A stretch of 64,000 nucleotides of DNA from Acinetobacter sp. A2 (GTDB lineage Bacteria; Pseudomonadota; Gammaproteobacteria; Pseudomonadales; Moraxellaceae), in contig NZ_JAAZQX010000010.1 of assembly GCF_012371325.1 (NCBI RefSeq), positions 1-64,000 of the forward strand. Reading direction: 5' to 3'. The position numbers were made by a program, and so were the translations under genes. Shown in pieces: positions 1-64,000 of the stretch (the first letter of the stretch is position 1; each line of letters opens with the position of its first letter). Under the pieces are notes generated by a model. That model saw only the letters and a list, made by a program, of their open reading frames with translations, did not search any database and had not been told where the DNA came from.

Positions 1-290
1 GCAGCACCAGTGATCATGTTTTTAACATAGTCGGCGTGGCCTGGGCAGTCTACGTGCGCGTAGTGACGAGTTGGAGAATCGTATTCTACGTGAGAAGTAT
101 TAATTGTAATACCACGTGCTTTTTCTTCTGGTGCAGAGTCGATAGCAGCGTAATCTTTCGCTTCACCACCAAACTTACGTGCACATACTGTAGCAATCGC
201 AGCTGTTAAAGTTGTTTTACCATGGTCAACGTGACCGATTGTGCCCACGTTAACGTGTGGCTTATTACGTTCGAACTTAGCCTTAGCCAT
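1..290 (-). CDS. tuf: Elongation factor Tu, N-terminal part (runs off the left edge)
   Basis: EF-Tu is the GTPase that delivers aminoacyl-tRNA to the ribosomal A site. The visible 96 residues begin [20 protein letters not shown] and contain the P-loop GHVDHGKTT, the switch I region ([13 protein letters not shown]) and the DxxG motif DCPGHADY. The C-terminal two domains lie outside the window. The start is the ATG ending at 290, which gives the standard EF-Tu N-terminus. It is the last gene of the str operon, 94 bp after fusA. Identification is certain from the motifs. Confidence 0.98.
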
Positions 291-384
291 GAGATCTTCC
301 TTTTTAAAACAACTCATGGAGGATCACTCCATGAGCATTAGGTTTTTAACTATGAATTAGTTTGCGCTTATAGTAATCGAAAGA

Positions 385-2520
385 TTACTCGTCGTCACCT
401 TTTTTACCACCAGACTGGAATTTAGCAATGATGCCATCTGCCACGTTACGTGGAGTTTCAGCATATTTAGCAAATTCCATAGAGTAAGTCGCACGACCTT
501 GAGACATAGAACGCATGTGTGTTGCGTAACCAAACATCTCTGCAAGTGGAACTTCAGCACGAATTGCTTTAGTACCGCCAGGTAAGTCGTCCATACCTTG
601 AACCATACCACGACGACGGTTTAAGTCACCCATGATATCGCCCATGTAGTCTTCTGGAGTTTCTACTTCAACTTTCATGATTGGTTCAAGAAGGATAGGA
701 TCTGCTTTCATGAAACCATCACGGAATGCGTAAGAACCTGCCATTTTGAACGATAATTCGTCAGAGTCGACATCGTGGTAAGAACCGTCGAACAATGTAG
801 CTTTAATGCCTACAACTGGGTAACCAGCCAAGACACCATTCTTCATACGTTCTTGAATACCTTTGTCAACCGCACCGAAGAATTCTTTAGGTACTACACC
901 ACCTACAACTTCTTCAGCGAATTCGTAATCTTTACCAGCTTCAGGATCAAGCGGCTCTAAACGTACGAATACGTGACCGAATTTACCTTTACCACCAGTT
1001 TGACGAACGAACTTACCTTCTTGTTCGATAGACTTTTTGATCGTTTCACGGTAAGCAACCATTGGTTTACCAATGTTCGCTTCAACGTTGAATTCACGCT
1101 TCATACGGTCAACGATGATGTCAAGGTGAAGCTCACCCATACCCGCAATAATCGTTTGGCCAGATTCTTCGTCTGTACGTACGCGGAATGAAGGGTCTTC
1201 TTTCGCCAAGCGACCTAAAGCTACTGACATTTTTTCTTGGTCAGCTTTAGTCTTAGGTTCAACAGCCAATGCAATTACTGGCTCTGGGAATTCCATACGC
1301 TCTAGTGTAATCACTGCGTTTTCGTCACACAATGTATCACCAGTCGTTGTATCTTTAAGACCTACACACGCTGCGATATCACCCGCACGAATTTCTTCGA
1401 TGTCGTGACGGTCATTTGCGTGCATCTGTACGATACGACCAATACGCTCACGCTTCATTTTCACTGGGTTATAAACCGGGCTACCCGCTTTAAGAACACC
1501 TGAGTAAACACGTACGAACGTTAAGTTACCAACGAATTTGTCGTTCATGATTTTGAACGCTAACGCAGCAAACGGAGCTTCATCAGACGCTTCACGAGAA
1601 TCTTCAGTTTCGTCTTTGTCGTCTAAGATACCTTTAATTGCTTCAACGTCAGTTGGTGCGGGTAAGAATTCAATTACTGCGTCCAACATACGTTGAACAC
1701 CTTTGTTTTTGAATGCTGAACCACACATTGCAGGTTGAATTTCACCCGCTAATGTACGTTGACGTAAACCAGCAATGATTTCTTCTTTAGAAAGTTCACC
1801 ATTTTCTAGGTACTTGTCCATGAGTTCTTCTGATGCTTCAGCAGCAGCTTCAACCATGTTAGTACGCCATTCTTCAGCAGTTGCTTGAAGATCAGCTGGA
1901 ATCTCGCCGTATTCAAACTTCATACCTTGAGAAGCTTCATCCCAGATGATTGACTTCATTTCGATTAAGTCAATAACACCTGTAAATGTGTCTTCTGCGC
2001 CCACTGGAACAACGATAGGCACTGGGTTAGCACCCAAACGTGTCTTCATTTGTTCAACTACGCGGAAGAAGTTTGCACCAGTACGGTCCATTTTGTTAAC
2101 GAACGCTAAACGAGGTACTTTATATTTGTTTGCTTGACGCCATACAGTTTCAGACTGAGGTTGTACACCACCTACAGCACAGTAAACCATACATGCACCG
2201 TCAAGAACACGCATAGAACGCTCAACTTCGATTGTGAAGTCAACGTGTCCTGGGGTGTCAATTACGTTAATACGGTGTTGGTCAAATTGGTTAGCCATAC
2301 CTTTCCAGAAGCATGTTACAGCTGCTGAGGTAATAGTAATACCACGTTCTTGCTCTTGTTCCATCCAGTCAGTTGTTGCTGAACCTTCGTGAGTTTCACC
2401 AAGTTTGTGACTTTCACCTGTATAGAACAAAATACGTTCTGAAGTTGTTGTTTTACCCGCATCGATGTGCGCAGAGATACCAATGTTACGGTAACGAGAA
2501 ATTGGGGTTTGACGTGCCAT
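385..2520 (-). CDS. fusA: Elongation factor G
   Basis: Translocation GTPase that moves tRNA and mRNA through the ribosome and works with RRF in recycling. The 711 residues match the usual EF-G length. The G domain carries [15 protein letters not shown] (P-loop), DTPGHVDFT (G3) and NKMDRTGA (G4), followed by the EF-G domain II to V layout, with [12 protein letters not shown] in domain IV. A longer frame starting MLEI at 2532 is open, but [15 protein letters not shown] at 2520 is the conserved N-terminus. It sits between rpsG (131 bp upstream) and tuf in the str operon. Confidence 0.98.
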
Positions 2521-2651
2521 GATTTCTAGCATTCCTAAATTTTGTTGTTTAAAACAGGACGCTTTAAGCTGCTTAGCAACTTAAAGCGATTTGATGACAA
2601 CTCAGTGACAACTGATTCATCACCCTCCTGATTAGGGCCTGTTTTATCCGC

Positions 2652-3122
2652 TTAGAAACGGTAGTGAGAGAAGGCTTTGTTGGCTTCAGCCATACGGTGC
2701 ACATCTTCACGTTTTTTGATCGCTGCGCCTTTACCTTCAGATGCATCAAGCAACTCGCCAGCAAGACGTAACGCCATAGTTTTTTCAGAACGCTTAGCAG
2801 CAGCATCTACCAACCAACGCATCGCTAGAGCAGTACGACGGGATGGGCGTACTTCCATAGGAACTTGATAAGTAGCACCACCAACACGGCGTGCTTTTAC
2901 TTCGACCATTGGACGAACTTTTTCAAGCGTAGCTTCAAAAAATTCAACTGGGTCTACTTTAGATTTTTCTTGAACGCGGTCTAAAGCACCGTAAACGATA
3001 CTTTCAGCAATAGACTTTTTACCATCTTGCATTACGTGGTTCATGAATTTAGCGATTGTTTGGCTGCTGAATTTAGGATCCGGAAGGATTTCACGAGCAG
3101 CGACTACGCGACGTCTTGGCAT
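2652..3122 (-). CDS. rpsG: 30S ribosomal protein S7
   Basis: Primary binding protein of the 16S rRNA 3' major domain. It nucleates assembly of the small-subunit head and lies near the E site. It has 156 residues, beginning [18 protein letters not shown], with the conserved block [18 protein letters not shown] and a C-terminus ending in SHYRF. It is the second gene of the str operon, 177 bp after rpsL. In E. coli S7 represses its own translation by binding the rpsL-rpsG spacer, and the spacer here is structured (see the entry at 3143-3179). Confidence 0.98.
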
Positions 3123-3142
3123 TTTAAACTACCTATAAATAT

Positions 3143-3179
3143 GACACTTCAGGGTGATCCAGCCGTAGCACAAAGTGTC
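3143..3179 (-). promoter_or_regulatory. Stem-loop in the rpsL-rpsG spacer, possible S7 autoregulatory element
   Basis: Read on the minus strand, a 7-bp stem GACACTT/AAGTGTC (3173-3179 with 3143-3149) encloses a loop containing CGGCTGGATCACC (3153-3165). Those 13 nt equal the sequence just before the anti-Shine-Dalgarno at the 3' end of bacterial 16S rRNA. The element ends about 20 nt before the rpsG start. In E. coli this spacer binds S7. Whether this particular loop is the S7 site is inference. Confidence 0.45.
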
Positions 3180-3299
3180 GTGTGCATTTCGCTGGCCTTA
3201 CTACACGTCGCTTGAATTTCACAAAATTAAATGCAGAAATCAGACAAGCGAGACGATAAAGGATTGCAGTTCTAAGAACTAAGACTAATCTTTAAAAGA

Positions 3300-3674
3300 T
3301 TATTTCTTAGGACGTTTAGCACCGTATTTAGAACGTGACTGGTTACGATCTTTCACGCCAGCACAGTCTAAAGAACCACGAACGGTATGGTAACGTACAC
3401 CTGGTAAGTCTTTAACACGACCACCACGGATAAGAACAACACTGTGCTCTTGTAGGTTGTGACCTTCACCACCGATGTAGCTAGAAACTTCAAAACCTGA
3501 AGTTAAGCGAACACGGCAAACTTTACGCATTGCTGAGTTAGGTTTTTTAGGTGTAGTTGTGTAAACACGTGTACAAACACCACGACGTTGTGGACAAGCC
3601 TTCAACGCAGGAACTTTTGATTTTTCAACCAAAGTCGTACGACCCTTACGGATCAACTGATTTGTTGTTGCCAT
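3300..3674 (-). CDS. rpsL: 30S ribosomal protein S12
   Basis: Decoding-centre protein and the classical site of streptomycin-resistance mutations. It has 124 residues, [12 protein letters not shown] onward, with the conserved [18 protein letters not shown] and [16 protein letters not shown] segments. The lysine in TTPKKPNS, which is often altered in streptomycin-resistant strains, is present in its wild-type form. It is the first gene of the str operon. A GGGAG Shine-Dalgarno (3684-3688) precedes the ATG, and a promoter and leader hairpin lie just upstream. Confidence 0.98.
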
Positions 3675-3694
3675 GTGGCAATTCTCCCGTTAAT

Positions 3695-3728
3695 AAAAAG
3701 CCCCAAAAACATACTACTTTTTGAGGGC
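3695..3728 (-). promoter_or_regulatory. Terminator-like hairpin at the predicted 5' end of the str mRNA
   Basis: On the minus strand GCCCTCAAAAA (3718-3728) pairs with TTTTTGGGGC (3700-3709), giving about ten pairs with one bulged C and one G-T pair. A T5 run follows (3695-3699). The hairpin begins at the predicted +1 and ends shortly before the rpsL Shine-Dalgarno. It could stop transcription arriving from the upstream EcsC-family gene, attenuate the str operon, or protect the mRNA 5' end. Confidence 0.6.
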
Positions 3729-3733
3729 ATGCA

Positions 3734-3762
3734 ATTGTAAGCGAAGATAGAAAAATGGTCAA
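3734..3762 (-). promoter_or_regulatory. Sigma70-type promoter of the str operon
   Basis: On the minus strand TTGACC (-35, 3757-3762) and TACAAT (-10, 3734-3739) are separated by exactly 17 bp. The predicted +1 is near the G at 3728. It is the only good promoter between the EcsC-family gene and rpsL, so it should drive rpsL-rpsG-fusA-tuf. The prediction comes from matching the consensus only. Confidence 0.75.
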
Positions 3763-3813
3763 TATTTCATAGACAGTTAAAACAGCAACCATTTTCCTAC
3801 TTATCACTTGTTT

Positions 3814-5319
3814 TTATTCAGCTTTTGGTTTTCGTGCAGTGGTACGTGTTCTTGGCTTTTTTGTAACCTTTGTTTCACTCGCTTTTACTGGCTCTGCTTG
3901 TTTTTCTGAAACGGTTTCAGCCACTTGAGTTGAATCCTCTACAGCATCCAAGTCATCTTCTAGTGCATATTCATCTGTTTCTTCAACTGGAATAGCTGTT
4001 TTTTGTGGTGCAACTTCGGCATGTGGTTCCAGCATTTGATCTGCCAATTCTTCTAATCCCTGCTGAATATTTTCATCTACCTGTGTTTCGGTTGCGTCCA
4101 CTTTGTCAGATTTTTTCTGTACTTTGACTTTACGGATGCTTTGATGATCCGTTAGTACTTGTGTGGTCGCATCAGAAGGTTCTGCAGCTTGGTTATTTGT
4201 ATCTAATGACTCATCTAGATCGTCTTGAGCCTTATCTTCACCTTTTAACTGTTCCAATAGTTTAGGCGCAGCCTGTGCAAGTAATTCTAACGACTTTTCA
4301 TAAGCATGAATGGCAGATAAGTTGCTGTCTTTATGTTGAATCAAATAGCTGCGAGCATTGGAGAATACTTGTTGCGCTTTGTGATGTACATCTTCTACCA
4401 ATTTCCAGCTATATATAGCACTGACCGATGCTGTTGCAACAGGCGTAAGTTTATTCAGCATAGAGAACTTAGGTACGCTGTTTAGCCACGGCCATTTGGC
4501 TTCACCCTGTTCATTTAAAAAGTATTTTTTTAGGGATTCATAGTCATTACTTGAACCCAACAGGTTTTGTAATTGGTGTACATCATGCGTTTGCAACATA
4601 TTGGATAGGGTTTTAAGTCCCATCAGCACCGCTTGCTTTTCTGCAATCACACCTAAATCAATTTGTTTGAAAATAAACTGTACGATTTCTTGTTCAGTTT
4701 CTTTATTCAGTTCAAAACCGTAAGCACGACCCACCTGATAGATTGTACGCAACGACATAATGATTGATGCAGGTACATCAATCGTTGAACCAATTACCCC
4801 TGTTGCCCCTGTCAATGCACCTTGCAGGGAGGCAATCCATTTGTTTTGCTCCGCCAGTGCCTGACCAATACGTTTGGAACGATCGACATCTTGTGTCAGT
4901 TCTTCTAAATCACGCACACCCGCCTGATCGAGCACAGCATCGACTGAACTAATGTTAGAACTAAAATTGTTGAGCTGATCAAAAAAGTAATCTGAAATTT
5001 TGTCGGAAAAATCTGGAGAAACAAAACTGGCAACCTGATTAACACGAGTGTAGTGACGACCGAGTAACTGACGTGACACTTGTGGAATATGCTGTCTGAG
5101 CATGTGTTGAGGATTGTCATAATGGTGCGCCTGAAATGGGCTGTAACTACGTGCCTGACCTTCAATAATTTGTCCTGCATTGGAACGTGGCTCCTGCTTG
5201 GTTGCTGTACTTGGTGCAACCTGCTGCAAAACATGCATGCCTGTACTGCTGAGCTTTTTAGCCACTCCAATCGCATTCGAGAAGAATCCGCTTGTTTGTT
5301 TATTATTAGAATCTGACAT
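3814..5319 (-). CDS. EcsC-family protein
   Basis: Function unknown. The 501 residues contain an EcsC-like core at about 140-330, with a central glycine-rich hydrophobic stretch (GALTGATGVIGSTIDVPASIIMSLRTIYQVG). This is followed by a long low-complexity tail from about residue 355 that is rich in Asp, Glu and Gln and ends in a basic segment (KKPRTRTTARKPKAE). No signal peptide is visible. It lies directly upstream of the str operon in the same direction, with 139 bp between them. EcsC was named from a Bacillus locus, but the biochemical role of the domain is not settled. The family call rests on the core pattern. Confidence 0.7.
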   Translation of the reverse strand: MSDSNNKQTSGFFSNAIGVAKKLSSTGMHVLQQVAPSTATKQEPRSNAGQIIEGQARSYSPFQAHHYDNPQHMLRQHIPQVSRQLLGRHYTRVNQVASFVSPDFSDKISDYFFDQLNNFSSNISSVDAVLDQAGVRDLEELTQDVDRSKRIGQALAEQNKWIASLQGALTGATGVIGSTIDVPASIIMSLRTIYQVGRAYGFELNKETEQEIVQFIFKQIDLGVIAEKQAVLMGLKTLSNMLQTHDVHQLQNLLGSSNDYESLKKYFLNEQGEAKWPWLNSVPKFSMLNKLTPVATASVSAIYSWKLVEDVHHKAQQVFSNARSYLIQHKDSNLSAIHAYEKSLELLAQAAPKLLEQLKGEDKAQDDLDESLDTNNQAAEPSDATTQVLTDHQSIRKVKVQKKSDKVDATETQVDENIQQGLEELADQMLEPHAEVAPQKTAIPVEETDEYALEDDLDAVEDSTQVAETVSEKQAEPVKASETKVTKKPRTRTTARKPKAE

Positions 5320-5480
5320 TCTTACTCCTCATTTTTAATTTCTATGATTTATAGGTAAATACTAGGTGTAGTCTAAGTTTATCTCAATATGATTGTGTAT
5401 CTTTTGGTTGGCTTCCTGCATCCATTCTGCTGTGTTTTGGTGGTTTGAACACTGCTGCAAAGTGGCATCATATTTGCCAT

Positions 5481-5497
5481 AAGAATTCAAAATTCTT
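5481..5497. promoter_or_regulatory. Short inverted repeat upstream of the ketoacyl synthase gene
   Basis: AAGAATT and AATTCTT are separated by 3 bp, about 105 bp upstream of the start at 5604, in the 284-bp divergent spacer. It could be an operator, but I cannot name a regulator. Confidence 0.25.
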
Positions 5498-5603
5498 TCT
5501 GTTATTATGAACGCAATTGAAAGACATGAGTCATCCCGTATCAGGCACAGCTGTGCAATTGCGGTGTTCGGCTCAACATTATCACCATATAAGGGATCTG
5601 TAG

Positions 5604-6833
5604 ATGAAACGTGTTGTAATCACCGGCATGGGCATTAACTCGTGCATTGGTAATACTTTAGAAGCTGTGACTCATTCTTTACAAAACGGTATTTCTGGAA
5701 CACGTTCCAACCCAACGTATGCTGAACTGAATTTCAAGAGCCATGTAAGTGCAGCTGCTGAACAAAATTTTGACCACATTGACCGTAAATTAAAACGCTT
5801 TATGGGCGTGTGTGCGATGTACGCTTACAACGCTGCAGTCGATGCGATTGAACATGCTGGCTTAAAGCAAGAAGATTTAGCAGGTAACCCACGTTACGGT
5901 ATCGCGGGTGGTTCTGGCGGTAACTCAACTGCATCTGTTGCAGAAATGATCGAGTTACTTGAAGAAAAAGGCGCACGTAAAATTGGTCCTTTCTTCGTAC
6001 CACGTAACATGTCGAACACGATTACAGCTAACTTGGGCGTTGCGTTCAAATTACAAGGGATCGCTCACTCAATTACTAGCGCATGCGCAACTTCTGCAGA
6101 TGCAATTGGTTATGCCTACAACCTAATTCAATTGGGTAAACAAGATTTAATGCTTGCAGGTGGCGGTGAAGAAGATCACTGGTCACAAAGCTTATTGTTT
6201 GATGCGATGGGCGCATTATGTTCTAAATACAATGACACACCTGAAACAGCATCTCGTCCGTATTCTGCAGACCGCGACGGTTTCGTGATTGCTGGTGGTG
6301 GTGGTTTCGTGGTGCTTGAATCACTTGAACACGCTCAAGCGCGTGGTGCAAATATCTTAGCTGAAGTTGTGGCTTATGCTGCCAACTCTGACGGCGCAGA
6401 CATGGTTGCACCAAGCGGTGAAGGTGCAACACGTTGTATCCTCATGGCTTTAGACGAAGCAAAACAACACGGTGTAGAAAAAATTGACTATGTGAACACT
6501 CATGGTACTTCTACCCCTGCGGGCGATGTAACAGAATTAAAAGCCATGGAACGTGCATTTGGCGAAGGTCAAGTTCCTGCACTTAGCTCAACGAAGTCAA
6601 TGACAGGTCACAGCTTGGGCGCCGCTGGTGTTCAAGAAGCAATTTACTCTGTCTTGATGATGCAAAACGACTTTATCGCACCAAACATCAACGTTACTGA
6701 ACTAGATGAAGGCGCAAAACCATTTGATATCGTACTTGAAAAACGTGACACAAAATTGAATACTGTGATGAGTAACAGTTTCGGTTTTGGCGGTGTAAAT
6801 GCCTGCCTTATTTTCAAGAAGTGGGATGAATAA
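5604..6833 (+). CDS. fabB: Beta-ketoacyl-ACP synthase, FabB (KAS I) type
   Basis: Condensing enzyme of fatty-acid synthesis that extends acyl-ACP with malonyl-ACP; KAS I enzymes also serve unsaturated chains. The 409 residues show the complete Cys-His-His set: C161 in TSACATS, H300 in NTHGTSTPAGD and H336 in KSMTGHSLGA, plus the C-terminal glycine loop NSFGFGGVNA. The KAS I assignment over KAS II (FabF) rests on overall similarity, for example the TPAGD segment. AGGGATC lies upstream of the ATG. hemJ follows 17 bp downstream, so the two may be co-transcribed. Confidence 0.88.
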   Translation: MKRVVITGMGINSCIGNTLEAVTHSLQNGISGTRSNPTYAELNFKSHVSAAAEQNFDHIDRKLKRFMGVCAMYAYNAAVDAIEHAGLKQEDLAGNPRYGIAGGSGGNSTASVAEMIELLEEKGARKIGPFFVPRNMSNTITANLGVAFKLQGIAHSITSACATSADAIGYAYNLIQLGKQDLMLAGGGEEDHWSQSLLFDAMGALCSKYNDTPETASRPYSADRDGFVIAGGGGFVVLESLEHAQARGANILAEVVAYAANSDGADMVAPSGEGATRCILMALDEAKQHGVEKIDYVNTHGTSTPAGDVTELKAMERAFGEGQVPALSSTKSMTGHSLGAAGVQEAIYSVLMMQNDFIAPNINVTELDEGAKPFDIVLEKRDTKLNTVMSNSFGFGGVNACLIFKKWDE

Positions 6834-6850
6834 TCTCCATAGGATGATCG

Positions 6851-7303
6851 ATGGATGCACCTTCTGATGCTTTTTTATGGGTAAAAGCATTACATATTAT
6901 TGCTGTGGTTTGTTGGTTCGCTGCATTGTTCTACCTACCACGTTTATATGTTTACCATGCCATGAGTGAAGATACGCTGAGCCATCAGCGTTTCGAAATC
7001 ATGGAGCGCAAGTTGTACCGAGGGATTATGTGGCCATCTATGATTGCCACCCTCATTACGGCACACTTTTTGGTAGATTGGGGTGATGCCACCCGCAATT
7101 ACCACGATGCGTTATGGTTTTACCTGAAAGTTGCATTGGTGGGTTTATTGGTGATTTATCACTTGGTTTGTGGCTACTACCGTCAGAAATTGATTGGTAA
7201 TGCACATTACAAATCACATAAGTTCTGGCGATTCTTCAATGAAATGCCAACAGTTTTGTTACTGGCAATTGTGATTTTAGTGGTGGTTAAGCCGCAATTC
7301 TAA
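6851..7303 (+). CDS. hemJ: Protoporphyrinogen oxidase HemJ
   Basis: Inner-membrane enzyme that oxidises protoporphyrinogen IX to protoporphyrin IX, the penultimate step of haem synthesis. The HemJ family (formerly UPF0093) was characterised in Acinetobacter and cyanobacteria. The 150 residues have four hydrophobic segments (about 10-30, 58-75, 88-106 and 130-146). Conserved motifs include KALHIIAVVCWFAALFYLPRL (first histidine), ERKLYRGIMWPSM and HLVCGYYRQ. The start follows GGATGATCG. It ends just before a pair of palindromes that should terminate transcription. Confidence 0.9.
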   Translation: MDAPSDAFLWVKALHIIAVVCWFAALFYLPRLYVYHAMSEDTLSHQRFEIMERKLYRGIMWPSMIATLITAHFLVDWGDATRNYHDALWFYLKVALVGLLVIYHLVCGYYRQKLIGNAHYKSHKFWRFFNEMPTVLLLAIVILVVVKPQF

Positions 7304-7336
7304 GCGTTAAACCTCAACATCTAGATACGTCCAACT

Positions 7337-7358
7337 TAACTCAATTGCAATTGAGTTA
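7337..7358. repeat. 22-bp perfect palindrome
   Basis: A fully self-complementary 22-mer made of TAACTCAATTG and its reverse complement, 34 bp after hemJ and 4 bp before a classical terminator hairpin. It has no loop, so it fits a protein-binding palindrome or a cruciform better than a terminator. Confidence 0.5.
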
Positions 7359-7361
7359 GAA

Positions 7362-7395
7362 AAAAACCTCAGCTCTATATGAACTGAGGTTTTTT
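7362..7395. terminator. Bidirectional terminator between hemJ and the lipoprotein gene
   Basis: The stem AAAAACCTCAG/CTGAGGTTTTT has an 11-nt loop. It carries a T-run on both strands, placed between two convergent genes. Confidence 0.85.
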
Positions 7396-7408
7396 ATTGA
7401 CTTCAGCC

Positions 7409-7771
7409 TTATTTATTTTTGATAGATTGGATTGCGTGATAAGACTTAAACCCTAAGGCTTCTGCTTGTTTCTGCTGAGATTGAGGAATAGTCACGATGG
7501 CAATTCGTCCATCCGCCCCACCACAGACTTGTGCATACATTCTTCCATCTGAACCCACACGAGCCTGATATACCTGAATCTGTGCCTGCTGCAAACGCTG
7601 GCTAATCTCAGCAACAGTTAAACCAGTGTCAGGCTCACACTGACGATGTTGCAATGAGGTGTACATTTCAATCTGTGCTGCGGACTCTGGAAGTGTGGGT
7701 ATGCTATTCACGCATGCCGTCATCAGTACTGAAACTGCCACAAAAGTAATCGATTGACTGACTCGCTTCAT
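7409..7771 (-). CDS. Small predicted lipoprotein, function unknown
   Basis: The 120 residues have a type II signal sequence ending in the lipobox LMTAC (cysteine near residue 20), so the mature protein should be lipid-anchored in the periplasm or outer membrane. After processing it has two cysteines (in QCEP and VCGG), which may form a disulphide. I do not recognise a named family. The ATG at 7771 is preferred over a GTG one codon upstream because AAGGAGG lies at ideal spacing from it. It is monocistronic and convergent with hemJ. Confidence 0.7.
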   Translation of the reverse strand: MKRVSQSITFVAVSVLMTACVNSIPTLPESAAQIEMYTSLQHRQCEPDTGLTVAEISQRLQQAQIQVYQARVGSDGRMYAQVCGGADGRIAIVTIPQSQQKQAEALGFKSYHAIQSIKNK

Positions 7772-7862
7772 CACAACCTCCTTCTCAATCTGGATATGAA
7801 GATTGAAGCATGATCCTGCCTAAAGCTCTGCGGTAAAAATGCAAACAAATATAGCCCAAAAA

Positions 7863-8519
7863 TTAAGGCAACTCTGCAACTACCGACAAAATTTGTGCAA
7901 AATGCTGAATTCGATATTTTGGAGCAGCTAAATCTAACTCCTGTGCTGAGCCATAGCCATATTCAACTGCGACACAATCTATGCCATTAGCACGTGCGCC
8001 TAAAATATCGTGCTCACGATCTCCAATCATTAAACACTGCTCAGGCTGCAATTGTTCTTGCTGCAAAATATAGTGAATAAGGTCTACTTTATTGGTACGG
8101 TCGCCATTCAACTCGCTACCATATGGATATTCAAAATATTGCAATAAATCAAAATGGTCTAAAATTTGGCGTGCATAAACTTCAGGTTTGGCTGTCGCTA
8201 AAAATAATCGATAGCCCAGTTGTTTTAAACTGGCTAGAGTCGTTGCAACATCCTCAAAGACATGATTTTCAAACAGCCCTGTGGTGGCAAAGCGCTCACG
8301 ATAGCCCAATAAAGCTTGCTCAGCTAAGACATCATGCACATCCACCTCAAGTAATTTCGCCAAAGAGGCTTTGAGTGGCGGCCCAATAATCCAGTCAATA
8401 TTTTCACTTTCTGCAATAGGGTGCCCAACTTTTGCCAAACCATAGCGTGCAGAAGCGGTAATGCCCTCTTTGGGGTCAGTTAAAGTGCCATCTAAATCAA
8501 TTAAAAGGGTGTTAATCAC
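7863..8519 (-). CDS. HAD-superfamily phosphatase (Gph/PGP-like)
   Basis: Soluble phosphatase of the haloacid dehalogenase superfamily, 218 residues. Motif I is DLDGTLTDP at residues 8-16 (Asp nucleophile and general acid), motif II is the TAKPE segment, motif III includes the Lys in TNKVDL, and motif IV is GDREHDILGA. The helical cap between motifs I and II is of the phosphoglycolate phosphatase kind. The substrate cannot be read from the sequence. It is divergent from thiD. Confidence 0.82.
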   Translation of the reverse strand: MINTLLIDLDGTLTDPKEGITASARYGLAKVGHPIAESENIDWIIGPPLKASLAKLLEVDVHDVLAEQALLGYRERFATTGLFENHVFEDVATTLASLKQLGYRLFLATAKPEVYARQILDHFDLLQYFEYPYGSELNGDRTNKVDLIHYILQQEQLQPEQCLMIGDREHDILGARANGIDCVAVEYGYGSAQELDLAAPKYRIQHFAQILSVVAELP

Positions 8520-8589
8520 AATCCATGCCTATCAGTACAAATGACTATCGAGAGTTATTACAAAGTTACCTATACTAACGTAAATATAA

Positions 8590-9375
<786 letters not shown>

Positions 9376-9394
9376 TTTTAAGGCAGAGATATTT

Positions 9395-9424
9395 AAGCCC
9401 TGAGCATATATCAGGGCTTTTTAT
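9395..9424 (+). terminator. thiD terminator
   Basis: The stem AAGCCCTGA/TCAGGGCTT has a 7-nt loop and is followed by a T-run. It lies 20 bp after the thiD stop. Confidence 0.85.
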
Positions 9425-9432
9425 TTCAATTC

Positions 9433-10071
9433 TTAACGTTCATGTCGTTGTTTTAAATTTTCAACATGCTCACGATTTGTTTTCCAAGACTTCTCCAAAA
9501 TTTCTTTTTCTATCCGTAGTTGAATACGTTTAAGCTTCATCGGTGGAATCACCTCATGCTGAAAGCCTTTAACAAACTCAATCCAAGCACTGCCTTTAAA
9601 AACATTCTTAGGTAAACTGGTTTTAAATTCACAATCTGGCATAAATACAATCACAGAATGCAGCAATTGAGGCTCGACAATATCGCTCAATACCGATTCC
9701 AATACTTTTATATGTTTATAATTTTGATAGACAGGGTTCTGAAACTTATAGCTTTTCTTATAAATCTTTTGTGTCCATACTTTTTGACGCTCTCCACCAA
9801 AAATCCAGCCTTTATAGTTTTTCGTTTCAATCACAAAAACGCCAAAAGGACTTAATAAAATATGATCAATTTGCGTTGTCCCTGCCGACTCATCAGGCAA
9901 AGTCACGTCATTCAATAAAATATAACGCTCATCTAAATACAGTTTTACATGCGTACTTACCGCAAACTCTCCCACCTTTCCCTTTAAAAAAGGTTTGAAA
10001 ATTTTAATTAACCCCACACCTGCAACAAGCAGAATAAGCCACCAAAACTGCAGCACTAATGTTTTTAACAT
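9433..10071 (-). CDS. NERD-domain protein with an N-terminal membrane segment
   Basis: NERD is a nuclease-related domain of the PD-(D/E)XK type, and its cellular role is unproven. The 212 residues have one membrane segment at about 5-24. The NERD core follows from about 30: KGKVGEFAV, the acidic residue in TTQIDHILLSPFGVFVIETKNYKGWIFG (the D...ExK pattern is intact), then KNPVYQN-like spacing. The C-terminal 60 residues are basic and probably helical. It is likely anchored to the inner membrane with the domain in the cytoplasm. It has no partner genes of a defence system nearby. Confidence 0.8.
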   Translation of the reverse strand: MLKTLVLQFWWLILLVAGVGLIKIFKPFLKGKVGEFAVSTHVKLYLDERYILLNDVTLPDESAGTTQIDHILLSPFGVFVIETKNYKGWIFGGERQKVWTQKIYKKSYKFQNPVYQNYKHIKVLESVLSDIVEPQLLHSVIVFMPDCEFKTSLPKNVFKGSAWIEFVKGFQHEVIPPMKLKRIQLRIEKEILEKSWKTNREHVENLKQRHER

Positions 10072-10111
10072 TTCCCCTACTCTATTTTTATATCGCTAAG
10101 TTCTGCACAAA

Positions 10112-10606
10112 CTACTCAGCTTTTAAAAGTGATGATTCCAACTCTAATAAGATCGCCTTATTATCCAAACCACCAGCGAATCCCACCAACTTACCATTCG
10201 CACCCACCACCCGATGACACGGCGCAATAATCGAAATTGGGTTTTTGCCATTTGCTGCACCAACTGCACGTACAGCTTTAACATTACCTACCTGTTCTGC
10301 AATTTGCTTATAGCTACGGGTTTCACCAAATGGAATCTCTAGCAAAGCTTGCCAGACGCTTTGCTGAAATGCCGTACCTTCAAAATCAAGAGGGAGATCA
10401 AATTGCTGGCGCTGTCCTGCAAAATACTCTTGGAGTTGCTGCTTGGTCTTACACAAAATAGGATGATCATCTTGCTGTAGCAAAGTGGCCAAGCGTACAC
10501 GTTTAGGATTTTCATTTTCCCACATGACCGCAACCAGTGCCTGATCATGTGCTACCAGTTTCAGCACACCCACAGGAGTATCCATTTCAGTAAAGAACAA
10601 TTGCAC
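10112..10606 (-). CDS. ogt: Methylated-DNA-protein cysteine methyltransferase (Ogt type)
   Basis: Suicidal DNA repair protein that transfers the alkyl group from O6-alkylguanine to its own cysteine. The 164 residues include the active-site PCHRV with C130, the DNA-binding helix with RAVGAANGKNP, and the C-terminal GFAGGLDNKAILLELE. The size fits Ogt rather than the two-domain Ada. A separate gene upstream (sugE) is read in the same direction, with a 59-bp gap. Confidence 0.92.
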   Translation of the reverse strand: MQLFFTEMDTPVGVLKLVAHDQALVAVMWENENPKRVRLATLLQQDDHPILCKTKQQLQEYFAGQRQQFDLPLDFEGTAFQQSVWQALLEIPFGETRSYKQIAEQVGNVKAVRAVGAANGKNPISIIAPCHRVVGANGKLVGFAGGLDNKAILLELESSLLKAE

Positions 10607-10665
10607 GATCTACTCCTATTTGCATACCGTGGTTAAATCACAAACCAACAAGACCTTGCCTAACC

Positions 10666-10983
10666 CTAGCTTGAAGATACTTTCATTAGTACCAAACCTG
10701 AGATAATCAACACAGCAGCCAACATACGCATGGCACTGGCAGGCTCACCTAAAATAAAAATACCCACCAAAAAAGAACCCACTGCGCCGATACCTGTCCA
10801 AATGGTATAAGCCGTACCTAAAGGTAAAGTCCGCATGGCATAAGCCAACAGCACAAAACTTAAAATCATAAAGATCAGAGTGATGATACTAGGTATCAGC
10901 TTGCTAAAGCCATCGGATAGCTTCATCGAATATGCCCAGACGACTTCAAAAATACCCGCCAATATCAACATTATCCAGGCCAT
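10666..10983 (-). CDS. sugE: SMR-family exporter of the SugE/Gdx type (guanidinium exporter)
   Basis: Four-helix small multidrug-resistance protein of 105 residues. The pattern MAWIMLILAGIFEVVWAYSMKLSDGF, PSIITLIFMILSF and GTAYTIWTGIGAVGSFLVGI matches the Gdx subgroup, which exchanges guanidinium for protons, rather than EmrE. The membrane glutamate (E13, in FEVVW) is present. The start at 10983 is set by AAGGAGG at good spacing; a longer frame to 10998 is less likely. The probable guanidine-II riboswitch upstream supports the same substrate. Confidence 0.88.
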   Translation of the reverse strand: MAWIMLILAGIFEVVWAYSMKLSDGFSKLIPSIITLIFMILSFVLLAYAMRTLPLGTAYTIWTGIGAVGSFLVGIFILGEPASAMRMLAAVLIISGLVLMKVSSS

Positions 10984-11004
10984 GACGCCCTCCTTCAAAA
11001 TAAT

Positions 11005-11095
11005 GAAATCAGGCCGTCCTGAAGATTTTTTCTTATTCAGTTTTTAGTTCTATCTTTGACTAAAACTCAATAAGGGAGGTCGTTCCCCCTGTGAT
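11005..11095 (-). promoter_or_regulatory. Probable guanidine-II (mini-ykkC) riboswitch upstream of sugE
   Basis: On the minus strand there are two hairpins with ACGR loops, the hallmark of this class. The distal one (11073-11090) has six pairs, an A-C mismatch and an ACGA loop. The proximal one (11009-11022) has the perfect stem TCAGG/CCTGA and an ACGG loop, about 15 nt before the Shine-Dalgarno. Between them is an extra AT-rich hairpin (11033-11048 with 11059-11073). The position ahead of a Gdx exporter agrees with known members. The closing mismatch is the weak point. Confidence 0.75.
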
Positions 11096-11123
11096 GCTTT
11101 AAATCACGACCACTATTCAAGCG

Positions 11124-12191
11124 CTATTTTAAACTTAAAATTTTGCGTGCACCATTCAACACAAACATCGCCACAATTAAGCCAATGATCAGGTCTGGAT
11201 AATTCGAGCCTGTCAGTAGCACCAAACCACCTGCAATAATCACCCCTAAATTGACAATCACATCATTGGCCGAAAAAATATAACTGGCCTGCATGTGCGT
11301 ACCACCATCTTTATGCCCTGAAATCAGCCATAAACAGGTGACATTTGCCACCAATGCAGCAGCGCCAATGAGCATCATCAACATAGATTCTGGTTCGCTA
11401 CCCAAGAAGAAACGACGCAGTACATCCACAATCACCACTGCAGCCAAAGCCAATTGCACCCAACCTGAAAGATGTGCAGCTTTAAGTTGCTTTTTAGCCG
11501 ATTGCCCCACCACAAATAGTGCCAAGCCATAGACTGCAGCATCGGCAAACATATCTAAAGAATCGGCAATTAACCCTGTGGAAGACGCAATCAAACCTGC
11601 GATCAATTCCACCAAGAACATTACTGCATTGATACCAAGCAAGGCATATAAGACTTTTCTTTGTGCCCGACTGTCGGTTATAGGCAACTCCGTTTGTGTA
11701 TTTGCCTCAGTCTGTTCAAGCACCGCACCTAAGCCCAATGTTTCCAACTTTTCGGTAATTTCTGCTACAGATCGAGTGTGGTGATACACCTTCAAATGAC
11801 GTGCCGCCAAATCAAATGACAAAGCTGCAATATCATTGTGATCTGCCAAAGCAATGCGCACCATTTGTTCTTCTGCACCACAATCCATTTTAGGAATGTT
11901 GTAGGCACTGACCCATGGACTTAAAGGAATTTGATCTGCCGCAACCACATTTGCATTGGACTGAGCATTGCTGGTGTTGGCGCAACTCTTGTTACTGCAA
12001 CACGAATCAGCAGTATTTTCAGCAGATGTAGCGCAATCACTCCCACAAGACTGATTTGACCCTGCAGATTGACTGGAGCAAGCAGATTTAACGGGTTGGT
12101 TATCCTGACCATCACAGCCAGACGTATTACTACATTGGTTTTTCAGGTTTTGATCTTGAGTCGACTGAGCGTCCTGAGTTGAAGATGACAT
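11124..12191 (-). CDS. CDF-type cation transporter with Cys-rich N-terminus and HMA-like domain
   Basis: 355 residues. Residues 1-85 are hydrophilic and carry about ten cysteines in CxxxxC and CC settings. An HMA-like fold follows (IPKMDCGAEEQMV ... LETLGLGAVL), in which the usual CxxC is reduced to MDC. From about 175, six hydrophobic segments match the cation diffusion facilitator fold. The metal-site motifs differ from classical Zn transporters: ADSLDMFAD in TM2 and SANDVIVNL in TM5 lack the HxxxD histidines. A start at 12212 is possible but lies on top of the promoter-like sequence. It follows copB at a distance of 126 bp. The metal cannot be deduced. Confidence 0.75.
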   Translation of the reverse strand: MSSSTQDAQSTQDQNLKNQCSNTSGCDGQDNQPVKSACSSQSAGSNQSCGSDCATSAENTADSCCSNKSCANTSNAQSNANVVAADQIPLSPWVSAYNIPKMDCGAEEQMVRIALADHNDIAALSFDLAARHLKVYHHTRSVAEITEKLETLGLGAVLEQTEANTQTELPITDSRAQRKVLYALLGINAVMFLVELIAGLIASSTGLIADSLDMFADAAVYGLALFVVGQSAKKQLKAAHLSGWVQLALAAVVIVDVLRRFFLGSEPESMLMMLIGAAALVANVTCLWLISGHKDGGTHMQASYIFSANDVIVNLGVIIAGGLVLLTGSNYPDLIIGLIVAMFVLNGARKILSLK

Positions 12192-12211
12192 ACACCACAC
12201 CCAAACATACA

Positions 12212-12237
12212 ATAGGCTCAGTATAAACCAAGCCTAT
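12212..12237. promoter_or_regulatory. Inverted repeat around a -10 element upstream of the CDF gene
   Basis: ATAGGCT and AGCCTAT, a perfect 7-bp inverted repeat, flank a 12-bp centre. On the minus strand the centre holds TATACT (12220-12225), a good -10 box. This arrangement fits an operator overlapping the transporter's promoter. The regulator is unknown and no regulator gene is next to it. Confidence 0.45.
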
Positions 12238-12316
12238 GCTTTTTGGAGTCACCTATTCATTCAAGAAAACAATACTCAACCCAATATCGTTGGTAAGTTT
12301 GTGAGTTGGTGAATAA

Positions 12317-13249
12317 TTAAAACCTGAAACGCAAACCTGCAGCATATAACCAACCCTGTTCAGATGGCGTGGAAGTTTGCCAAGCCGTATGCTGATTGCC
12401 TTTATGATAGGCATACCCCACATCTACATAGGGCATAATGTTTTTATTCACCTCATAACGTAGCTCAAGTCCTGCTGCCACATGACTTAAACCCGTTTTT
12501 TGTGCATATCGAGTATCATCACTGATCTGCAGTTTCACATCTAAATATGGCTGTGCAATCCACTTTTGGGTAAGCAGCAAATCGCGAGTTGTTTCCAACT
12601 CCACTGCCGCATAGTGATCATGGCCAACATAGACATGAGCATCGGTTTCAAAGAAATAAGGCGCTAGACCATGCAAGCCCAGCACGACATCTAAGCTTTC
12701 TTCAGTATCAGTTTGCTGTACCAATTCAGCAGTCTGATTGCGATAACGCACACCTGCCTGCACATCCCAAAAGTCTGAAAGCATGCGGCTATATAACAGC
12801 TTGGCATCATATTCAGTCGGTTGTGATTCATGCTTAGTACGATGAATTTTCAAAAATAATTTATTTTCATCGGTTCCGATACGGGTTTGTAATTCAGACT
12901 GCAATGCACCCTCACCGGATTCATTGAGCTGCCATTGTGTATCAACCGTAGTTACGGCATAGATTTGCGCACCATGCTCTTGACGATGATCATGTGGTTG
13001 CGACTCTGGCAAGGAGATGACTGACTGATGCGACTGATGCGACTGATGCGACTGATGCGACTGATGCGACTGATGCGACTGATGCGACTGATGCGACTGA
13101 TGCGATGCTGAATCAGATACAACTACAGTTGCAAGCATAGATGCACCTGAATGGGCAGCATGTGATGCGGTTTCAGCCATCACCCCACCACTCAAACTAC
13201 ACACTGAAACACCAAGTACAGATTTGGCAAAAAGATTAATGATGCGCAT
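12317..13249 (-). CDS. copB: Copper resistance protein B (outer membrane)
   Basis: CopB/PcoB proteins are outer-membrane beta-barrels that act with CopA in periplasmic copper handling. The 310 residues have a signal peptide (cleavage near VMAETA), then a His/Ser/Gln region with nine SHQ repeats encoded by a 9-bp tandem repeat, then the CopB barrel from about 95. Visible landmarks are LLYSRMLSDFWDVQAGVRYR, YFFETDAHVYVG and a terminal LRFRF as expected for a barrel. The start at 13249 is preceded by AGGAGA and overlaps the end of copA by 14 bp, so the two are translationally linked. Confidence 0.88.
   Translation of the reverse strand: MRIINLFAKSVLGVSVCSLSGGVMAETASHAAHSGASMLATVVVSDSASHQSHQSHQSHQSHQSHQSHQSHQSHQSVISLPESQPHDHRQEHGAQIYAVTTVDTQWQLNESGEGALQSELQTRIGTDENKLFLKIHRTKHESQPTEYDAKLLYSRMLSDFWDVQAGVRYRNQTAELVQQTDTEESLDVVLGLHGLAPYFFETDAHVYVGHDHYAAVELETTRDLLLTQKWIAQPYLDVKLQISDDTRYAQKTGLSHVAAGLELRYEVNKNIMPYVDVGYAYHKGNQHTAWQTSTPSEQGWLYAAGLRFRF
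13025..13105. repeat. Nine tandem 9-bp units encoding the SHQ repeat of CopB
   Basis: Nine copies of CTGATGCGA, with no mismatch between copies, lie in frame inside copB. Perfect identity at the DNA level implies recent expansion and suggests copy-number variation among strains. The product is a histidine-rich, potentially copper-binding stretch. Confidence 0.9.
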
Positions 13250-15083
13250 GTTGCTCTCCTTTTTGCTCAGTACTGTCCTTTCCTTCATTAGACGCAATTG
13301 GCGTGCTTGAACGCTGATCATCGCTGACGTGAGCCACAATTAACTTATTCATCATTCCTGCACTCATGTGATAAAGCAGATGACAATGTATAGCCCATTC
13401 CCCAAGTTCATCTGCGGTTAAAAGTGCCGTGACAGTTTTGCCAGGCGGCACAATTATCGTGTGCTTATTGGGTAAATCTTTCGCAGTTTGACCATTTTCC
13501 AGTTGCATAAACATGCCATGTAAATGCATTGGATGCGCCATCATGCTGTCATTAATAAACTTAATCCGAATCCGTTCGCCATATTGCACCTGTAACGGCT
13601 CCGCCTCACTAAACTTCTTACCATTGATGGTCCAAATATAACGCTCCATCGTACCGCCTAAACGAATCACCAATTCACTCGTCGGCTCGCGAGTATCTTT
13701 CTGCGGTTGCAGCGCTTGTAAATCTGCATATTGCAAGGCTTTATGGCCTACAGGTGTAGAGGCATTGGCCCAACCATATACCACAGTCGAATCATTTTTC
13801 TTTGAAGCTGTGTTGTGCTGAGAATGATCTATGTCTGATGTCACGGCATGGTTCTTTTTAGAGTGATCCATTTCTGACATCGCTGCATGATTCATTTTGG
13901 AGTGATCCATTTCTGACATCGCAGTGTGGTTCATTTTAGAGTGATCCATTTCCGACATTGCAGCATGGTTCATTTTGGAATGATCAACGTCTAAATGTTC
14001 TGAGCCATGCCCCATATCTTCCATCGTGAGTAAAGCACGTGGGCGTGATTGCGCTACATGCGGCATCTGCATAGTGGGTAGTAGTTCATTTTGTAAGCGA
14101 CCCAAAGCAAAACCCGAACGATCAATCGATTCGGCTTCAATTGCATAATGTGCGGCTTTAGGCTCAACAACGACATCATAGGTTTCGGCGGTTCCAATAC
14201 GAAACTCATCGACACTGACAGGTTTCACAGGCTGACCATCGGCACTGACTACCGTCATTTTTAGGTTTGGAATCCGAACATCATAAAAAGACATCGCCGA
14301 CGCATTAATAAAACGCAGGCGGACTTTTTCATTTGGCTTAAACTTGCCCGTCCAGTTTTGTTCAGGCGTTTTACCATTCATCAAAAAGGTATAGCCCGTG
14401 ACATCGGAAAGATCGGTTTTCAGCATCCGCATCTGGTTCCACATTTTACGGTCTGACCAAGTGGCTTTTAACCCATCACGCTGAGTTTGACGCAAAACAT
14501 CAGCCAAAGTTTCACGCCGATTTTGATAGAACTCTGCAGAAATTTTTAAATCTTTCTGAATTTGATTACTAGATTTTTCATGGAAATCTGACAACATCAC
14601 CACATAATCACGATCTGTTTGTTCATGTGCTGGTAAAGGCTGTTTGGCTTGAGGATGAATGAGCAATGCACCATATAAACCGTCTTGCTCCTGACCTTTG
14701 GAATGTGCGTGATACCAATAAGTACCACTTTGACGTACTTTAAATTGATAAACAAAATGCCCCTGCGGCTTAATTCCCCTAAAACCATTAAAAGCGGGTA
14801 CGCCATCCATTAAGCCTGGCAGCAATAAACCATGCCAATGAATCGATGAGTCCTGATTTTTTAATTGATTATGAACATGAATTACTGCGTCATCGCCCTC
14901 TTCAAATTCAAGTAGAGGCGCAGGAAACTGACCATTGACGGTAATGCGCTTTACAGATTTACCTGTGATATTCACGGTTTGTTCTGCAATGGTAAGGTGG
15001 TATTCCTTAACTGCTGCAAAAACAGCATTGGAGCATAATGCGCAGGCACTTAAAAACAGTGCACGCTGATAAAATTTAGACAT
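13236..15083 (-). CDS. copA: Copper resistance system multicopper oxidase
   Basis: Periplasmic multicopper oxidase of the CopA/PcoA family. It oxidises or sequesters Cu(I). The 615 residues have a signal peptide (to about residue 23, FAAVKEY) that lacks a clear twin-arginine motif, which is unusual for the family. The four copper motifs are intact: HWHG, HAHS, HPMHLHG and HCHLLYHM. A Met/His-rich insert at about 365-430 repeats MDHSKMNHAAMSE in five 13-residue units. copB overlaps its 3' end. It is very probably co-transcribed with the upstream Cys/His-rich gene. Confidence 0.93.
   Translation of the reverse strand: MSKFYQRALFLSACALCSNAVFAAVKEYHLTIAEQTVNITGKSVKRITVNGQFPAPLLEFEEGDDAVIHVHNQLKNQDSSIHWHGLLLPGLMDGVPAFNGFRGIKPQGHFVYQFKVRQSGTYWYHAHSKGQEQDGLYGALLIHPQAKQPLPAHEQTDRDYVVMLSDFHEKSSNQIQKDLKISAEFYQNRRETLADVLRQTQRDGLKATWSDRKMWNQMRMLKTDLSDVTGYTFLMNGKTPEQNWTGKFKPNEKVRLRFINASAMSFYDVRIPNLKMTVVSADGQPVKPVSVDEFRIGTAETYDVVVEPKAAHYAIEAESIDRSGFALGRLQNELLPTMQMPHVAQSRPRALLTMEDMGHGSEHLDVDHSKMNHAAMSEMDHSKMNHTAMSEMDHSKMNHAAMSEMDHSKKNHAVTSDIDHSQHNTASKKNDSTVVYGWANASTPVGHKALQYADLQALQPQKDTREPTSELVIRLGGTMERYIWTINGKKFSEAEPLQVQYGERIRIKFINDSMMAHPMHLHGMFMQLENGQTAKDLPNKHTIIVPPGKTVTALLTADELGEWAIHCHLLYHMSAGMMNKLIVAHVSDDQRSSTPIASNEGKDSTEQKGEQHAHH
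13811..14000. repeat. 39-bp tandem repeats encoding the Met/His-rich insert of CopA
   Basis: The landmark TGATC recurs at 13825, 13864, 13903, 13942 and 13981, an exact 39-bp period. The inner three units are nearly identical; the outer two are diverged. Each unit gives a 13-residue MDHSKMNHAAMSE-like segment with Met and His ligands. The number of units is likely to vary among strains. Confidence 0.85.
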
Positions 15084-15130
15084 GACTTAATCCTTAAAAA
15101 TAAAACGACAAACGTGTTTTGGGTTCAGGA

Positions 15131-15673
15131 TTAAGCTTTGGGTGGGCGTAAAATTTGTTGCCAATGCCCCAGTAAATGCTGCGCCTGATAAGCAGGCAAC
15201 AAGATATTGGCAGTTGTAAGTTCTGCAGGTTGCATCAGTTCAGGCAGTTGCACATTCAGCACAGTGCTTAGGCTTTGGCAATGCAATTGTGCACAATCCT
15301 GACAATTCATACTGGCAGCAGAAAAATCAGTAGCGCTGAGGCAATCTGGGTTGTTGGTATTCTTAGATGATAGATGTGCAGCAGATGTATCTAGCTGCGC
15401 CACAGCATGTGAACGACTATGCCGATCCTGTAAAAATGCATGTTGCATATCAACAGAATTTTTAGATGCAACAGAATGACAATCCGATAAAGAAGATAAA
15501 GGTGGATTGGCAGATGCGGCTGATACAGCAGATTGTGTTTCAGTAATTTGTGTATGGCTAGACATCATCCAGACATGGGTAGGTTTGACAGCAGCACTGA
15601 CAATACTGCTCCACCCCATGACCCATGCCATGAGGACTACAAACCAAACTTGTTTGTACGCTGGAGCAAGCAC
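15131..15673 (-). CDS. Secreted Cys/His-rich protein at the head of the copper operon
   Basis: I do not recognise a characterised family. The 180 residues have an N-terminal membrane segment (VWFVVLMAWVMGWSSIVSAA) that reads as a signal peptide. The rest is hydrophilic, rich in Ser, Ala, His and Gln, with cysteines in DCHS, PDCLS, NCQDCAQLHCQS, which could bind metal. The GTG at 15673 is chosen because AAAGGA lies upstream; a TTG at 15697 has no ribosome-binding site. It is 47 bp upstream of copA and co-directional, which suggests a role in copper binding (inference). Confidence 0.6.
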   Translation of the reverse strand: MLAPAYKQVWFVVLMAWVMGWSSIVSAAVKPTHVWMMSSHTQITETQSAVSAASANPPLSSLSDCHSVASKNSVDMQHAFLQDRHSRSHAVAQLDTSAAHLSSKNTNNPDCLSATDFSAASMNCQDCAQLHCQSLSTVLNVQLPELMQPAELTTANILLPAYQAQHLLGHWQQILRPPKA

Positions 15674-15778
15674 TAAATTTATCCTTTTAAGTCGCAATAC
15701 ACAGTCTTGTATTCGCCTTGTTTAGGCATCACAGATGAACATTTTTGCCAAGTGCAACTTCTCTGCGAGTTGTTAAAC

Positions 15779-15807
15779 ACTATAATCTAAGCCCCAGTTA
15801 TGCACAA
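15779..15807 (-). promoter_or_regulatory. Putative promoter of the copper operon
   Basis: On the minus strand TTGTGC (15802-15807) and TATAGT (15779-15784) are 17 bp apart. The leader would be about 100 nt to the GTG at 15673. The -35 deviates from consensus, as expected for a regulated promoter. Confidence 0.5.
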
Positions 15808-15900
15808 TCTTTTCCAATGGAGAAAATTGATTAAAACAGTCCGATTTAAAAACCTACTAAAACAATCAAGTTATATATTAAGCAACTTATTTTTATGATT

Positions 15901-15929
15901 CACTGAGTAAATACTCAATAAATTCAGTG
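15901..15929. other. Nested inverted repeats in the AT-rich spacer
   Basis: CACTGA (15901-15906) and TCAGTG (15924-15929) flank a second palindrome GAGTA-AA-TACTC (15905-15916). It lies between the rpe terminator and the copper-operon promoter. The purpose is unknown. Confidence 0.35.
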
Positions 15930-15943
15930 TATTTAAAACAAAC

Positions 15944-15969
15944 AAAAAGGATTTAATTGAATCCTTTTT
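15944..15969. terminator. Bidirectional-looking terminator downstream of rpe
   Basis: A perfect stem AAAAAGGATT/AATCCTTTTT has a 6-nt loop, with T-runs on both strands. For rpe (minus strand) it lies 143 nt after the stop, leaving a long 3' UTR that contains the DnaA-box-like array. Confidence 0.8.
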
Positions 15970-16028
15970 ATACTTATTTTGTATAAGTCATAAACAGTTG
16001 ATGTACAAATGTTTATAAATTAATAGGC

Positions 16029-16085
16029 TTATCCATAGTGTTATCAACATAGATATCCATACGGTTATCTACAAAGTTATCCACA
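16029..16085 (+). repeat. Array of five DnaA-box-like 9-mers at exact 12-bp period
   Basis: TTATCCATA (16029), TTATCAACA (16041), ATATCCATA (16053), TTATCTACA (16065) and TTATCCACA (16077) all lie in the same orientation, each start 12 bp after the last. The last is a perfect match to the gammaproteobacterial DnaA box TTATNCACA; the others differ by one or two bases. The 180 bp to the left are very AT-rich. No replication gene is near. A DnaA-binding (titration or activation) site is an inference. Confidence 0.65.
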
Positions 16086-16111
16086 ACTTAAAGCCTTGTG
16101 ATTGTAGAAAC

Positions 16112-16798
16112 TTATACTTCAACTGCGCCCACTTTTGCCAATTCAGCGCGCATTTCGTCAATCACAGTTTTATAGTCTGGCTTACCAAAAATTGCTGAGC
16201 CTGCAACAAACATATCTGCACCCGCTTCCGCAATCTCACGAATGTTGGCAGGGCCTACGCCACCATCAACTTCTAAGCGAATATCACGACCTGAAGCATC
16301 AATAATTTGACGTGCCTGACGCAGTTTTTCCAAAGTCATTGGAATGAATTTTTGCCCACCAAAACCTGGGTTCACACTCATTAATAATATTTGATCGACT
16401 TTATCTAACACATAGTCCAAATAATGTAATGGTGTCGCAGGGTTAAAGACTAAACCTGCTTTTGCTCCGCCCGATTTAATCAATTGCAATGAACGGTCAA
16501 TATGCTCTGAAGCTTCAGGGTGGAACGTGATAATGTCCGCACCTGCTTCCAAGAAATCACCAATCATACGGTCTACAGGTTTCACCATTAAATGCACATC
16601 AATTGGTGCTGTAATGCCATAATTTTTCAGTGCCTTACACACACCTGCACCAAAAGTTAAGTTAGGTACATAGTGATTGTCCATGACATCAAAATGCACC
16701 ACATCTGCACCCGCCTGCAGCACATTTTCAACCTCTTCACCCAAACGGGCGAAGTCTGCAGACAAAATAGAAGGAGCAATTAAATAAGGCTTAGACAT
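16112..16798 (-). CDS. rpe: Ribulose-phosphate 3-epimerase
   Basis: Interconverts ribulose 5-phosphate and xylulose 5-phosphate in the pentose phosphate pathway. The 228-residue TIM barrel has [15 protein letters not shown], the metal ligands in [16 protein letters not shown] and DVHLMV, the phosphate loop [14 protein letters not shown], and LEVDGGV. The start [10 protein letters not shown] at 16798 is preferred; 12 further in-frame codons upstream look non-conserved. It is divergent from the DUF2218 gene. Confidence 0.95.
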
Positions 16799-16990
16799 GG
16801 GAGAACCTAGCTGAATATTGGGATTGTGGCGCATTATAGCAAAGACTGACTGGCTTGGTTAAACCCGTTGCGATTCAATGATTCTATATCCGCAACGCTC
16901 TGTTGCACCCTCCCGCTCGATTTTTTGAATGACTTTGTTATGGTAAATATCCTTCCACTTATTTTAGCAAGATGGCGGTTGCTACAGATC

Positions 16991-17272
16991 ATGCATAGTT
17001 CAGCTCATATTCAAACAACACAGGCAAGTCGTATTGCCAAACGTCTACTTAACCACTGGAAACATAAATTTGAAGTTGCAGAAAGCAGCGATCAATTGCA
17101 AATTATGATGCCTACAGCAACCATTTCTCTGATTCCACAAGTGCAAGCATTGCTGGTACACATTCAACTACAAGATACCGAAGCCGATTTAACACGACTT
17201 GAACAGGTGGTGCTAGATCACTTAATTCGTATGGGACAAGAACCACTTACTGCTATTTGGCAACGTCATTAA
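16991..17272 (+). CDS. DUF2218-family protein
   Basis: A small soluble protein of 93 residues whose function is not known. The pattern MHSSAHIQTTQASRIAKRLLNHWKHKFEVAES ... LEQVVLDHLIRMGQ..L...W follows the DUF2218 family, with the conserved NHWKHKF motif. The start at 16991 gives the family length. The frame is open back to 16868, but the extra 41 residues look non-coding. It ends 9 bp before the end of the convergent M48 gene. Confidence 0.72.
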   Translation: MHSSAHIQTTQASRIAKRLLNHWKHKFEVAESSDQLQIMMPTATISLIPQVQALLVHIQLQDTEADLTRLEQVVLDHLIRMGQEPLTAIWQRH

Positions 17273-17281
17273 TTCATATAT

Positions 17282-18319
17282 TTATGGCGTTGCATGCTGC
17301 ATTTGTTCAAATTCTTTGACTGCCTGAATCCGTTTTTGCGTTGCAGGATGGCTTTGTAAAAAATCCAGTGGTGATTTCTTGGCTTGGCTGTCTTCGCCAG
17401 CATCTTGAGCCAAACGCTCCAAAAAATTTGCTAGATGAACAGTAGGAATACCCTGCTGCTGCATGGTTTTGAGTGCGTAGTGATCTGCATCAGACTCAAA
17501 GTTACGTGAATAATTCGCTCCCACCAATGCCACAGGTAAGGCCGAAATTAAATCTGTACCATCACCTGTAATGGCCAGCAAAATAATACTAAACCCTAAA
17601 CTGGACAAGGCCTGCTGCAAGCTGTGTCGCTCGACCAAATGCCCTTGTTCATGTGCCAAAACTGCAACCACTTCCTGATCATTTTGTGCCAAAGCCACCA
17701 ACTCATCGGTCAAAATAATAGTGTTGTTGGGAATGGCCAAGGCATTGGCACCCAAGCTTTCGCCTTGACGGAACAGTACTTTGGCAGGTGCATCGCCTGC
17801 AATGAGTTTTTGATAACTCCCAATAATTTGTTGCTGACGTGCTTGTGACAACTGACTCGGTTGTGTCATCTCTAAAATATAATGCTCGGCTTCATTGCCA
17901 ATTTTCTGCAAGCTACTTGCAGGCAATTGATAGGCAACATATTTTGCAGCGCTAGGAATACCCCATTGAATCGTTGCAAAAACCATGAGCAATACAAATA
18001 CCAGACTAAAGACAATCAGGCTTGGGGTACGTTCAAGTTTCCAAATGGAATGATGCACATCTTTATGCCGCAATTGAAACCATTCTGGCAAGGCTTGAGA
18101 AAACTCGATGCGGGCATCATCATTTAACTCAATCACAGGCTGGATTTTGCCTAATGCACCAACCAAGGTCATTGCAGCATAGTCATAGCGTCGTTGTTTT
18201 TGCAGTGCATCGCCATAACGTATAAGCACTGACTGGTCATCTATCGGAGAAATTTGCGCTGCCCATGGCTTAGATATCACACCATCATAAAACACGACAT
18301 CCAACACCTGCGCAGCCAT
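17282..18319 (-). CDS. M48-family zinc metalloprotease, membrane-anchored
   Basis: 345 residues. An N-terminal cytoplasmic part of about 95 residues is followed by one membrane segment (about 99-120) and an M48 peptidase domain. The zinc motif HEQGH (about 223-227) and the downstream ligand region FESDADHYAL are present. The start is taken at 18319 because GGGGA lies 5 nt before that ATG; the ATG at 18331 is possible. It follows the DUF898 gene almost without a gap. Such pairs of YjgN-like protein and M48 peptidase suggest a shared envelope role. Confidence 0.82.
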   Translation of the reverse strand: MAAQVLDVVFYDGVISKPWAAQISPIDDQSVLIRYGDALQKQRRYDYAAMTLVGALGKIQPVIELNDDARIEFSQALPEWFQLRHKDVHHSIWKLERTPSLIVFSLVFVLLMVFATIQWGIPSAAKYVAYQLPASSLQKIGNEAEHYILEMTQPSQLSQARQQQIIGSYQKLIAGDAPAKVLFRQGESLGANALAIPNNTIILTDELVALAQNDQEVVAVLAHEQGHLVERHSLQQALSSLGFSIILLAITGDGTDLISALPVALVGANYSRNFESDADHYALKTMQQQGIPTVHLANFLERLAQDAGEDSQAKKSPLDFLQSHPATQKRIQAVKEFEQMQHATP

Positions 18320-18333
18320 ATTCTTCCCCATAC

Positions 18334-19437
18334 TTAGAGCGATACATCAATATCAAAAATATCGCTGATTTCTTCTGCAAGCGCACTATGTTCAGCCTGC
18401 AGTTTGTTGATCATCGCATCTGGATCATTTTTTAAATGCAAACTTAAAGATTCCACCTGATAGCGATATAAACGAATCGCAGCCCAAGGCGTCATTAAGC
18501 CCAAACTCAGCACTTTAACAATCCAATTCGTGACCATAATCCATGCATAATGCCACTGCCCGCAATCGGTTTTAAATACGCTGCGGCTAATACTGGTATT
18601 GTTCCACGTGGTAATAAAAATTCGTGCCGACATCAGCGGCCAGACAAAAAATAAACCAAGTAAATAAATCGCTAAAAACAACCAAATCAATTGTGCAGGG
18701 TTGCTGCTCAATTGTCCTGCAAAGGCCAAAACTAGGCCAGCCCCCACTAAAATTCCAATAAACAGAAAAACGGGAATGTACATAGCGCGCATATAGGCAG
18801 GCCAGTCTGCATTCAATTTAAATTTGAGCTGACCTGCGTATAAGTGGTCTAGGCAATAGCGTTTATACATCCACACCACAACAGGAAAAAACAGTCCCAG
18901 AGTCAACAGGTTGATGACAATACATTTAAGAAATACCCAATAGGCTTCTTTATTGCTGCCCGAAAAATAAAAACGGGCATTGCCAAATTTACTATTTCGG
19001 GCATTAAAACGAATAGTGGCACGAATCAACCACGGCACTGCCAGATATAAAATGACCACCCCAATCAAGGTCGCTTTAACTGAATAATTGGAAATTACCG
19101 ATATGGCCACATAAATACCAATTGCAATTAAGCGCCCCAATAAAATTTTATGTGGAATACCAGTGAAGTCAAAACGACGCTGCACAAACTCAGTATTGCC
19201 ATAAAAATAGCGCAAACGACGGACTTTAGCCCAAGGTGCATAAAGTCCAAAGGTCACAATCATTAGCAAAATATTGACAATCCAGATGCCAAAATATTCT
19301 GAGGCTGTACCGTGAAATTGAAAATGATGGGTACGTCCCAACCATGGGTTTTCTTCAGGTGAGACACGCGGTTCAGGTGTAAAAAATGTAGAGGTTGTAG
19401 GCGGATGCTGCGCTGCATCCCAGTCTGAATTATGCAT
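18334..19437 (-). CDS. DUF898 (YjgN-like) inner-membrane protein
   Basis: 367 residues. After about 45 soluble residues there are repeated hydrophobic segments arranged in three YjgN-type units. Each has a [F/L]GLYxPWAKVRRLRYFY-like signature: TFGLYAPWAKVRRLRYFYGN, LGLFFPVVVWMYKRY and LGLMTPWAAIRLYRY. It ends with a short acidic cytoplasmic tail. The function is unknown. It is translationally close to the M48 gene (2 to 14 bp gap). Confidence 0.82.
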   Translation of the reverse strand: MHNSDWDAAQHPPTTSTFFTPEPRVSPEENPWLGRTHHFQFHGTASEYFGIWIVNILLMIVTFGLYAPWAKVRRLRYFYGNTEFVQRRFDFTGIPHKILLGRLIAIGIYVAISVISNYSVKATLIGVVILYLAVPWLIRATIRFNARNSKFGNARFYFSGSNKEAYWVFLKCIVINLLTLGLFFPVVVWMYKRYCLDHLYAGQLKFKLNADWPAYMRAMYIPVFLFIGILVGAGLVLAFAGQLSSNPAQLIWLFLAIYLLGLFFVWPLMSARIFITTWNNTSISRSVFKTDCGQWHYAWIMVTNWIVKVLSLGLMTPWAAIRLYRYQVESLSLHLKNDPDAMINKLQAEHSALAEEISDIFDIDVSL

Positions 19438-19606
19438 GTTTTGCCTTATTGTGTTTTATTTTGATGCCAGTGGCTTTACCCGTAAACCAATTCTATAAAA
19501 TACAGTGATCTTTCCAAATGGTAAAAAAGCAAGTGCTGAACATTTTAATCAAAAGTCAGCAACTTGCCTAGAAAAGTTTAAAAAAATCAGCGTCTAAAAT
19601 TAATTG

Positions 19607-20455
19607 CTATGCAGCGTCATCATCTTGCAATTGTACTGCATGGAATTGTAAATGCTCATCCATAAAACTTTGAATAAAATAATAACCATGATCATAGCCT
19701 GCATGTTCACGTAAACTTAGCGACTGCCCCACAGCAGCACAGGCTTGCTGAAATAATGCAGGATTGAGCTGACTATAAAATTGATCCTGAAGCCCTTGAT
19801 CAATCAGAATATCTTTGAATAACGCACCTTTGGTTTGTACCAATGCAGTGGCATCATGCTGTAACCACACTTGCTGATCTGTACCTAAATAATTGGAAAA
19901 TGCCTTTTCACCCCACGGACATTGACTTGGTGCGCAAATTGGCGCAAAGGCAGATACGGACTTAAATTTTTCAGGATATTTAAATGCAAGGGTCAGAGCA
20001 CCATGACCGCCCATACTGTGGCCCATAATACCCACTTGCTGCGGATTCACTGGAAACTGCGCAAGCACTTGTTGATACAGCTCATCGGCCACAAAACTTT
20101 CCATTTGATAATGTGTTGCCCAAGGTGCCTGTGTTGCATTGATATAAAAACCTGCCCCCTGCCCAATATCCCAATGATCGCCTTGTGCGACAGCATCCCC
20201 ACGTGGGGAAGTATCTGGACTAATCAGAATTAAACCCAGTTGTGCCGCCATGCGCTGTGCATGCGCTTTAATTGCAAAAGTTTCTTCCGTGCAGGTCAAG
20301 CCCGCCAAATAAAATACCGTAGGACAGGCCTGACCAGCCAAGGCTTGTGCAGGCAGAAAAATGCCAAAGCGAGTTTCACCCTGCAAGGCAGTAGAATGAA
20401 AACGATAAATCCGTTGTTCGCCCTCAAAACAGCGATTGTTCTGAATTACTTCCAT
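19607..20455 (-). CDS. fghA: S-formylglutathione hydrolase
   Basis: Serine hydrolase that splits S-formylglutathione to formate and glutathione in formaldehyde detoxification. The 282 residues show the alpha/beta-hydrolase fold, with YLAGLTCTEETF near the N-terminus (oxyanion region), the nucleophile in GHSMGGHGAL at about residue 147, and the histidine in HAGYDHGYYFI. The ATG at 20455 follows AGGAG at good spacing. The partner glutathione-dependent formaldehyde dehydrogenase is not adjacent. Confidence 0.93.
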   Translation of the reverse strand: MEVIQNNRCFEGEQRIYRFHSTALQGETRFGIFLPAQALAGQACPTVFYLAGLTCTEETFAIKAHAQRMAAQLGLILISPDTSPRGDAVAQGDHWDIGQGAGFYINATQAPWATHYQMESFVADELYQQVLAQFPVNPQQVGIMGHSMGGHGALTLAFKYPEKFKSVSAFAPICAPSQCPWGEKAFSNYLGTDQQVWLQHDATALVQTKGALFKDILIDQGLQDQFYSQLNPALFQQACAAVGQSLSLREHAGYDHGYYFIQSFMDEHLQFHAVQLQDDDAA

Positions 20456-20491
20456 CACTCTCTCCTACTGTACAGATACTTTTTATTTAAT

Positions 20492-21901
20492 TTATTCGGC
20501 AGTGCGCACATTCATTTGCGTATCACTGTTTGCAGCCATACTGCTTTGTGGAAATAAACGCTGCTCTAATTGTGGCAACATTAATTCCATATTTTTACCC
20601 ATAGACCACTGCGGTTCTGATGGGGCAAAACCTTGGGCCTGTTCCCATTTTGCCACAGTTACTTTGGCCTCACTAAAGGCATTGGCAAAGGAATTCTGCT
20701 CACGCATTGCTTGATCAAAAAACGCACGACCAAAATAAGTGTAGTCTGCTTCATTTGAGCAACCAAACGATTCACGATCTGCTGCCGAAGCGGTGATGAC
20801 CAAGGTATTATCATCTTGCAAGGCCGACACAAAGCTACCCGAATAACAGGCAGAAATCACAATCACTCGCCAGCGAATACCTGATTTATCTAAAGTGTCT
20901 CGTAGCCATTTCGGATCGACCTGATTTAAATCGAGCGGTGCATTTTCAATTTCAAAGTGATCTTTTAAACCGTGTGAAGTCATATATAAAAACAGTACGT
21001 CACTTTCACGGTTCATACGCTGTCCAATACGGCGTAACGCCATTTCAATACTGGTTTGTGAGGCAATTGGGATTACATTACGGGTCATAGGGTTATTGAT
21101 TAACACCATAGAACGCCCAAAAGTTCCAAAACGGGTATCAAACTGTTCACGAATACGTTCAATTTCAGACATAAAGACATCTTGATAACTCGCCCCTGCC
21201 ACACCTAAAAAATACCAGTGCGATTGAGCAAATTCACCATATTGAATACTTTCTAAAGCCTTATTCAATACACGGCCTTGCGCATAAAAAGCTTCTTCGC
21301 TCAAACTAGGTGGAACTTCTTCTACTTTCCAAATGGGCTGACTTTTCACTGACATTTGCCAGACCACTAAAGTAAACAACGTTGCCAAAACAATCAGCGC
21401 ACGCTCCCACCACGGCCAGTGCAATTCACGTGAAAACACCCATACGACGGCCAAGCTTTGCCATACAAACAGCACCATGAAAATAGTGGGCAAATAGTCA
21501 TACAATACATACGGCAAGACATCCATCATACCCATGTATTGAATCAGACTTTGTAATAAAGCAACGTGGGTGTCTAGCACTAACCACAGCAACGCAGGGA
21601 CCAAAAGTAGACGAGGATTATTGACCCGTTGGGACAAAATAATTCCAACAATTAAGGCGATAAACGGCCACAGGGCATAGCTGACCAAACCCTGCGGGTT
21701 AAATTCACCAACTTCACCTGCCACTAACCAGCTAAATAAGGTATTGGCAAGACCACCTAGAATCCCCCAAAAAATCAGTTGGGGAATAGATGGACGAATA
21801 ATTTGTAAGGAGCGTCGCGAACCCAAAAATAACCAAACGCCCGCAGCTTGGTTGCTTTTAAAATCGTGCCAAAAGTTAATGGAGGGTTTGAAGTCAATCA
21901 T
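20492..21901 (-). CDS. Membrane-anchored C13-family (legumain-like) cysteine peptidase
   Basis: 469 residues. The N-terminal half has about five hydrophobic segments (about 42-60, 73-90, 98-120, 132-158 and 166-183). The C-terminal half is a caspase-fold C13-type domain with the catalytic pair visible: H310 in FLYMTSHG and C352 in VISACYSGSFV. The domain should face the periplasm or cytoplasm depending on topology, which I cannot settle. It lies 36 bp upstream of fghA in the same direction, but no functional link is obvious. The substrate is unknown. Confidence 0.8.
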   Translation of the reverse strand: MIDFKPSINFWHDFKSNQAAGVWLFLGSRRSLQIIRPSIPQLIFWGILGGLANTLFSWLVAGEVGEFNPQGLVSYALWPFIALIVGIILSQRVNNPRLLLVPALLWLVLDTHVALLQSLIQYMGMMDVLPYVLYDYLPTIFMVLFVWQSLAVVWVFSRELHWPWWERALIVLATLFTLVVWQMSVKSQPIWKVEEVPPSLSEEAFYAQGRVLNKALESIQYGEFAQSHWYFLGVAGASYQDVFMSEIERIREQFDTRFGTFGRSMVLINNPMTRNVIPIASQTSIEMALRRIGQRMNRESDVLFLYMTSHGLKDHFEIENAPLDLNQVDPKWLRDTLDKSGIRWRVIVISACYSGSFVSALQDDNTLVITASAADRESFGCSNEADYTYFGRAFFDQAMREQNSFANAFSEAKVTVAKWEQAQGFAPSEPQWSMGKNMELMLPQLEQRLFPQSSMAANSDTQMNVRTAE

Positions 21902-22047
21902 AGGATTCTGTTAATCGCAGCTCGCGTTTTCACACTCCAAGTTTATGCTTGTCGTCGTAATTATCAATTGTCATTTTTAACTATATAACAAATCTTTGCA
22001 CATTATAGAAGCATTGAGCCGCTTGCCCCTGCTTTAGTGGTAGAAAT

Positions 22048-22869
22048 CTACCCATTGTTCAAATTTGGCTGAAAATAAGCATCGAAGCGACAGGCATCCC
22101 CTTGCCATTGATGGGTCGTTGATCGGCCCGCTAAAAACACCGCCAAACGTGGGCGTTTTACCACCACTCGTTTTGCAACTTGCTGTGCCAAACCCAGTAA
22201 ATGATCGCCTAAATCCATTTCACCATGTTCAGGTAACAACAAATGCAATAACTGCATTTGTTTTTTCACCTGCGCCTGCTTTTTCTGGGCTTGCTGATGC
22301 TGATCACGCTGTGGAAACATTGGGTCTAAATACACCACATCAACTATTTTGCCTTGTGCAGCACAGTCCCGCAAATAATCGGCTGAGTCTGCAAAAACCA
22401 GATCAATTCGCGCCACCACGGGAGCCAAAAATGGATCCCCCTGTGCTTGGCGTTTAGCATCTTCTAATAAAGTAAATAAAATAGGATGGCGTTCCAGCAA
22501 AGTGACCTGCGCACCCAAATGTGCCATGAGCAAACTGTCGTGTCCAAGTCCTGCCGTTGCATCAATCAGACTCGGTTTTTCTGACAAATTACAGGCACGT
22601 GCAATCATTTCAGATTTTAAAGATGCACGCTTTAAACGCCCTGATTCTGCTTTCCAGTCGGGCTGCATTTTCATGCCATTGGCGCACAACCATAAGCCGT
22701 CTGCGTCTACACATAAAGCAAGCTCAGGATGCAAACGTAAAAAACGGGCATTCAGTTTGTCTACCACTTCTAGACAAACCTGTACCCCTCTAGACAAAAG
22801 CACAGCAGAATAATGCTGTGCTTGAGCTTGCCATTCGGCTTCGGTATATAAGCGAAGCCCGCTTACCAT
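22048..22869 (-). CDS. rsmJ: 16S rRNA (guanine1516-N2) methyltransferase
   Basis: SAM-dependent enzyme that makes m2G1516 in 16S rRNA. 273 residues, with [29 protein letters not shown] (SAM motif I and acidic loop), [12 protein letters not shown] (the DPMFP catalytic motif typical of RsmJ) and [12 protein letters not shown]. The start MVSGLRL at 22869 overlaps the end of uppP by 7 bp, so the two are translationally coupled. Confidence 0.88.
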
Positions 22870-23687
22870 AGTTTCCAGCCTGTAAATGCGAACAATAAAA
22901 TTACCAGACCTGAAGCAATACGGTACCAAGCAAAAATCATAAAATCTCGCTTAGCCACATACGCCACCAAGGCACGGATTAGCAATAGTGCCGATACAAA
23001 AGATACGATGATCCCGAAACTGAGCACCGTCCAATCTTCTGTGGTTTGGAATACATCATAGCTTTGGTACAAGTCGAGTAAGCCTGCGCCAATAATGACA
23101 GGAATACCCAAAAAGAAAGAAAATTCAGTGGCGGCTTTACGCGAAACACCCAAGAACATTGCACCAATAATGGTTGCTCCTGAACGTGATGTACCTGGAA
23201 TAAGCGATAACACCTGAATCAGACCAATCCAGATAGCATCTCTATAAGTTAGGTCTTCAACTTCATGCGCACGTACTTGTGGTGGATGTTTCTCAATCCA
23301 CATAATGATAAAACCACCAATAATCAGACCAATGGCTACGGCAACATCATTAAACAATAATTCTTTTACAGTTTGCCCAAAAGTCAGTCCAATCAGAATA
23401 ATTGGAATAGACGCCATAATCAGACCAAAGCCCAGACGACGACCTTTTTCTTCGCCTGTAAACATTCCTGTCGCTGCGCCCCAAAGACGTGTCCAGTACT
23501 CATAAATGACTGCAGCAATTGCCCCCATTTGAATGGCAATCACAAACACATCACTTTTTTCCTTGGTCCAGAAGTCCATCAGTTCAGCCGCAAGAATCAA
23601 ATGCCCCGTGCTGGAAATGGGTAAAAATTCGGTAATCCCCTCTACAATACCCATAATTGCCGCTTTGAGCAGCAGTAAAAGATCCAT
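22863..23687 (-). CDS. uppP: Undecaprenyl-diphosphatase (BacA/UppP)
   Basis: Integral inner-membrane phosphatase that recycles undecaprenyl diphosphate to the monophosphate carrier for peptidoglycan and O-antigen synthesis. The 274 residues have about eight hydrophobic segments. Both signatures are present: [20 protein letters not shown] near the N-terminus, and [18 protein letters not shown]. It is the middle gene of a tsaB-uppP-rsmJ set, 12 bp after tsaB. Confidence 0.95.
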
Positions 23688-23699
23688 AAATAACCCTAA

Positions 23700-24365
23700 T
23701 TATGCTTTGCCTTGTTCTGGAATTTTTTTCCAAGCATTGTCACGTAAATATACAGGCAGTGCTTGTTCTGCGCTCACCCATTGCTGTTGCTGCGCATAGA
23801 CGCGTGCAATAGTAGCAATATCTTGCGCGGTTGCACTTAAGCCTTTGTATTGTATTTGTTCTTGATCAATTAAACCCGCACCCGAACCCACTAAAGTAAA
23901 GCGTACCGCTTTAGCAGCATCGCTATAATTCAGCAATTGTTCCTGATCAACCGCCTGCATAATGCCCTGTTCATTCAACTGAAAACTAGCAATATAGACT
24001 TCATTCATTCGTGCATCGAGCACCGCAGTTACTGCATTTAAACCTTCAAGACGATAAGCCGCCTGTGCCAGTGCCTGCAAGGTCGATACAGGAATCACAG
24101 GTACATCATGCGACCATGCCAATGCCTGAGTCACTGCCGCATTAATACGCACACCGCTAAATGAACCCGGACCTCGGCTAAATGCAATTGCGGTCAGGTC
24201 TGCCGTACTGATTTGTGTTTGGGCAAAACCCTGCTCAATCATGGGTAAAATCGTTTGCGTTTGTGCTTTTGCTCGCGCATCCAACTGAAAAAAAAGTTCC
24301 TGCGTTTCATCTACTATAGAAACGGAACACTGCTCATTGGCAGTTTCCAATGCCAGCAATTTCAT
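23700..24365 (-). CDS. tsaB: tRNA threonylcarbamoyladenosine synthesis protein TsaB
   Basis: ASKHA-fold partner of TsaD in making t6A37 of ANN-decoding tRNAs. The 221 residues include MKLLALETANEQCSVSI, FSRGPGSFSGVRI and DARMNEVYIASF, all typical of TsaB. The start at 24365 follows AAGG with a 6-nt spacer; the frame opens two codons earlier with GTG. It begins the tsaB-uppP-rsmJ set. Confidence 0.92.
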   Translation of the reverse strand: MKLLALETANEQCSVSIVDETQELFFQLDARAKAQTQTILPMIEQGFAQTQISTADLTAIAFSRGPGSFSGVRINAAVTQALAWSHDVPVIPVSTLQALAQAAYRLEGLNAVTAVLDARMNEVYIASFQLNEQGIMQAVDQEQLLNYSDAAKAVRFTLVGSGAGLIDQEQIQYKGLSATAQDIATIARVYAQQQQWVSAEQALPVYLRDNAWKKIPEQGKA

Positions 24366-24431
24366 GCACAACCTTCTAAGGAATAAATTTCAAAAAGTGG
24401 CGTTATGATACTCCACTCCAGAAATTCGCGC

Positions 24432-24464
24432 GAGGATTTAACGCAATCTGCGCATTGAATCCTC
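24432..24464. other. Stable hairpin between tsaB and ffh
   Basis: GAGGATT (24432-24438) pairs with AATCCTC (24458-24464). A further inner stem CGCA/TGCG makes a long interrupted hairpin. No T-run follows on either strand, so it does not look like an intrinsic terminator. It may be a leader structure for tsaB. Confidence 0.4.
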
Positions 24465-24505
24465 TCTAAAAATACATCTAACCCAATATGTAAAGTGCTC
24501 AAAGC

Positions 24506-24535
24506 ACAACGCCCAAGCAGAAGCTTGGGCGTTGT
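24506..24535. terminator. Strong hairpin downstream of ffh
   Basis: A perfect 13-bp stem ACAACGCCCAAGC/GCTTGGGCGTTGT with a 4-nt loop lies 20 bp after the ffh stop. The T-run is weak, so termination may be Rho-assisted, or the stem may act as an mRNA 3' stabiliser. Confidence 0.6.
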
Positions 24536-24554
24536 TGTGAATCTAGCAGATGGC

Positions 24555-25964
24555 TTATTTTTTGGTTGGGTCGTTATTGCCAAATAACGGCCCCATACCG
24601 CCACCACTGAATTGTTTTTGCAAACCACCCAATGAGCGCATCATTTTTGCCATGCCTGATGGATTGGCAAACTTTTTCATCATTTTTGCCATTTGTGCAT
24701 GTTGCTTGATGAGTTTATTCACTTCTGCCACCTCCATACCACAACCCGCAGCAATACGTTTTTTACGGCTTGGGTTCATGAGGTCTGGGTTACGGCGTTC
24801 TTTAATGGTCATCGACTGGATAATCGCTTCCATTTTCTTAACTTGCTTTTCAGGATTCGCCTGAGCAATGGCATCTTGAATACCTGAGTTACTCATGCCA
24901 GGCAACTTGTCCAAGAAGCCCATCATGCCACCCATTTTATTCATTTGCTCAAACTGCATTAACATGTCTTCAAAGTTGAAGCTGCCGCCTTTTTGCAGTT
25001 TTTTCGCCATTTTTTCGGCTTTTTCTTTGTCGATTTTACGTTCAACTTCTTCGACTAAAGACAGCACGTCACCCATGCCCAAAATACGTTGTGCAACACG
25101 TTCTGGGTGGAATGGCTCTAGGGCATCAAGTTTTTCACCCATCCCCAAGAATTTAATTGGCTTACCTGTAATAGCACGTACTGAAAGTGCCGCACCACCA
25201 CGCGCATCACCATCCGTTTTGGTCAAGATCACGCCCGTTAATGGCAAGGCATCATTAAAGGCTTTGGCTGTATTTGCCGCATCCTGACCTGTCATGGCAT
25301 CGACCACGAACAAGGTTTCAGTCGGTTTAATAGCTGAGTGTAATGCTTTAATTTCGTCCATCATGTCATCATCGACATGCAAACGACCTGCGGTATCGAC
25401 AATTAAAACATCAGCAAACTGAATTTTTGCCTGTTCGATAGCACGGTTGGCAATATCTACAGGGTTTTCATTGGCATTCGAGTCAAAGAAAATTGCACCA
25501 ACTTCACCAGCAACTGTTTGTAGCTGTTTAATCGCTGCAGGACGGTAAACGTCGGCAGACACCATGGCGACTTTTTTCTTTTGACGTTCTTGTAAAAAAC
25601 GTGCCAATTTTGCAGCTGTGGTGGTTTTACCCGCACCCTGCAAACCTGCCAACAACACTACAACTGGTGGCTTGGCAGCTAGGTCAAGGCTTTCATTGGC
25701 CTCGCCCATCATTTTTGTGAGTTCGTCATAGACAATTTTGACGAACGCCTGACCAGGGGATAACTGAGTCATCACTTCCTGACCCAATGCCTCTTCCTTA
25801 ACTTTCGCGATGAATTCACGAGTTACAGGTAACGCCACATCGGCTTCAAGAAGTGCCATACGTACTTCACGTAACGTATCTTTAATATTGTCTTCGGTTA
25901 GCTGCCCTGAGCCAGTAACATTTCTTAAACTCTGCGTGAGTCGTTCTGTTAAGGTATCAAACAT
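24555..25964 (-). CDS. ffh: Signal recognition particle protein Ffh
   Basis: SRP54-type GTPase that binds 4.5S RNA and signal sequences for co-translational membrane targeting. The 469 residues comprise an N domain, a G domain with GLQGAGKTTTAAKLARFL (P-loop), DTAGRLHVDDDMM and TKTDGDARGG, and a Met-rich M domain from about 300 ending in MGPLFGNN. The RNA-binding motif RRKRIAAGCG appears as SRKKRIAAGCGMEVAEVN. It is divergent from ypjD with 139 bp between, a common arrangement. Confidence 0.97.
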   Translation of the reverse strand: MFDTLTERLTQSLRNVTGSGQLTEDNIKDTLREVRMALLEADVALPVTREFIAKVKEEALGQEVMTQLSPGQAFVKIVYDELTKMMGEANESLDLAAKPPVVVLLAGLQGAGKTTTAAKLARFLQERQKKKVAMVSADVYRPAAIKQLQTVAGEVGAIFFDSNANENPVDIANRAIEQAKIQFADVLIVDTAGRLHVDDDMMDEIKALHSAIKPTETLFVVDAMTGQDAANTAKAFNDALPLTGVILTKTDGDARGGAALSVRAITGKPIKFLGMGEKLDALEPFHPERVAQRILGMGDVLSLVEEVERKIDKEKAEKMAKKLQKGGSFNFEDMLMQFEQMNKMGGMMGFLDKLPGMSNSGIQDAIAQANPEKQVKKMEAIIQSMTIKERRNPDLMNPSRKKRIAAGCGMEVAEVNKLIKQHAQMAKMMKKFANPSGMAKMMRSLGGLQKQFSGGGMGPLFGNNDPTKK

Positions 25965-26103
25965 TGCAAATTCCGCTTAAAATAGCCATTAGCAAAAAAA
26001 TGTTTCTTTAAAATAGAAAATTTATGCACAAGATGCTATAGGATACTGTAGTTCTCATCGAATTTATATAAATGAATATTCATCATCCTGAAAAAGGTTT
26101 GAC

Positions 26104-26913
26104 ATGATCAGTCTCCCCTTGGTTTATACGATTTTAGCATTAATCGCTTATACCAGCTCTTTTTGGTATTTATTTTCTCATTTAATGTCTAAACGTGCGC
26201 CAAATCACTGGTTTATTCGTTCTCTGCTCAGTTTGGGCTTAGTGCTGCATGCTGCGGTGTTATATAACGATATGCTGACGCCAATGGGTGTCAATTACAA
26301 CGTGTTTAATCTGATGTCATTTACTTCAGGTCTGATGTTATTGCTGAGCTTATTGTTCAGTAGTTACCGTCCTGTGATTGCACTGAATTTGATTGGTATT
26401 CCTGTGGCTGCTGCGGGTTTAATTGCAGGCTTTTCATTCAGTCAGCATAATTTATTTATTAGCAAAAATTCGATTGGCTTAGACATTCATATTATTTTGT
26501 CGCTAGCGGCCTATGCTGTATTGCTCATGGCGACCATTCATGCGGTGTTAATGTGGTTTCAGAACCGCGAACTGAAAAATAAACAAAAGCGTCGAGTTTG
26601 GGTCAATTTACTGCCCTCTTTGCAAGATATGGAATCTTTGCTGTTTGATATGCTAATCGCAGGTTTTGCCCTACTGACTGTCGCATTAGGCTTTGGCTTC
26701 TTTACAGTAGAACATTTCTTTGCACAGCATTTAGCGCATAAAACGGCGTTTAGTATTATTTCGTGGTTTGTCTATGGTGCATTACTACTTGGACGCTACA
26801 AGTTTGGTTGGCGTGGTCAAAAAGCGATTCGCTTTACCATTATTGGTTTCTTTTTATTGGCGCTCGGTTTTATTGGTTCTAAGTTTGTGTTGGAAATGAT
26901 TTTGGGGAAGTGA
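26104..26913 (+). CDS. ypjD: CcsA/HemX-like membrane protein (YpjD)
   Basis: Polytopic inner-membrane protein of the cytochrome c assembly superfamily, 269 residues with about eight hydrophobic segments. Histidines that could contact haem are in LHAAVLYN, DIHIILSLAAYAVLL and HKTAFSIISWFVYG. The WGWD-like haem motif of true CcsA is not evident; the equivalent region reads ISWFVYGALLLGRYKFGWRG. The family occurs next to ffh in many gammaproteobacteria. The exact role is unproven. Confidence 0.8.
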   Translation: MISLPLVYTILALIAYTSSFWYLFSHLMSKRAPNHWFIRSLLSLGLVLHAAVLYNDMLTPMGVNYNVFNLMSFTSGLMLLLSLLFSSYRPVIALNLIGIPVAAAGLIAGFSFSQHNLFISKNSIGLDIHIILSLAAYAVLLMATIHAVLMWFQNRELKNKQKRRVWVNLLPSLQDMESLLFDMLIAGFALLTVALGFGFFTVEHFFAQHLAHKTAFSIISWFVYGALLLGRYKFGWRGQKAIRFTIIGFFLLALGFIGSKFVLEMILGK

Positions 26914-27089
26914 GTTGATTACACTTTTACAATGATCAGAGCGAACGAGTTAATCTATTTATGCCGAGAGCAGATAGAGAACAGAAATATTAAAGTCCTT
27001 GTGAAGACCACATCAATTCCAAGCCATTGCCTAGACATCCTCCATAAAAAAACGTATAACTCCACTTTTGTTTGAGCTGGTAGCATCCT

Positions 27090-28031
27090 GTGAAACTAAT
27101 TCTTGCACCCATGGAAGGCTTAACCGACCCCATCATGCGTGATGTACTCACGTCTGTAGGCAGTTTTGACTGGTGTGTGACAGAGTTTATTCGGGTCACA
27201 GATAGTATTTTACCAGACCATATCTATCATACTTATTGCCCAGAACTACTCACCAACGGTAAAACTGCCGCAGGCACGCCTGTACATGTGCAATTTTTGG
27301 GAAATAACCCTGATATGTTGGCGGCCAATGCAGCTAAAGTTGCGGCGATGGGTGCACCTGCGATTGATATGAACTTTGGCTGTCCTGCTAAAACGGTCAA
27401 TCGTCATCGGGGTGGTTCAGTCTTACTCGATGAACCCGAAGTGGTTTATGAGCTGGTCAAAGCCGTGCGTGATGCTGTGCCTGCCCACATACCTGTTTCC
27501 GCCAAAATGCGTTTAGGTTATATGGATCGGAACTTCATGCTGGAAAATGCACATGCCATTGAAGATGCAGGCGCAGCATGGGTCACGGTGCATGCGCGTA
27601 CCAAAGCCGATGGCTATACACCGCCTGCCTTTTGGGATCAACTGCGCCCTATTCGTGAAGCATTGAAGATAAATGTCATTGCCAATGGCGAAATTTGGAA
27701 TAATGCCGATGCCAAACAATGCCAGTTAGAATCGGGCTGTGAAGATTTAATGATTGGTCGTGGTGCGGTCACCACCCCAGATTTGACCCAATGTATTCGT
27801 CAAAACTCAGACCTACCTTTGCTGAGTTGGCAAGATTTGCTACAACTACAAATTCGCTTTATTCATGGCCCTGCCAAAACTGAAATTGGAATGCTAGGCC
27901 GTTATAAACAATGGCTTGGCATGATGTCAAAACATTATCCAGAAGCTAAAGCATTATGGGATGACATTAAGCGACTGAAAAAGTTAGATGAAATTATGGA
28001 AAAGTTAGTCGCTCGAGCGCAAGTGAATTAA
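27090..28031 (+). CDS. dusC: tRNA-dihydrouridine(16) synthase DusC
   Basis: FMN enzyme that reduces U16 in the tRNA D-loop. The 313 residues include LAPMEGLTDPIMRDVL, the catalytic cysteine in DMNFGCPAKTVNRHRGGS, KMRLGY, TVHARTKADGYTPPAFWD and ANGEIWN with GRGAVTTPDL. The DusC rather than DusA or DusB assignment rests on the TVHARTK..GY pattern and length. It starts with GTG at 27090; the spacer before it has no other good start. Confidence 0.9.
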   Translation: MKLILAPMEGLTDPIMRDVLTSVGSFDWCVTEFIRVTDSILPDHIYHTYCPELLTNGKTAAGTPVHVQFLGNNPDMLAANAAKVAAMGAPAIDMNFGCPAKTVNRHRGGSVLLDEPEVVYELVKAVRDAVPAHIPVSAKMRLGYMDRNFMLENAHAIEDAGAAWVTVHARTKADGYTPPAFWDQLRPIREALKINVIANGEIWNNADAKQCQLESGCEDLMIGRGAVTTPDLTQCIRQNSDLPLLSWQDLLQLQIRFIHGPAKTEIGMLGRYKQWLGMMSKHYPEAKALWDDIKRLKKLDEIMEKLVARAQVN

Positions 28032-28077
28032 GCACTTGCACCGATTGAATGAGTCATTAATATTTTTACTTTAGTTT

Positions 28078-29154
28078 TTAATCGGCAGATGCATATTCAA
28101 TTTGGCTAACAAAATTGGGCATGTCCCACGCACTGCCCGCAAAGCCTTTACATTGCCCTGCATCGAACTGATAGCTTTTCACAAACTGCTGACCATTCCA
28201 CGCCCATTCAATTTGACTAAAACAATCTCCAATACCACGACCTTTTTGATATGCAAAAACCTGCCCATTGCTAAATTCTGAAGCTGAATCCGTCACAAAC
28301 TGATGGATATGTTGCAGCTTTTTGTCCATAACCCAATAAGCCACACCCATATTATATGCACCACGCCAACAATCTGCTTCCACCAAAGTACGCTGCTGAT
28401 TAAGCGAGTAGAGTCGAATATGCTGATCTTCCTCAGGTTCAAACAACATATAACAATTATCACGGTCTGCTGACTGACGTAATATCGGATACAGTTTGTC
28501 TGCACTTGCCGCAGTAAGCACTTGTGCTTTGGCTGTTCTATATTTTGGCTGCATCCGAATACTAATTTTCGGAATAGGCTGCGCAACTAACACTTTTGAA
28601 GATGACTGCTTACCCTTTGCAAGTACGGCAGATGTTGTCCCCACCCGCTTTTGGAAGCTATCCATTTTTAACAATATCGCACTTAAGCCTGCATCAGACA
28701 ATTGCCAGCGTTGCTTAGCTTGCCTTAATTCAATAACGGTATACTGACGTGCCTGCACCAACAGCTTTTGCACACTGGCAGCAGACAAGTTAGCAATATT
28801 TTCATTAAAGCGTAACTGTTGCAAAGCCCGTCCATTTAAAAATAGTGTCGCTTGAGGAACATCATTTTGAATTTGTATTTGACCTTGTATGACCTGATTT
28901 TGACCTGCTTTACGCGTTAGCAATACGCTAATCGGTTGCTCAAAATTGTCATCAGTTTGGTAACCCGCAGCACGGCAGGTGCCTGTATTATCACAAGCCA
29001 ACTCCCAGTCTTGATGCTGAAAATATAAGCCTTCAATCGGTGCAGTTTTAGATGTCGCTGTTGTACTTGCTACTGGTGCTGCAATCAACAAAGGGCTAAA
29101 CAATGCTCCACTGAGTAACAACCCCGCACTCAAACCACCTGATAATTTTTTCAT
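28078..29154 (-). CDS. DUF1176-family secreted protein
   Basis: 358 residues with a signal peptide ending near LLIAAP. DUF1176 features are the early WELACDNTGTCRAAGY (two cysteines) and late cysteines in DNCYM, ADCWRGAYNMGVAYW, GIGDCFSQIEWAWNGQQF and AGQCKGFAG. The cysteines are likely paired in disulphides in the periplasm. No function is known for the family. It is convergent with dusC, 46 bp apart, and close to the DUF2939 gene upstream. Confidence 0.8.
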   Translation of the reverse strand: MKKLSGGLSAGLLLSGALFSPLLIAAPVASTTATSKTAPIEGLYFQHQDWELACDNTGTCRAAGYQTDDNFEQPISVLLTRKAGQNQVIQGQIQIQNDVPQATLFLNGRALQQLRFNENIANLSAASVQKLLVQARQYTVIELRQAKQRWQLSDAGLSAILLKMDSFQKRVGTTSAVLAKGKQSSSKVLVAQPIPKISIRMQPKYRTAKAQVLTAASADKLYPILRQSADRDNCYMLFEPEEDQHIRLYSLNQQRTLVEADCWRGAYNMGVAYWVMDKKLQHIHQFVTDSASEFSNGQVFAYQKGRGIGDCFSQIEWAWNGQQFVKSYQFDAGQCKGFAGSAWDMPNFVSQIEYASAD

Positions 29155-29240
29155 CTTATTCTTCCTGCTTGCTCTTGTTTCACCAAATGACCTTCAACAC
29201 ATCGAGAGGAAAGTTCAAAAAGTCCATACCTCGTACTCAC

Positions 29241-29864
29241 CTACTCGCGTACATCTAAACGAATCGCAACAACTTTCCAGCGCCAGTTGCGTGGTTGCAG
29301 CTCAAATTCGGTAAGTCCTGCATATTGGGTGGGTACTTTAACCACGAATCGGTTCCAACGATGAAAACCACTGCGAATATCTAGACTCGGTTTAAAAGCC
29401 TCGGCAAGTTCAACTTGTTGTGCATGCGCACGTGGAAAAATACTAAATCCTGTTTTCCGATGCTCCACAGTCCATTGCTCTGCGGAGGTTTGCGGCAATC
29501 GTAAGGATAAATCTGGTAAACGAATGGATTCCTGCCATGCTTTGCCCTGCATCAATAAAGCAATACTTTCTGGCGTCAGTAAAACATCTAGCATTTTATC
29601 GCTCAGCTGATCAGTCAATAGCTGCCCCAAAACATTTGGTGCTGAAGAGGATGCCTCAAAACCCATTAACTGCTGTAAACGCTGCTGCACTTGTGGTTTT
29701 AAACTGGCTTTGACTTGCGGATAATCTATATAGCTTGAAAGTTGGTCTGCTTGATGTTGCTCCACAGCCTGATTGATTTGATACAGGCTCCAATATGGCC
29801 CTGCGCACCATACCGCCACCACCGCTATAAGTACCAAGAATATCCGCATCGCCAATTTTTTCAT
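29241..29864 (-). CDS. DUF2939-family protein
   Basis: 207 residues with an N-terminal membrane segment (about 5-25) reading as an uncleaved anchor or signal peptide. The family signature is YWSLYQINQAVEQHQADQLSSYIDYPQVKASLKPQV, then a variable middle, then RNWRWKVVAIRL at the end. The function is unknown. It lies 86 bp upstream of the DUF1176 gene in the same direction, and both are predicted envelope proteins. Confidence 0.78.
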   Translation of the reverse strand: MKKLAMRIFLVLIAVVAVWCAGPYWSLYQINQAVEQHQADQLSSYIDYPQVKASLKPQVQQRLQQLMGFEASSSAPNVLGQLLTDQLSDKMLDVLLTPESIALLMQGKAWQESIRLPDLSLRLPQTSAEQWTVEHRKTGFSIFPRAHAQQVELAEAFKPSLDIRSGFHRWNRFVVKVPTQYAGLTEFELQPRNWRWKVVAIRLDVRE

Positions 29865-29951
29865 TAATCTTCTTCTCTATCCAAAAATGCTCAAAGTACT
29901 TCACTCAATACTGTCAATTGGGGAACTATCCATGACATCCACACCAAAATA

Positions 29952-29977
29952 AAAAAGCATGCCGCAGCATGCTTTTT
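29952..29977 (-). terminator. Terminator downstream of the yegP-like gene
   Basis: A perfect stem AAAAAGCATGC/GCATGCTTTTT with a CGCA loop and T-runs on both sides, 34 bp after the stop at 30011. Confidence 0.88.
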
Positions 29978-30010
29978 ATATAAGGCTTAAAATTAAGGAT
30001 AACCTTAAGG

Positions 30011-30352
30011 TTAAGCACTTACTGTTAAATCTTTAATGGTACTGCTGCTACCATTTGTTTTAACCGATTCAATGCCTTTTTCACGTGATTGCTCAGTTGT
30101 ATAGAGCTGGCTTGTACCAATCACCTGATGATTGGCGGCTTTTAAATTAAAATACGGCTTATCGTTTTTAGAAGTCAGACGGTCATAACGGCCATCTTCC
30201 TGACTGTTTTTTTGTACCGAAGCGATACCATTTAAAGCCGAAGCTTTAGCTTTATAGTACTCACTGGTTAAAATTATTTCGCCATTCCCCGCTTTAAGTA
30301 CAAAACGATATTGTGCATTGCTTGCTTGTGAAACTTCGAACCATCCTGACAT
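30011..30352 (-). CDS. YegP-family (DUF1508) protein
   Basis: 113 residues made of two DUF1508 units of about 50 residues: FEVSQASNAQYRFVLKAGNGEIILTSEYY.KA.ALNGIASVQKN, then a second copy in RYDRLTSKNDKPYFNLKAANHQVIGTSQLY. Each is a short beta-rich unit. The start MSGWFEV at 30352 fits the family; four earlier codons are open. The biochemical role is not known. Confidence 0.85.
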   Translation of the reverse strand: MSGWFEVSQASNAQYRFVLKAGNGEIILTSEYYKAKASALNGIASVQKNSQEDGRYDRLTSKNDKPYFNLKAANHQVIGTSQLYTTEQSREKGIESVKTNGSSSTIKDLTVSA

Positions 30353-30563
30353 AGTTTCCCCCAACTGTTTTTGTGAGTGGTGTTGTTAAGTAATGACTAC
30401 GTTAAACCTGATTAAAACTTGTTCTTTTCATCTAAAATATAAAGGACTTAGGCCAAATAAAAAAGTAGTATTTTTGTACAAACATTAAAAGAGATGCTGT
30501 GTCATTTTTATTGTCACATATCACAAAACTTAATGATCTTTTTCTTTATGCACTGCATAAAAA

Positions 30564-30598
30564 AAGCGCAGGCGACTTCTACAAAGTTGCCTGCGCTT
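30564..30598 (-). terminator. yjdM terminator
   Basis: A 15-bp stem AAGCGCAGGCGACTT/AAGTTGCCTGCGCTT with one G-T pair, followed on the minus strand by a T-run. It lies 18 bp after the stop. Confidence 0.9.
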
Positions 30599-30615
30599 GG
30601 TATTTCTAATACGGA

Positions 30616-30957
30616 TTATGCTTTTTTCACATACTCAGATTTTAATTTCATCGCGCCCATACCATCAATTTTACAATCAATGTCGTGACCATCGGCAGCG
30701 TCTGGAATTAAACGAATATTTTTCACTTTTGTTCCTACTTTTACAGCAGCAGAAGAACCTTTAATTTTAAGGTCTTTAATCACGGTTACCGTGTCGCCAT
30801 CTGATAACACATTACCATTTGCATCTTTAATTACTGCAGCCGCTTCTTCAGTTACATCACCTTCTTTCCACTCATGTGAGCATTCTGGGCAAATGAGCAA
30901 GTCACCATCTTCATAAGTATATTCTGACTGGCATTTTGGGCAATTTGGCAAAGACAT
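30616..30957 (-). CDS. yjdM: YjdM/PhnA-family zinc-ribbon protein
   Basis: 113 residues. The N-terminal zinc ribbon is [25 protein letters not shown] (two CxxC pairs). The PhnA C-terminal domain follows ([41 protein letters not shown]). Despite the old name (phosphonate operon), the family has no established role in phosphonate use, and no phn genes are nearby. The start MSLPNCPKC at 30957 is the family N-terminus. Confidence 0.9.
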
Positions 30958-31059
30958 AAAAAACCTCAAAAATTTCATTATAACATTTTTCACTGATTAT
31001 TCATAAACTTAAAAACCTTATAAAGCATAAGGATAATGGTTGAATAATCCGATGGATTT

Positions 31060-31425
31060 TTACTCTAACGATGTTAAAGATTGCTCCAAAACACGCTTTA
31101 ACACCACCACATGATTATGCTGTTCATCTTTTGCAGCGGTAATTAAGGTCACTTTTTGCTGCTGTGCCAGTTGAAGCAGTTCCTGTAAGGTCGCTTCCTG
31201 CTGAGTCAGTTCGAGCCGATAACGCTGTTGAAATTCATCCCAGTTTTGTTCAGGGTTTTGGTGATACCACTTGCGTAATTCAGTTGAGGGCGTAATTTCT
31301 TTAGGCCACCAATCAATTTGAGCACGCGCTTTAGTCACACCACGTGGCCACAAACGATCGACTAAAACCCGTGTACCATCTGTAGGTACAGCATCCAGAT
31401 AGGCTCGCTTAATTGCAATATCCAT
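31060..31425 (-). CDS. DUF488 (YeaO-like) protein
   Basis: 121 residues matching the YeaO branch of DUF488: IAIKRAYLDAVPTDGTRVLVDRLWPRGVTKARAQIDWWPKEITPSTELRKWY, then TLITAAKDEQHNHVVVLKRVLE. The VDRLWPRG motif is diagnostic. The start at 31425 is fixed by AAAGAGG with a 4-nt spacer. It is a small cytoplasmic protein whose function is unknown. Confidence 0.85.
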   Translation of the reverse strand: MDIAIKRAYLDAVPTDGTRVLVDRLWPRGVTKARAQIDWWPKEITPSTELRKWYHQNPEQNWDEFQQRYRLELTQQEATLQELLQLAQQQKVTLITAAKDEQHNHVVVLKRVLEQSLTSLE

Positions 31426-31501
31426 ATTGCCTCTTTCTGCTCTACAATACGCTGCAAGGCTTGATACTAAAAACCAATCCTTATGCGTCATGCAGAATTA
31501 A

Positions 31502-31528
31502 AAAAGCATGTGATCAACACATGCTTTT
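31502..31528 (-). terminator. rraB terminator
   Basis: The perfect stem AAAAGCATGTG/CACATGCTTTT with a 5-nt loop, 12 bp after the stop codon. Confidence 0.85.
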
Positions 31529-31540
31529 GGAAAATCAAAT

Positions 31541-31918
31541 TTATTCTTCGTCTTCGTACTCATCTTCATCATCGTAGACGTAGGCCATACAGCCCCAACC
31601 GTCATATTCACCGCCATGCTCTTCGGCAATTTTAGTGAACCATTGTTCTAAATCTACAATGTCTGAATACTCTGGTTCCATATACACATAAATGGTGATA
31701 ATCCATTCAACCGCATCAGATTCTTCATCTTGAAATAATGAAATTTTTTGCTCTTCTGCCAACAAATACAACGCACATTTTTCGGCTTGTTCTTGTGTGG
31801 TAAAAGCAATGGAGTACTCAATTTCATGTGGCTCTGTCAGGTCATCCCCATCTTCATGCATTTGCCAAAGTACATTGCCGTTATCATCATCTGGGAATTG
31901 TTCATAGTCACGTGTCAT
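31541..31918 (-). CDS. rraB: Ribonuclease E inhibitor RraB
   Basis: Acidic regulator that binds RNase E and modulates mRNA decay. The 125 residues include DDDNGNVLWQMHEDGDDLTEPHEIEYSIAF, the hallmark of the family, and the block AEEHGGEYDGWGCMAYVYDDEDEYEDEE. The strongly acidic C-terminus is typical. It is monocistronic with its own terminator. Confidence 0.88.
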   Translation of the reverse strand: MTRDYEQFPDDDNGNVLWQMHEDGDDLTEPHEIEYSIAFTTQEQAEKCALYLLAEEQKISLFQDEESDAVEWIITIYVYMEPEYSDIVDLEQWFTKIAEEHGGEYDGWGCMAYVYDDEDEYEDEE

Positions 31919-32084
31919 GCGAATATCCTTGTTATCTTTTTAGCCAATATATATCTGGCAAGTGACAAAATAGTGAATTCAACATAGCACAATTTTGCCG
32001 TACTTGATCAAGTTTTCTGTATTTTGCCGCTGACTTTAGTCGGACAGCCCTACAGAGTCTGCACCTTATAGATACAACTTATCC

Positions 32085-33035
32085 TTAAGCATTCACTGCC
32101 AGTTTTACTGGCTGTGTGGTGTCAGTGCCCTGTTGCTTAAGGCCAATCACTAAAGATGCAAATTTTAACTCTTCAAGACGAAGTGCCAAGTAAGATTCTA
32201 AAATTTTGCTATGTCCAAAAGATGCCGCGTAGTGATTAAGCAAGGTGAAATCATCCTGCAACGCTTGTAGAGATTCCCCTAAATTGTGTTGGTTCAACTG
32301 GGCTAAATATAAGTCTGCTCTGCTGTTAAATGCGTGACTAAGTAATGTTACCGCAGAAAGACGACGCTGCTCATCTACAAATGCACAATAAGCCATTTCA
32401 TTATTTTGAATCGCTTGCATAATTTTTTGACGTACCTGTACTAAATGCTGTGCTGCATCAGACTGGCTATAGTCTTCAATTAAATGATCGAGTAACTGCT
32501 GTGCTGGCAATTGAAACGCGGGGGTATTCTCTTCAATTTTATGATAAAGCGCGGCAGTCACCTGCTCTAGCTTTTGATGTTCTTCTGCTAAATGATAAAA
32601 AGCACCTAATTGTTCTTGAGCTGCTTTTAGGGTTTTAGCTTTGGCTTTTTGTTCGTGTTCGACTAAAAAATTACTGACTTTTTCAATTTTTTGTTTGCAT
32701 TGATCACGCATGTTTTCTGCTTCAGACTTGACCATTTCTACAAACATTTCAACTTGTTGGCGACGCTCCTGCACATATTGTTCAACATCTAAAATATCTT
32801 GATAATGCTGCAAACTTTCCACACGGTTTTTCAAACTCCCTACTTCTACCCGAAGCAGCGTGAGCTGATGTTCTAACTCGTTACTTTCCAGCTCATCAGT
32901 TGCCAAATTGGTACGGGTACGGTCTAAATTAGTTTGTAATGATTGAATACCTGCTGATAATTCACGGCTGCGTAATGTTTGCCAAAAAACAATCACCACA
33001 AGAACTACAATTATTGCGCCCAATATATACAACAT
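32085..33035 (-). CDS. Single-pass coiled-coil membrane protein, unknown
   Basis: 316 residues. One membrane segment (about 3-20: ILGAIIVVLVVIVFW) is followed by a long predicted coiled coil from about 28 to 180 with heptad spacing of Leu and charged residues, then a helical C-terminal domain. I do not recognise the family. The N-in topology would put the coil in the cytoplasm. The ATG at 33035 is selected by GGGAGG 7 nt upstream; an in-frame GTG at 33050 overlaps that site. Confidence 0.65.
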   Translation of the reverse strand: MLYILGAIIVVLVVIVFWQTLRSRELSAGIQSLQTNLDRTRTNLATDELESNELEHQLTLLRVEVGSLKNRVESLQHYQDILDVEQYVQERRQQVEMFVEMVKSEAENMRDQCKQKIEKVSNFLVEHEQKAKAKTLKAAQEQLGAFYHLAEEHQKLEQVTAALYHKIEENTPAFQLPAQQLLDHLIEDYSQSDAAQHLVQVRQKIMQAIQNNEMAYCAFVDEQRRLSAVTLLSHAFNSRADLYLAQLNQHNLGESLQALQDDFTLLNHYAASFGHSKILESYLALRLEELKFASLVIGLKQQGTDTTQPVKLAVNA

Positions 33036-33217
33036 AACTTTGCCTCCCACCCCATCGGCCTGCCCCGTTCAAGTGATGCGTTTTTCACGCAAAAATCACT
33101 TCAACCTCAAGTTGCAGCCCCAAACACTCAACACAAAAATTTTAAAATAACCAATCAGCCTCCTTTTTGTGCAAGGAAAATGAAAATCTACGGTTATAGC
33201 GTTAAATTAACTAGTTC

Positions 33218-33238
33218 TTGGGATGAAGGCTATCCCAA
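33218..33238. other. 7-bp inverted repeat downstream of rluA
   Basis: TTGGGAT and ATCCCAA are separated by 7 bp. It could terminate rluA (minus strand) 57 nt after its stop, but no T-run follows. It is a weak call. Confidence 0.3.
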
Positions 33239-33294
33239 ATTTTGAGTATTTTCACAATAATTTGAAAAAAATGTGACTGTTAGAAAGAAAGTGA

Positions 33295-33960
33295 TTAAAA
33301 AGGAAGCTGTGCCCGAATTTCTACAGCTTCATGACTCAACGGCTGAGTAAACGCCAAATAGCTGGCATGCAACGCCATTCGTTTTAAAGGACTTTGTTGC
33401 GGCTGAGGATGATATAACTTATCGCCTGTGATTGGGTGACCAATATATTGCATGTGTACCCGCAACTGATGCGAACGCCCTGTAATTGGCGTCAGCAATA
33501 CACGGGTAATATCTTCATCGGCCCGATATTCCAAAGCCTGATACAGCGTTTGTGCAGGCTTGCCTAAATCGAAATGCACAATTTGCCGTGGGCGGTTTTC
33601 CCAGTCGGTAATTAACGGCACATCGACACTGCCTTGCCCCTCAAGCTGCCCCTGAATTAAAGCTATATAGTTTTTTTTGACCGTTCGGGCCTGAAACATT
33701 TTACTTAATGCAACTTCTGCATCACGGTGCTTGGCGAACATTAAAATACCGGATGTCGCCATATCTAAACGATGGGCAATTTTTGCACTGGGATGTTGAG
33801 CTAAAACCCTTAAATAGGCACTGTCCTGATGTTCAGGCAAACGTCCCGGCACAGACAACAAACCTGCGGGCTTATCAATCACCAGCAAATCATCATCTTC
33901 ATAGACAATTTCTAAAGGTTCTTGTGGTGGTGCATAAATAAAGTTGTCGTTTAAAGCCAT
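33295..33960 (-). CDS. rluA: RluA-family pseudouridine synthase
   Basis: 221 residues. Members of this family isomerise U746 of 23S rRNA and U32 of tRNA. The catalytic Asp is in AHRLDMATSGILMFAK, and further RluA blocks are DDDLLVIDKPAGLLSVPG, LLTPITGRSHQLRVHM and GHPITGDKLY. There is no S4 domain, as in RluA. The RluA rather than RluC or RluD call follows from the short length. The start MALNDN at 33960 is preferred over 33999. Confidence 0.87.
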   Translation of the reverse strand: MALNDNFIYAPPQEPLEIVYEDDDLLVIDKPAGLLSVPGRLPEHQDSAYLRVLAQHPSAKIAHRLDMATSGILMFAKHRDAEVALSKMFQARTVKKNYIALIQGQLEGQGSVDVPLITDWENRPRQIVHFDLGKPAQTLYQALEYRADEDITRVLLTPITGRSHQLRVHMQYIGHPITGDKLYHPQPQQSPLKRMALHASYLAFTQPLSHEAVEIRAQLPF

Positions 33961-34091
33961 GAACATACAGCATAAAAAGCGGTGCGGGCAAAATATCAAG
34001 CACAGCCCAAGCTGTCAATTCAGTCGGGCAATGTGCTTGCTTAGCTAAAACGATTAATGATGTCTGTTTCCTGATTGAGTGAGTTTGTACA

Positions 34092-34805
34092 TTAATCTGC
34101 CAAATAATATTCTACGGTAGACACCACACGTACTTTTTTCAAATAAGGGGTGTTGCTGTCACGCTCTTCAATGCTAAATACGCCCTGATTGGCCGATTTG
34201 ATTTTCCCCAAACGGCTGTCAGAATCTGCGGCAAATTTCTCTGCAACACTGCGGGCATTTTGGGTAGCTTGCTCGATCATGGCAGGTTTAATGTCATTCA
34301 ACTGCGTATATAAATATTCAGTACGTTGCCCATAATCCTCACCACCAAAGGCAATACCATTCTTGCCTAAATCGACCAGACGGCTTTGTGCACTGCGGAC
34401 TTTATCTATACTTTTGGTATAGACCGTAATGGTTTGATGCGCGGTATAACGCAAGGCAACATTACCATCTCCACCATATTGCTGGGCGTATTTATCGGTA
34501 ATCACGGGTGCGGCAATGGTAATTTCTTCCGCAGCAAAACCTTCATTTTTTAAAAAGTTTTGAATTTGTGCAGTCTGGCCTTGCATGGTGTCATACAAAG
34601 CAGCCAAATCTTGACTGGCTGCGCTAAAACGAATGGGCCACACGGCCACATTGGCTTTGACTTCACGCTCAGACAAGCCTTTGACCGAAACCACACGCTC
34701 ATATTGCTTAATTTTCAGTGCACTGTTGCCCAAAATCCAACCTGCCAGCACCATTCCCAAACAAATCAGCCCACCTAAAATCAGTGCGGGTTTTAATTGA
34801 TTCAT
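34092..34805 (-). CDS. SIMPL-domain protein
   Basis: 237 residues with an N-terminal anchor or signal sequence (about 8-28). The SIMPL domain starts with VVSVKGLSEREVKANVAVWPIRFSA. It also has FGGEDYGQRTEYLYTQLNDIKPAMIEQATQNARSVAEKFA, typical of the YggE/BP26 family. The proteins are periplasmic and proposed to assist stress resistance, with the mechanism unknown. Confidence 0.85.
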   Translation of the reverse strand: MNQLKPALILGGLICLGMVLAGWILGNSALKIKQYERVVSVKGLSEREVKANVAVWPIRFSAASQDLAALYDTMQGQTAQIQNFLKNEGFAAEEITIAAPVITDKYAQQYGGDGNVALRYTAHQTITVYTKSIDKVRSAQSRLVDLGKNGIAFGGEDYGQRTEYLYTQLNDIKPAMIEQATQNARSVAEKFAADSDSRLGKIKSANQGVFSIEERDSNTPYLKKVRVVSTVEYYLAD

Positions 34806-34901
34806 GTTTGTAAACTCCTTGAATTGTGGTCTTTCAGCCTTGCTGTGACTACATCTTATATTTTAAAGGTGCTTTAAAATGCGGTATTTCTGTTGTGGTA
34901 T

Positions 34902-35153
34902 TTAAGGTCGCATCATATACAGCGCAATGAGCGGAGCAATATTGAACAGCAATACCCCTATTTTATAAACTGCCATACCACCATAATGAATCGCATCAAA
35001 ACTTGAATCGGTGAGTTTGAACCATTTGCCATGTAACTGTCGAAGCCAGTTATGTGCAAATATCAACACCACAAACCACAGCATTAAAATAGCGTAATTA
35101 ATCAGTGCGCAAGTCAGTAAAAATCGACACCAAAAATCGTAATCAACACTCAT
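34902..35153 (-). CDS. Small membrane protein, DUF6868-like
   Basis: 83 residues with two hydrophobic segments (about 10-33 and 58-80). The central part LRQLHGKWFKLTDSSFDAIHYGGMAVYKIGVLLFN fits the DUF6868 pattern as I remember it. The function is unknown. It is monocistronic. Confidence 0.62.
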   Translation of the reverse strand: MSVDYDFWCRFLLTCALINYAILMLWFVVLIFAHNWLRQLHGKWFKLTDSSFDAIHYGGMAVYKIGVLLFNIAPLIALYMMRP

Positions 35154-35725
35154 ATCACACCTGTTTAGATGCAGATTACAAGCTCAATTTAGCAGATTTA
35201 GATAAGTGACTTGATGGGAGTTTTGTAGCGAATGTTTACAAGAGATTTAAATTTAAACTGATATTTTATTTAGATTTTTATAATTTTATGGCTGTTATTT
35301 TAAGTTGTTATTTGTTTTGAAAATTCTTGAGGGTGTTAGGGAAAACAACTGTGGTTTACTTCAACTATCATGCTGGATAAGCCATGATCTTATAGCCTAT
35401 AAACTTTTAATCTATAGCGTCCTAAGCCGAATCGAGACCTTTTGGGTAAGTACTACACGCGCGTTGTACGCAACTGGCAGCAATCTACTCTTTTCGATCC
35501 CCATCACACCCTTGAGATATATAGTAGTGATTTGAGCATGGGATTGTTTCCCCAAAATGATTTAATTTTTATATTTTTTTTGAATTTTTTATTACATTTT
35601 TAACAATATTTTAAAATATTTCCCAAATAGGCAATTTTTATGCGCTTAAACCATCAAATAAAGCAGAAATATTGAATTTATTACCACATATTTTATGAAA
35701 TGGTTTCAAACTGCTCCTGAAAGAC
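35154..35725. other. 572-bp stretch without a recognisable gene
   Basis: The outer parts are very AT-rich. The centre (about 35300-35530) has a higher GC content and a 76-codon open frame on the plus strand with no ribosome-binding site or family match. I read it as non-coding or as remains of a decayed element. No tRNA, terminator or repeat can be supported. Confidence 0.5.
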
Positions 35726-36298
35726 TTATATCGAAGATTCTGCGACTTTCTTTTTGCCACGAATCCATCGAATAGCCCAAATTAAAGCAATGACCACCAC
35801 AAACACCACTAACACAGGCACAATTAAAGACAATACCGAAAGTACTGCTGCACCAATCCACTCTCCTGTAGAAACGATAGGATTCGCAACTCCACCTGTA
35901 GTTGCAGTCGATACCCCACGTACCGCAACCGTGCTCATTTGCACTACACCCGCTGTACCTCCACCCACAATAATTGCCGAAGCCCAACTGGCAAATTGCG
36001 ACATTTCGCCACTGCTTACTGCCATAGTGGTGAGTGTTCCTGCAATCATGGCAGCAGGTGTGGCAACGGTGTCGAGCATATTATCGACCCACGGCACATA
36101 ATATGCGGCTATTTCACTGACTGTTGCTACAGCCAAAGCTAGACAAACAGCAGGCATTGCCAGCCATTCAAAACCTTTTACAGGTTCAAACCACCCCATC
36201 AGTGCTGCAACACTCATAACCAATAATGGTACGAAAACCCGAAAGCCACTGGCAGCACTCAGACCAATGCCAACACATAAACCGAGTATTGTTTCCAT
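35726..36298 (-). CDS. DUF4126-family membrane protein
   Basis: 190 residues with about five hydrophobic segments. The family opens with METILGLCVGIGLSAASGFRVFVPLLVMS and contains VATPAAMIAGTL and QMSTVAVRGVSTATTGGVANPIVSTGE, both matching DUF4126. The C-terminus is basic (IRWIRGKKKV). The function is unknown. The start at 36298 follows GAGG; four codons upstream are open. Confidence 0.8.
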   Translation of the reverse strand: METILGLCVGIGLSAASGFRVFVPLLVMSVAALMGWFEPVKGFEWLAMPAVCLALAVATVSEIAAYYVPWVDNMLDTVATPAAMIAGTLTTMAVSSGEMSQFASWASAIIVGGGTAGVVQMSTVAVRGVSTATTGGVANPIVSTGEWIGAAVLSVLSLIVPVLVVFVVVIALIWAIRWIRGKKKVAESSI

Positions 36299-36340
36299 GC
36301 TGTACCTCATTGTTTGTGGTTTCTATGGCTAAAATAGCAA

Positions 36341-36366
36341 AAAGCCCCATCGGGTGATAGGGCTTT
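36341..36366 (-). terminator. Terminator downstream of the zinc-ribbon gene
   Basis: The stem AAAGCCC/GGGCTTT with an inner ATC/GAT pairing and one mismatch lies 38 bp after the stop at 36404. Confidence 0.8.
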
Positions 36367-36403
36367 AGATTAAAAACAGGATCAGCTGTTTTTGTCGTGT
36401 AGC

Positions 36404-36547
36404 TTAGGCAACCTTGTTGTTATATTGGGTGCCATGGCATTTGGTACACGGTGGTAGACGGTCTGTACCAATTTCTAAGTAAACGCGATGCCCGCATTGG
36501 ACACAAAAATAGAAGCCTGTTCCTGGTTTATCACCTGCAGTTACCAT
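36404..36547 (-). CDS. 47-residue zinc-ribbon protein
   Basis: Short gene found by reading the gap. The product begins MVTAGDKPGTGFYFC. It has two cysteine pairs, CVQC and CTKC, 17 residues apart, a rubredoxin-like zinc-ribbon arrangement. GGAGA lies 6 nt before the ATG and a terminator follows. No catalytic role can be assigned. Similar small zinc-ribbon proteins are found in other Acinetobacter genomes, as far as I recall. Confidence 0.72.
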   Translation of the reverse strand: MVTAGDKPGTGFYFCVQCGHRVYLEIGTDRLPPCTKCHGTQYNNKVA

Positions 36548-36727
36548 CTTTGTTCTCCGTGTGGTTTAGAAATGGTCAATCCAGTATATCTATTCTGTGA
36601 TGATTGTCTATTGTCCATTTTGACAGGTGATGATGGCAATTGGGCTAAGCATGATTTAGGCAGAAAATTAAGTCAGGTTTACAAGGAGTTTGCCTATGTA
36701 ACCTAAGACAATCCCCATCTCAATAAA

Positions 36728-36760
36728 AAAAAGACCCTATCATTTGGATAAGGTCTTTTT
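36728..36760 (-). terminator. acnD terminator
   Basis: The stem AAAAAGACC/GGTCTTTTT with inner TATC/GATA pairs lies 38 bp after the acnD stop. Confidence 0.85.
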
Positions 36761-36797
36761 GTAAAAATAATTAACTAGATCATTTTAGATCAAAGCA

Positions 36798-39404
36798 TCA
36801 AGCCACATTCCCTTCCAAGAAGTCCTGTGCAAAACGTTGCAATACACCGCCCGCTTCATATACAGACACTTCTTCTTCGGTATCTAAACGGCAAGTCACA
36901 GGCACTTCAATCATTTGATTTTTGCCGTCTGCAGTTGAACGCTCAATCACCAAAGTTAAGTCTGAACGTGGCGCAATATTACCCATCACGCTATAGAGTT
37001 CTGTACCATCCAAACCTAAAGTTTTACGGTTTACACCCGCTTTAAACTCAAGTGGCAATACGCCCATGCCCACCAAGTTGGTACGGTGAATACGCTCAAA
37101 ACCTTCAGCGACAATCGCTTCCACACCAGCAAGACGCACACCTTTTGCAGCCCAGTCACGGCTAGAACCCTGACCATAGTCAGCACCCGCAATAATAATT
37201 AACGGCTGTTTACGGTTCATATAGGTTTCAATCGCTTCCCACATACGCATTACTTCGCCTTCTGGCTCAACACGCGCTTTAGAACCTTGCTTAATTGTGC
37301 CGTCTGAACGTACCACCATTTCATTAAACAATTTTGGATTCGCCAAAGTTGCACGTTGTGCCGTCAGGTGATCACCACGGTGCGTTGCATAAGAGTTGAA
37401 ATCTTCTTCTGGCAAGCCCATTTTTGCCAAGTACTCACCTGCTGCCGAATCTAAAATAATCGCATTCGATGGAGATAAATGGTCTGTGGTGATGTTATCG
37501 CCCAAAATTGCCAAAGGACGCATATTGGCTAAAGTACGTGGTGCCGCTAATGCACCTTCCCAATACGGCGGACGACGGATATAAGTACTTTGTGGACGCC
37601 AGTCATATAGCGGACTTTCAGATTTTTCTGACTCACCCAAATCAAACATTGGGATATACACTTGGCGGAATTGTTCAGGTTTAACTGACTCTTTCACCAA
37701 AGCATCAATTTCAGCATCAGATGGCCAAATATCTTTTAAGTAAATTGGGTTGCCATTTTGATCGGTGCCTAATGCATCTTTTTCGATGTCAAAACGGATA
37801 GTGCCCGCAATCGCATAAGCCACAACCAATGGTGGAGATGCTAAGAAAGCTTGTTTCGCATACGGATGGATACGACCATCGAAGTTACGGTTACCTGAAA
37901 GCACCGCAGTCGCATACAAGTCACGGTCAATAATTTCTTGCTGAATAGCTGGGTCTAATGCACCAGACATACCATTACAGGTAGTACATGCATAGGCCAC
38001 AATACCAAAGCCAAGTTTTTCTAAATCTTTCAGTACGCCTGCTTCTTCTAAATATAAAGCAGCGGCTTTAGAACCGGGTGCAAATGATGATTTCACCCAA
38101 GGCTTACGCACGAGTCCTAATTCATTGGCTTTACGTGCCAATAAACCTGCTGCTACGGTATTACGTGGGTTTGAGGTATTGGTACAAGAGGTAATGGCCG
38201 CAATAATGATCGCACCATCTGGCATTAAGCCATCGCTACGTTGCTCAACTACACCTGCAATGCCTTTTTCTTTCAAGTCTGCAGTAGATACACGCGCATG
38301 CGGGTTAGATGGGCCTGCAATGTTACGCGTAACCGTCGAAAGATCAAAACGTAACACACGTGGATATTCCGCCTGAGTCATATCAGATGCCCAAAGACCA
38401 ATTTCTTTGGCATAGTTTTCAACCAGTTTTACCTGCTCTGCTTCACGACCAGTCAGGGTTAAATAGTCAATGGTGTTTTGGTCGATGTAGAACATGGCTG
38501 CAGTAGCACCATATTCAGGGGTCATGTTGGAAATCGTGGCACGATCACCCACCGACATGCTGTCTGCACCTTCACCAAAGAATTCTAAATAAGCACCAAC
38601 CACACGTTCTTTACGCAAGAACTCGGTTAAAGCCAACACGATGTCAGTTGCTGTAATACCCGCCTGACGCTGACCGACTAACTCCACACCAATAATATCT
38701 GGCAGACGCATCCAAGAAGCACGGCCCAACATTACGTTTTCAGCTTCTAAACCACCCACACCTACAGAAATGACACCCAAAGCATCAGTATGTGGCGTAT
38801 GTGAGTCTGTACCTACGCAGGTATCTGGAAATGCCAGACCTTCGCGGTTTTGAATTACTGGAGACATTTTTTCCAGATTAATCTGGTGCATGATGCCGTT
38901 ACCCGCAGGAATTACATCTACATTTTCAAACGCAGTTTTAGTCCATTCAATAAAGTGGAAACGGTCTTCATTACGGCGATCTTCCACTTCACGGTTTTTA
39001 CGGAATGCATCTGGGTCAAAACCACCATATTCCACTGCCAAAGAGTGATCGACAATTAACTGGGTTGGCACTACAGGATTCACTTTAGATGGATCACCAC
39101 CTTGATCGGCAATCGCATCACGCAAACCTGCCAAATCTACCAATGCGGTTTGACCTAGAATGTCGTGACATACCACACGTGCTGGATACCACGGAAAATC
39201 ATGCTCTTGTTTACGTTCAATCAATTGTTTTAAAGATTGTTCTAAAATTGCAGGATCACAACGGCGCACCAACTGCTCTGCAAGTACTTTTGAGGTATAA
39301 GGAAGTTTGGCATAGGCGCCTGGCTGGATATCTTCAACGGCTTGACGCACGTCATAAAAATCGAGCTGAGTGCCTTGCAGCGGTTTGCGGTAGTTGTTAT
39401 TCAT
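36798..39404 (-). CDS. acnD: Fe/S-dependent 2-methylcitrate dehydratase / aconitase-like AcnD
   Basis: 868 residues, the AcnD length. AcnD enzymes dehydrate 2-methylcitrate in the methylcitrate cycle of propionate breakdown, and many also act on citrate. The AcnD N-terminus YRKPLQGTQLDFYDVRQAVEDIQPGAYAKLPYTSKVLAEQLVRRCDP is present. The [4Fe-4S] cysteines are in SCTNTSNPRN and CTTCNGMSGA. The swivel domain has GADYGQGSSRDWAAKGVRLAGVEAIVAEGFERIHRTNLVGMGVLPLEF. The usual neighbours prpB, prpC and prpF are absent here. It is divergent from ygfZ. Confidence 0.85.
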   Translation of the reverse strand: MNNNYRKPLQGTQLDFYDVRQAVEDIQPGAYAKLPYTSKVLAEQLVRRCDPAILEQSLKQLIERKQEHDFPWYPARVVCHDILGQTALVDLAGLRDAIADQGGDPSKVNPVVPTQLIVDHSLAVEYGGFDPDAFRKNREVEDRRNEDRFHFIEWTKTAFENVDVIPAGNGIMHQINLEKMSPVIQNREGLAFPDTCVGTDSHTPHTDALGVISVGVGGLEAENVMLGRASWMRLPDIIGVELVGQRQAGITATDIVLALTEFLRKERVVGAYLEFFGEGADSMSVGDRATISNMTPEYGATAAMFYIDQNTIDYLTLTGREAEQVKLVENYAKEIGLWASDMTQAEYPRVLRFDLSTVTRNIAGPSNPHARVSTADLKEKGIAGVVEQRSDGLMPDGAIIIAAITSCTNTSNPRNTVAAGLLARKANELGLVRKPWVKSSFAPGSKAAALYLEEAGVLKDLEKLGFGIVAYACTTCNGMSGALDPAIQQEIIDRDLYATAVLSGNRNFDGRIHPYAKQAFLASPPLVVAYAIAGTIRFDIEKDALGTDQNGNPIYLKDIWPSDAEIDALVKESVKPEQFRQVYIPMFDLGESEKSESPLYDWRPQSTYIRRPPYWEGALAAPRTLANMRPLAILGDNITTDHLSPSNAIILDSAAGEYLAKMGLPEEDFNSYATHRGDHLTAQRATLANPKLFNEMVVRSDGTIKQGSKARVEPEGEVMRMWEAIETYMNRKQPLIIIAGADYGQGSSRDWAAKGVRLAGVEAIVAEGFERIHRTNLVGMGVLPLEFKAGVNRKTLGLDGTELYSVMGNIAPRSDLTLVIERSTADGKNQMIEVPVTCRLDTEEEVSVYEAGGVLQRFAQDFLEGNVA

Positions 39405-39471
39405 CTGGTATTCGCCCTTACTCTATTGTTCTCAACATCTTATGGGATGATTGTTTCCACCCGTCGAAAGC

Positions 39472-39501
39472 ATTGTACGCTGCCAAAAACCCATTTCCCA
39501 A
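39472..39501 (-). promoter_or_regulatory. Possible acnD promoter
   Basis: On the minus strand TTGGGA (39496-39501) and TACAAT (39472-39477) are 18 bp apart, giving a leader of about 60 nt. The -35 is only a moderate match. Confidence 0.4.
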
Positions 39502-39661
39502 ATCTTTTATATTTCATATACTTAAATATAAAAATAGTGGTTTTTGCAATAATTGGTTACATTTCAAGTAAAATTCTTGCCTGAAAAATGCATTTTTTCT
39601 AAAAATAGCGCAAAATTGACCTCATTCTTTAGTCTTAGATTTCATTCTGAAAAGGGTTTTC

Positions 39662-40384
39662 ATGCGCGATTTAGCTTTCTGTGCTTTGAGTTTAAACGGT
39701 GTAGATGCACAAAAATTTCTCCAAGGTCAGGTGACCGTCAATGTCGAAGCTTTGGCTGAAAATACAACGTGTTATACGGCTATTTGTAGTTTAAAAGGAC
39801 GTGTGCTGTTTGGTTTATGGCTCAAAAAAATCTCCTCTGAAAGTTTTGAAATAATCAGCACTGCCGACCAAGCCGAAGATTTAGCCAAACACATTAAAAA
39901 ATTTGGTGCATTTTCAAAAATGCAGCTTGAGACCATCGGTACGGTCTATCCACAACTTCAAGGTCAGCAGACTGAATTTACTGCTGAAACGACCGATATT
40001 CAGGTATGGCAGCTACAAGCCATTGAAGCAGGTCAAGCTTGGATTCAAGCCGCAACCGCAGAGGTGTTTCAGCCACAGGAATTACGTTTGCATCAACGGG
40101 ATGGCGTGCATTATGACAAAGGCTGCTATTTGGGTCAGGAAGTTGTGGCTCGTTTATGGTTTAAAGCTAAACCAAAACATTGGTTACATTTAATTCAGGG
40201 TACTGGTGATGCACCTGCGCCTGCAGACAAACTGAATAATGATGTGGAAGTAGTGAACAGCCTTGCAACTGCAGATGGTTTTAAAGCTTTGGTCGTGGCT
40301 AAGCCAAGTGCTTTGGAAGAATTATCTGTACAAGTATTAGATTTACCTGAACATTTAAATGGCGATGTCGCCCGCCCACAATAA
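39662..40384 (+). CDS. ygfZ: YgfZ/GcvT-domain protein (Fe/S-cluster maintenance)
   Basis: 240 residues of the folate-binding YgfZ family, which in E. coli supports MiaB and other Fe/S enzymes. The signature KGCYLGQEVVARLWF is complete, with its cysteine. The N-terminal GcvT-type block is VDAQKFLQGQVTVNVEAL. AAAAGGG lies upstream of the start. It is divergent from acnD, itself an Fe/S enzyme. Confidence 0.9.
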   Translation: MRDLAFCALSLNGVDAQKFLQGQVTVNVEALAENTTCYTAICSLKGRVLFGLWLKKISSESFEIISTADQAEDLAKHIKKFGAFSKMQLETIGTVYPQLQGQQTEFTAETTDIQVWQLQAIEAGQAWIQAATAEVFQPQELRLHQRDGVHYDKGCYLGQEVVARLWFKAKPKHWLHLIQGTGDAPAPADKLNNDVEVVNSLATADGFKALVVAKPSALEELSVQVLDLPEHLNGDVARPQ

Positions 40385-40556
40385 ACTTAAAAATATTGCT
40401 TACACCACGAGGGAATCACAAGATTCCCTCGGTCTTTTCTGTAATCTGAATAATTCACAGTTTTTATATTTACTTTCACATTTTTCAAATTATGATGAAT
40501 ACATCCGCTAAAACTTACACATAAACGGAGTTGTGTGTAAAAAATAATAAGGTCAA

Positions 40557-41372
40557 ATGAAAATGATGAAGAAACTACTCATTGTGGGTGCGATTGCCCT
40601 ATCTAGCAGCATCAGCATGGCAAATAGCAACATTCCAACCGATCCTGCTTTTGCAAAGATTGAACAATTAATGCAAGCCAATAAAGTCAAAGATGCCTAT
40701 CAGGAGTTAGAAAAACTGTCCAAAGCTGGCAATGCTCAAGCCATGTATAACTTGGGTTATTTAACCCAAACAGGGCAAGGCACCGCTAAAAATGAAAAGA
40801 AAGCCCTACAGTTGTACGAGCAATCTGCTCAAAAAGGCTACCCTGTTGCGCATTATGTGTTAGGTAAAAACTATCTGACGGGTGCTTTGGGTTTAAAACA
40901 AGATACTGCCAAAGCTAAACAGCATTTACAAAGTGCCTCTAAACTAGGTTTTCACGATGCAACTGTAGATTTAGCCGTTGTATATTTCTCAGAAAATACG
41001 GCAGCGTCCGATCAACAAGGACTAAAGTTATTACAGCCTTTAATAGCGAAGGATCACTATCAAGCCATTCATGCCAAAGCTTTATACGACATTAGCACGG
41101 GCTTTAAAAACAAAAATGAAACACCAATTAAACAAGGTCTACAAAGTATCCAAAACTTGGCACAAAAGGGCTATATTCCTGCGCTCATGGCGGTGGGCAA
41201 TATGTTTGTGAATGGCAATATCGTGCCACAAAATTTACCTGAGGCGAAAAAGATTTTTGCATCATTGGCACAGGAAAATGTACCTCAAGCCAAAGAGTCA
41301 CTGGCTGCGGTAGAAAAAATGATGGCCGATCAAGCCAAAGGTTCAAACAAAGCTGCAGCCAAGAAAAGTTAA
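40557..41372 (+). CDS. Secreted Sel1-repeat protein
   Basis: 271 residues with a signal peptide (cleavage near SISMANS). Four to five Sel1-like repeats of about 36 residues follow: AGNAQAMYNLGYLTQTGQGTAKNEKKALQLYEQSAQKGYPVAHYVLGKNYLTG and others. The Lys-rich C-terminus is unstructured. Such periplasmic repeat proteins act as adaptors, but no partner is evident. The start at 40557 follows AAGG at 5 nt. It is convergent with the broken cyclase. Confidence 0.8.
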   Translation: MKMMKKLLIVGAIALSSSISMANSNIPTDPAFAKIEQLMQANKVKDAYQELEKLSKAGNAQAMYNLGYLTQTGQGTAKNEKKALQLYEQSAQKGYPVAHYVLGKNYLTGALGLKQDTAKAKQHLQSASKLGFHDATVDLAVVYFSENTAASDQQGLKLLQPLIAKDHYQAIHAKALYDISTGFKNKNETPIKQGLQSIQNLAQKGYIPALMAVGNMFVNGNIVPQNLPEAKKIFASLAQENVPQAKESLAAVEKMMADQAKGSNKAAAKKS

Positions 41373-41427
41373 AACTCGGACTTAGTGAGCATAGCGCACA
41401 CATTCAGCCAGTTCATCTGTCAGTGCG

Positions 41428-42677
41428 CTATCTTACCAACTCAAGACGCTCGCAAGATGCCAAATCTAAGTCGTCATAATGCATCACACAATTCCGCCCC
41501 TGATATTTGGCGGTATACAGTGCCAAGTCAGCTTGTTTGATCAATGGCTCCAAATTACACTGTGCGACTCCAAGTTCTGCCACGCCAACAGACACCGAAA
41601 AGTGTAATTCCTGATCTTGCAATGAGATGCCTTGTTGCGACAGCTTTTGGCGTAAACGCTCTGCTATTTTCAAGGCATCCTGTTTGGTCGTATGCGGTAA
41701 AAAAACAATAAATTCCTCTCCACCAAAACGAGCCAAAATATCCCCCTGTCGCATTTCACGTTGTGACACTTCTGCAATGCTACGTAGTACCCGATCACCT
41801 ACATCGTGCCCATAGGTGTCATTGATGACTTTAAATCTGTCGACATCAAAAATCAGTAAAGCCGCCGTACCCTCATAGCAACTTGCCTGAATGAGATGCC
41901 CGACTGCATACATAAAATGGCGTCTGTTGTGCAATTGAGTCAGTTCATCTGTTTGTGCCATTTCATTTAAAATATGGTAATTCCAGTCTTCCAATAATGC
42001 TCTAAGAAAATTCTTACGCGCATTTAGGGTATTAATCCAAGCAATATATAAAAATCCTGCAAACTACTCAGACGATAGACACCATATAAAATCACCAAGC
42101 TGATCAGCGCAGAGGTGATTAAAGAACGGCGAAAATGCACTTGAATAGACAAATTCCCCAAGACAATCAAAATCACGCTGGCATATAGATATGTAGAAAT
42201 CCACGCACTGGTTGAGTGTAATAAAAGTTAAAACCAAATGATTGCAGATACACTGGTCGAAAGCGGTAAAATCAGATCTAACCACTGAATTTGGCGAACA
42301 TATTTAAATAAGAAAAAATTAAGACCACAGCCAACAAGAATAGCAATCACACGTGTCATACCAGACAGCGTACTTACATCGGGGATGACAAAATGGTCTG
42401 CCCAGAAATAAATTAAAAATGCCAGCTGAGCGACATAATTTACTTGTTTTAAATAAGATTTTTGATGTCGATACTGAAACTGATAATAGTTGTGTTTGAA
42501 AACTGCTGGAATTTTTGCGATTGGGTCTTTTAAGGCATTTTCGATAAGTTGCCGACTCTGAATATCACAATGTGAGACATTCAAAATCGAGCGTTGTGCA
42601 GAATGACTCGCTGACTGTAACAACACTTTTGAAGGTGAAATCTCTTGTGTTGTATCTGAATGTGGGGCATCTTGCAT
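41428..42677 (-). pseudogene. Diguanylate cyclase with GGDEF domain, disrupted by a stop and a frameshift
   Basis: The gene would encode about 416 residues: a soluble N-terminus, about five or six membrane segments, and a GGDEF domain. The intact C-terminal piece (41428-41994) has DVDRFKVINDTYGHDVGD and RFGGEEFIVFLP, so the active-site GGEEF is kept. Two lesions separate the parts. A TAA at 42228-42230 interrupts the membrane region, which continues in the same frame (TYLYASVILIVLGN...). A run of five A at 42050-42054 would need one more base to join with the linker FLYIAWINTLNARKNFLRALLEDW. The start at 42677 follows AGGA. A truncated GGDEF product from an internal start is possible. Confidence 0.75.
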
Positions 42678-42800
42678 AGCCCATCCTGCAAACAATGCTA
42701 TATGTCTAATATTGCTAAATAATATACAACTGCCATCTATTTTGTACACTGTTTATTCAAGTGCATTTTCAAAGTTATAACACTAAGGTCTCGTTCAGTT

Positions 42801-43733
42801 TTATAACCAATGGTCAGATTGGGTTAATAAAATTGCCACCATCACAAAACCTAAAATTGTGCTTAATACTAAGGGTGCCAAAGCTTTTTCATGTAAACCA
42901 TAGTGCTGCCCAAAAATACCAAAGGCGATTGGCATGGGCAAAGCCGCCAATAAAGTTCCAACAAACAACATTTCACGGCTGACATCCAACATCCATAAAA
43001 TGCCAAAAATCATGAGCGGCATCAGCAGCACCTTGAGCAATGCCAACACTATACTTTGCAGATTCAGCGACTGAATTTTCATTCCAACCAGACTGCCGCC
43101 AATCACAAACAGTGCCAAAGGTGAAGCGGTTTTACCCAACATTTCTAGAATTTGTGAGATAGATTGCGGCAGTTTTAAGTTTAAGAACACACACAACATG
43201 CCCAATAAAATGGATAAAATTACAGGATTTTTCAGTAAACGCTGTAAGGTTTCCAAATAAAGTTGCCAGCCTGATTTTGTTGTAGATTGCAGCCCACGTT
43301 CTGCCAAAATTAGCATAATGGCCACAATAATCAGGTTTTCTACAATTAAAGTTAAAGACAAATAAATTGCGGACTGACTGCCAATCAACAAGGTTAAAAT
43401 GGCTGTGCCAATAAACCCAGTATTGGACATAGAAGCACCCATCGCCAAAACACTGCTATGGGTTAAACTTTCAGAAAAATAATGCCGATACAGTAAAAAT
43501 GCACCTGCAAACAATACAATAGAACCGCCACCATACCCCAGAAAATAAGCAGGATGCCAAATTTCCGCCAAGCTCTTACTGGCCAAAGCCTGCAATAAAA
43601 ATGCAGGCAAGGCCACTTTCATAACAAACTGCCCTAGAAACTGAATTGCGTTTGCTTCTATAAACTGGCTTTTTACGGCAAAATATCCCAAAAGCACAAC
43701 GGCGCAAATGGGAAATAAAATACTCAGTAACAC
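42801..43733 (-). CDS. AEC-family transporter (auxin-efflux-carrier fold)
   Basis: 310 residues with about ten hydrophobic segments, five in each half, as in the AEC family. The N-terminus LSILFPICAVVLLGYFAVKSQFI and the mid-region ASMSNTGFIGTAIL (the GN/NTGF helix break) fit. Family members export small carboxylates or other organic anions; the substrate here is unknown. It follows the old-yellow-enzyme gene by 123 bp in the same direction. Confidence 0.82.
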   Translation of the reverse strand: MLLSILFPICAVVLLGYFAVKSQFIEANAIQFLGQFVMKVALPAFLLQALASKSLAEIWHPAYFLGYGGGSIVLFAGAFLLYRHYFSESLTHSSVLAMGASMSNTGFIGTAILTLLIGSQSAIYLSLTLIVENLIIVAIMLILAERGLQSTTKSGWQLYLETLQRLLKNPVILSILLGMLCVFLNLKLPQSISQILEMLGKTASPLALFVIGGSLVGMKIQSLNLQSIVLALLKVLLMPLMIFGILWMLDVSREMLFVGTLLAALPMPIAFGIFGQHYGLHEKALAPLVLSTILGFVMVAILLTQSDHWL

Positions 43734-43856
43734 CCTGACATCCTTTTTCAGTGTTGCCCATATTTCTGCATGGTTTTACTGATTTACCTTACACTGAATC
43801 CGCCAATAAAGCACGGCAAAATAGTTTAAGTTTCACTTATTTTAAGTGATCCAATC

Positions 43857-45008
43857 TCAGGTTTCTGCATCACCCTCTATTGGCTTAAACGGCTGAAATA
43901 AACGACGGAATCCGTGTGGCTGACAGCGTAAATATTGTGGTGCAATCTCAACTTGCTCACCCAATTCAGCAGCTGCATGCCATGGCCAGCGCGGGTCATA
44001 CAAAATTGCACGTGCAATAGCAATGGCATCGGCCTGTTCATATTGCAAAATGCCTTCTGCCTGCATGGCTTCCGTAATCACCCCCACTGCAATCACAGGT
44101 ATTTTTACCGCCTGTTTAATCGCATGTGCAAAGGGTGTTTGATAGCCTGCGTGTAAATCAATCTGCTGTTCAGGGTGTAAACCACCACTCGATACATGAA
44201 TATACGCAGCACCTAAATGCTCAAGCGCTTTGGCTAAGCCAATGGATGACTCCAGATTCCAACCACCAGCATCATCCATCCAGTCAGTTGCAGAAATTCG
44301 CACTCCAATTGGATAATCTTGTGGGACTGCATTTTTAATGGCTTGGAATACTTCTAAGGTCAGGCGAATCCGATGCTCGAGACTACCGCCATACTCATCT
44401 TGACGTTGATTAGACAACGGTGACATAAATTGATGCAACAAGTAACCATGTGCAGCATGAATTTCAATTAAGTCAAAGCCTGCATCCACCGCACGTACAG
44501 CAGCACTGGCAAAGTCTGCAATAATCTGCTGAATTTCATCTTGGCTTAACGCATGCGGTGCATGTTCATGTGCCTGAAATGGCAACTCACTGGCCGATAC
44601 CGTCTGCCAGCCATGTTCCTCATTCGGCGCAAACTGCCCTTTGCCCTGCCAAGGTTTATCAGTCGATGCTTTACGCCCTGCATGCGCCAGTTGTATCGCA
44701 AATGGCATTGGAGACAGGCTTTTAAGTTTATGTAATAGCGCTTTGAGCTGCGCACGCTGCATATCGTTCCATAAACCTAAGTCAGCATAACTAATGCGCC
44801 CTTCAGCCTGCACTGCGGTAGCTTCGACGATACACATACCTGCGCCAGACAACGCATAATTCGCCCATTGTTGTTCGTGCCAATAACTCAACTCGCCCTG
44901 TTCATTGGCAGAATATTGACACATTGGAGCAATCAGAATTTTATTGGCAAGTTGCAGTGAGCCAAATTGAATCGGCTGAAAAAGTAATGTCACGCTGCAT
45001 GCCCTCAT
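43857..45008 (-). CDS. NADH:flavin oxidoreductase of the old-yellow-enzyme family (YqjM/NamA-like)
   Basis: 383 residues. A FMN TIM barrel with FGSLQLANKILIAPMCQYSANEQG (the cysteine in APMCQYSA is the YqjM-type redox modulator), QLAHAGRKAS, and the catalytic HAAHGYLLHQFMSPLSNQRQDEYGGSLEHRIRL. Such enzymes reduce activated C=C bonds with NADPH or NADH. The ATG at 45008 lacks a clear ribosome-binding site; a GTG seven codews or so downstream (VTLLFQPI) has GAGGG before it and is an alternative start. Confidence 0.85.
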   Translation of the reverse strand: MRACSVTLLFQPIQFGSLQLANKILIAPMCQYSANEQGELSYWHEQQWANYALSGAGMCIVEATAVQAEGRISYADLGLWNDMQRAQLKALLHKLKSLSPMPFAIQLAHAGRKASTDKPWQGKGQFAPNEEHGWQTVSASELPFQAHEHAPHALSQDEIQQIIADFASAAVRAVDAGFDLIEIHAAHGYLLHQFMSPLSNQRQDEYGGSLEHRIRLTLEVFQAIKNAVPQDYPIGVRISATDWMDDAGGWNLESSIGLAKALEHLGAAYIHVSSGGLHPEQQIDLHAGYQTPFAHAIKQAVKIPVIAVGVITEAMQAEGILQYEQADAIAIARAILYDPRWPWHAAAELGEQVEIAPQYLRCQPHGFRRLFQPFKPIEGDAET

Positions 45009-45281
45009 ACTGTGCGATTCACCAAAAGTGAATCATGAAATAAAGAAGTAAAAACTCGGAATCTGCCATCTTTTCAAGATGGTTTTTTCCCTATAGTAGA
45101 TGTTCAAAAATGATTTATTTATAACGTGTTGTATGGTTTTTGCAAAGCATGCTTTAGCTTTTCACAGAATAATTTTGCGGTGGCAAGCTATGGCTTGTAT
45201 TCTATAGGTTATCCCCAATATTAAGCGCATTACTTTATGCCCTTGCCTGCTTAATTTCCACAAGTGGATTGAATTTGTACC

Positions 45282-46142
45282 ATGCCTGAATTGCCCGAAG
45301 TTGAAACCACCAAAACCAGTTTATTGCCGCTGCTGGATCAAAAAGTCCTGAATGTAGAAGTACGTCAAGCCAGCTTACGTTGGCCCATTCCAGAAAACCT
45401 GCATAAACTCACAGGACAAAAACTTCTGCAATTGACCCGCAGATCCAAATACATTCTGGCGCAATTTGAGCAAGACAGCATGTTATGGCATTTAGGCATG
45501 TCAGGTAGTTTTCGTCTTTGCGATGCCCATGAAGATTTACGCAAACATGACCATCTGATTATTCAGTTTGAAGATATGCAATTGCGTTACCACGACCCAC
45601 GTCGTTTTGGCTGTATTTTATGGCTAGATGAAAGCTCACAACATAAATTGATTGATCCTCTTGGCCCTGAGCCACTGAGTGATGCGTTTAATACTGACTA
45701 TCTTTTTCACAAGTTAAAAAATAAGAACGTTGGCATTAAAGTTGCAATTATGGATAACCATGTCGTGGTAGGTGTGGGTAATATTTATGCCACGGAAAGC
45801 CTATTTAACTTAGGTATTCATCCTGCACAACCTGCGTCATCTCTGAGTTTGGCGCAAATTGAAAAACTGGTGATTGAAATTAAACGTATTTTAAAACAGG
45901 CGATTGATTTAGGCGGTTCGACCTTACGTGATTACAGCAATGCCATGGGTGAAAATGGCTACTTTCAACAGACTTTACTGGCCTATGGCCGCGCAGGTGA
46001 AATGTGTGTGAATTGCGAAACCACATTAGAAAACCTGAAACTAGGACAACGCGCATCTGTGTTTTGTCCTGAATGCCAGCCATTGAAAAAAGTATCGACC
46101 ACGACTAAACATGCCGCAACTAAACGAGGTAAAAAAGCATGA
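45282..46142 (+). CDS. mutM: Formamidopyrimidine-DNA glycosylase
   Basis: Base-excision repair enzyme that removes 8-oxoguanine and Fapy lesions. The 286 residues start MPELPEVETT (Pro2 nucleophile, Glu3), with Lys56 in RRSKYILAQF, the H2TH region VVVGVGNIYATESLFNLGIHP and a C-terminal zinc finger CVNCETTLENLKLGQRASVFCPEC. The lysine-rich extension after it is short. It overlaps ppiC by 4 bp (ATGA). Confidence 0.96.
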   Translation: MPELPEVETTKTSLLPLLDQKVLNVEVRQASLRWPIPENLHKLTGQKLLQLTRRSKYILAQFEQDSMLWHLGMSGSFRLCDAHEDLRKHDHLIIQFEDMQLRYHDPRRFGCILWLDESSQHKLIDPLGPEPLSDAFNTDYLFHKLKNKNVGIKVAIMDNHVVVGVGNIYATESLFNLGIHPAQPASSLSLAQIEKLVIEIKRILKQAIDLGGSTLRDYSNAMGENGYFQQTLLAYGRAGEMCVNCETTLENLKLGQRASVFCPECQPLKKVSTTTKHAATKRGKKA

Positions 46143-46417
46143 AAACTGCAATTGTGCGTCATATCTTAGTCAAAGATAAAGAAACCTGTGAACAACTGAA
46201 AAAGCGGATTCAATCGGGTGCTGATTTTGCCAAAATTGCCAAACAGTTTTCGACCTGCCCTTCGGGCAAAAAAGGCGGTGAATTGGGTGAGGTTAAAAAA
46301 GGGCAGCTTGTACCCGTAATTGATAAATTGGTCTTTACTGCAGCAGAACGGGTATTACATGGCCCTGTGAAGAGTCAGTTTGGTTTTCATTTACTCGAAA
46401 TTAAATTTCGGATGTGA
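46139..46417 (+). CDS. ppiC: Parvulin-type peptidyl-prolyl isomerase PpiC
   Basis: 92-residue cytoplasmic parvulin, a single catalytic domain with no signal peptide: RHILVKDKETCEQLKKRIQSGADFAKIAKQFSTCPSGKKGGELGEVKKGQLVPVIDKLVFTAAERVLHGPVKSQFGFHLLEI. The parvulin His and Phe motifs (RHILV, FGFHLLE) and the CPSGKKGGELG loop are present. The start overlaps the mutM stop, so the two genes are translationally coupled. Confidence 0.94.
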   Translation: MKTAIVRHILVKDKETCEQLKKRIQSGADFAKIAKQFSTCPSGKKGGELGEVKKGQLVPVIDKLVFTAAERVLHGPVKSQFGFHLLEIKFRM

Positions 46418-46510
46418 TTTATAATTTCCAAAGCTCCCTCTTCTTACAAGAGTGGTTTATCCCCCTCACCCTTACGCGGTATTGCCGCTCATCTCCCAAA
46501 GGAAGAGAGT

Positions 46511-46541
46511 AAAAAAACGGCGCATCTTGCACCGTTTTTTT
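46511..46541. terminator. Bidirectional terminator between ppiC and mscL
   Basis: The stem AAAAAAACGG/CCGTTTTTTT with inner GC/GC pairs has T-runs on both sides and lies between two convergent genes. Confidence 0.9.
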
Positions 46542-46561
46542 GCTTCATCTAAGGATTAAAA

Positions 46562-46993
46562 TTATTGACGTTTTTTCAATTCATCACGAATTTCACGTAA
46601 TAATTCAATATCTTCTGGTGTTGCTTCTGGAGCTGGCTCTTCTTCTTGGTTACGGCGCATTTTGTTCATTAACTTCACTAACCAGAACACTACCCATGCC
46701 AATAGAATGAAGTTAATCAAAATGGTCATGAAGTTACCGTAATGAAAAATATTTAAACCAGCTTCCTGTGCCGCAGTTAAGGTTTGAATATTATTTGGAT
46801 TATCACCCAAAATCAGGAACTTGTTGGTAAAGTCGACATCACCACCGAGCACCCATGAAATAAGCGGCATGATCACATCTTTGACCAATGAATCAATAAT
46901 CTTACCAAAAGCACCACCAATGATGACACCAACCGCCAAATCCATCATATTGCCTTTAATGGCAAATTCTTTAAATTCTTGAATAATGCTCAT
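46562..46993 (-). CDS. mscL: Large-conductance mechanosensitive channel
   Basis: 143-residue pentameric inner-membrane channel that opens on hypo-osmotic shock. The N-terminus [43 protein letters not shown] is diagnostic (TM1 with the constriction GVIIGGAFG), TM2 is [20 protein letters not shown], and the C-terminal helix is acidic then basic. The length is normal. Confidence 0.96.
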
Positions 46994-47134
46994 ACGACTC
47001 TCCAGTATTTTTTAAGCGTTATTTTGTGACGCAGTATACATTATATTATGTTACAAATTGCACGTGTCGTTATAGCATTGTGTAATTTTAAAGTTTGGTC
47101 AATATTGAATTTGTGTTTAAACCTTTGGGCATAA

Positions 47135-47164
47135 AAAAACCGCTAAACGAATTTAGCGGTTTTT
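47135..47164 (-). terminator. typA terminator
   Basis: The stem AAAAACCGCTAAA/TTTAGCGGTTTTT with a 4-nt loop lies 17 bp after the stop. Confidence 0.9.
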
Positions 47165-47180
47165 AGATCAGGATATTTTA

Positions 47181-49016
47181 TTATTTATCACGGTTACGTT
47201 TACGTTCGTTTTCTGTCAACCAACGCTTACGAATACGAATTGATTTTGGTGTTACTTCAACTAGCTCGTCATCTTCAATAAATTCAAGTGCTTGTTCAAG
47301 CGTGAATTCAATTGCAGGCACTAGTGTTAATGCATCATCTGTACCAGAAGCACGTACGTTAGTTAACTGTTTCGCTTTAGTTGGGTTAACCACCATGTCG
47401 TCTGAACGAGAGTTAATCCCTACGATCATACCTTCGTAAACTTCTAACTGAGGTTTAGCGAATAAACGACCACGGTCTTGTAAGCTGAACAATGCATAGC
47501 CCAAGCAAGTACCTTGAACCATAGAAATCAACACACCGTTTTGACGTTTCGCAACTTGACCTGCTTTCATTGGACCATAGTGCGAGAAGCTTGAAGTCAT
47601 GATACCGGTACCTGAAGTCATGGTCATGAATTCAGAACGGAAACCAATTAAGCCACGTGAAGGTACAGTTGCTTCAATACGGATACGGCCTTTACCGTCT
47701 ACTTCCATATTGGTCATCTCACCTTTACGGTTACCCATTTGTTCCATCACAGCGCCTTGGTGCTGTTCTTCTACGTCAAAAGTCACGTTTTCGTATGGTT
47801 CTTGCATTTCGCCATCGATCTCTTTCAAGATCACTTGTGGACGAGATACACCCATCTCGAAGCCTTCACGACGCATGTTTTCAATCAATACTGAAAGGTG
47901 AAGTTCACCACGGCCTGATACTTTGAAACGGTCAGGACTGTCAGTATCTTCTACACGAAGTGCAACGTTGTGAATTAATTCGCGGTCTAAACGTTCACGA
48001 ATGTTACGTGAAGTCACGAATTTACCTTCTTTACCTGCAAACGGTGAGTTATTCACTTGGAATGTCATCGATACTGTTGGTTCGTCTACAGAAAGCGGTG
48101 GTAAAGCTTCTACATTTTTCGGATCACAAATCGTGTCAGAAATATGCAGTTCGTCCATACCTGTTACACATACGATGTCGCCTGCAGAAGCAGATTCAAC
48201 ATCAACACGCTCTAAACCATGGTAACCCATGATTTTTAAGATACGACCGTTACGTGTTTTACCTTCTTGGTCAATCACGGTTACAGGTGTATTTAATTTC
48301 ACTGAACCACGTTGAATACGACCAACACCAATAACACCTACGAAGCTGTTATAGTCAAGTGAAGAGACTTGCATTTGGAATGGACCATCAACATCAACTG
48401 CTGGTGGCTCAACAATATCAACAATTGTTTCAAATAACGGTGTCATATCTTCCGCTAATTCGTCTGGTGCAGGACCAGCAACACCACGTAAGCCTGATGC
48501 ATATACGATTGGGAAGTCTAATTGGTCATCAGTTGCACCCAAGTTATCAAACAAGTCAAATACTTGATCAATTACCCAGTCTGGACGTGCGTTTGGCTTA
48601 TCTACCTTGTTGATGATTACGATTGGCTTCAAACCACGTGCAAAGGCTTTTTGCGTTACAAAGCGAGTTTGTGGCATTGGGCCTTCTTGAGAGTCTACAA
48701 GAAGTAATACGCAGTCAACCATCGACATTACACGTTCAACTTCACCACCGAAGTCGGCGTGTCCTGGGGTGTCGACAATATTGATACGGTATTCAGTATC
48801 AGTACGTTTATCTAACCATTTGATTGCTGTGTTTTTTGCAAGAATGGTAATACCACGTTCACTTTCAATAGCGCCTGAATCCATGACACGCTCAATCTCG
48901 CCCGCTCGTTCACCGAGTGCACCCGATTGTTGTAAAAGTTTATCCACAAGAGTTGTTTTACCGTGGTCAACGTGCGCAATAATTGCGATGTTGCGGAGAG
49001 TTTTAATATCTGACAT
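47181..49016 (-). CDS. typA: Ribosome-associated GTPase TypA/BipA
   Basis: Translational GTPase of the EF-G family that helps ribosome assembly and stress adaptation. The 611 residues have [20 protein letters not shown] (P-loop), SERGITI, DTPGHADFGGEVERV, NKVDKPNARPDWV, and the TypA-type C-terminus ending in KSIRIRKRWLTENERKR. It is divergent from the NCS2 permease with 173 bp between. Confidence 0.97.
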   Translation of the reverse strand: MSDIKTLRNIAIIAHVDHGKTTLVDKLLQQSGALGERAGEIERVMDSGAIESERGITILAKNTAIKWLDKRTDTEYRINIVDTPGHADFGGEVERVMSMVDCVLLLVDSQEGPMPQTRFVTQKAFARGLKPIVIINKVDKPNARPDWVIDQVFDLFDNLGATDDQLDFPIVYASGLRGVAGPAPDELAEDMTPLFETIVDIVEPPAVDVDGPFQMQVSSLDYNSFVGVIGVGRIQRGSVKLNTPVTVIDQEGKTRNGRILKIMGYHGLERVDVESASAGDIVCVTGMDELHISDTICDPKNVEALPPLSVDEPTVSMTFQVNNSPFAGKEGKFVTSRNIRERLDRELIHNVALRVEDTDSPDRFKVSGRGELHLSVLIENMRREGFEMGVSRPQVILKEIDGEMQEPYENVTFDVEEQHQGAVMEQMGNRKGEMTNMEVDGKGRIRIEATVPSRGLIGFRSEFMTMTSGTGIMTSSFSHYGPMKAGQVAKRQNGVLISMVQGTCLGYALFSLQDRGRLFAKPQLEVYEGMIVGINSRSDDMVVNPTKAKQLTNVRASGTDDALTLVPAIEFTLEQALEFIEDDELVEVTPKSIRIRKRWLTENERKRNRDK

Positions 49017-49071
49017 GTAAATTCAATACGCTATAAATTTGAGGGCAAATTATACAGAAAAATACTAAAGT

Positions 49072-49101
49072 TTTATAGTGACACTTTATTGACACACACA
49101 A
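49072..49101 (-). promoter_or_regulatory. Possible typA promoter
   Basis: On the minus strand TTGTGT (49096-49101) and TATAAA (49072-49077) are 18 bp apart, about 60 nt before the ATG. It is a moderate consensus match. Confidence 0.4.
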
Positions 49102-49189
49102 TTTTTTTTGATGAGTAACACGCTTTTGATTTTGTAAAGCTGTGTAACTCGATTAGAATAGCGCCACTTTTGCAATATCTTTACGACTT

Positions 49190-50560
49190 ATGTCTGATTT
49201 TAACCAATCTCCCTCCCCAAAAGACCAACTTGATCTGGTCTATGGTCTGAATGACCGTCCAAAACCACTTATCGCTTTTTTAGCCGCATTCCAGCATTTA
49301 TTGGCGATTATTGTACCGATTGTTACACCTGGCTTGCTGATTTGCTTGGCTTTGGGTGTTTCAAAAGAAGATACCAACATGATTTTGTCGATGTCTTTGG
49401 TCATTTCAGGCATCGCGACCTTTTTACAATGTAAAAAAGTTGGCCCTTTTGGTGCTGGCTTACTCATTGTGCAAGGTACCAGTTTTAACTTTATTGGCCC
49501 CATTATTGGGATCGGCTCTGCCATGGTCGCAGCAGGTACACCTGTTGAGTCAGTCATGGCGGCAATTTTTGGTGTCGTGATCGCAGGCTCATTTATTGAA
49601 ATGGGCGTGTCCCAAATTTTGCCGTGGGTCAAAAAACTGATCACACCACTGGTTACTGGCATTGTGGTGCTGTTAATTGGTCTAACCCTTATTAAAGAAG
49701 GCCTCATCAGTATGGGCGGTGGCTATCAAGCCATGAGCAATAATACTTTTGCCAATACTGACAACCTGATTATGTCGTGTACGGTCTTAGCCATCATTAT
49801 TATTTTGAACCGTATCAATATCACCTGGATTAAAAGCTCTGCTATTTTAATTGCCTTGGTGATTGGTTATGCACTGGCAGGCATGATGGGTCATTTAGAC
49901 TTTTCAGGCTTGAAAGATGCGCCACTGATACAAGTTCCTACACCTATGCATTTTGGACTAGATTTCTCTTGGAGTCTGTTCATTCCTTTGGCCTTTATTT
50001 ATTTGGTGACTTCACTGGAAGCAATTGGTGACATCACCGCAACATCCAAACTTTCCAATCAACCTGTAGATGGCCCGCAATGGATGCAGCGTATCAAAGG
50101 TGGTGTATTGGTGAATGGTGCCAACTCATTCTTGGCAGGTATTTTCAATACTTTCCCAAGTTCGGTGTTTGCCCAAAACAATGGTGTAATTCAACTGACA
50201 GGCGTTGCCAGCCGTTATGTAGGAATTTGGATTGCAGCACTGCTGATTATTTTAGGTCTACTTCCTGCAGTTGCAGGCGTGATTCAGGCAGTACCTCAAG
50301 CAGTTCTAGGTGGTGCTGTAATGGTGATGTTTGGTGCTGTCGCAGCTTCAGGTATCAACATTCTTTCAGGGGTACAGCTAGATCGTCGTGCCTTACTGAT
50401 TATTGCAATTTCTCTTGGCTTAGGCTTAGGTGTTGCACAAGTGCCACAAATTTTGGAACACTTACCTGAATTATTCCGTAATATTTTCAGCTCAGGCGTT
50501 GCCACAGGCGGTATTGCAGCACTCATTTTAAATATTGTGCTTCCTGAAACCAAAAAGTAA
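49190..50560 (+). CDS. NCS2-family nucleobase permease (xanthine/uric acid type)
   Basis: 456 residues, about 14 hydrophobic segments with the NCS2 features: AAFQHLLAIIVPIVTPGLL in TM1 (the QH motif), SLEAIGDITATSKL in TM8 (the acidic residue) and FPSSVFAQNNGVIQLTGVASR, the signature motif. This is close to XanP-like xanthine or uracil/xanthine symporters; the exact substrate is not readable. The start at 49190 lies a few bases from the probable promoter. No purine riboswitch is seen in the 173-bp leader. Confidence 0.85.
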   Translation: MSDFNQSPSPKDQLDLVYGLNDRPKPLIAFLAAFQHLLAIIVPIVTPGLLICLALGVSKEDTNMILSMSLVISGIATFLQCKKVGPFGAGLLIVQGTSFNFIGPIIGIGSAMVAAGTPVESVMAAIFGVVIAGSFIEMGVSQILPWVKKLITPLVTGIVVLLIGLTLIKEGLISMGGGYQAMSNNTFANTDNLIMSCTVLAIIIILNRINITWIKSSAILIALVIGYALAGMMGHLDFSGLKDAPLIQVPTPMHFGLDFSWSLFIPLAFIYLVTSLEAIGDITATSKLSNQPVDGPQWMQRIKGGVLVNGANSFLAGIFNTFPSSVFAQNNGVIQLTGVASRYVGIWIAALLIILGLLPAVAGVIQAVPQAVLGGAVMVMFGAVAASGINILSGVQLDRRALLIIAISLGLGLGVAQVPQILEHLPELFRNIFSSGVATGGIAALILNIVLPETKK

Positions 50561-50572
50561 TTGCATGTCCAA

Positions 50573-50607
50573 AAAACACTGTCTGAGCTGAACTTAGACA
50601 GTGTTTT
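50573..50607 (+). terminator. Terminator downstream of the NCS2 permease
   Basis: The stem AAAACACTGTCT/AGACAGTGTTTT lies 12 bp after the stop and before rsmC, followed by a T-run. Confidence 0.85.
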
Positions 50608-50625
50608 TCTATTGGAGAGAGAACC

Positions 50626-51660
50626 ATGAACCCCCAAAGCGAAGTTTTACTCAGACAATATGACTATTTGTCTGGTCGTGTTCTACTGATCAATGCCCCT
50701 ACCGATCAACTCCTCGCAGAATTGGGTGACTCAATCCAAGCCTCTGTCTGGACATGGAATTTCAACGACTATCAATACTTTCAAAATCAGCAGGCTCAAG
50801 TGCATTTTGGTGCAGAGTTTCCTGCTGCCGAGTTTGATCAAGCAGTTATTTTCGTACCCAAATCCAAAGAATTACTGAATTATTTAATTCATAATGTTGC
50901 GGCCCAACTCAAAGTGGGCAGTAGCATATTTTTGGTGGGCGAAAAGAAAGGGGGGGTTGAGCGCGCAGCCAAACAGTTACAGCCTTATGGCAAAATGCTC
51001 AAACTTGATAGCGCACGCCATTGCCAACTTTGGCAGCTGATTTTAGAACAAAATGTTCAGGCTAAAGCACTGTCTGACTGGGCACAACGCTATAACATCA
51101 GCACACCAAAAGGTGACTTACAAATTTGTGCGCTACCAGGCGTATTTAGCCAAAAGCATTTAGATGTCGGTACTGCAGTTCTCTTGCCTTATTTAAGTCA
51201 GGTGACGTCTGGAAAAATTGCAGATTTTGGCTGTGGTGCTGGGGTCATCAGTGCTTATTTAGCGACGTTAAATCCTGAAAACCGAATTTTTGCGCTCGAT
51301 GTCGATGCCTTTGCTTTAGCATCTACACAAATGACGTTTGAACAAAATCAGCTCAATCCTCAACAACTTGAAATTAAAGCGGTGACAGGCATTCAGGATG
51401 CCCCGCTGTTTTTACATGCCATTGTCAGCAATCCCCCATTTCATCAAGGTATTCAGACCGATTACGATGCCAGTGAAACCCTATGTAAAACTTCACGTCG
51501 TCATTTGAAATCGGGTGGTGAACTTTGGATTGTAGCCAACCGCTTTTTGAATTACCCGCTATTAATTGAACAAAGTTTTGGTCAATGCACAATCAAGGCA
51601 GATCAACAAGGCTTTAAAGTACTGTTTGCCAGTACACAAAAAAATACGAAGGATGCATGA
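50626..51660 (+). CDS. rsmC: 16S rRNA (guanine1207-N2) methyltransferase
   Basis: 344-residue tandem methyltransferase-fold enzyme. The N-terminal half is the degenerate RsmC-type domain. The C-terminal half has [17 protein letters not shown] (SAM motif I), [10 protein letters not shown], the catalytic NPPFHQG motif and [22 protein letters not shown]-like folding aside, the motifs are intact. The start is preceded by GAGAGAG. Its stop overlaps the start of the amino-acid permease. Confidence 0.88.
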
Positions 51661-53123
51661 TGAGCGAAACTCAAAACAATCGACAGTTACAGCGTAAACT
51701 CGGTGCACGTCATTTAAACATGATTGCCATTGGTGGCTCGATTGGTACAGGTTTGTTCCTTGCCTCGGGTGCAACCATCGCTAATGCAGGCCCAGGCGGT
51801 GCATTACTGGCCTATGCACTCATTGGTGTGATGATTTATTTCTTGATGACCAGTCTAGGCGAACTTGCAACGCATAATCCAACTTCAGGCGCGTTCTTTA
51901 CCTATGGCAGTAAATATGTCGAAGGTGGTTTCGGTTTTGCGCTAGGCTGGAACTATTGGTACAACTGGGCCATTACGGTTGCATTTGAATTAGTAGCGGT
52001 ACAATTCATTATGAAATTCTGGTTTCCAGATATTCCTGGTTTCTATTGGAGTGCGTTATTTCTAGCGGTTGTATTTGGAATTAATGCATTAACCGTAAAA
52101 GGATTTGGTGAATCAGAATTTTTCTTCTCGCTGGTCAAAGTCCTTGCGATTGTCGCCTTCATCATCATTGGTATATTCATGATTGTAAAAATCATGCTGA
52201 CTCCAGATGTCGCTACTTTCGCCAATTGGAGCAAAGGTGAAGCTCCATTTGTCGGTGGATTATCTGCCCTGATTGGTGTAGCGATGATTGCAGGATTCTC
52301 TTTCCAAGGCACCGAAATGGTCGGAGTTGCAGCGGGCGAATCTAAAAATCCCAAAAAGACCATTCCAATTGCAATTAAACAAATTTTCTGGCGCATCTTA
52401 TTATTTTATATCGTCTGTATTTTCATCATCGGCACACTCATTGCCTACGATGACCCTCGTTTACTCCAAGCAGCAGCGACTGATAATATCGCCCTTTCTC
52501 CTTTTACTTTACTGTATGAACAGGCAGGTTTTGCTTTTGCAGCAAGTGTTATGAATGCAGTGATTTTAACGGCTATTTTATCTGCTGGTAACTCAGGCAT
52601 GTATTCCTCTACCCGTATGCTATTTGATATGGCACGTAAAGGCAGTGCACCAAAAGCTTTTGCCCGCTTGGATGCTCGTGGTGTCCCTATGAATGCACTG
52701 TATGCCACAACAGCAATCGCTGCACTATGCTTTTTAACAACATTTATTGGTGAGAAACAAGTATTTAACTGGCTCCTGAATATGTCAGGCATGTGTGGGT
52801 TTATCGTTTGGCTCGGGATTGCTGTATCACATTACCGCTTCCGTAAAGGCTATCTAGCACAAGGCCACAAACTTGAAGATTTAGATTACCGCGCTAAATT
52901 CTTTCCTTTTGCACCATGGTTTGCCTTTATTTTGTGTACAATTGTCGTATTAGGGCAAAACTACCAAGCAGTGCTTGAAGGTAAATGGCTCTCTGTTTTA
53001 TCGACTTATATTGGTATTCTTTTGTTCTTGGTCATTTGGTTAAGCTATAAATGGAAACACAAAACCAAACTGATTGCATATCAGGATATGGATGTGAAAC
53101 CACTACACCCTGATCATGACTAA
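51657..53123 (+). CDS. APC-family amino-acid permease (LysP/AAP type)
   Basis: 488 residues with twelve hydrophobic segments and the classical AAT motifs: [24 protein letters not shown] in TM1, [23 protein letters not shown], and [28 protein letters not shown]. It is closest in pattern to basic or lysine permeases; the substrate is not certain. It overlaps rsmC by 4 bp (ATGA). The first ATG (51657) and the next codon ATG (51660) are both usable. Confidence 0.85.
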
Positions 53124-53169
53124 AATAAATCTTCTTCTGTTATGCTTCATTTGAGAATCCATGATTCTA

Positions 53170-53194
53170 AAAACAGCCAACATTTGGCTGTTTT
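53170..53194 (+). terminator. Terminator downstream of the amino-acid permease
   Basis: The stem AAAACAGCCAA/TTGGCTGTTTT with a 3-nt loop and a long T-run, 47 bp after the stop. Confidence 0.88.
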
Positions 53195-53582
53195 TTTATG
53201 CTGCAAATTTAAGACAAATTTTATTTTAAAGCACTTTCGTTATTGTTAATACGATGAAATATCATGCCACAAATTGCTCAATGTTTATTTTTATAATTGC
53301 TAAACAACGCCTTGATTGGCTGATAGACATCCAGTCCATGTATCTTGTTTCAGAAGTTTGATCTGGGGCAACGCTTAAGAGTTTCCAAATGAGTTGCCGA
53401 TAAACTCGCTATAAAAATTCGACTTAGTTTACGATTCAACAAGCCGACATATTAAGCACAATCAGACTCCATCTTATTTGCTCTTTATTCAAAAAATCAT
53501 AGTTTTACAATATTTTTAATCGTATTAAGTGTAAATAATTTTACACAATATCTAATCCATACATTCCATAAAAAATAAGCAT
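53195..53582. other. 388-bp spacer between two terminators, no gene seen
   Basis: No open frame with a ribosome-binding site is visible. It holds two inverted repeats: GGCAAC/GTTGCC (53367-53398) and GTGTAAA-TAAT-TTTACAC (53529-53546). A small RNA is possible but cannot be supported by pattern alone. Confidence 0.35.
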
Positions 53583-53612
53583 AAAAAAACGACTCCTAAG
53601 AGTCGTTTTTTT
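53583..53612 (-). terminator. ompA terminator
   Basis: The stem AAAAAAACGACTC/GAGTCGTTTTTTT with a 4-nt loop, 15 bp after the stop. Confidence 0.92.
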
Positions 53613-53626
53613 CAACTTAACTCAAA

Positions 53627-54667
53627 TTATTGAGCTTGTTGTTCAACAGTCACTGTACGGCTGCCAGTGATCGTCGCGAATACACGACGGTTCATAGCAC
53701 GACCTTCTTTAGTGTTGTTGTCAGCAATCGGTTGATCCCAAGCGAAACCTTGAGTAGACAAGCGAGCTGGATCTACATTGTATTCGTTTACAAGTGAAGA
53801 TTTAACAGAGTTCGCACGCGCTAAAGATAAACGTTCGTTCAGTGCACGTGGACCAGTGTTGTCAGTGTGACCTTCGATGCGAGCAGTAGCGTTTGGATAT
53901 TCAACTAACTTCTCAGCAACTTTAGCGATTTCTGGCTTGTACTGATCTTTGATGTTTGATTTGCTAGTATCAAAGAACACACGAAGTTCCATGTTCAGGT
54001 CTTCAGTCAACTCTTGTGGAGCTGGTTGAACTGGAGCAACTGTTTCAACTGGAGCAACTTCTACTACAGGAGCAGCTGGCTTCAAGTGACCACCAAGAAC
54101 AACGTTAAGACCAGCTAAAGCTGTGTAGTTCCAGAATTGCTCATCAAAGTGGTAAGTACCACGTGCTTCAGTACGAAGAGATAAAGCATCGTTCAAACGG
54201 AAGAACGCACCAACACCAGCATTACCTAAAGTACCTTCTTCACCATCACGGATATAACCTACACCATTAGCGCCTTCTACGTCATATTTATAGTGACCAG
54301 CACCTAACAATACGTATGGCTTGATTTTGCTGTCGTAGTTTTTAGTGATTAGATCAGAAGTCGCATAGAAGTTACCTGCGATATTTTGACCCTTGTATTC
54401 ACCACCGTTGCTGGCATCACCTTTGATTTGGCTATATTCAGCTTCAAAACCTAACCAAGGAGTAAGCTCAACACCAAGTGCTGCACCAACGAACAGGTCA
54501 TCATCAAGCTCTACGCTACTTGTTAAACTACCATCATTACCACCATTGTTATGCTGTGTATCAAACATAGTATAACCAAGCATTAATGGGGTAACAGTTA
54601 CGCCCGCGTTTGCAGCAGCTAAAGGAGCAGCTACGAGCATTGCTAATGCAATACGACTCATTTTCAT
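53627..54667 (-). CDS. ompA: Outer-membrane protein OmpA
   Basis: 346-residue slow porin and envelope-peptidoglycan anchor of Acinetobacter. A signal peptide ([22 protein letters not shown]) is followed by an eight-strand barrel to about 195, a Pro-Val-Ala-rich hinge and an OmpA-like domain with [24 protein letters not shown] and [26 protein letters not shown] (diaminopimelate-binding Asp and Arg). The start at 54667 is chosen from GGAGGATAAATCC before the ATG. Confidence 0.95.
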
Positions 54668-55043
54668 GGATTTATCCTCCAGAGATAACAATTGTTGTTC
54701 AAGCTCAAGCCTAAATTTTCGACTACCCTGAGATAGGCTTTCTTATACCCCAGTATTATTTTTAAGCTAGTCACTTTGAATCATACAAACACTTTATTAC
54801 TTTTCCAAGTGCTTGATAATTTTAATCAAGTAAATTATTGACAAAATTACTTACAATTTCCGTTGTAATTCGGTAACTTTCTACTCAATTATTTGTGGCG
54901 AATAGCCTATCTTTCTTGCTGTTTATTTTAACACTTTCTAGAGAAGTTGTTTAGTAATTATTATACACAGCAGATAAAGCACTATAAAACAACAAATTAC
55001 TCAGATTAATCATAAAAAACATAACAATAACAGGTAAAGACTT
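54668..55043. other. 376-bp divergent spacer between ompA and fimT
   Basis: AT-rich. On the ompA side the sequence before the start is long, consistent with a 5' UTR of over 80 nt. I see no confident promoter, riboswitch or open frame. Confidence 0.4.
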
Positions 55044-55562
55044 ATGTCGAATGTAAGAAAAAACGGCTTCACGCTGTTTGAATTGATCGTCACGTTAGCG
55101 ATTAGTGCGATTTTAGTCATGATTGCCCTGCCACATTTTCATCAGCTGATGGCAGAACAAGAACTCAAACGAATTCAGTATTCATTACAGTCCAGCGTGA
55201 AAATAGCACGCTCTCATGCCTTCACCCATCACAGCAATGTAGTGATTTGTCCTACACAAAACTTTGTTCAATGTAGCAAGCAAAACTGGAATACTGGTTT
55301 TTTGATCTTTATGGATCGTAATCGAAACCGCCAAATTGACGACAGTGAATACATTCTTTATACAGAAAAAACTGCACTTAAATACGGAACCTTGGATTGG
55401 CGTGGAACTTTAAACATTCCTAGTGTGACTTTAAATGCTCAACAAGGTTTGCCGATCGGCTCAAATGGTAGCTTCTTTTACTGCTCCACTCACCTTACAA
55501 GCAAACGCTTAGTACTCAGTAAAATGGGGCAAACCCGAGCAGAAGACATCAATATATGTTAA
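55044..55562 (+). CDS. FimT/GspH-family pseudopilin
   Basis: 172 residues with the type III prepilin signal KNGFTLFELIVTLAISAILVMIALPHF (cleavage after Gly8, Glu at +5), then a C-terminal GspH-type domain with cysteines at ICPTQ, QCSKQ, YCSTH and INIC. Such minor pilins prime the type IV pilus or type II secretion pseudopilus. No pil or gsp genes are nearby, so it is an orphan. The start codon ATG follows GGTAAAGACTT. Confidence 0.85.
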   Translation: MSNVRKNGFTLFELIVTLAISAILVMIALPHFHQLMAEQELKRIQYSLQSSVKIARSHAFTHHSNVVICPTQNFVQCSKQNWNTGFLIFMDRNRNRQIDDSEYILYTEKTALKYGTLDWRGTLNIPSVTLNAQQGLPIGSNGSFFYCSTHLTSKRLVLSKMGQTRAEDINIC

Positions 55563-55689
55563 CTCAGCAGTCTAAACGATCTTTACATTGTCACTTTATT
55601 CTTATCTTTTTTTGCCTATACTGCAGAAGTGATCTATTCCTGCTTGGAATTCAATTTAGACAAAAGCACATATAAATTGGGAGAATAAA

Positions 55690-56865
55690 ATGACGGATAT
55701 CGTTATTATAAATGGTGCACGCACTGCAATGGGTGGCTTTCAAGGCAGTTTAGCCAATGTGACTGCACCAGAATTAGGTGCGGCAAGTATTCAAGCGGCC
55801 ATTCAACGTGCGGGGGTACAAGCAACAGAAATCGATGAAGTCATTATGGGCTGCGTCCTGCCTGCGGGTTTAAAGCAAGGCCCTGCCCGTCAGGCGATGC
55901 GTCAAGCAGGCTTACCAGATTCTACAGGTGCGGTCACCATTAACAAACTCTGTGGTTCTGGAATGAAAGCTGTCATGCAAGCTGCCGATGCAATCAAAGC
56001 AGGTTCTGCCTCAATCATTGTCGCAGGTGGCATGGAGTCAATGAGTAATGCACCTTATGTACTGACCAAAGCACGTGCTGGCTACCGTATGGGACATGGT
56101 GATGTGAAAGACCACATGTTCTTAGATGGCCTTGAAGATGCTGAAACAGGTCGTTTGATGGGCTCATTCGCACAAGATATGGCAAATAGCAAAGGTTACA
56201 CGCGCCAACAAATGGATGACTTTGCGATTCGCTCACTCAAACGTGCACAAACTGCGGTCAATGAAGGCTATTTTGCTGATGAAATCGTCCCTGTGACAGT
56301 TACAACACGTAAAGGCGATGTCATTGTAGATAAAGATGAACAACCTTTTAATGCCAATATTGAAAAAATTCCAACACTTCGTCCTGCCTTCGCTAAAGAT
56401 GGCAGTATTACTGCTGCAAATGCCAGTTCAATTTCGGATGGTGCATCGGCACTCGTACTCACTTCTGCTGAACATGCAGCCGCCAAAGGGTTAAAGCCTA
56501 TGGCAAAAATTGTGGCCTATGCAACCAACTCACAACATCCTTCAGAATTCACCATTGCCCCAATTGGTGCAATTCAGAAAGTATTGGACCGAGCAAGCTG
56601 GAATGCGCAAGATGTAGATTTATGGGAAATTAATGAAGCTTTTGCTATGGTCACCATGTGCCCAATGGATGAATTCAAACTAGATCCTGAAAAAGTAAAT
56701 ATCAACGGTGGTGCCTGCGCACTTGGTCACCCTGTAGGTTCGACTGGCTCACGCATCATTCTGACTTTAATTCATGCACTGAAACGTACAGGTGGTAAGC
56801 GTGGTGTAGCGGCTTTATGTATTGGCGGCGGCGAAGCAACTGCTGTAGCAATTGAGTTACTATAA
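55690..56865 (+). CDS. Acetyl-CoA acetyltransferase (thiolase II)
   Basis: 391 residues. Reversible Claisen condensation or cleavage of acetoacetyl-CoA, used in ketone-body, butyrate and PHB-type metabolism. The three thiolase motifs are complete: C88 in NKLCGSGMKAV, NINGGACALGHPVGSTGSRI (histidine) and CIGGGEATAVAIE (C-terminal cysteine). It is monocistronic between fimT and yggT. AtoB and PhaA cannot be separated by sequence alone. Confidence 0.92.
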   Translation: MTDIVIINGARTAMGGFQGSLANVTAPELGAASIQAAIQRAGVQATEIDEVIMGCVLPAGLKQGPARQAMRQAGLPDSTGAVTINKLCGSGMKAVMQAADAIKAGSASIIVAGGMESMSNAPYVLTKARAGYRMGHGDVKDHMFLDGLEDAETGRLMGSFAQDMANSKGYTRQQMDDFAIRSLKRAQTAVNEGYFADEIVPVTVTTRKGDVIVDKDEQPFNANIEKIPTLRPAFAKDGSITAANASSISDGASALVLTSAEHAAAKGLKPMAKIVAYATNSQHPSEFTIAPIGAIQKVLDRASWNAQDVDLWEINEAFAMVTMCPMDEFKLDPEKVNINGGACALGHPVGSTGSRIILTLIHALKRTGGKRGVAALCIGGGEATAVAIELL

Positions 56866-56916
56866 ATCAGTAACCGATACCCTTTTTGCACTCTTTTAAA
56901 ATCAAGAAAAATAAAT

Positions 56917-56941
56917 AAAAGTCTCGAGTTTCGAGGCTTTT
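56917..56941 (+). terminator. Thiolase-gene terminator
   Basis: The stem AAAAGTCTCGA/TCGAGGCTTTT with a GTT loop, one T-G pair and following T-run, 51 bp after the stop. Confidence 0.8.
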
Positions 56942-56967
56942 ATTTTCAGATGCTGATCTAAGCATTA

Positions 56968-56996
56968 AAAAAGGTGAATACATCATTCACCTTTTT
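56968..56996 (-). terminator. yggT terminator
   Basis: A perfect 12-bp stem AAAAAGGTGAAT/ATTCACCTTTTT with a 5-nt loop and T-run, 23 bp after the yggT stop. Confidence 0.9.
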
Positions 56997-57019
56997 GATA
57001 TCTAATGATCTAGAGATGT

Positions 57020-57589
57020 TTACAAACCTGTCAGTAGCACAATCGCCACCTGATTCATAATAATTTCAGCAATATATAAAGCTAAAAATGCAATGATTGG
57101 TGATAAATCAATCATGCCCATGTTCGGCAATAAACGACGGAATGGTGCTAACAACGGCTCTGCCAACTCTTGAATCACTTCAATATAAGGCCCACGAGAC
57201 TGGGTAAACATGACCACCCAACTTAAAATAATAGTCGCAAAAATCAGATAGCGACAGAAACGGATTAAATCCTGAATCATGGTCACAAAAGTCAGAATCA
57301 ACAAGTGAATCGGACTGTTCGGCATAGCCCCATTCAGATACATCACCCCAAAAATTTTAAGTAAATACAGCACCACTAACAAAGCTAAGGCAGCTGAATT
57401 AACCCGACCTTTGGCTACAGTTGGAAATATACGACCAAATACATCTACAATTTTAGTGGCTTTGATGGTTGAAAGCACCACAGGGTTATATGGGCTAACC
57501 GCAGCCAACTGCATTAAGAAACGGAAGAAGACGAGCAAAATTGCTACGTTAATGATAATGCCAAAAATTAGCGCAGAATTTGCACCCAT
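57020..57589 (-). CDS. yggT: YggT-family membrane protein
   Basis: 189 residues with two YggT units, each of two hydrophobic segments: FRFLMQLAAVSPYNPVVLSTIKATK and the second copy ending in PLLAPFRRLLPNMGMIDLSPIIAFLALYIAEI. The family is common next to proC and is linked to osmotic or ion handling in one case, with little mechanism known. It follows proC by 41 bp. Confidence 0.88.
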   Translation of the reverse strand: MGANSALIFGIIINVAILLVFFRFLMQLAAVSPYNPVVLSTIKATKIVDVFGRIFPTVAKGRVNSAALALLVVLYLLKIFGVMYLNGAMPNSPIHLLILTFVTMIQDLIRFCRYLIFATIILSWVVMFTQSRGPYIEVIQELAEPLLAPFRRLLPNMGMIDLSPIIAFLALYIAEIIMNQVAIVLLTGL

Positions 57590-57630
57590 ACTTGAACTTT
57601 CCTAAATTTAAATTCGTTGTTTTTCAATTA

Positions 57631-58458
57631 TTAAATGCTGTCGCTTAACTCTTGTGCCAATTCTTGACTGCGCATTTTTGCAGCAGCCAATGCTGCCTGA
57701 ATATTTTGTGAAATTTGCGCATGGTCAAATACTTCTATTGCCGCCTGCGTAGTGCCATTTGGTGAAGTCACATTTTTACGTAATTCTGCAGGCGTATTCG
57801 AACTGGTAATTGCCATTTGTGCGGCACCCAATGCTGTTTGCAAAGTAAGTGCTGTAGCAACTTTTTCATCTAAGCCTAAGTTTTTACCTGCACGAATCAT
57901 ACTTTCCATCATATAGAAGAAATACGCTGGGCCAGAACCTGATACTGCAGTCACTGCATCAATTTGAGCTTCTGAGTTTACCCAAATCGTTAAACCTGTC
58001 GCAGCCAAAACCTGACTGGCCAATTCACGATCTTTGGCATCTACATACTCAGTTGCATATAAACCATGTGCGCCAGTTTGTACCAAAGCAGGGGTATTTG
58101 GCATGACACGTACCACACGCTCAGTACCCAATAAATTCGCAATCGTTGAAATTTCTGCACCTGCAACAATCGAGATCACTAATTTATCTGCAAATTGCCC
58201 CTGTAATGGACGTAACACCTGTGCCAAAACTTGTGGTTTTACGGCAAAGACGACAATATCTGCCTCTGCAATTGCGGCTAGATTATCGTCAGTCACATGT
58301 ACATCTTTTTCTTGCAGAAGCTGACGTACTTGCTCTACAGGGTCTGAAACTGTAATACGTGTTGGCGGTAAACCTCTGGCAATCAAACCGCCAATTAAGG
58401 CCTGTGCCATGTTGCCACCGCCAATAAAACTAATATTACAATTCAATACTGCACTCAT
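57631..58458 (-). CDS. proC: Pyrroline-5-carboxylate reductase
   Basis: Last step of proline synthesis, NAD(P)H-dependent reduction of P5C. The 275 residues have the Rossmann start ISFIGGGNMAQALIGGL, the segment VRVMPNTPALVQTGAHGLYA, and the family signature AVSGSGPAYFFYMMESMIRAG with SPNGTTQAAIEVF near the end. It is followed by yggT, a frequent pairing. Confidence 0.95.
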   Translation of the reverse strand: MSAVLNCNISFIGGGNMAQALIGGLIARGLPPTRITVSDPVEQVRQLLQEKDVHVTDDNLAAIAEADIVVFAVKPQVLAQVLRPLQGQFADKLVISIVAGAEISTIANLLGTERVVRVMPNTPALVQTGAHGLYATEYVDAKDRELASQVLAATGLTIWVNSEAQIDAVTAVSGSGPAYFFYMMESMIRAGKNLGLDEKVATALTLQTALGAAQMAITSSNTPAELRKNVTSPNGTTQAAIEVFDHAQISQNIQAALAAAKMRSQELAQELSDSI

Positions 58459-58489
58459 GATCCACGCTCTTCGTTGAGTTCTTTATTCG

Positions 58490-59836
58490 TTAAGAGACTA
58501 AATTCGGTTGCCATCCATCTGCGACACAATAGTCCGACTGTGCAAGCCAAAAGCCTTTGGGGCTAAAGACGCCTAGCATAACATTATCTAGGCTTAATAT
58601 TTGAATTGTATGACGTGTCCACGGAAAAATTTGTGCTTCCTGAATGGCTTTTTTCAGCGGCCAAGCCCCTACCCGCCCATATAAATGGATTTTTTCGCCC
58701 CCCAAACGTGGGCGCAAAGTTAGGGTTTTATTTAATAAACTTGAACATAAACCAACTTTTGCTGGCTGCAATTGATAACAACCCGACCAAAGCTGAAAAG
58801 GCTGATCTGCCTGCAACAATAAATCCTGCTCTACCGCTTCAAAGTGTTCCGCAGCTAAATACTCTGCTTTAGGCAAACGGAATAATTGTTGCTGATAACG
58901 CAGATAATAATAATCTTGACAATGTAACGCCGCTTGCGCATCGGCTTTGGCCAGAATCACTTCTCGCTGCAAACGCTCGACCATATCAAAACTTGGACGA
59001 TATTGCGCTTGTCCTTTCATCCATGCCGATAATAGCTGACGTTGTCGTGGCAAAGACAATTGTTGCAACTGAATCAAATTTAGCTGCGAATCTGTACCAC
59101 AAGCGGCCAAATCTTGTGCTAAGACTTCAGCCAAAATTTTCTCAGCATCTTGCATCAAACTTGCGGTTCGTGTGACAGCTTGCTGCATTTTAGGAAAACG
59201 CTGTTGCAATATAGGCCACAAGATTTCTCTCGACCAAGCCCGATCATAATGCACATCCTGATTGCTGGGGTCTTGTACATAATCTAGCTTTAACACAGCA
59301 CTCCATTGGCAAATTTGCTCACGAGAAACATCTAACAATGGTCGCCAAATGGTCAAATTTTCACGAACATCGATGGCTTGCATTGCAGCAAGTCCGTGTA
59401 CGCCCGTTCCTGAAAGCAAGCGCAACAGCACTGTTTCAGCCTGATCTTGTTGATGATGTGCCAATACTAGAACTTCGTTGGCATCCAAATACTGCATATA
59501 TGCATGATAGCGAGCCTGACGTGCCTGATTTTCCAAATTACCCTCAGCCACACTGACTTTTTGTAGCGCACACGGTACGTTTAAACTGTGACAGGTGGTT
59601 TGCACCAATTCACCCCATGCAGCACTCGGACTCTGCAATTGATGATCAATATAAATCGCCCGTACTTTTTCTGGGCACAAAAACGACAAAAGATGCAGTA
59701 GCAACATGGAATCCATGCCACCACTACATCCAATTAAAAATTTTGTCTGTGCAGGAAAAGTCTGTAACTGACTTAAGACGCTAGACCTAAATTGTCGCTG
59801 CCAAACTTCATTAAACGTTGGTAACGTTCTTCGCAT
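58490..59836 (-). CDS. tilS: tRNA(Ile)-lysidine synthase
   Basis: Attaches lysine to C34 of tRNA-Ile2 so that AUA is read. The 448 residues have the PP-loop [18 protein letters not shown], the helix [12 protein letters not shown] with [36 protein letters not shown], and the TilS C-terminal domains, ending in a TilS_C-like block with [35 protein letters not shown]. The start at 59836 overlaps the accA 3' end by 64 bp; a later start is possible but would trim the conserved N-terminal lead-in only slightly. Confidence 0.93.
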
Positions 59837-60594
59837 CGTTGTGTTGCATCCATTGCTTGCAATTCACCCAAAGCTTCTTTTAATACAGCTTTCAGACTTT
59901 GCATCACTTGTTCAGGCTGTAAGTGTGCACCTTCACCTTCATCAACCACGTATTCTACAATACCAATCTTTTGCAGTTTTTCTGCAGTCAGTGCCAATGC
60001 TTCACTGGCCTGCTCTGCTTTTTCAGCAGTTTTCCACAGAATAGAAGCACAACCTTCTGGTGAAATGACAGAGTAAATACTGTGCGACAACATCACTACG
60101 CGATCTGCCACGCCAATGCCCAAAGCACCACCCGAACCGCCCTCGCCTAATACTGTGGCAATCACTGGCACTTTTAAGTTTGACAGTTGCGCCAAACTAG
60201 TTGCAATTGCTTCGGCCTGACCACGTTCTTCTGCACCTACACCTGGGTACGCACCCATTGTATCTACAAAAGTGAACACAGGCAGATTAAAACGCTCTGC
60301 CATATCCATGAGGCGTTGTGCTTTACGGTAGCCTTCTGGGTTACACATACCAAAGTTGTGCTGTAATTTTTCACGGGTACTGCGACCACGATGCTGACCT
60401 ATCACCATGACAGGCTGACCATCAAAGCGTGCCAATCCACCGATCATTGCACCATCATCACCAAATAAACGATCACCATGCAAGGCATCAAATTCAGTGA
60501 AAATTTCACCCACATAGTCTAGAAATTGCGGACGTTCAGGATGACGTGCAATTTGCACGGTTTTCCATGCCTTAGATTGAGCAGCTTTTTTCAT
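59773..60594 (-). CDS. accA: Acetyl-CoA carboxylase carboxyltransferase subunit alpha
   Basis: Alpha part of the carboxyltransferase that makes malonyl-CoA with AccD. The 273 residues are shorter than the E. coli protein (319) because the N-terminal part is compact, as is usual in Acinetobacter. The crotonase-type core has [77 protein letters not shown] and [20 protein letters not shown]. The start [13 protein letters not shown] at 60594 lies just after a spacer of 32 bp from ppx. Confidence 0.95.
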
Positions 60595-60626
60595 AAGTCG
60601 ACTGTTATCCCTAAATTAACCAAATC

Positions 60627-62147
60627 TTAATCGACAAATTGTTCCGACTGAATATTCAATTCAATGTCCCAATTCTTGAATTGCACTTGTTCATCGTGCA
60701 ATTCAGCGACAAGCAATGGCCATTGTTTGGCATCACCCGACACGCTGAGCTGCCATTGTTGCGCATTGCGGATGCTTAATTCAATGGCAGGAAGCATCGC
60801 ATCGCTACGACTTGCGTTGACCAAAACTGCAAGGCGCAGTAGCAAAATTAAATAGACAATTTTATTGCCACCGGCTTTCAGCGCTTCTGTTTTCGCGTCT
60901 TGACGCAATTTTCTGCGATGATTGGAAACCAAATGTGAGAGATAGTTTTGGTCAATTTGCGAGAAACCCGGAATGTCCGAATGTTGCAATAAATATGCAC
61001 CATGACGATGATAACTGCTATGACTGATGGCTAAACCAATTTCATGTAAGTATGCCGCACGACGCAATAAGTCACTATCTTCATTATTTAATTTTAAAGC
61101 TTCAGCAACGCTATCAAACAAATGCTGTGCTGTTTTTACCACCCGACCCGCTTGTTTAGGGTCTGAGTTATAACGCCCCATTAAGGCTTGTACACTACGG
61201 TCACGAATGTCTTCATGCTGGAAACGGCCAAGCAAGTCGTACATTACCCCTTCACGCAAAGCACCGTCTGAGTAAACCAGTTTATCAATATTTAAAACAT
61301 CAAACACAGCATATAAAATGGCCAAACCTGCTGGCAAAACTGCTCGACGGTCTTCTTTTAAACCATCAAACTCCATTTCTGATACGTGCTTAAACTTAAG
61401 TAAACGGTCTTTGAGTTTTTCCAAACCTTCACGGGTGAGATTTTCCTGCTCATTGCTCCAACCCATATTCACGGTAATTTGGCGACATGCCTTAATGGTG
61501 CCGCTCGAGCCTGCAACGGTATCCCAACCTGCTTCTTTATAGGTATTGGCAATTGAATACAGCTCTTTACGTGCCGCTACCACTGCTTTTTCAAAACTGC
61601 TTTTGCTAATTTCACCATCGGCAAAATAGGCTTTGGTATAGGCCACACAGCCCATTTGTAAAGATTCGGTGTGAATTGGCTCAAACTCTTCGCCAATAAT
61701 TAATTCTGTCGAACCACCACCAATATCAATCACTAAACGACGACCACTATTGGCCATGGTGTGTGATACACCCAAATAAATTAAGCGCGCTTCTTCACGC
61801 CCTGCAATAATCTCAATTGGCTTAGGCAAAATTTCTGCAGCTTTTTGAATAAACTCATGTCCGTTTTTGGCCTGACGCAAAGCATTGGTGGCAACAATAC
61901 GCAAACGGTTTGACTGTACCGCAGTTAAACGCCCAACAAAACGTGCTAAACATGCCAAACCACGTTGTTGTGCTGCTTCGGTTAAATTCTTGTTTTCATC
62001 TAAACCAGCGGCCAACTGCACTTTTTCTGACATTGATGCCACTTTTTTTACTTCACCATGATCCACCCGCGCAATGGCTAAGTGGAAACTATTCGACCCC
62101 ATATCGATGGCTGCGAGTAACTCTTCATCAATTAAAAAATCAGACAT
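60627..62147 (-). CDS. ppx: Exopolyphosphatase (Ppx/GppA)
   Basis: 506 residues of the ASKHA fold. Removes terminal phosphates from polyphosphate or, for GppA, from pppGpp. The phosphate loops are AAIDMGSNSFHLAIARVDHGE and VIDIGGGSTELIIGEE, followed by AGSSGTIKA and an HD-like domain with RRAAYLHEIGLAISHSSYHRHGAYLLQHSDIPGFSQIDQNYLSHLV. Ppx and GppA cannot be separated by pattern, but the single-copy position suggests Ppx. It is divergent from trxA. Confidence 0.92.
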   Translation of the reverse strand: MSDFLIDEELLAAIDMGSNSFHLAIARVDHGEVKKVASMSEKVQLAAGLDENKNLTEAAQQRGLACLARFVGRLTAVQSNRLRIVATNALRQAKNGHEFIQKAAEILPKPIEIIAGREEARLIYLGVSHTMANSGRRLVIDIGGGSTELIIGEEFEPIHTESLQMGCVAYTKAYFADGEISKSSFEKAVVAARKELYSIANTYKEAGWDTVAGSSGTIKACRQITVNMGWSNEQENLTREGLEKLKDRLLKFKHVSEMEFDGLKEDRRAVLPAGLAILYAVFDVLNIDKLVYSDGALREGVMYDLLGRFQHEDIRDRSVQALMGRYNSDPKQAGRVVKTAQHLFDSVAEALKLNNEDSDLLRRAAYLHEIGLAISHSSYHRHGAYLLQHSDIPGFSQIDQNYLSHLVSNHRRKLRQDAKTEALKAGGNKIVYLILLLRLAVLVNASRSDAMLPAIELSIRNAQQWQLSVSGDAKQWPLLVAELHDEQVQFKNWDIELNIQSEQFVD

Positions 62148-62225
62148 TCTTCAAACAAACCTAGACAGAATTGTGCCTAGAGTAATTCACATACACCTAA
62201 TTTAAAAGCCATTTATCAGCACAAT

Positions 62226-62254
62226 TTGACGACTATTTAAAAATTCTGCATATA
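62226..62254 (+). promoter_or_regulatory. Possible trxA promoter
   Basis: TTGACG (62226-62231) and CATATA (62249-62254) are 17 bp apart, leaving a leader of about 150 nt to trxA. The -10 is imperfect. Confidence 0.4.
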
Positions 62255-62410
62255 TGACAATTGTGTTACAGAATTGTCGTGATCGTGAGGATCAATTAGA
62301 CAAATTTGTATTTTGGATGGAAAATCCAAAGATCCCCCCTACTTTGTTCAAGATGGCTATGTAATACTAATTGGTATAGCTATTTTTAAAAATTATTTGG
62401 AGCGTAATCC

Positions 62411-62737
62411 ATGTCTGGCAACATCGTAAACACCACTGATGCAAACTTCGAAGCAGATGTTCTTCAATCAGATACTCCTGTATTGGTTGACTTCTGGGCT
62501 GGCTGGTGTGCGCCATGTAAAGCAATTGCACCAGTACTTGAAGTACTTGCAGACGAATATCAAGGCAAAGTAAAAATTGTGAAAGTGGATGTGACTTCTT
62601 GCGAACAAACTGCTGTGAACTACAACATCCGCAATATTCCAGCATTACTTATGTTCAAAAATGGTGAAGTTGTTGCGCAACAAGTTGGTGCAGCACCAAA
62701 ATCTAAATTGACTGCATTTATTGATGAAAATATCTAA
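62411..62737 (+). CDS. trxA: Thioredoxin 1
   Basis: 108-residue cytoplasmic dithiol reductant. The active site is WAGWCAPCK (Cys33, Cys36), with a non-standard A for the usual G in the CGPC motif; WCAPC variants do occur. The cis-Pro is in NIPALLMF. The start follows TTTGGAGCG. It is terminated by the hairpin at 62762. The alanine should shift the redox potential of the protein relative to CGPC forms. Confidence 0.93.
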   Translation: MSGNIVNTTDANFEADVLQSDTPVLVDFWAGWCAPCKAIAPVLEVLADEYQGKVKIVKVDVTSCEQTAVNYNIRNIPALLMFKNGEVVAQQVGAAPKSKLTAFIDENI

Positions 62738-62761
62738 GTCTGTTTTACAGATCATGAATAA

Positions 62762-62790
62762 AAAAATACGCTCTCTGTTGGCGTATTTTT
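62762..62790 (+). terminator. trxA terminator
   Basis: The stem AAAAATACGC/GCGTATTTTT with a 9-nt loop, followed by more T, 25 bp after the stop. Confidence 0.88.
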
Positions 62791-62802
62791 TTTGCCTATA
62801 AA

Positions 62803-62831
62803 TTGACAAACTCCCGTTTCTCTCTTATATT
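62803..62831 (+). promoter_or_regulatory. rho promoter
   Basis: A consensus TTGACA (62803-62808) and TATATT (62826-62831) are exactly 17 bp apart. The leader is about 220 nt to the rho ATG. This is the best promoter in the window. Confidence 0.78.
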
Positions 62832-63059
62832 GCATGCTCAAGAAACATAGGATCTTCCATCCGCTTTCTTAAAAGACACAACACAAAAATGCCGCTCGGC
62901 AACAGAAATTGTTTTTCACATTTTTCAATCAAACAATGAATCAGTGCTCTGAATCGTTATTGTGCAAATACAATTGCTTTCATTTTATTGTATGAATGCG
63001 GCTAAATGTTGCTCCCTCTCTAACCTGTACCCCAGAATTTTTATTCTATCAGAACCTCT

Positions 63060-64000
63060 ATGAACTTAACCGAACTCAAGAAAAAACCGATTGGCGAACT
63101 CATCAAGATTGCCGAGTTTATGGGCCTTGAAGGAATGGCACGTAACCGTAAGCAAGACATTATTTTTGCCATCTTAAAGCGCCATGCCATGAATGGTGAA
63201 GAGATTTTTGGTGATGGCGTTCTAGAAATTCTGTCAGATGGTTTTGGTTTCCTACGCTCAGCTGCAGGTTCATACCTTGCTGGCCCAGATGACATTTACG
63301 TGAGTCCTTCACAAATTCGTCGCTTTAACCTGCGTACAGGTGACACCATTACAGGGACTATTCGCCCACCAAAAGAAGGCGAACGTTATTTTGCTTTGCT
63401 TAAAGTAAACCAAATTAACTACGACACCCCAGAAAATTCACGTAATAAAATTTTATTTGAAAACTTGACCCCACTCTTCCCAACCGAACAATTGGTGATG
63501 GAATTGGGTAATGGTACAACAGAAGATTTAACCGCACGTGTGGTAGATTTGGTTGCACCAATTGGTAAAGGTCAGCGTTCTATTATTGTGGCACCGCCAA
63601 AAGCGGGTAAAACCATGTTGCTGCAAAATATTGCTCAGTCGATTGTGCGCAACAACCCTGAAGTGTTCTTAATCGTACTTCTCATTGACGAACGTCCAGA
63701 AGAAGTGACTGAAATGGAACGTACCGTTCGTGGTGAAGTAATTGCATCAACCTTTGATGAATCACCTGCACGTCACGTTCAAGTGGCGGAAATGGTGATT
63801 GAAAAAGCCAAACGCTTGGTTGAACATAAAAAAGATGTCGTTATTTTACTCGACTCGATCACTCGTTTAGCCCGTGCCTATAACACTGTTGTACCATCTT
63901 CAGGCAAAGTATTGACGGGTGGTGTGGATGCACATGCTCTAGAACGTCCAAAACGCTTCTTTGGTGCTGCACGTAATATTGAAGAAGGTGGCTCACTGAC
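63060..64000 (+). CDS. rho: Transcription termination factor Rho, N-terminal part (runs off the right edge)
   Basis: Hexameric RNA helicase that ends transcription at Rho-dependent sites. The visible 313 residues contain the N-terminal helical part ([24 protein letters not shown]), the RNA-binding cold-shock-like domain ([46 protein letters not shown]) and the ATPase P-loop [18 protein letters not shown], with [17 protein letters not shown] as Walker B. The ATG is at 63060. The long leader fits autoregulation known for rho. Confidence 0.97.

Follow-up and report, generated by a model that had tools for sequence, protein, structure and literature searches.

What could a row of five DnaA-box-like sites be doing behind rpe, where an earlier note on this DNA had placed them far from any replication gene? 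The stretch analysed here (the window) comprises 64,000 nucleotides, and the array occupies positions 16029..16085 of its forward strand, in the 3' region of rpe (ribulose-phosphate 3-epimerase; 16112..16834, reverse strand), an ORF that matched TIGR01163 with 323 bits against a cut-off of 212.6. Among the ORFs of at least 60 aa listed for the window, none covered the array. Its five 9-mers lie in the same orientation and start at 16029 (TTATCCATA), 16041 (TTATCAACA), 16053 (ATATCCATA), 16065 (TTATCTACA) and 16077 (TTATCCACA), with 1, 1, 2, 1 and 0 mismatches to TTATCCACA, respectively. Every step is exactly 12 bp, which confirmed the coordinates and the perfect right-end box reported in that note. 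This perfect unit (16077..16085, forward strand), the strong box, is the rpe-proximal one and is counted as unit 1.

The last two units (16065..16085, forward strand) have the form of the E. coli "double DnaA box", in which a weak box is followed after 3 bp by TTATCCACA (PMC11317965, in part). When double boxes were taken as 9-mers near TTATCCACA lying 2-3 bp apart in the same direction, the array contained four overlapping pairs, all with 3-bp gaps. Chains of at least three units occurred in the 64-kb window at this array alone and in none of 20 windows obtained by plain base shuffling. Across the 2.70-Mb assembly, a degenerate three-unit pattern gave three overlapping matches, all at the array, and the reversed-pattern control gave none. 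The E. coli DnaA-box rule is TTATNCACA; single boxes of this kind numbered 5 in the window (4.6 expected), which is chance level, indicating that the array itself is the signal.

The 180-bp flank left of the array (15849..16028) was as A+T-rich as had been claimed (78% A+T versus 58% for the window) and holds an IHF-like site and a terminator. The array had also been placed between the rpe stop and the rpe terminator. The stop side of this placement stands on the ORF, and the terminator side on an A+T-rich hairpin with a T-run (15944..15969), which we read as the rpe terminator by eye and which the automatic terminator scan did not list. In the alignment, several relatives carried a stronger stem at this place. 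A consensus scan gave the site TAAACAGTTGATG (15991..16003, forward strand), which agrees with 8 of the 9 fixed positions of the IHF consensus TAAnnnnTTGATW (taken from PMC10950094, in part) and keeps a fixed offset in relatives. On the far side of this site, TTATACAAA (15978..15986, reverse strand) appeared as TTAGACA or TTATACA in relatives when the alignment was read by eye, and by its letters it is possibly a sixth DnaA box, weak and inverted. Elsewhere in the window, the ORF at 12317-13339 contained a perfect 9-bp repeat in 9 copies (13023-13105), and a CopA-like ORF (13236-15083) contained a 39-bp repeat (13821-13985).

Conservation of the array and of the adjacent IHF consensus

The genus was represented by 99 genomes, 97 of which had an Rpe match; G012 and G030 had none and stand outside the 97 (G012 is 99% complete). 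A search of the 500 nt following the rpe stop located all five units in 82 of the 97 loci, at mismatch sums of 5-12, and conservation in related species, which had been set beforehand as a test, was thereby borne out. The sums were 22-26 in the 15 loci without the array and 20-25 in the shuffled controls (one per locus, preserving base composition only). The 82 arrays are mutually related sequences, and 80 of them keep the step exactly with no unit more than two mismatches from the box. The strong box was perfect at the rpe-proximal end in all 82, a count to be read with the register having been picked to favour a perfect unit 1. Information per column was 1.25-1.50 bits in the array blocks, 0.24-0.31 bits from rpe to the array, and 0.64-0.94 bits in the seven full blocks beyond it; the flanks diverge between loci while the array is kept. 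The array began 16-30 nt past the rpe stop in 73 of the 82 loci and 39-299 nt past it in 9.

The looser form of the IHF consensus matched the window 113 times on the two strands, so that a lone match of the quality of 15991..16003 means little. At offset 82, measured in nt from where the strong box begins, agreement was at least 8/9 in 43 of the 82 arrays and at least 7/9 in 64, compared with 1 of 4510 (0.02%) and 0.5%, respectively, at other offsets. A thinned set of 30 arrays less than 85% identical gave at least 8/9 in 18 and at least 7/9 in 24. The match at offset 82 fell below 7/9 in 18 of the 82 arrays, which counts against the explanation preferred below. The IHF score of locus L079 was lost because the array was one unit out of register there. 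IHF-alpha was present in all five genomes checked, and SeqA in none of them.

A search of the family (57 of 61 genomes matched; 29 new loci examined) included four further genomes of the genus, two with the array (G296 and G276) and two without it (G285 and G265). In the sister genus g98, a shorter form with three recognisable units stood at the corresponding place in 4 of 4 loci (sums 12-15), whereas none of 19 loci from seven further genera in the family had the array. Among the best 80 of 592 loci, 11 of the 12 from named Acinetobacter species, which overlap the set of genus genomes, had the array (A. pollinis was without it). The 68 loci from other bacteria among these best 80 gave no sum of 13 or less; the lowest sums, 15 and 18, were by eye not box arrays. 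On the rpe tree, whose support is partly weak, absence of the array was clustered (7 changes versus 14.2 with shuffled labels). This clustering, together with the short form in g98, would fit an old element that was lost several times. Because it is missing from 15 of the 97 rpe loci and from two of the four further genus genomes, the array is dispensable, which likewise counts against the preferred explanation.

Model R1 gave some match in 97 of the 99 genus genomes, the weak ones of which may be chance and were not counted as arrays. Outside the genus it reached E<=0.01 in 46 of 145 genomes of the order and matched 15 of 16 of the family, mostly weakly, and of these the g98 matches alone were used. 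The window's own genome contained two more weak array-model matches of about 19 bits (C23:536-615 and C33:59917-60025). The closed 2.4-Mb genome G077 (L095, L228) had no R1 match, no rpe array and no box pair at nrdA, and may have lost the entire set of arrays. A structured RNA was rejected as an account of the array, the 25-row alignment having shown no consensus pairs and Rfam no match.

Related arrays at recB-recD, nrdA and oriC

The recB-recD junction carried a second array with the 12-bp step and three to seven units, overlapping the recD start or just before it, in all 20 loci chosen (L141-L160), which were hand-picked from R1 matches and are not a random sample. It was present in 7 of 7 chosen loci from genomes without the rpe array. 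In the window's own genome it lies at C11:85525-85559 (around 2525 of L141), and the RecD of this genome fitted TIGR01447 and its RecB, as a fragment, TIGR00609. The one g98 recB-recD locus read (L208) had seven units. An array at this place could couple RecBCD supply to DnaA. Protein coding was rejected for it on inspection by eye: in L142 and L146, a stop falls within the array, or directly after it, in the frame of the units.

Upstream of nrdA, itself a target of DnaA in E. coli, 20 of 22 genomes (L209-L230) carried TTATCCACA followed after 3 bp by TTATCTATA (19 genomes) or TTATCTCTA (G046); the pair was missing in G055 and G077. In g98, three of four nrdA upstream regions (L194, L196 and L197) held a four-unit chain; the fourth, L195, was a model match that failed the chain test. 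Taken with the recB-recD arrays, these sites are suggestive of a DnaA regulon.

The gap between rpmH and dnaA in the window's own genome contained nine boxes with at most one mismatch and a three-unit 12-bp chain. Chains of this step, of two or three units, occurred in 8 of 10 oriC regions with full upstream length. We also observed in the own oriC (L101, around 1100-1180 and 1350) TTTGAATTTAAA-like palindromes that resemble the AamA methylation motif TTTRAATTYAAA (PMC10483419, in part) and are a possible stand-in for Dam/SeqA marking. The motif TAAACA, seen beside several arrays, was dropped, as it was not kept in the oriC regions read. In 10 genomes, box pairs with gaps of 0-20 bp numbered 51, compared with 15 for the reversed pattern. 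Pairs with a 3-bp gap numbered 16 in these genomes, 15 of them at rpe, recB-recD or oriC and one at the second array match of G010, indicating that the array is not a generic repeat, the second test set beforehand that it passed.

Candidate functions of the rpe array

In the cell, E. coli DnaA favours box pairs of the same direction 2-3 bp apart; the double-box form occurs at E. coli datA, polA, purH and nrdA, and DnaA binding at purH was strongly cut by altering either box or inserting one base (PMC11317965, in part). The 12-bp step of the array matches that of E. coli DnaA on neighbouring boxes described there, in agreement with the earlier proposal that the spacing suits DnaA molecules side by side. 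At E. coli oriC, the strong box R4 is followed 3 bp away by C1 and then by weak boxes of the same direction 2 bp apart, and DnaA is recruited by R4 onto C1 and then along these weak boxes (PMC4451416, in part). The DnaA of the window's genome was 47% identical to that of E. coli, and its domain IV recognition stretch reads GGRDHSTV (GGRDHTTV in E. coli). Judging from these sequence comparisons, DnaA very probably binds the rpe array, and we lean towards a role of the array in replication control. A negative action, in the direction of datA, is plausible, if not quite to be expected.

The best reading, which we hold tentatively, is an extra-oriC assembly locus for DnaA and IHF that withdraws or inactivates DnaA and works like datA. 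What the sequences themselves show is the array with its spacing and polarity, its conservation, the IHF consensus at a constant offset, the position remote from oriC, and an architecture common to the sites at nrdA, recB-recD and oriC. From these we infer that DnaA, preferably in its ATP form, and IHF bind the rpe array and that its effect on initiation is negative. DnaA would first occupy the strong box (16077-16085) and then the four weak boxes successively in one direction, as from R4 to C1-I3-C2-C3, and IHF would bend the DNA just beyond the last weak box and stabilise a short DnaA oligomer. The assembly would take DnaA, most likely ATP-DnaA, away from oriC. Inactivation of DnaA might be promoted after a passing fork has doubled the site, and transcription of rpe toward its terminator could clear or limit the complex. 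The rpe gene was co-directional with the replication fork in 14 of 14 array-bearing genomes measured. A broader idea, on balance doubtful, is that Acinetobacter controls initiation through DnaA/IHF loci of its own, the five-box filament site at rpe and the three-to-seven-box array at recB-recD, as independently evolved counterparts of datA and DARS, the second of them tying the DnaA level to RecBCD supply. The lack of SeqA in the five genomes checked is the context of this idea.

The chief rival, unlikely but serious, is local transcription control: DnaA bound to the array would block transcription behind rpe or assist the terminator there, and would so shape the 3' ends of rpe mRNA or shield the next gene, and the array would be one site of a DnaA regulon with nrdA and recD. 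The sister arrays speak for this rival and against the assembly locus, since they touch nrdA (upstream, 20 of 22 genomes) and recD (at its start, in the 20 chosen loci), which favours gene regulation; the rpe array also sits along the direction of rpe transcription, ahead of the hairpin. However, it lies behind rpe and not before it, inserts separating the two are tolerated, and the next gene varies. In the 30 loci nearest to the window's Rpe, the longest ORF behind the array was CopA-like in 11, the small ORF found ahead of copA in the window in 6, methylguanine-methyltransferase-like in 12 and SugE/SMR-like in 1. Reactivation as at DARS, in which the array would promote ADP release from DnaA and favour initiation, is rather improbable. 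The combination of DnaA boxes with an IHF consensus is that of DARS2 (PMC4585315, in part), but all five units here point one way, whereas boxes of either orientation occur in the E. coli DARS2 stretch, and DARS2 requires Fis.

It is less probable still that a protein other than DnaA reads the 12-bp repeat. The weak units (16029-16073 and relatives) are of two alternating kinds, giving a 24-bp super-period. In the 82 arrays, units 2 and 4 were mostly TTATAAACA, TTATCAACA or TTATCTACA (unit 2 also TTATCCATA in 22), and units 3 and 5 mostly TTATCCATA, ATATCCATA or TTATCCACC. Position 5 of the weak units was mostly C and position 6 variable, the reverse of the E. coli rule, which speaks for another reader; position 6 is C in the E. 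coli box consensus, and its variation also counts against the assembly locus. Against such a reader, the strong unit is a perfect DnaA box in 82 of 82 arrays, unit and step recur in oriC and upstream of nrdA, and the recognition stretch of DnaA is nearly unchanged.

The earlier suggestion of a small origin or a datA/DARS-like locus held for the general class of the latter and failed for the former. The array does bring together DnaA boxes, an IHF consensus and an A+T-rich flank, as a reserve or cryptic origin might. However, dnaA and oriC lay 565-770 kb from rpe, on either arm, in 15 closed genomes of relatives (14 with the array; the assembly of the window consists of 71 contigs). The array is therefore not an origin, and its remoteness from replication genes was as had been stated. 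Dif-like sites stood opposite dnaA, at 0.465-0.532 of the genome from it, in 11 of those 15 (the pattern matched 12 of 20 genomes), which places the start of replication beside dnaA and away from the rpe array. GC skew showed no clear switch within the window, and the short flank includes a terminator. A cryptic origin is thus highly improbable. As fractions of the genome, the distances from oriC were 0.151-0.220 for the rpe array and 0.095-0.122 for the second array (15 genomes; recB-recD genes read in 8, the other 7 placed by the second R1 match), compared with 0.101 for E. coli datA and 0.206 for DARS2. These distances look suggestive, but conserved distance was dropped as evidence of replication control because the nrdA control varied as little (coefficients of variation: nrdA 0.082, rpe array 0.086, second array 0.075). 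Nothing was found in favour of chance or a generic repeat. With 82 of 97 loci carrying the array, and with the shuffle, reversed-pattern and box-pair controls, this account is refuted and has a negligible claim.

Comparison with known DnaA-binding loci

Loci outside oriC that control DnaA are known from E. coli (PMC4585315 and PMC12371093, in part). They are well worked out there; in the open-licence literature searched, where the term datA discriminated poorly, we found little for other gammaproteobacteria and no earlier description of this array. If the rpe array is an assembly locus for DnaA and IHF, then its compactness, its wide conservation and its row of one strong box and four ordered weak ones would make it a clean natural substrate for the growth of DnaA filaments, on which titration or inactivation could be tested directly in a genus that includes important pathogens. 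In Bacillus subtilis, DnaA-box clusters are dispersed titration sites outside oriC.

The right half of E. coli oriC (R4-C1-I3-C2-C3) likewise consists of one strong and four weak boxes, closely spaced in one direction, and its strong box lies 3 bp from the first weak box, as in the rpe array (PMC4451416, in part). Its weak boxes are 2 bp apart, whereas the rpe array keeps 3 bp at all steps, and no origin lies at rpe. The double boxes of E. coli nrdA, polA and purH comprise two boxes 3 bp apart in the same direction (PMC11317965, in part), and Acinetobacter nrdA has one of this kind; at those E. coli genes two boxes stand at promoters, whereas at rpe five stand behind the gene. DARS1 and DARS2 likewise lie away from oriC and consist of DnaA boxes that include a 12-bp pair in each case, and IHF acts at DARS2 (PMC4585315, in part). 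Beyond the direction of the boxes and the need for Fis at DARS2, they differ from the rpe array in their three-box core and in lying at other loci.

At E. coli datA, DnaA boxes are combined with a single IHF site, and transcription of the operon upstream runs through the locus (PMC10950094, in part). The rpe array resembles it as a DnaA-box cluster with an IHF site, here a match of letters to the consensus, downstream of a transcribed gene and away from oriC, and its step and polarity are also those of the datA double box TTGTAAACA-gag-TTATCCACA. However, the DnaA boxes of datA flank its IHF site, whereas all five units of the rpe array are on one side, with a doubtful weak inverted motif on the other; datA lies by a tRNA-Gly operon (glyX/glyY) and queG, and the array behind rpe; and the longest close-set chain is two units at datA and five at rpe. 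Because layout and place differ in these ways, we did not file the rpe array as a member of datA.
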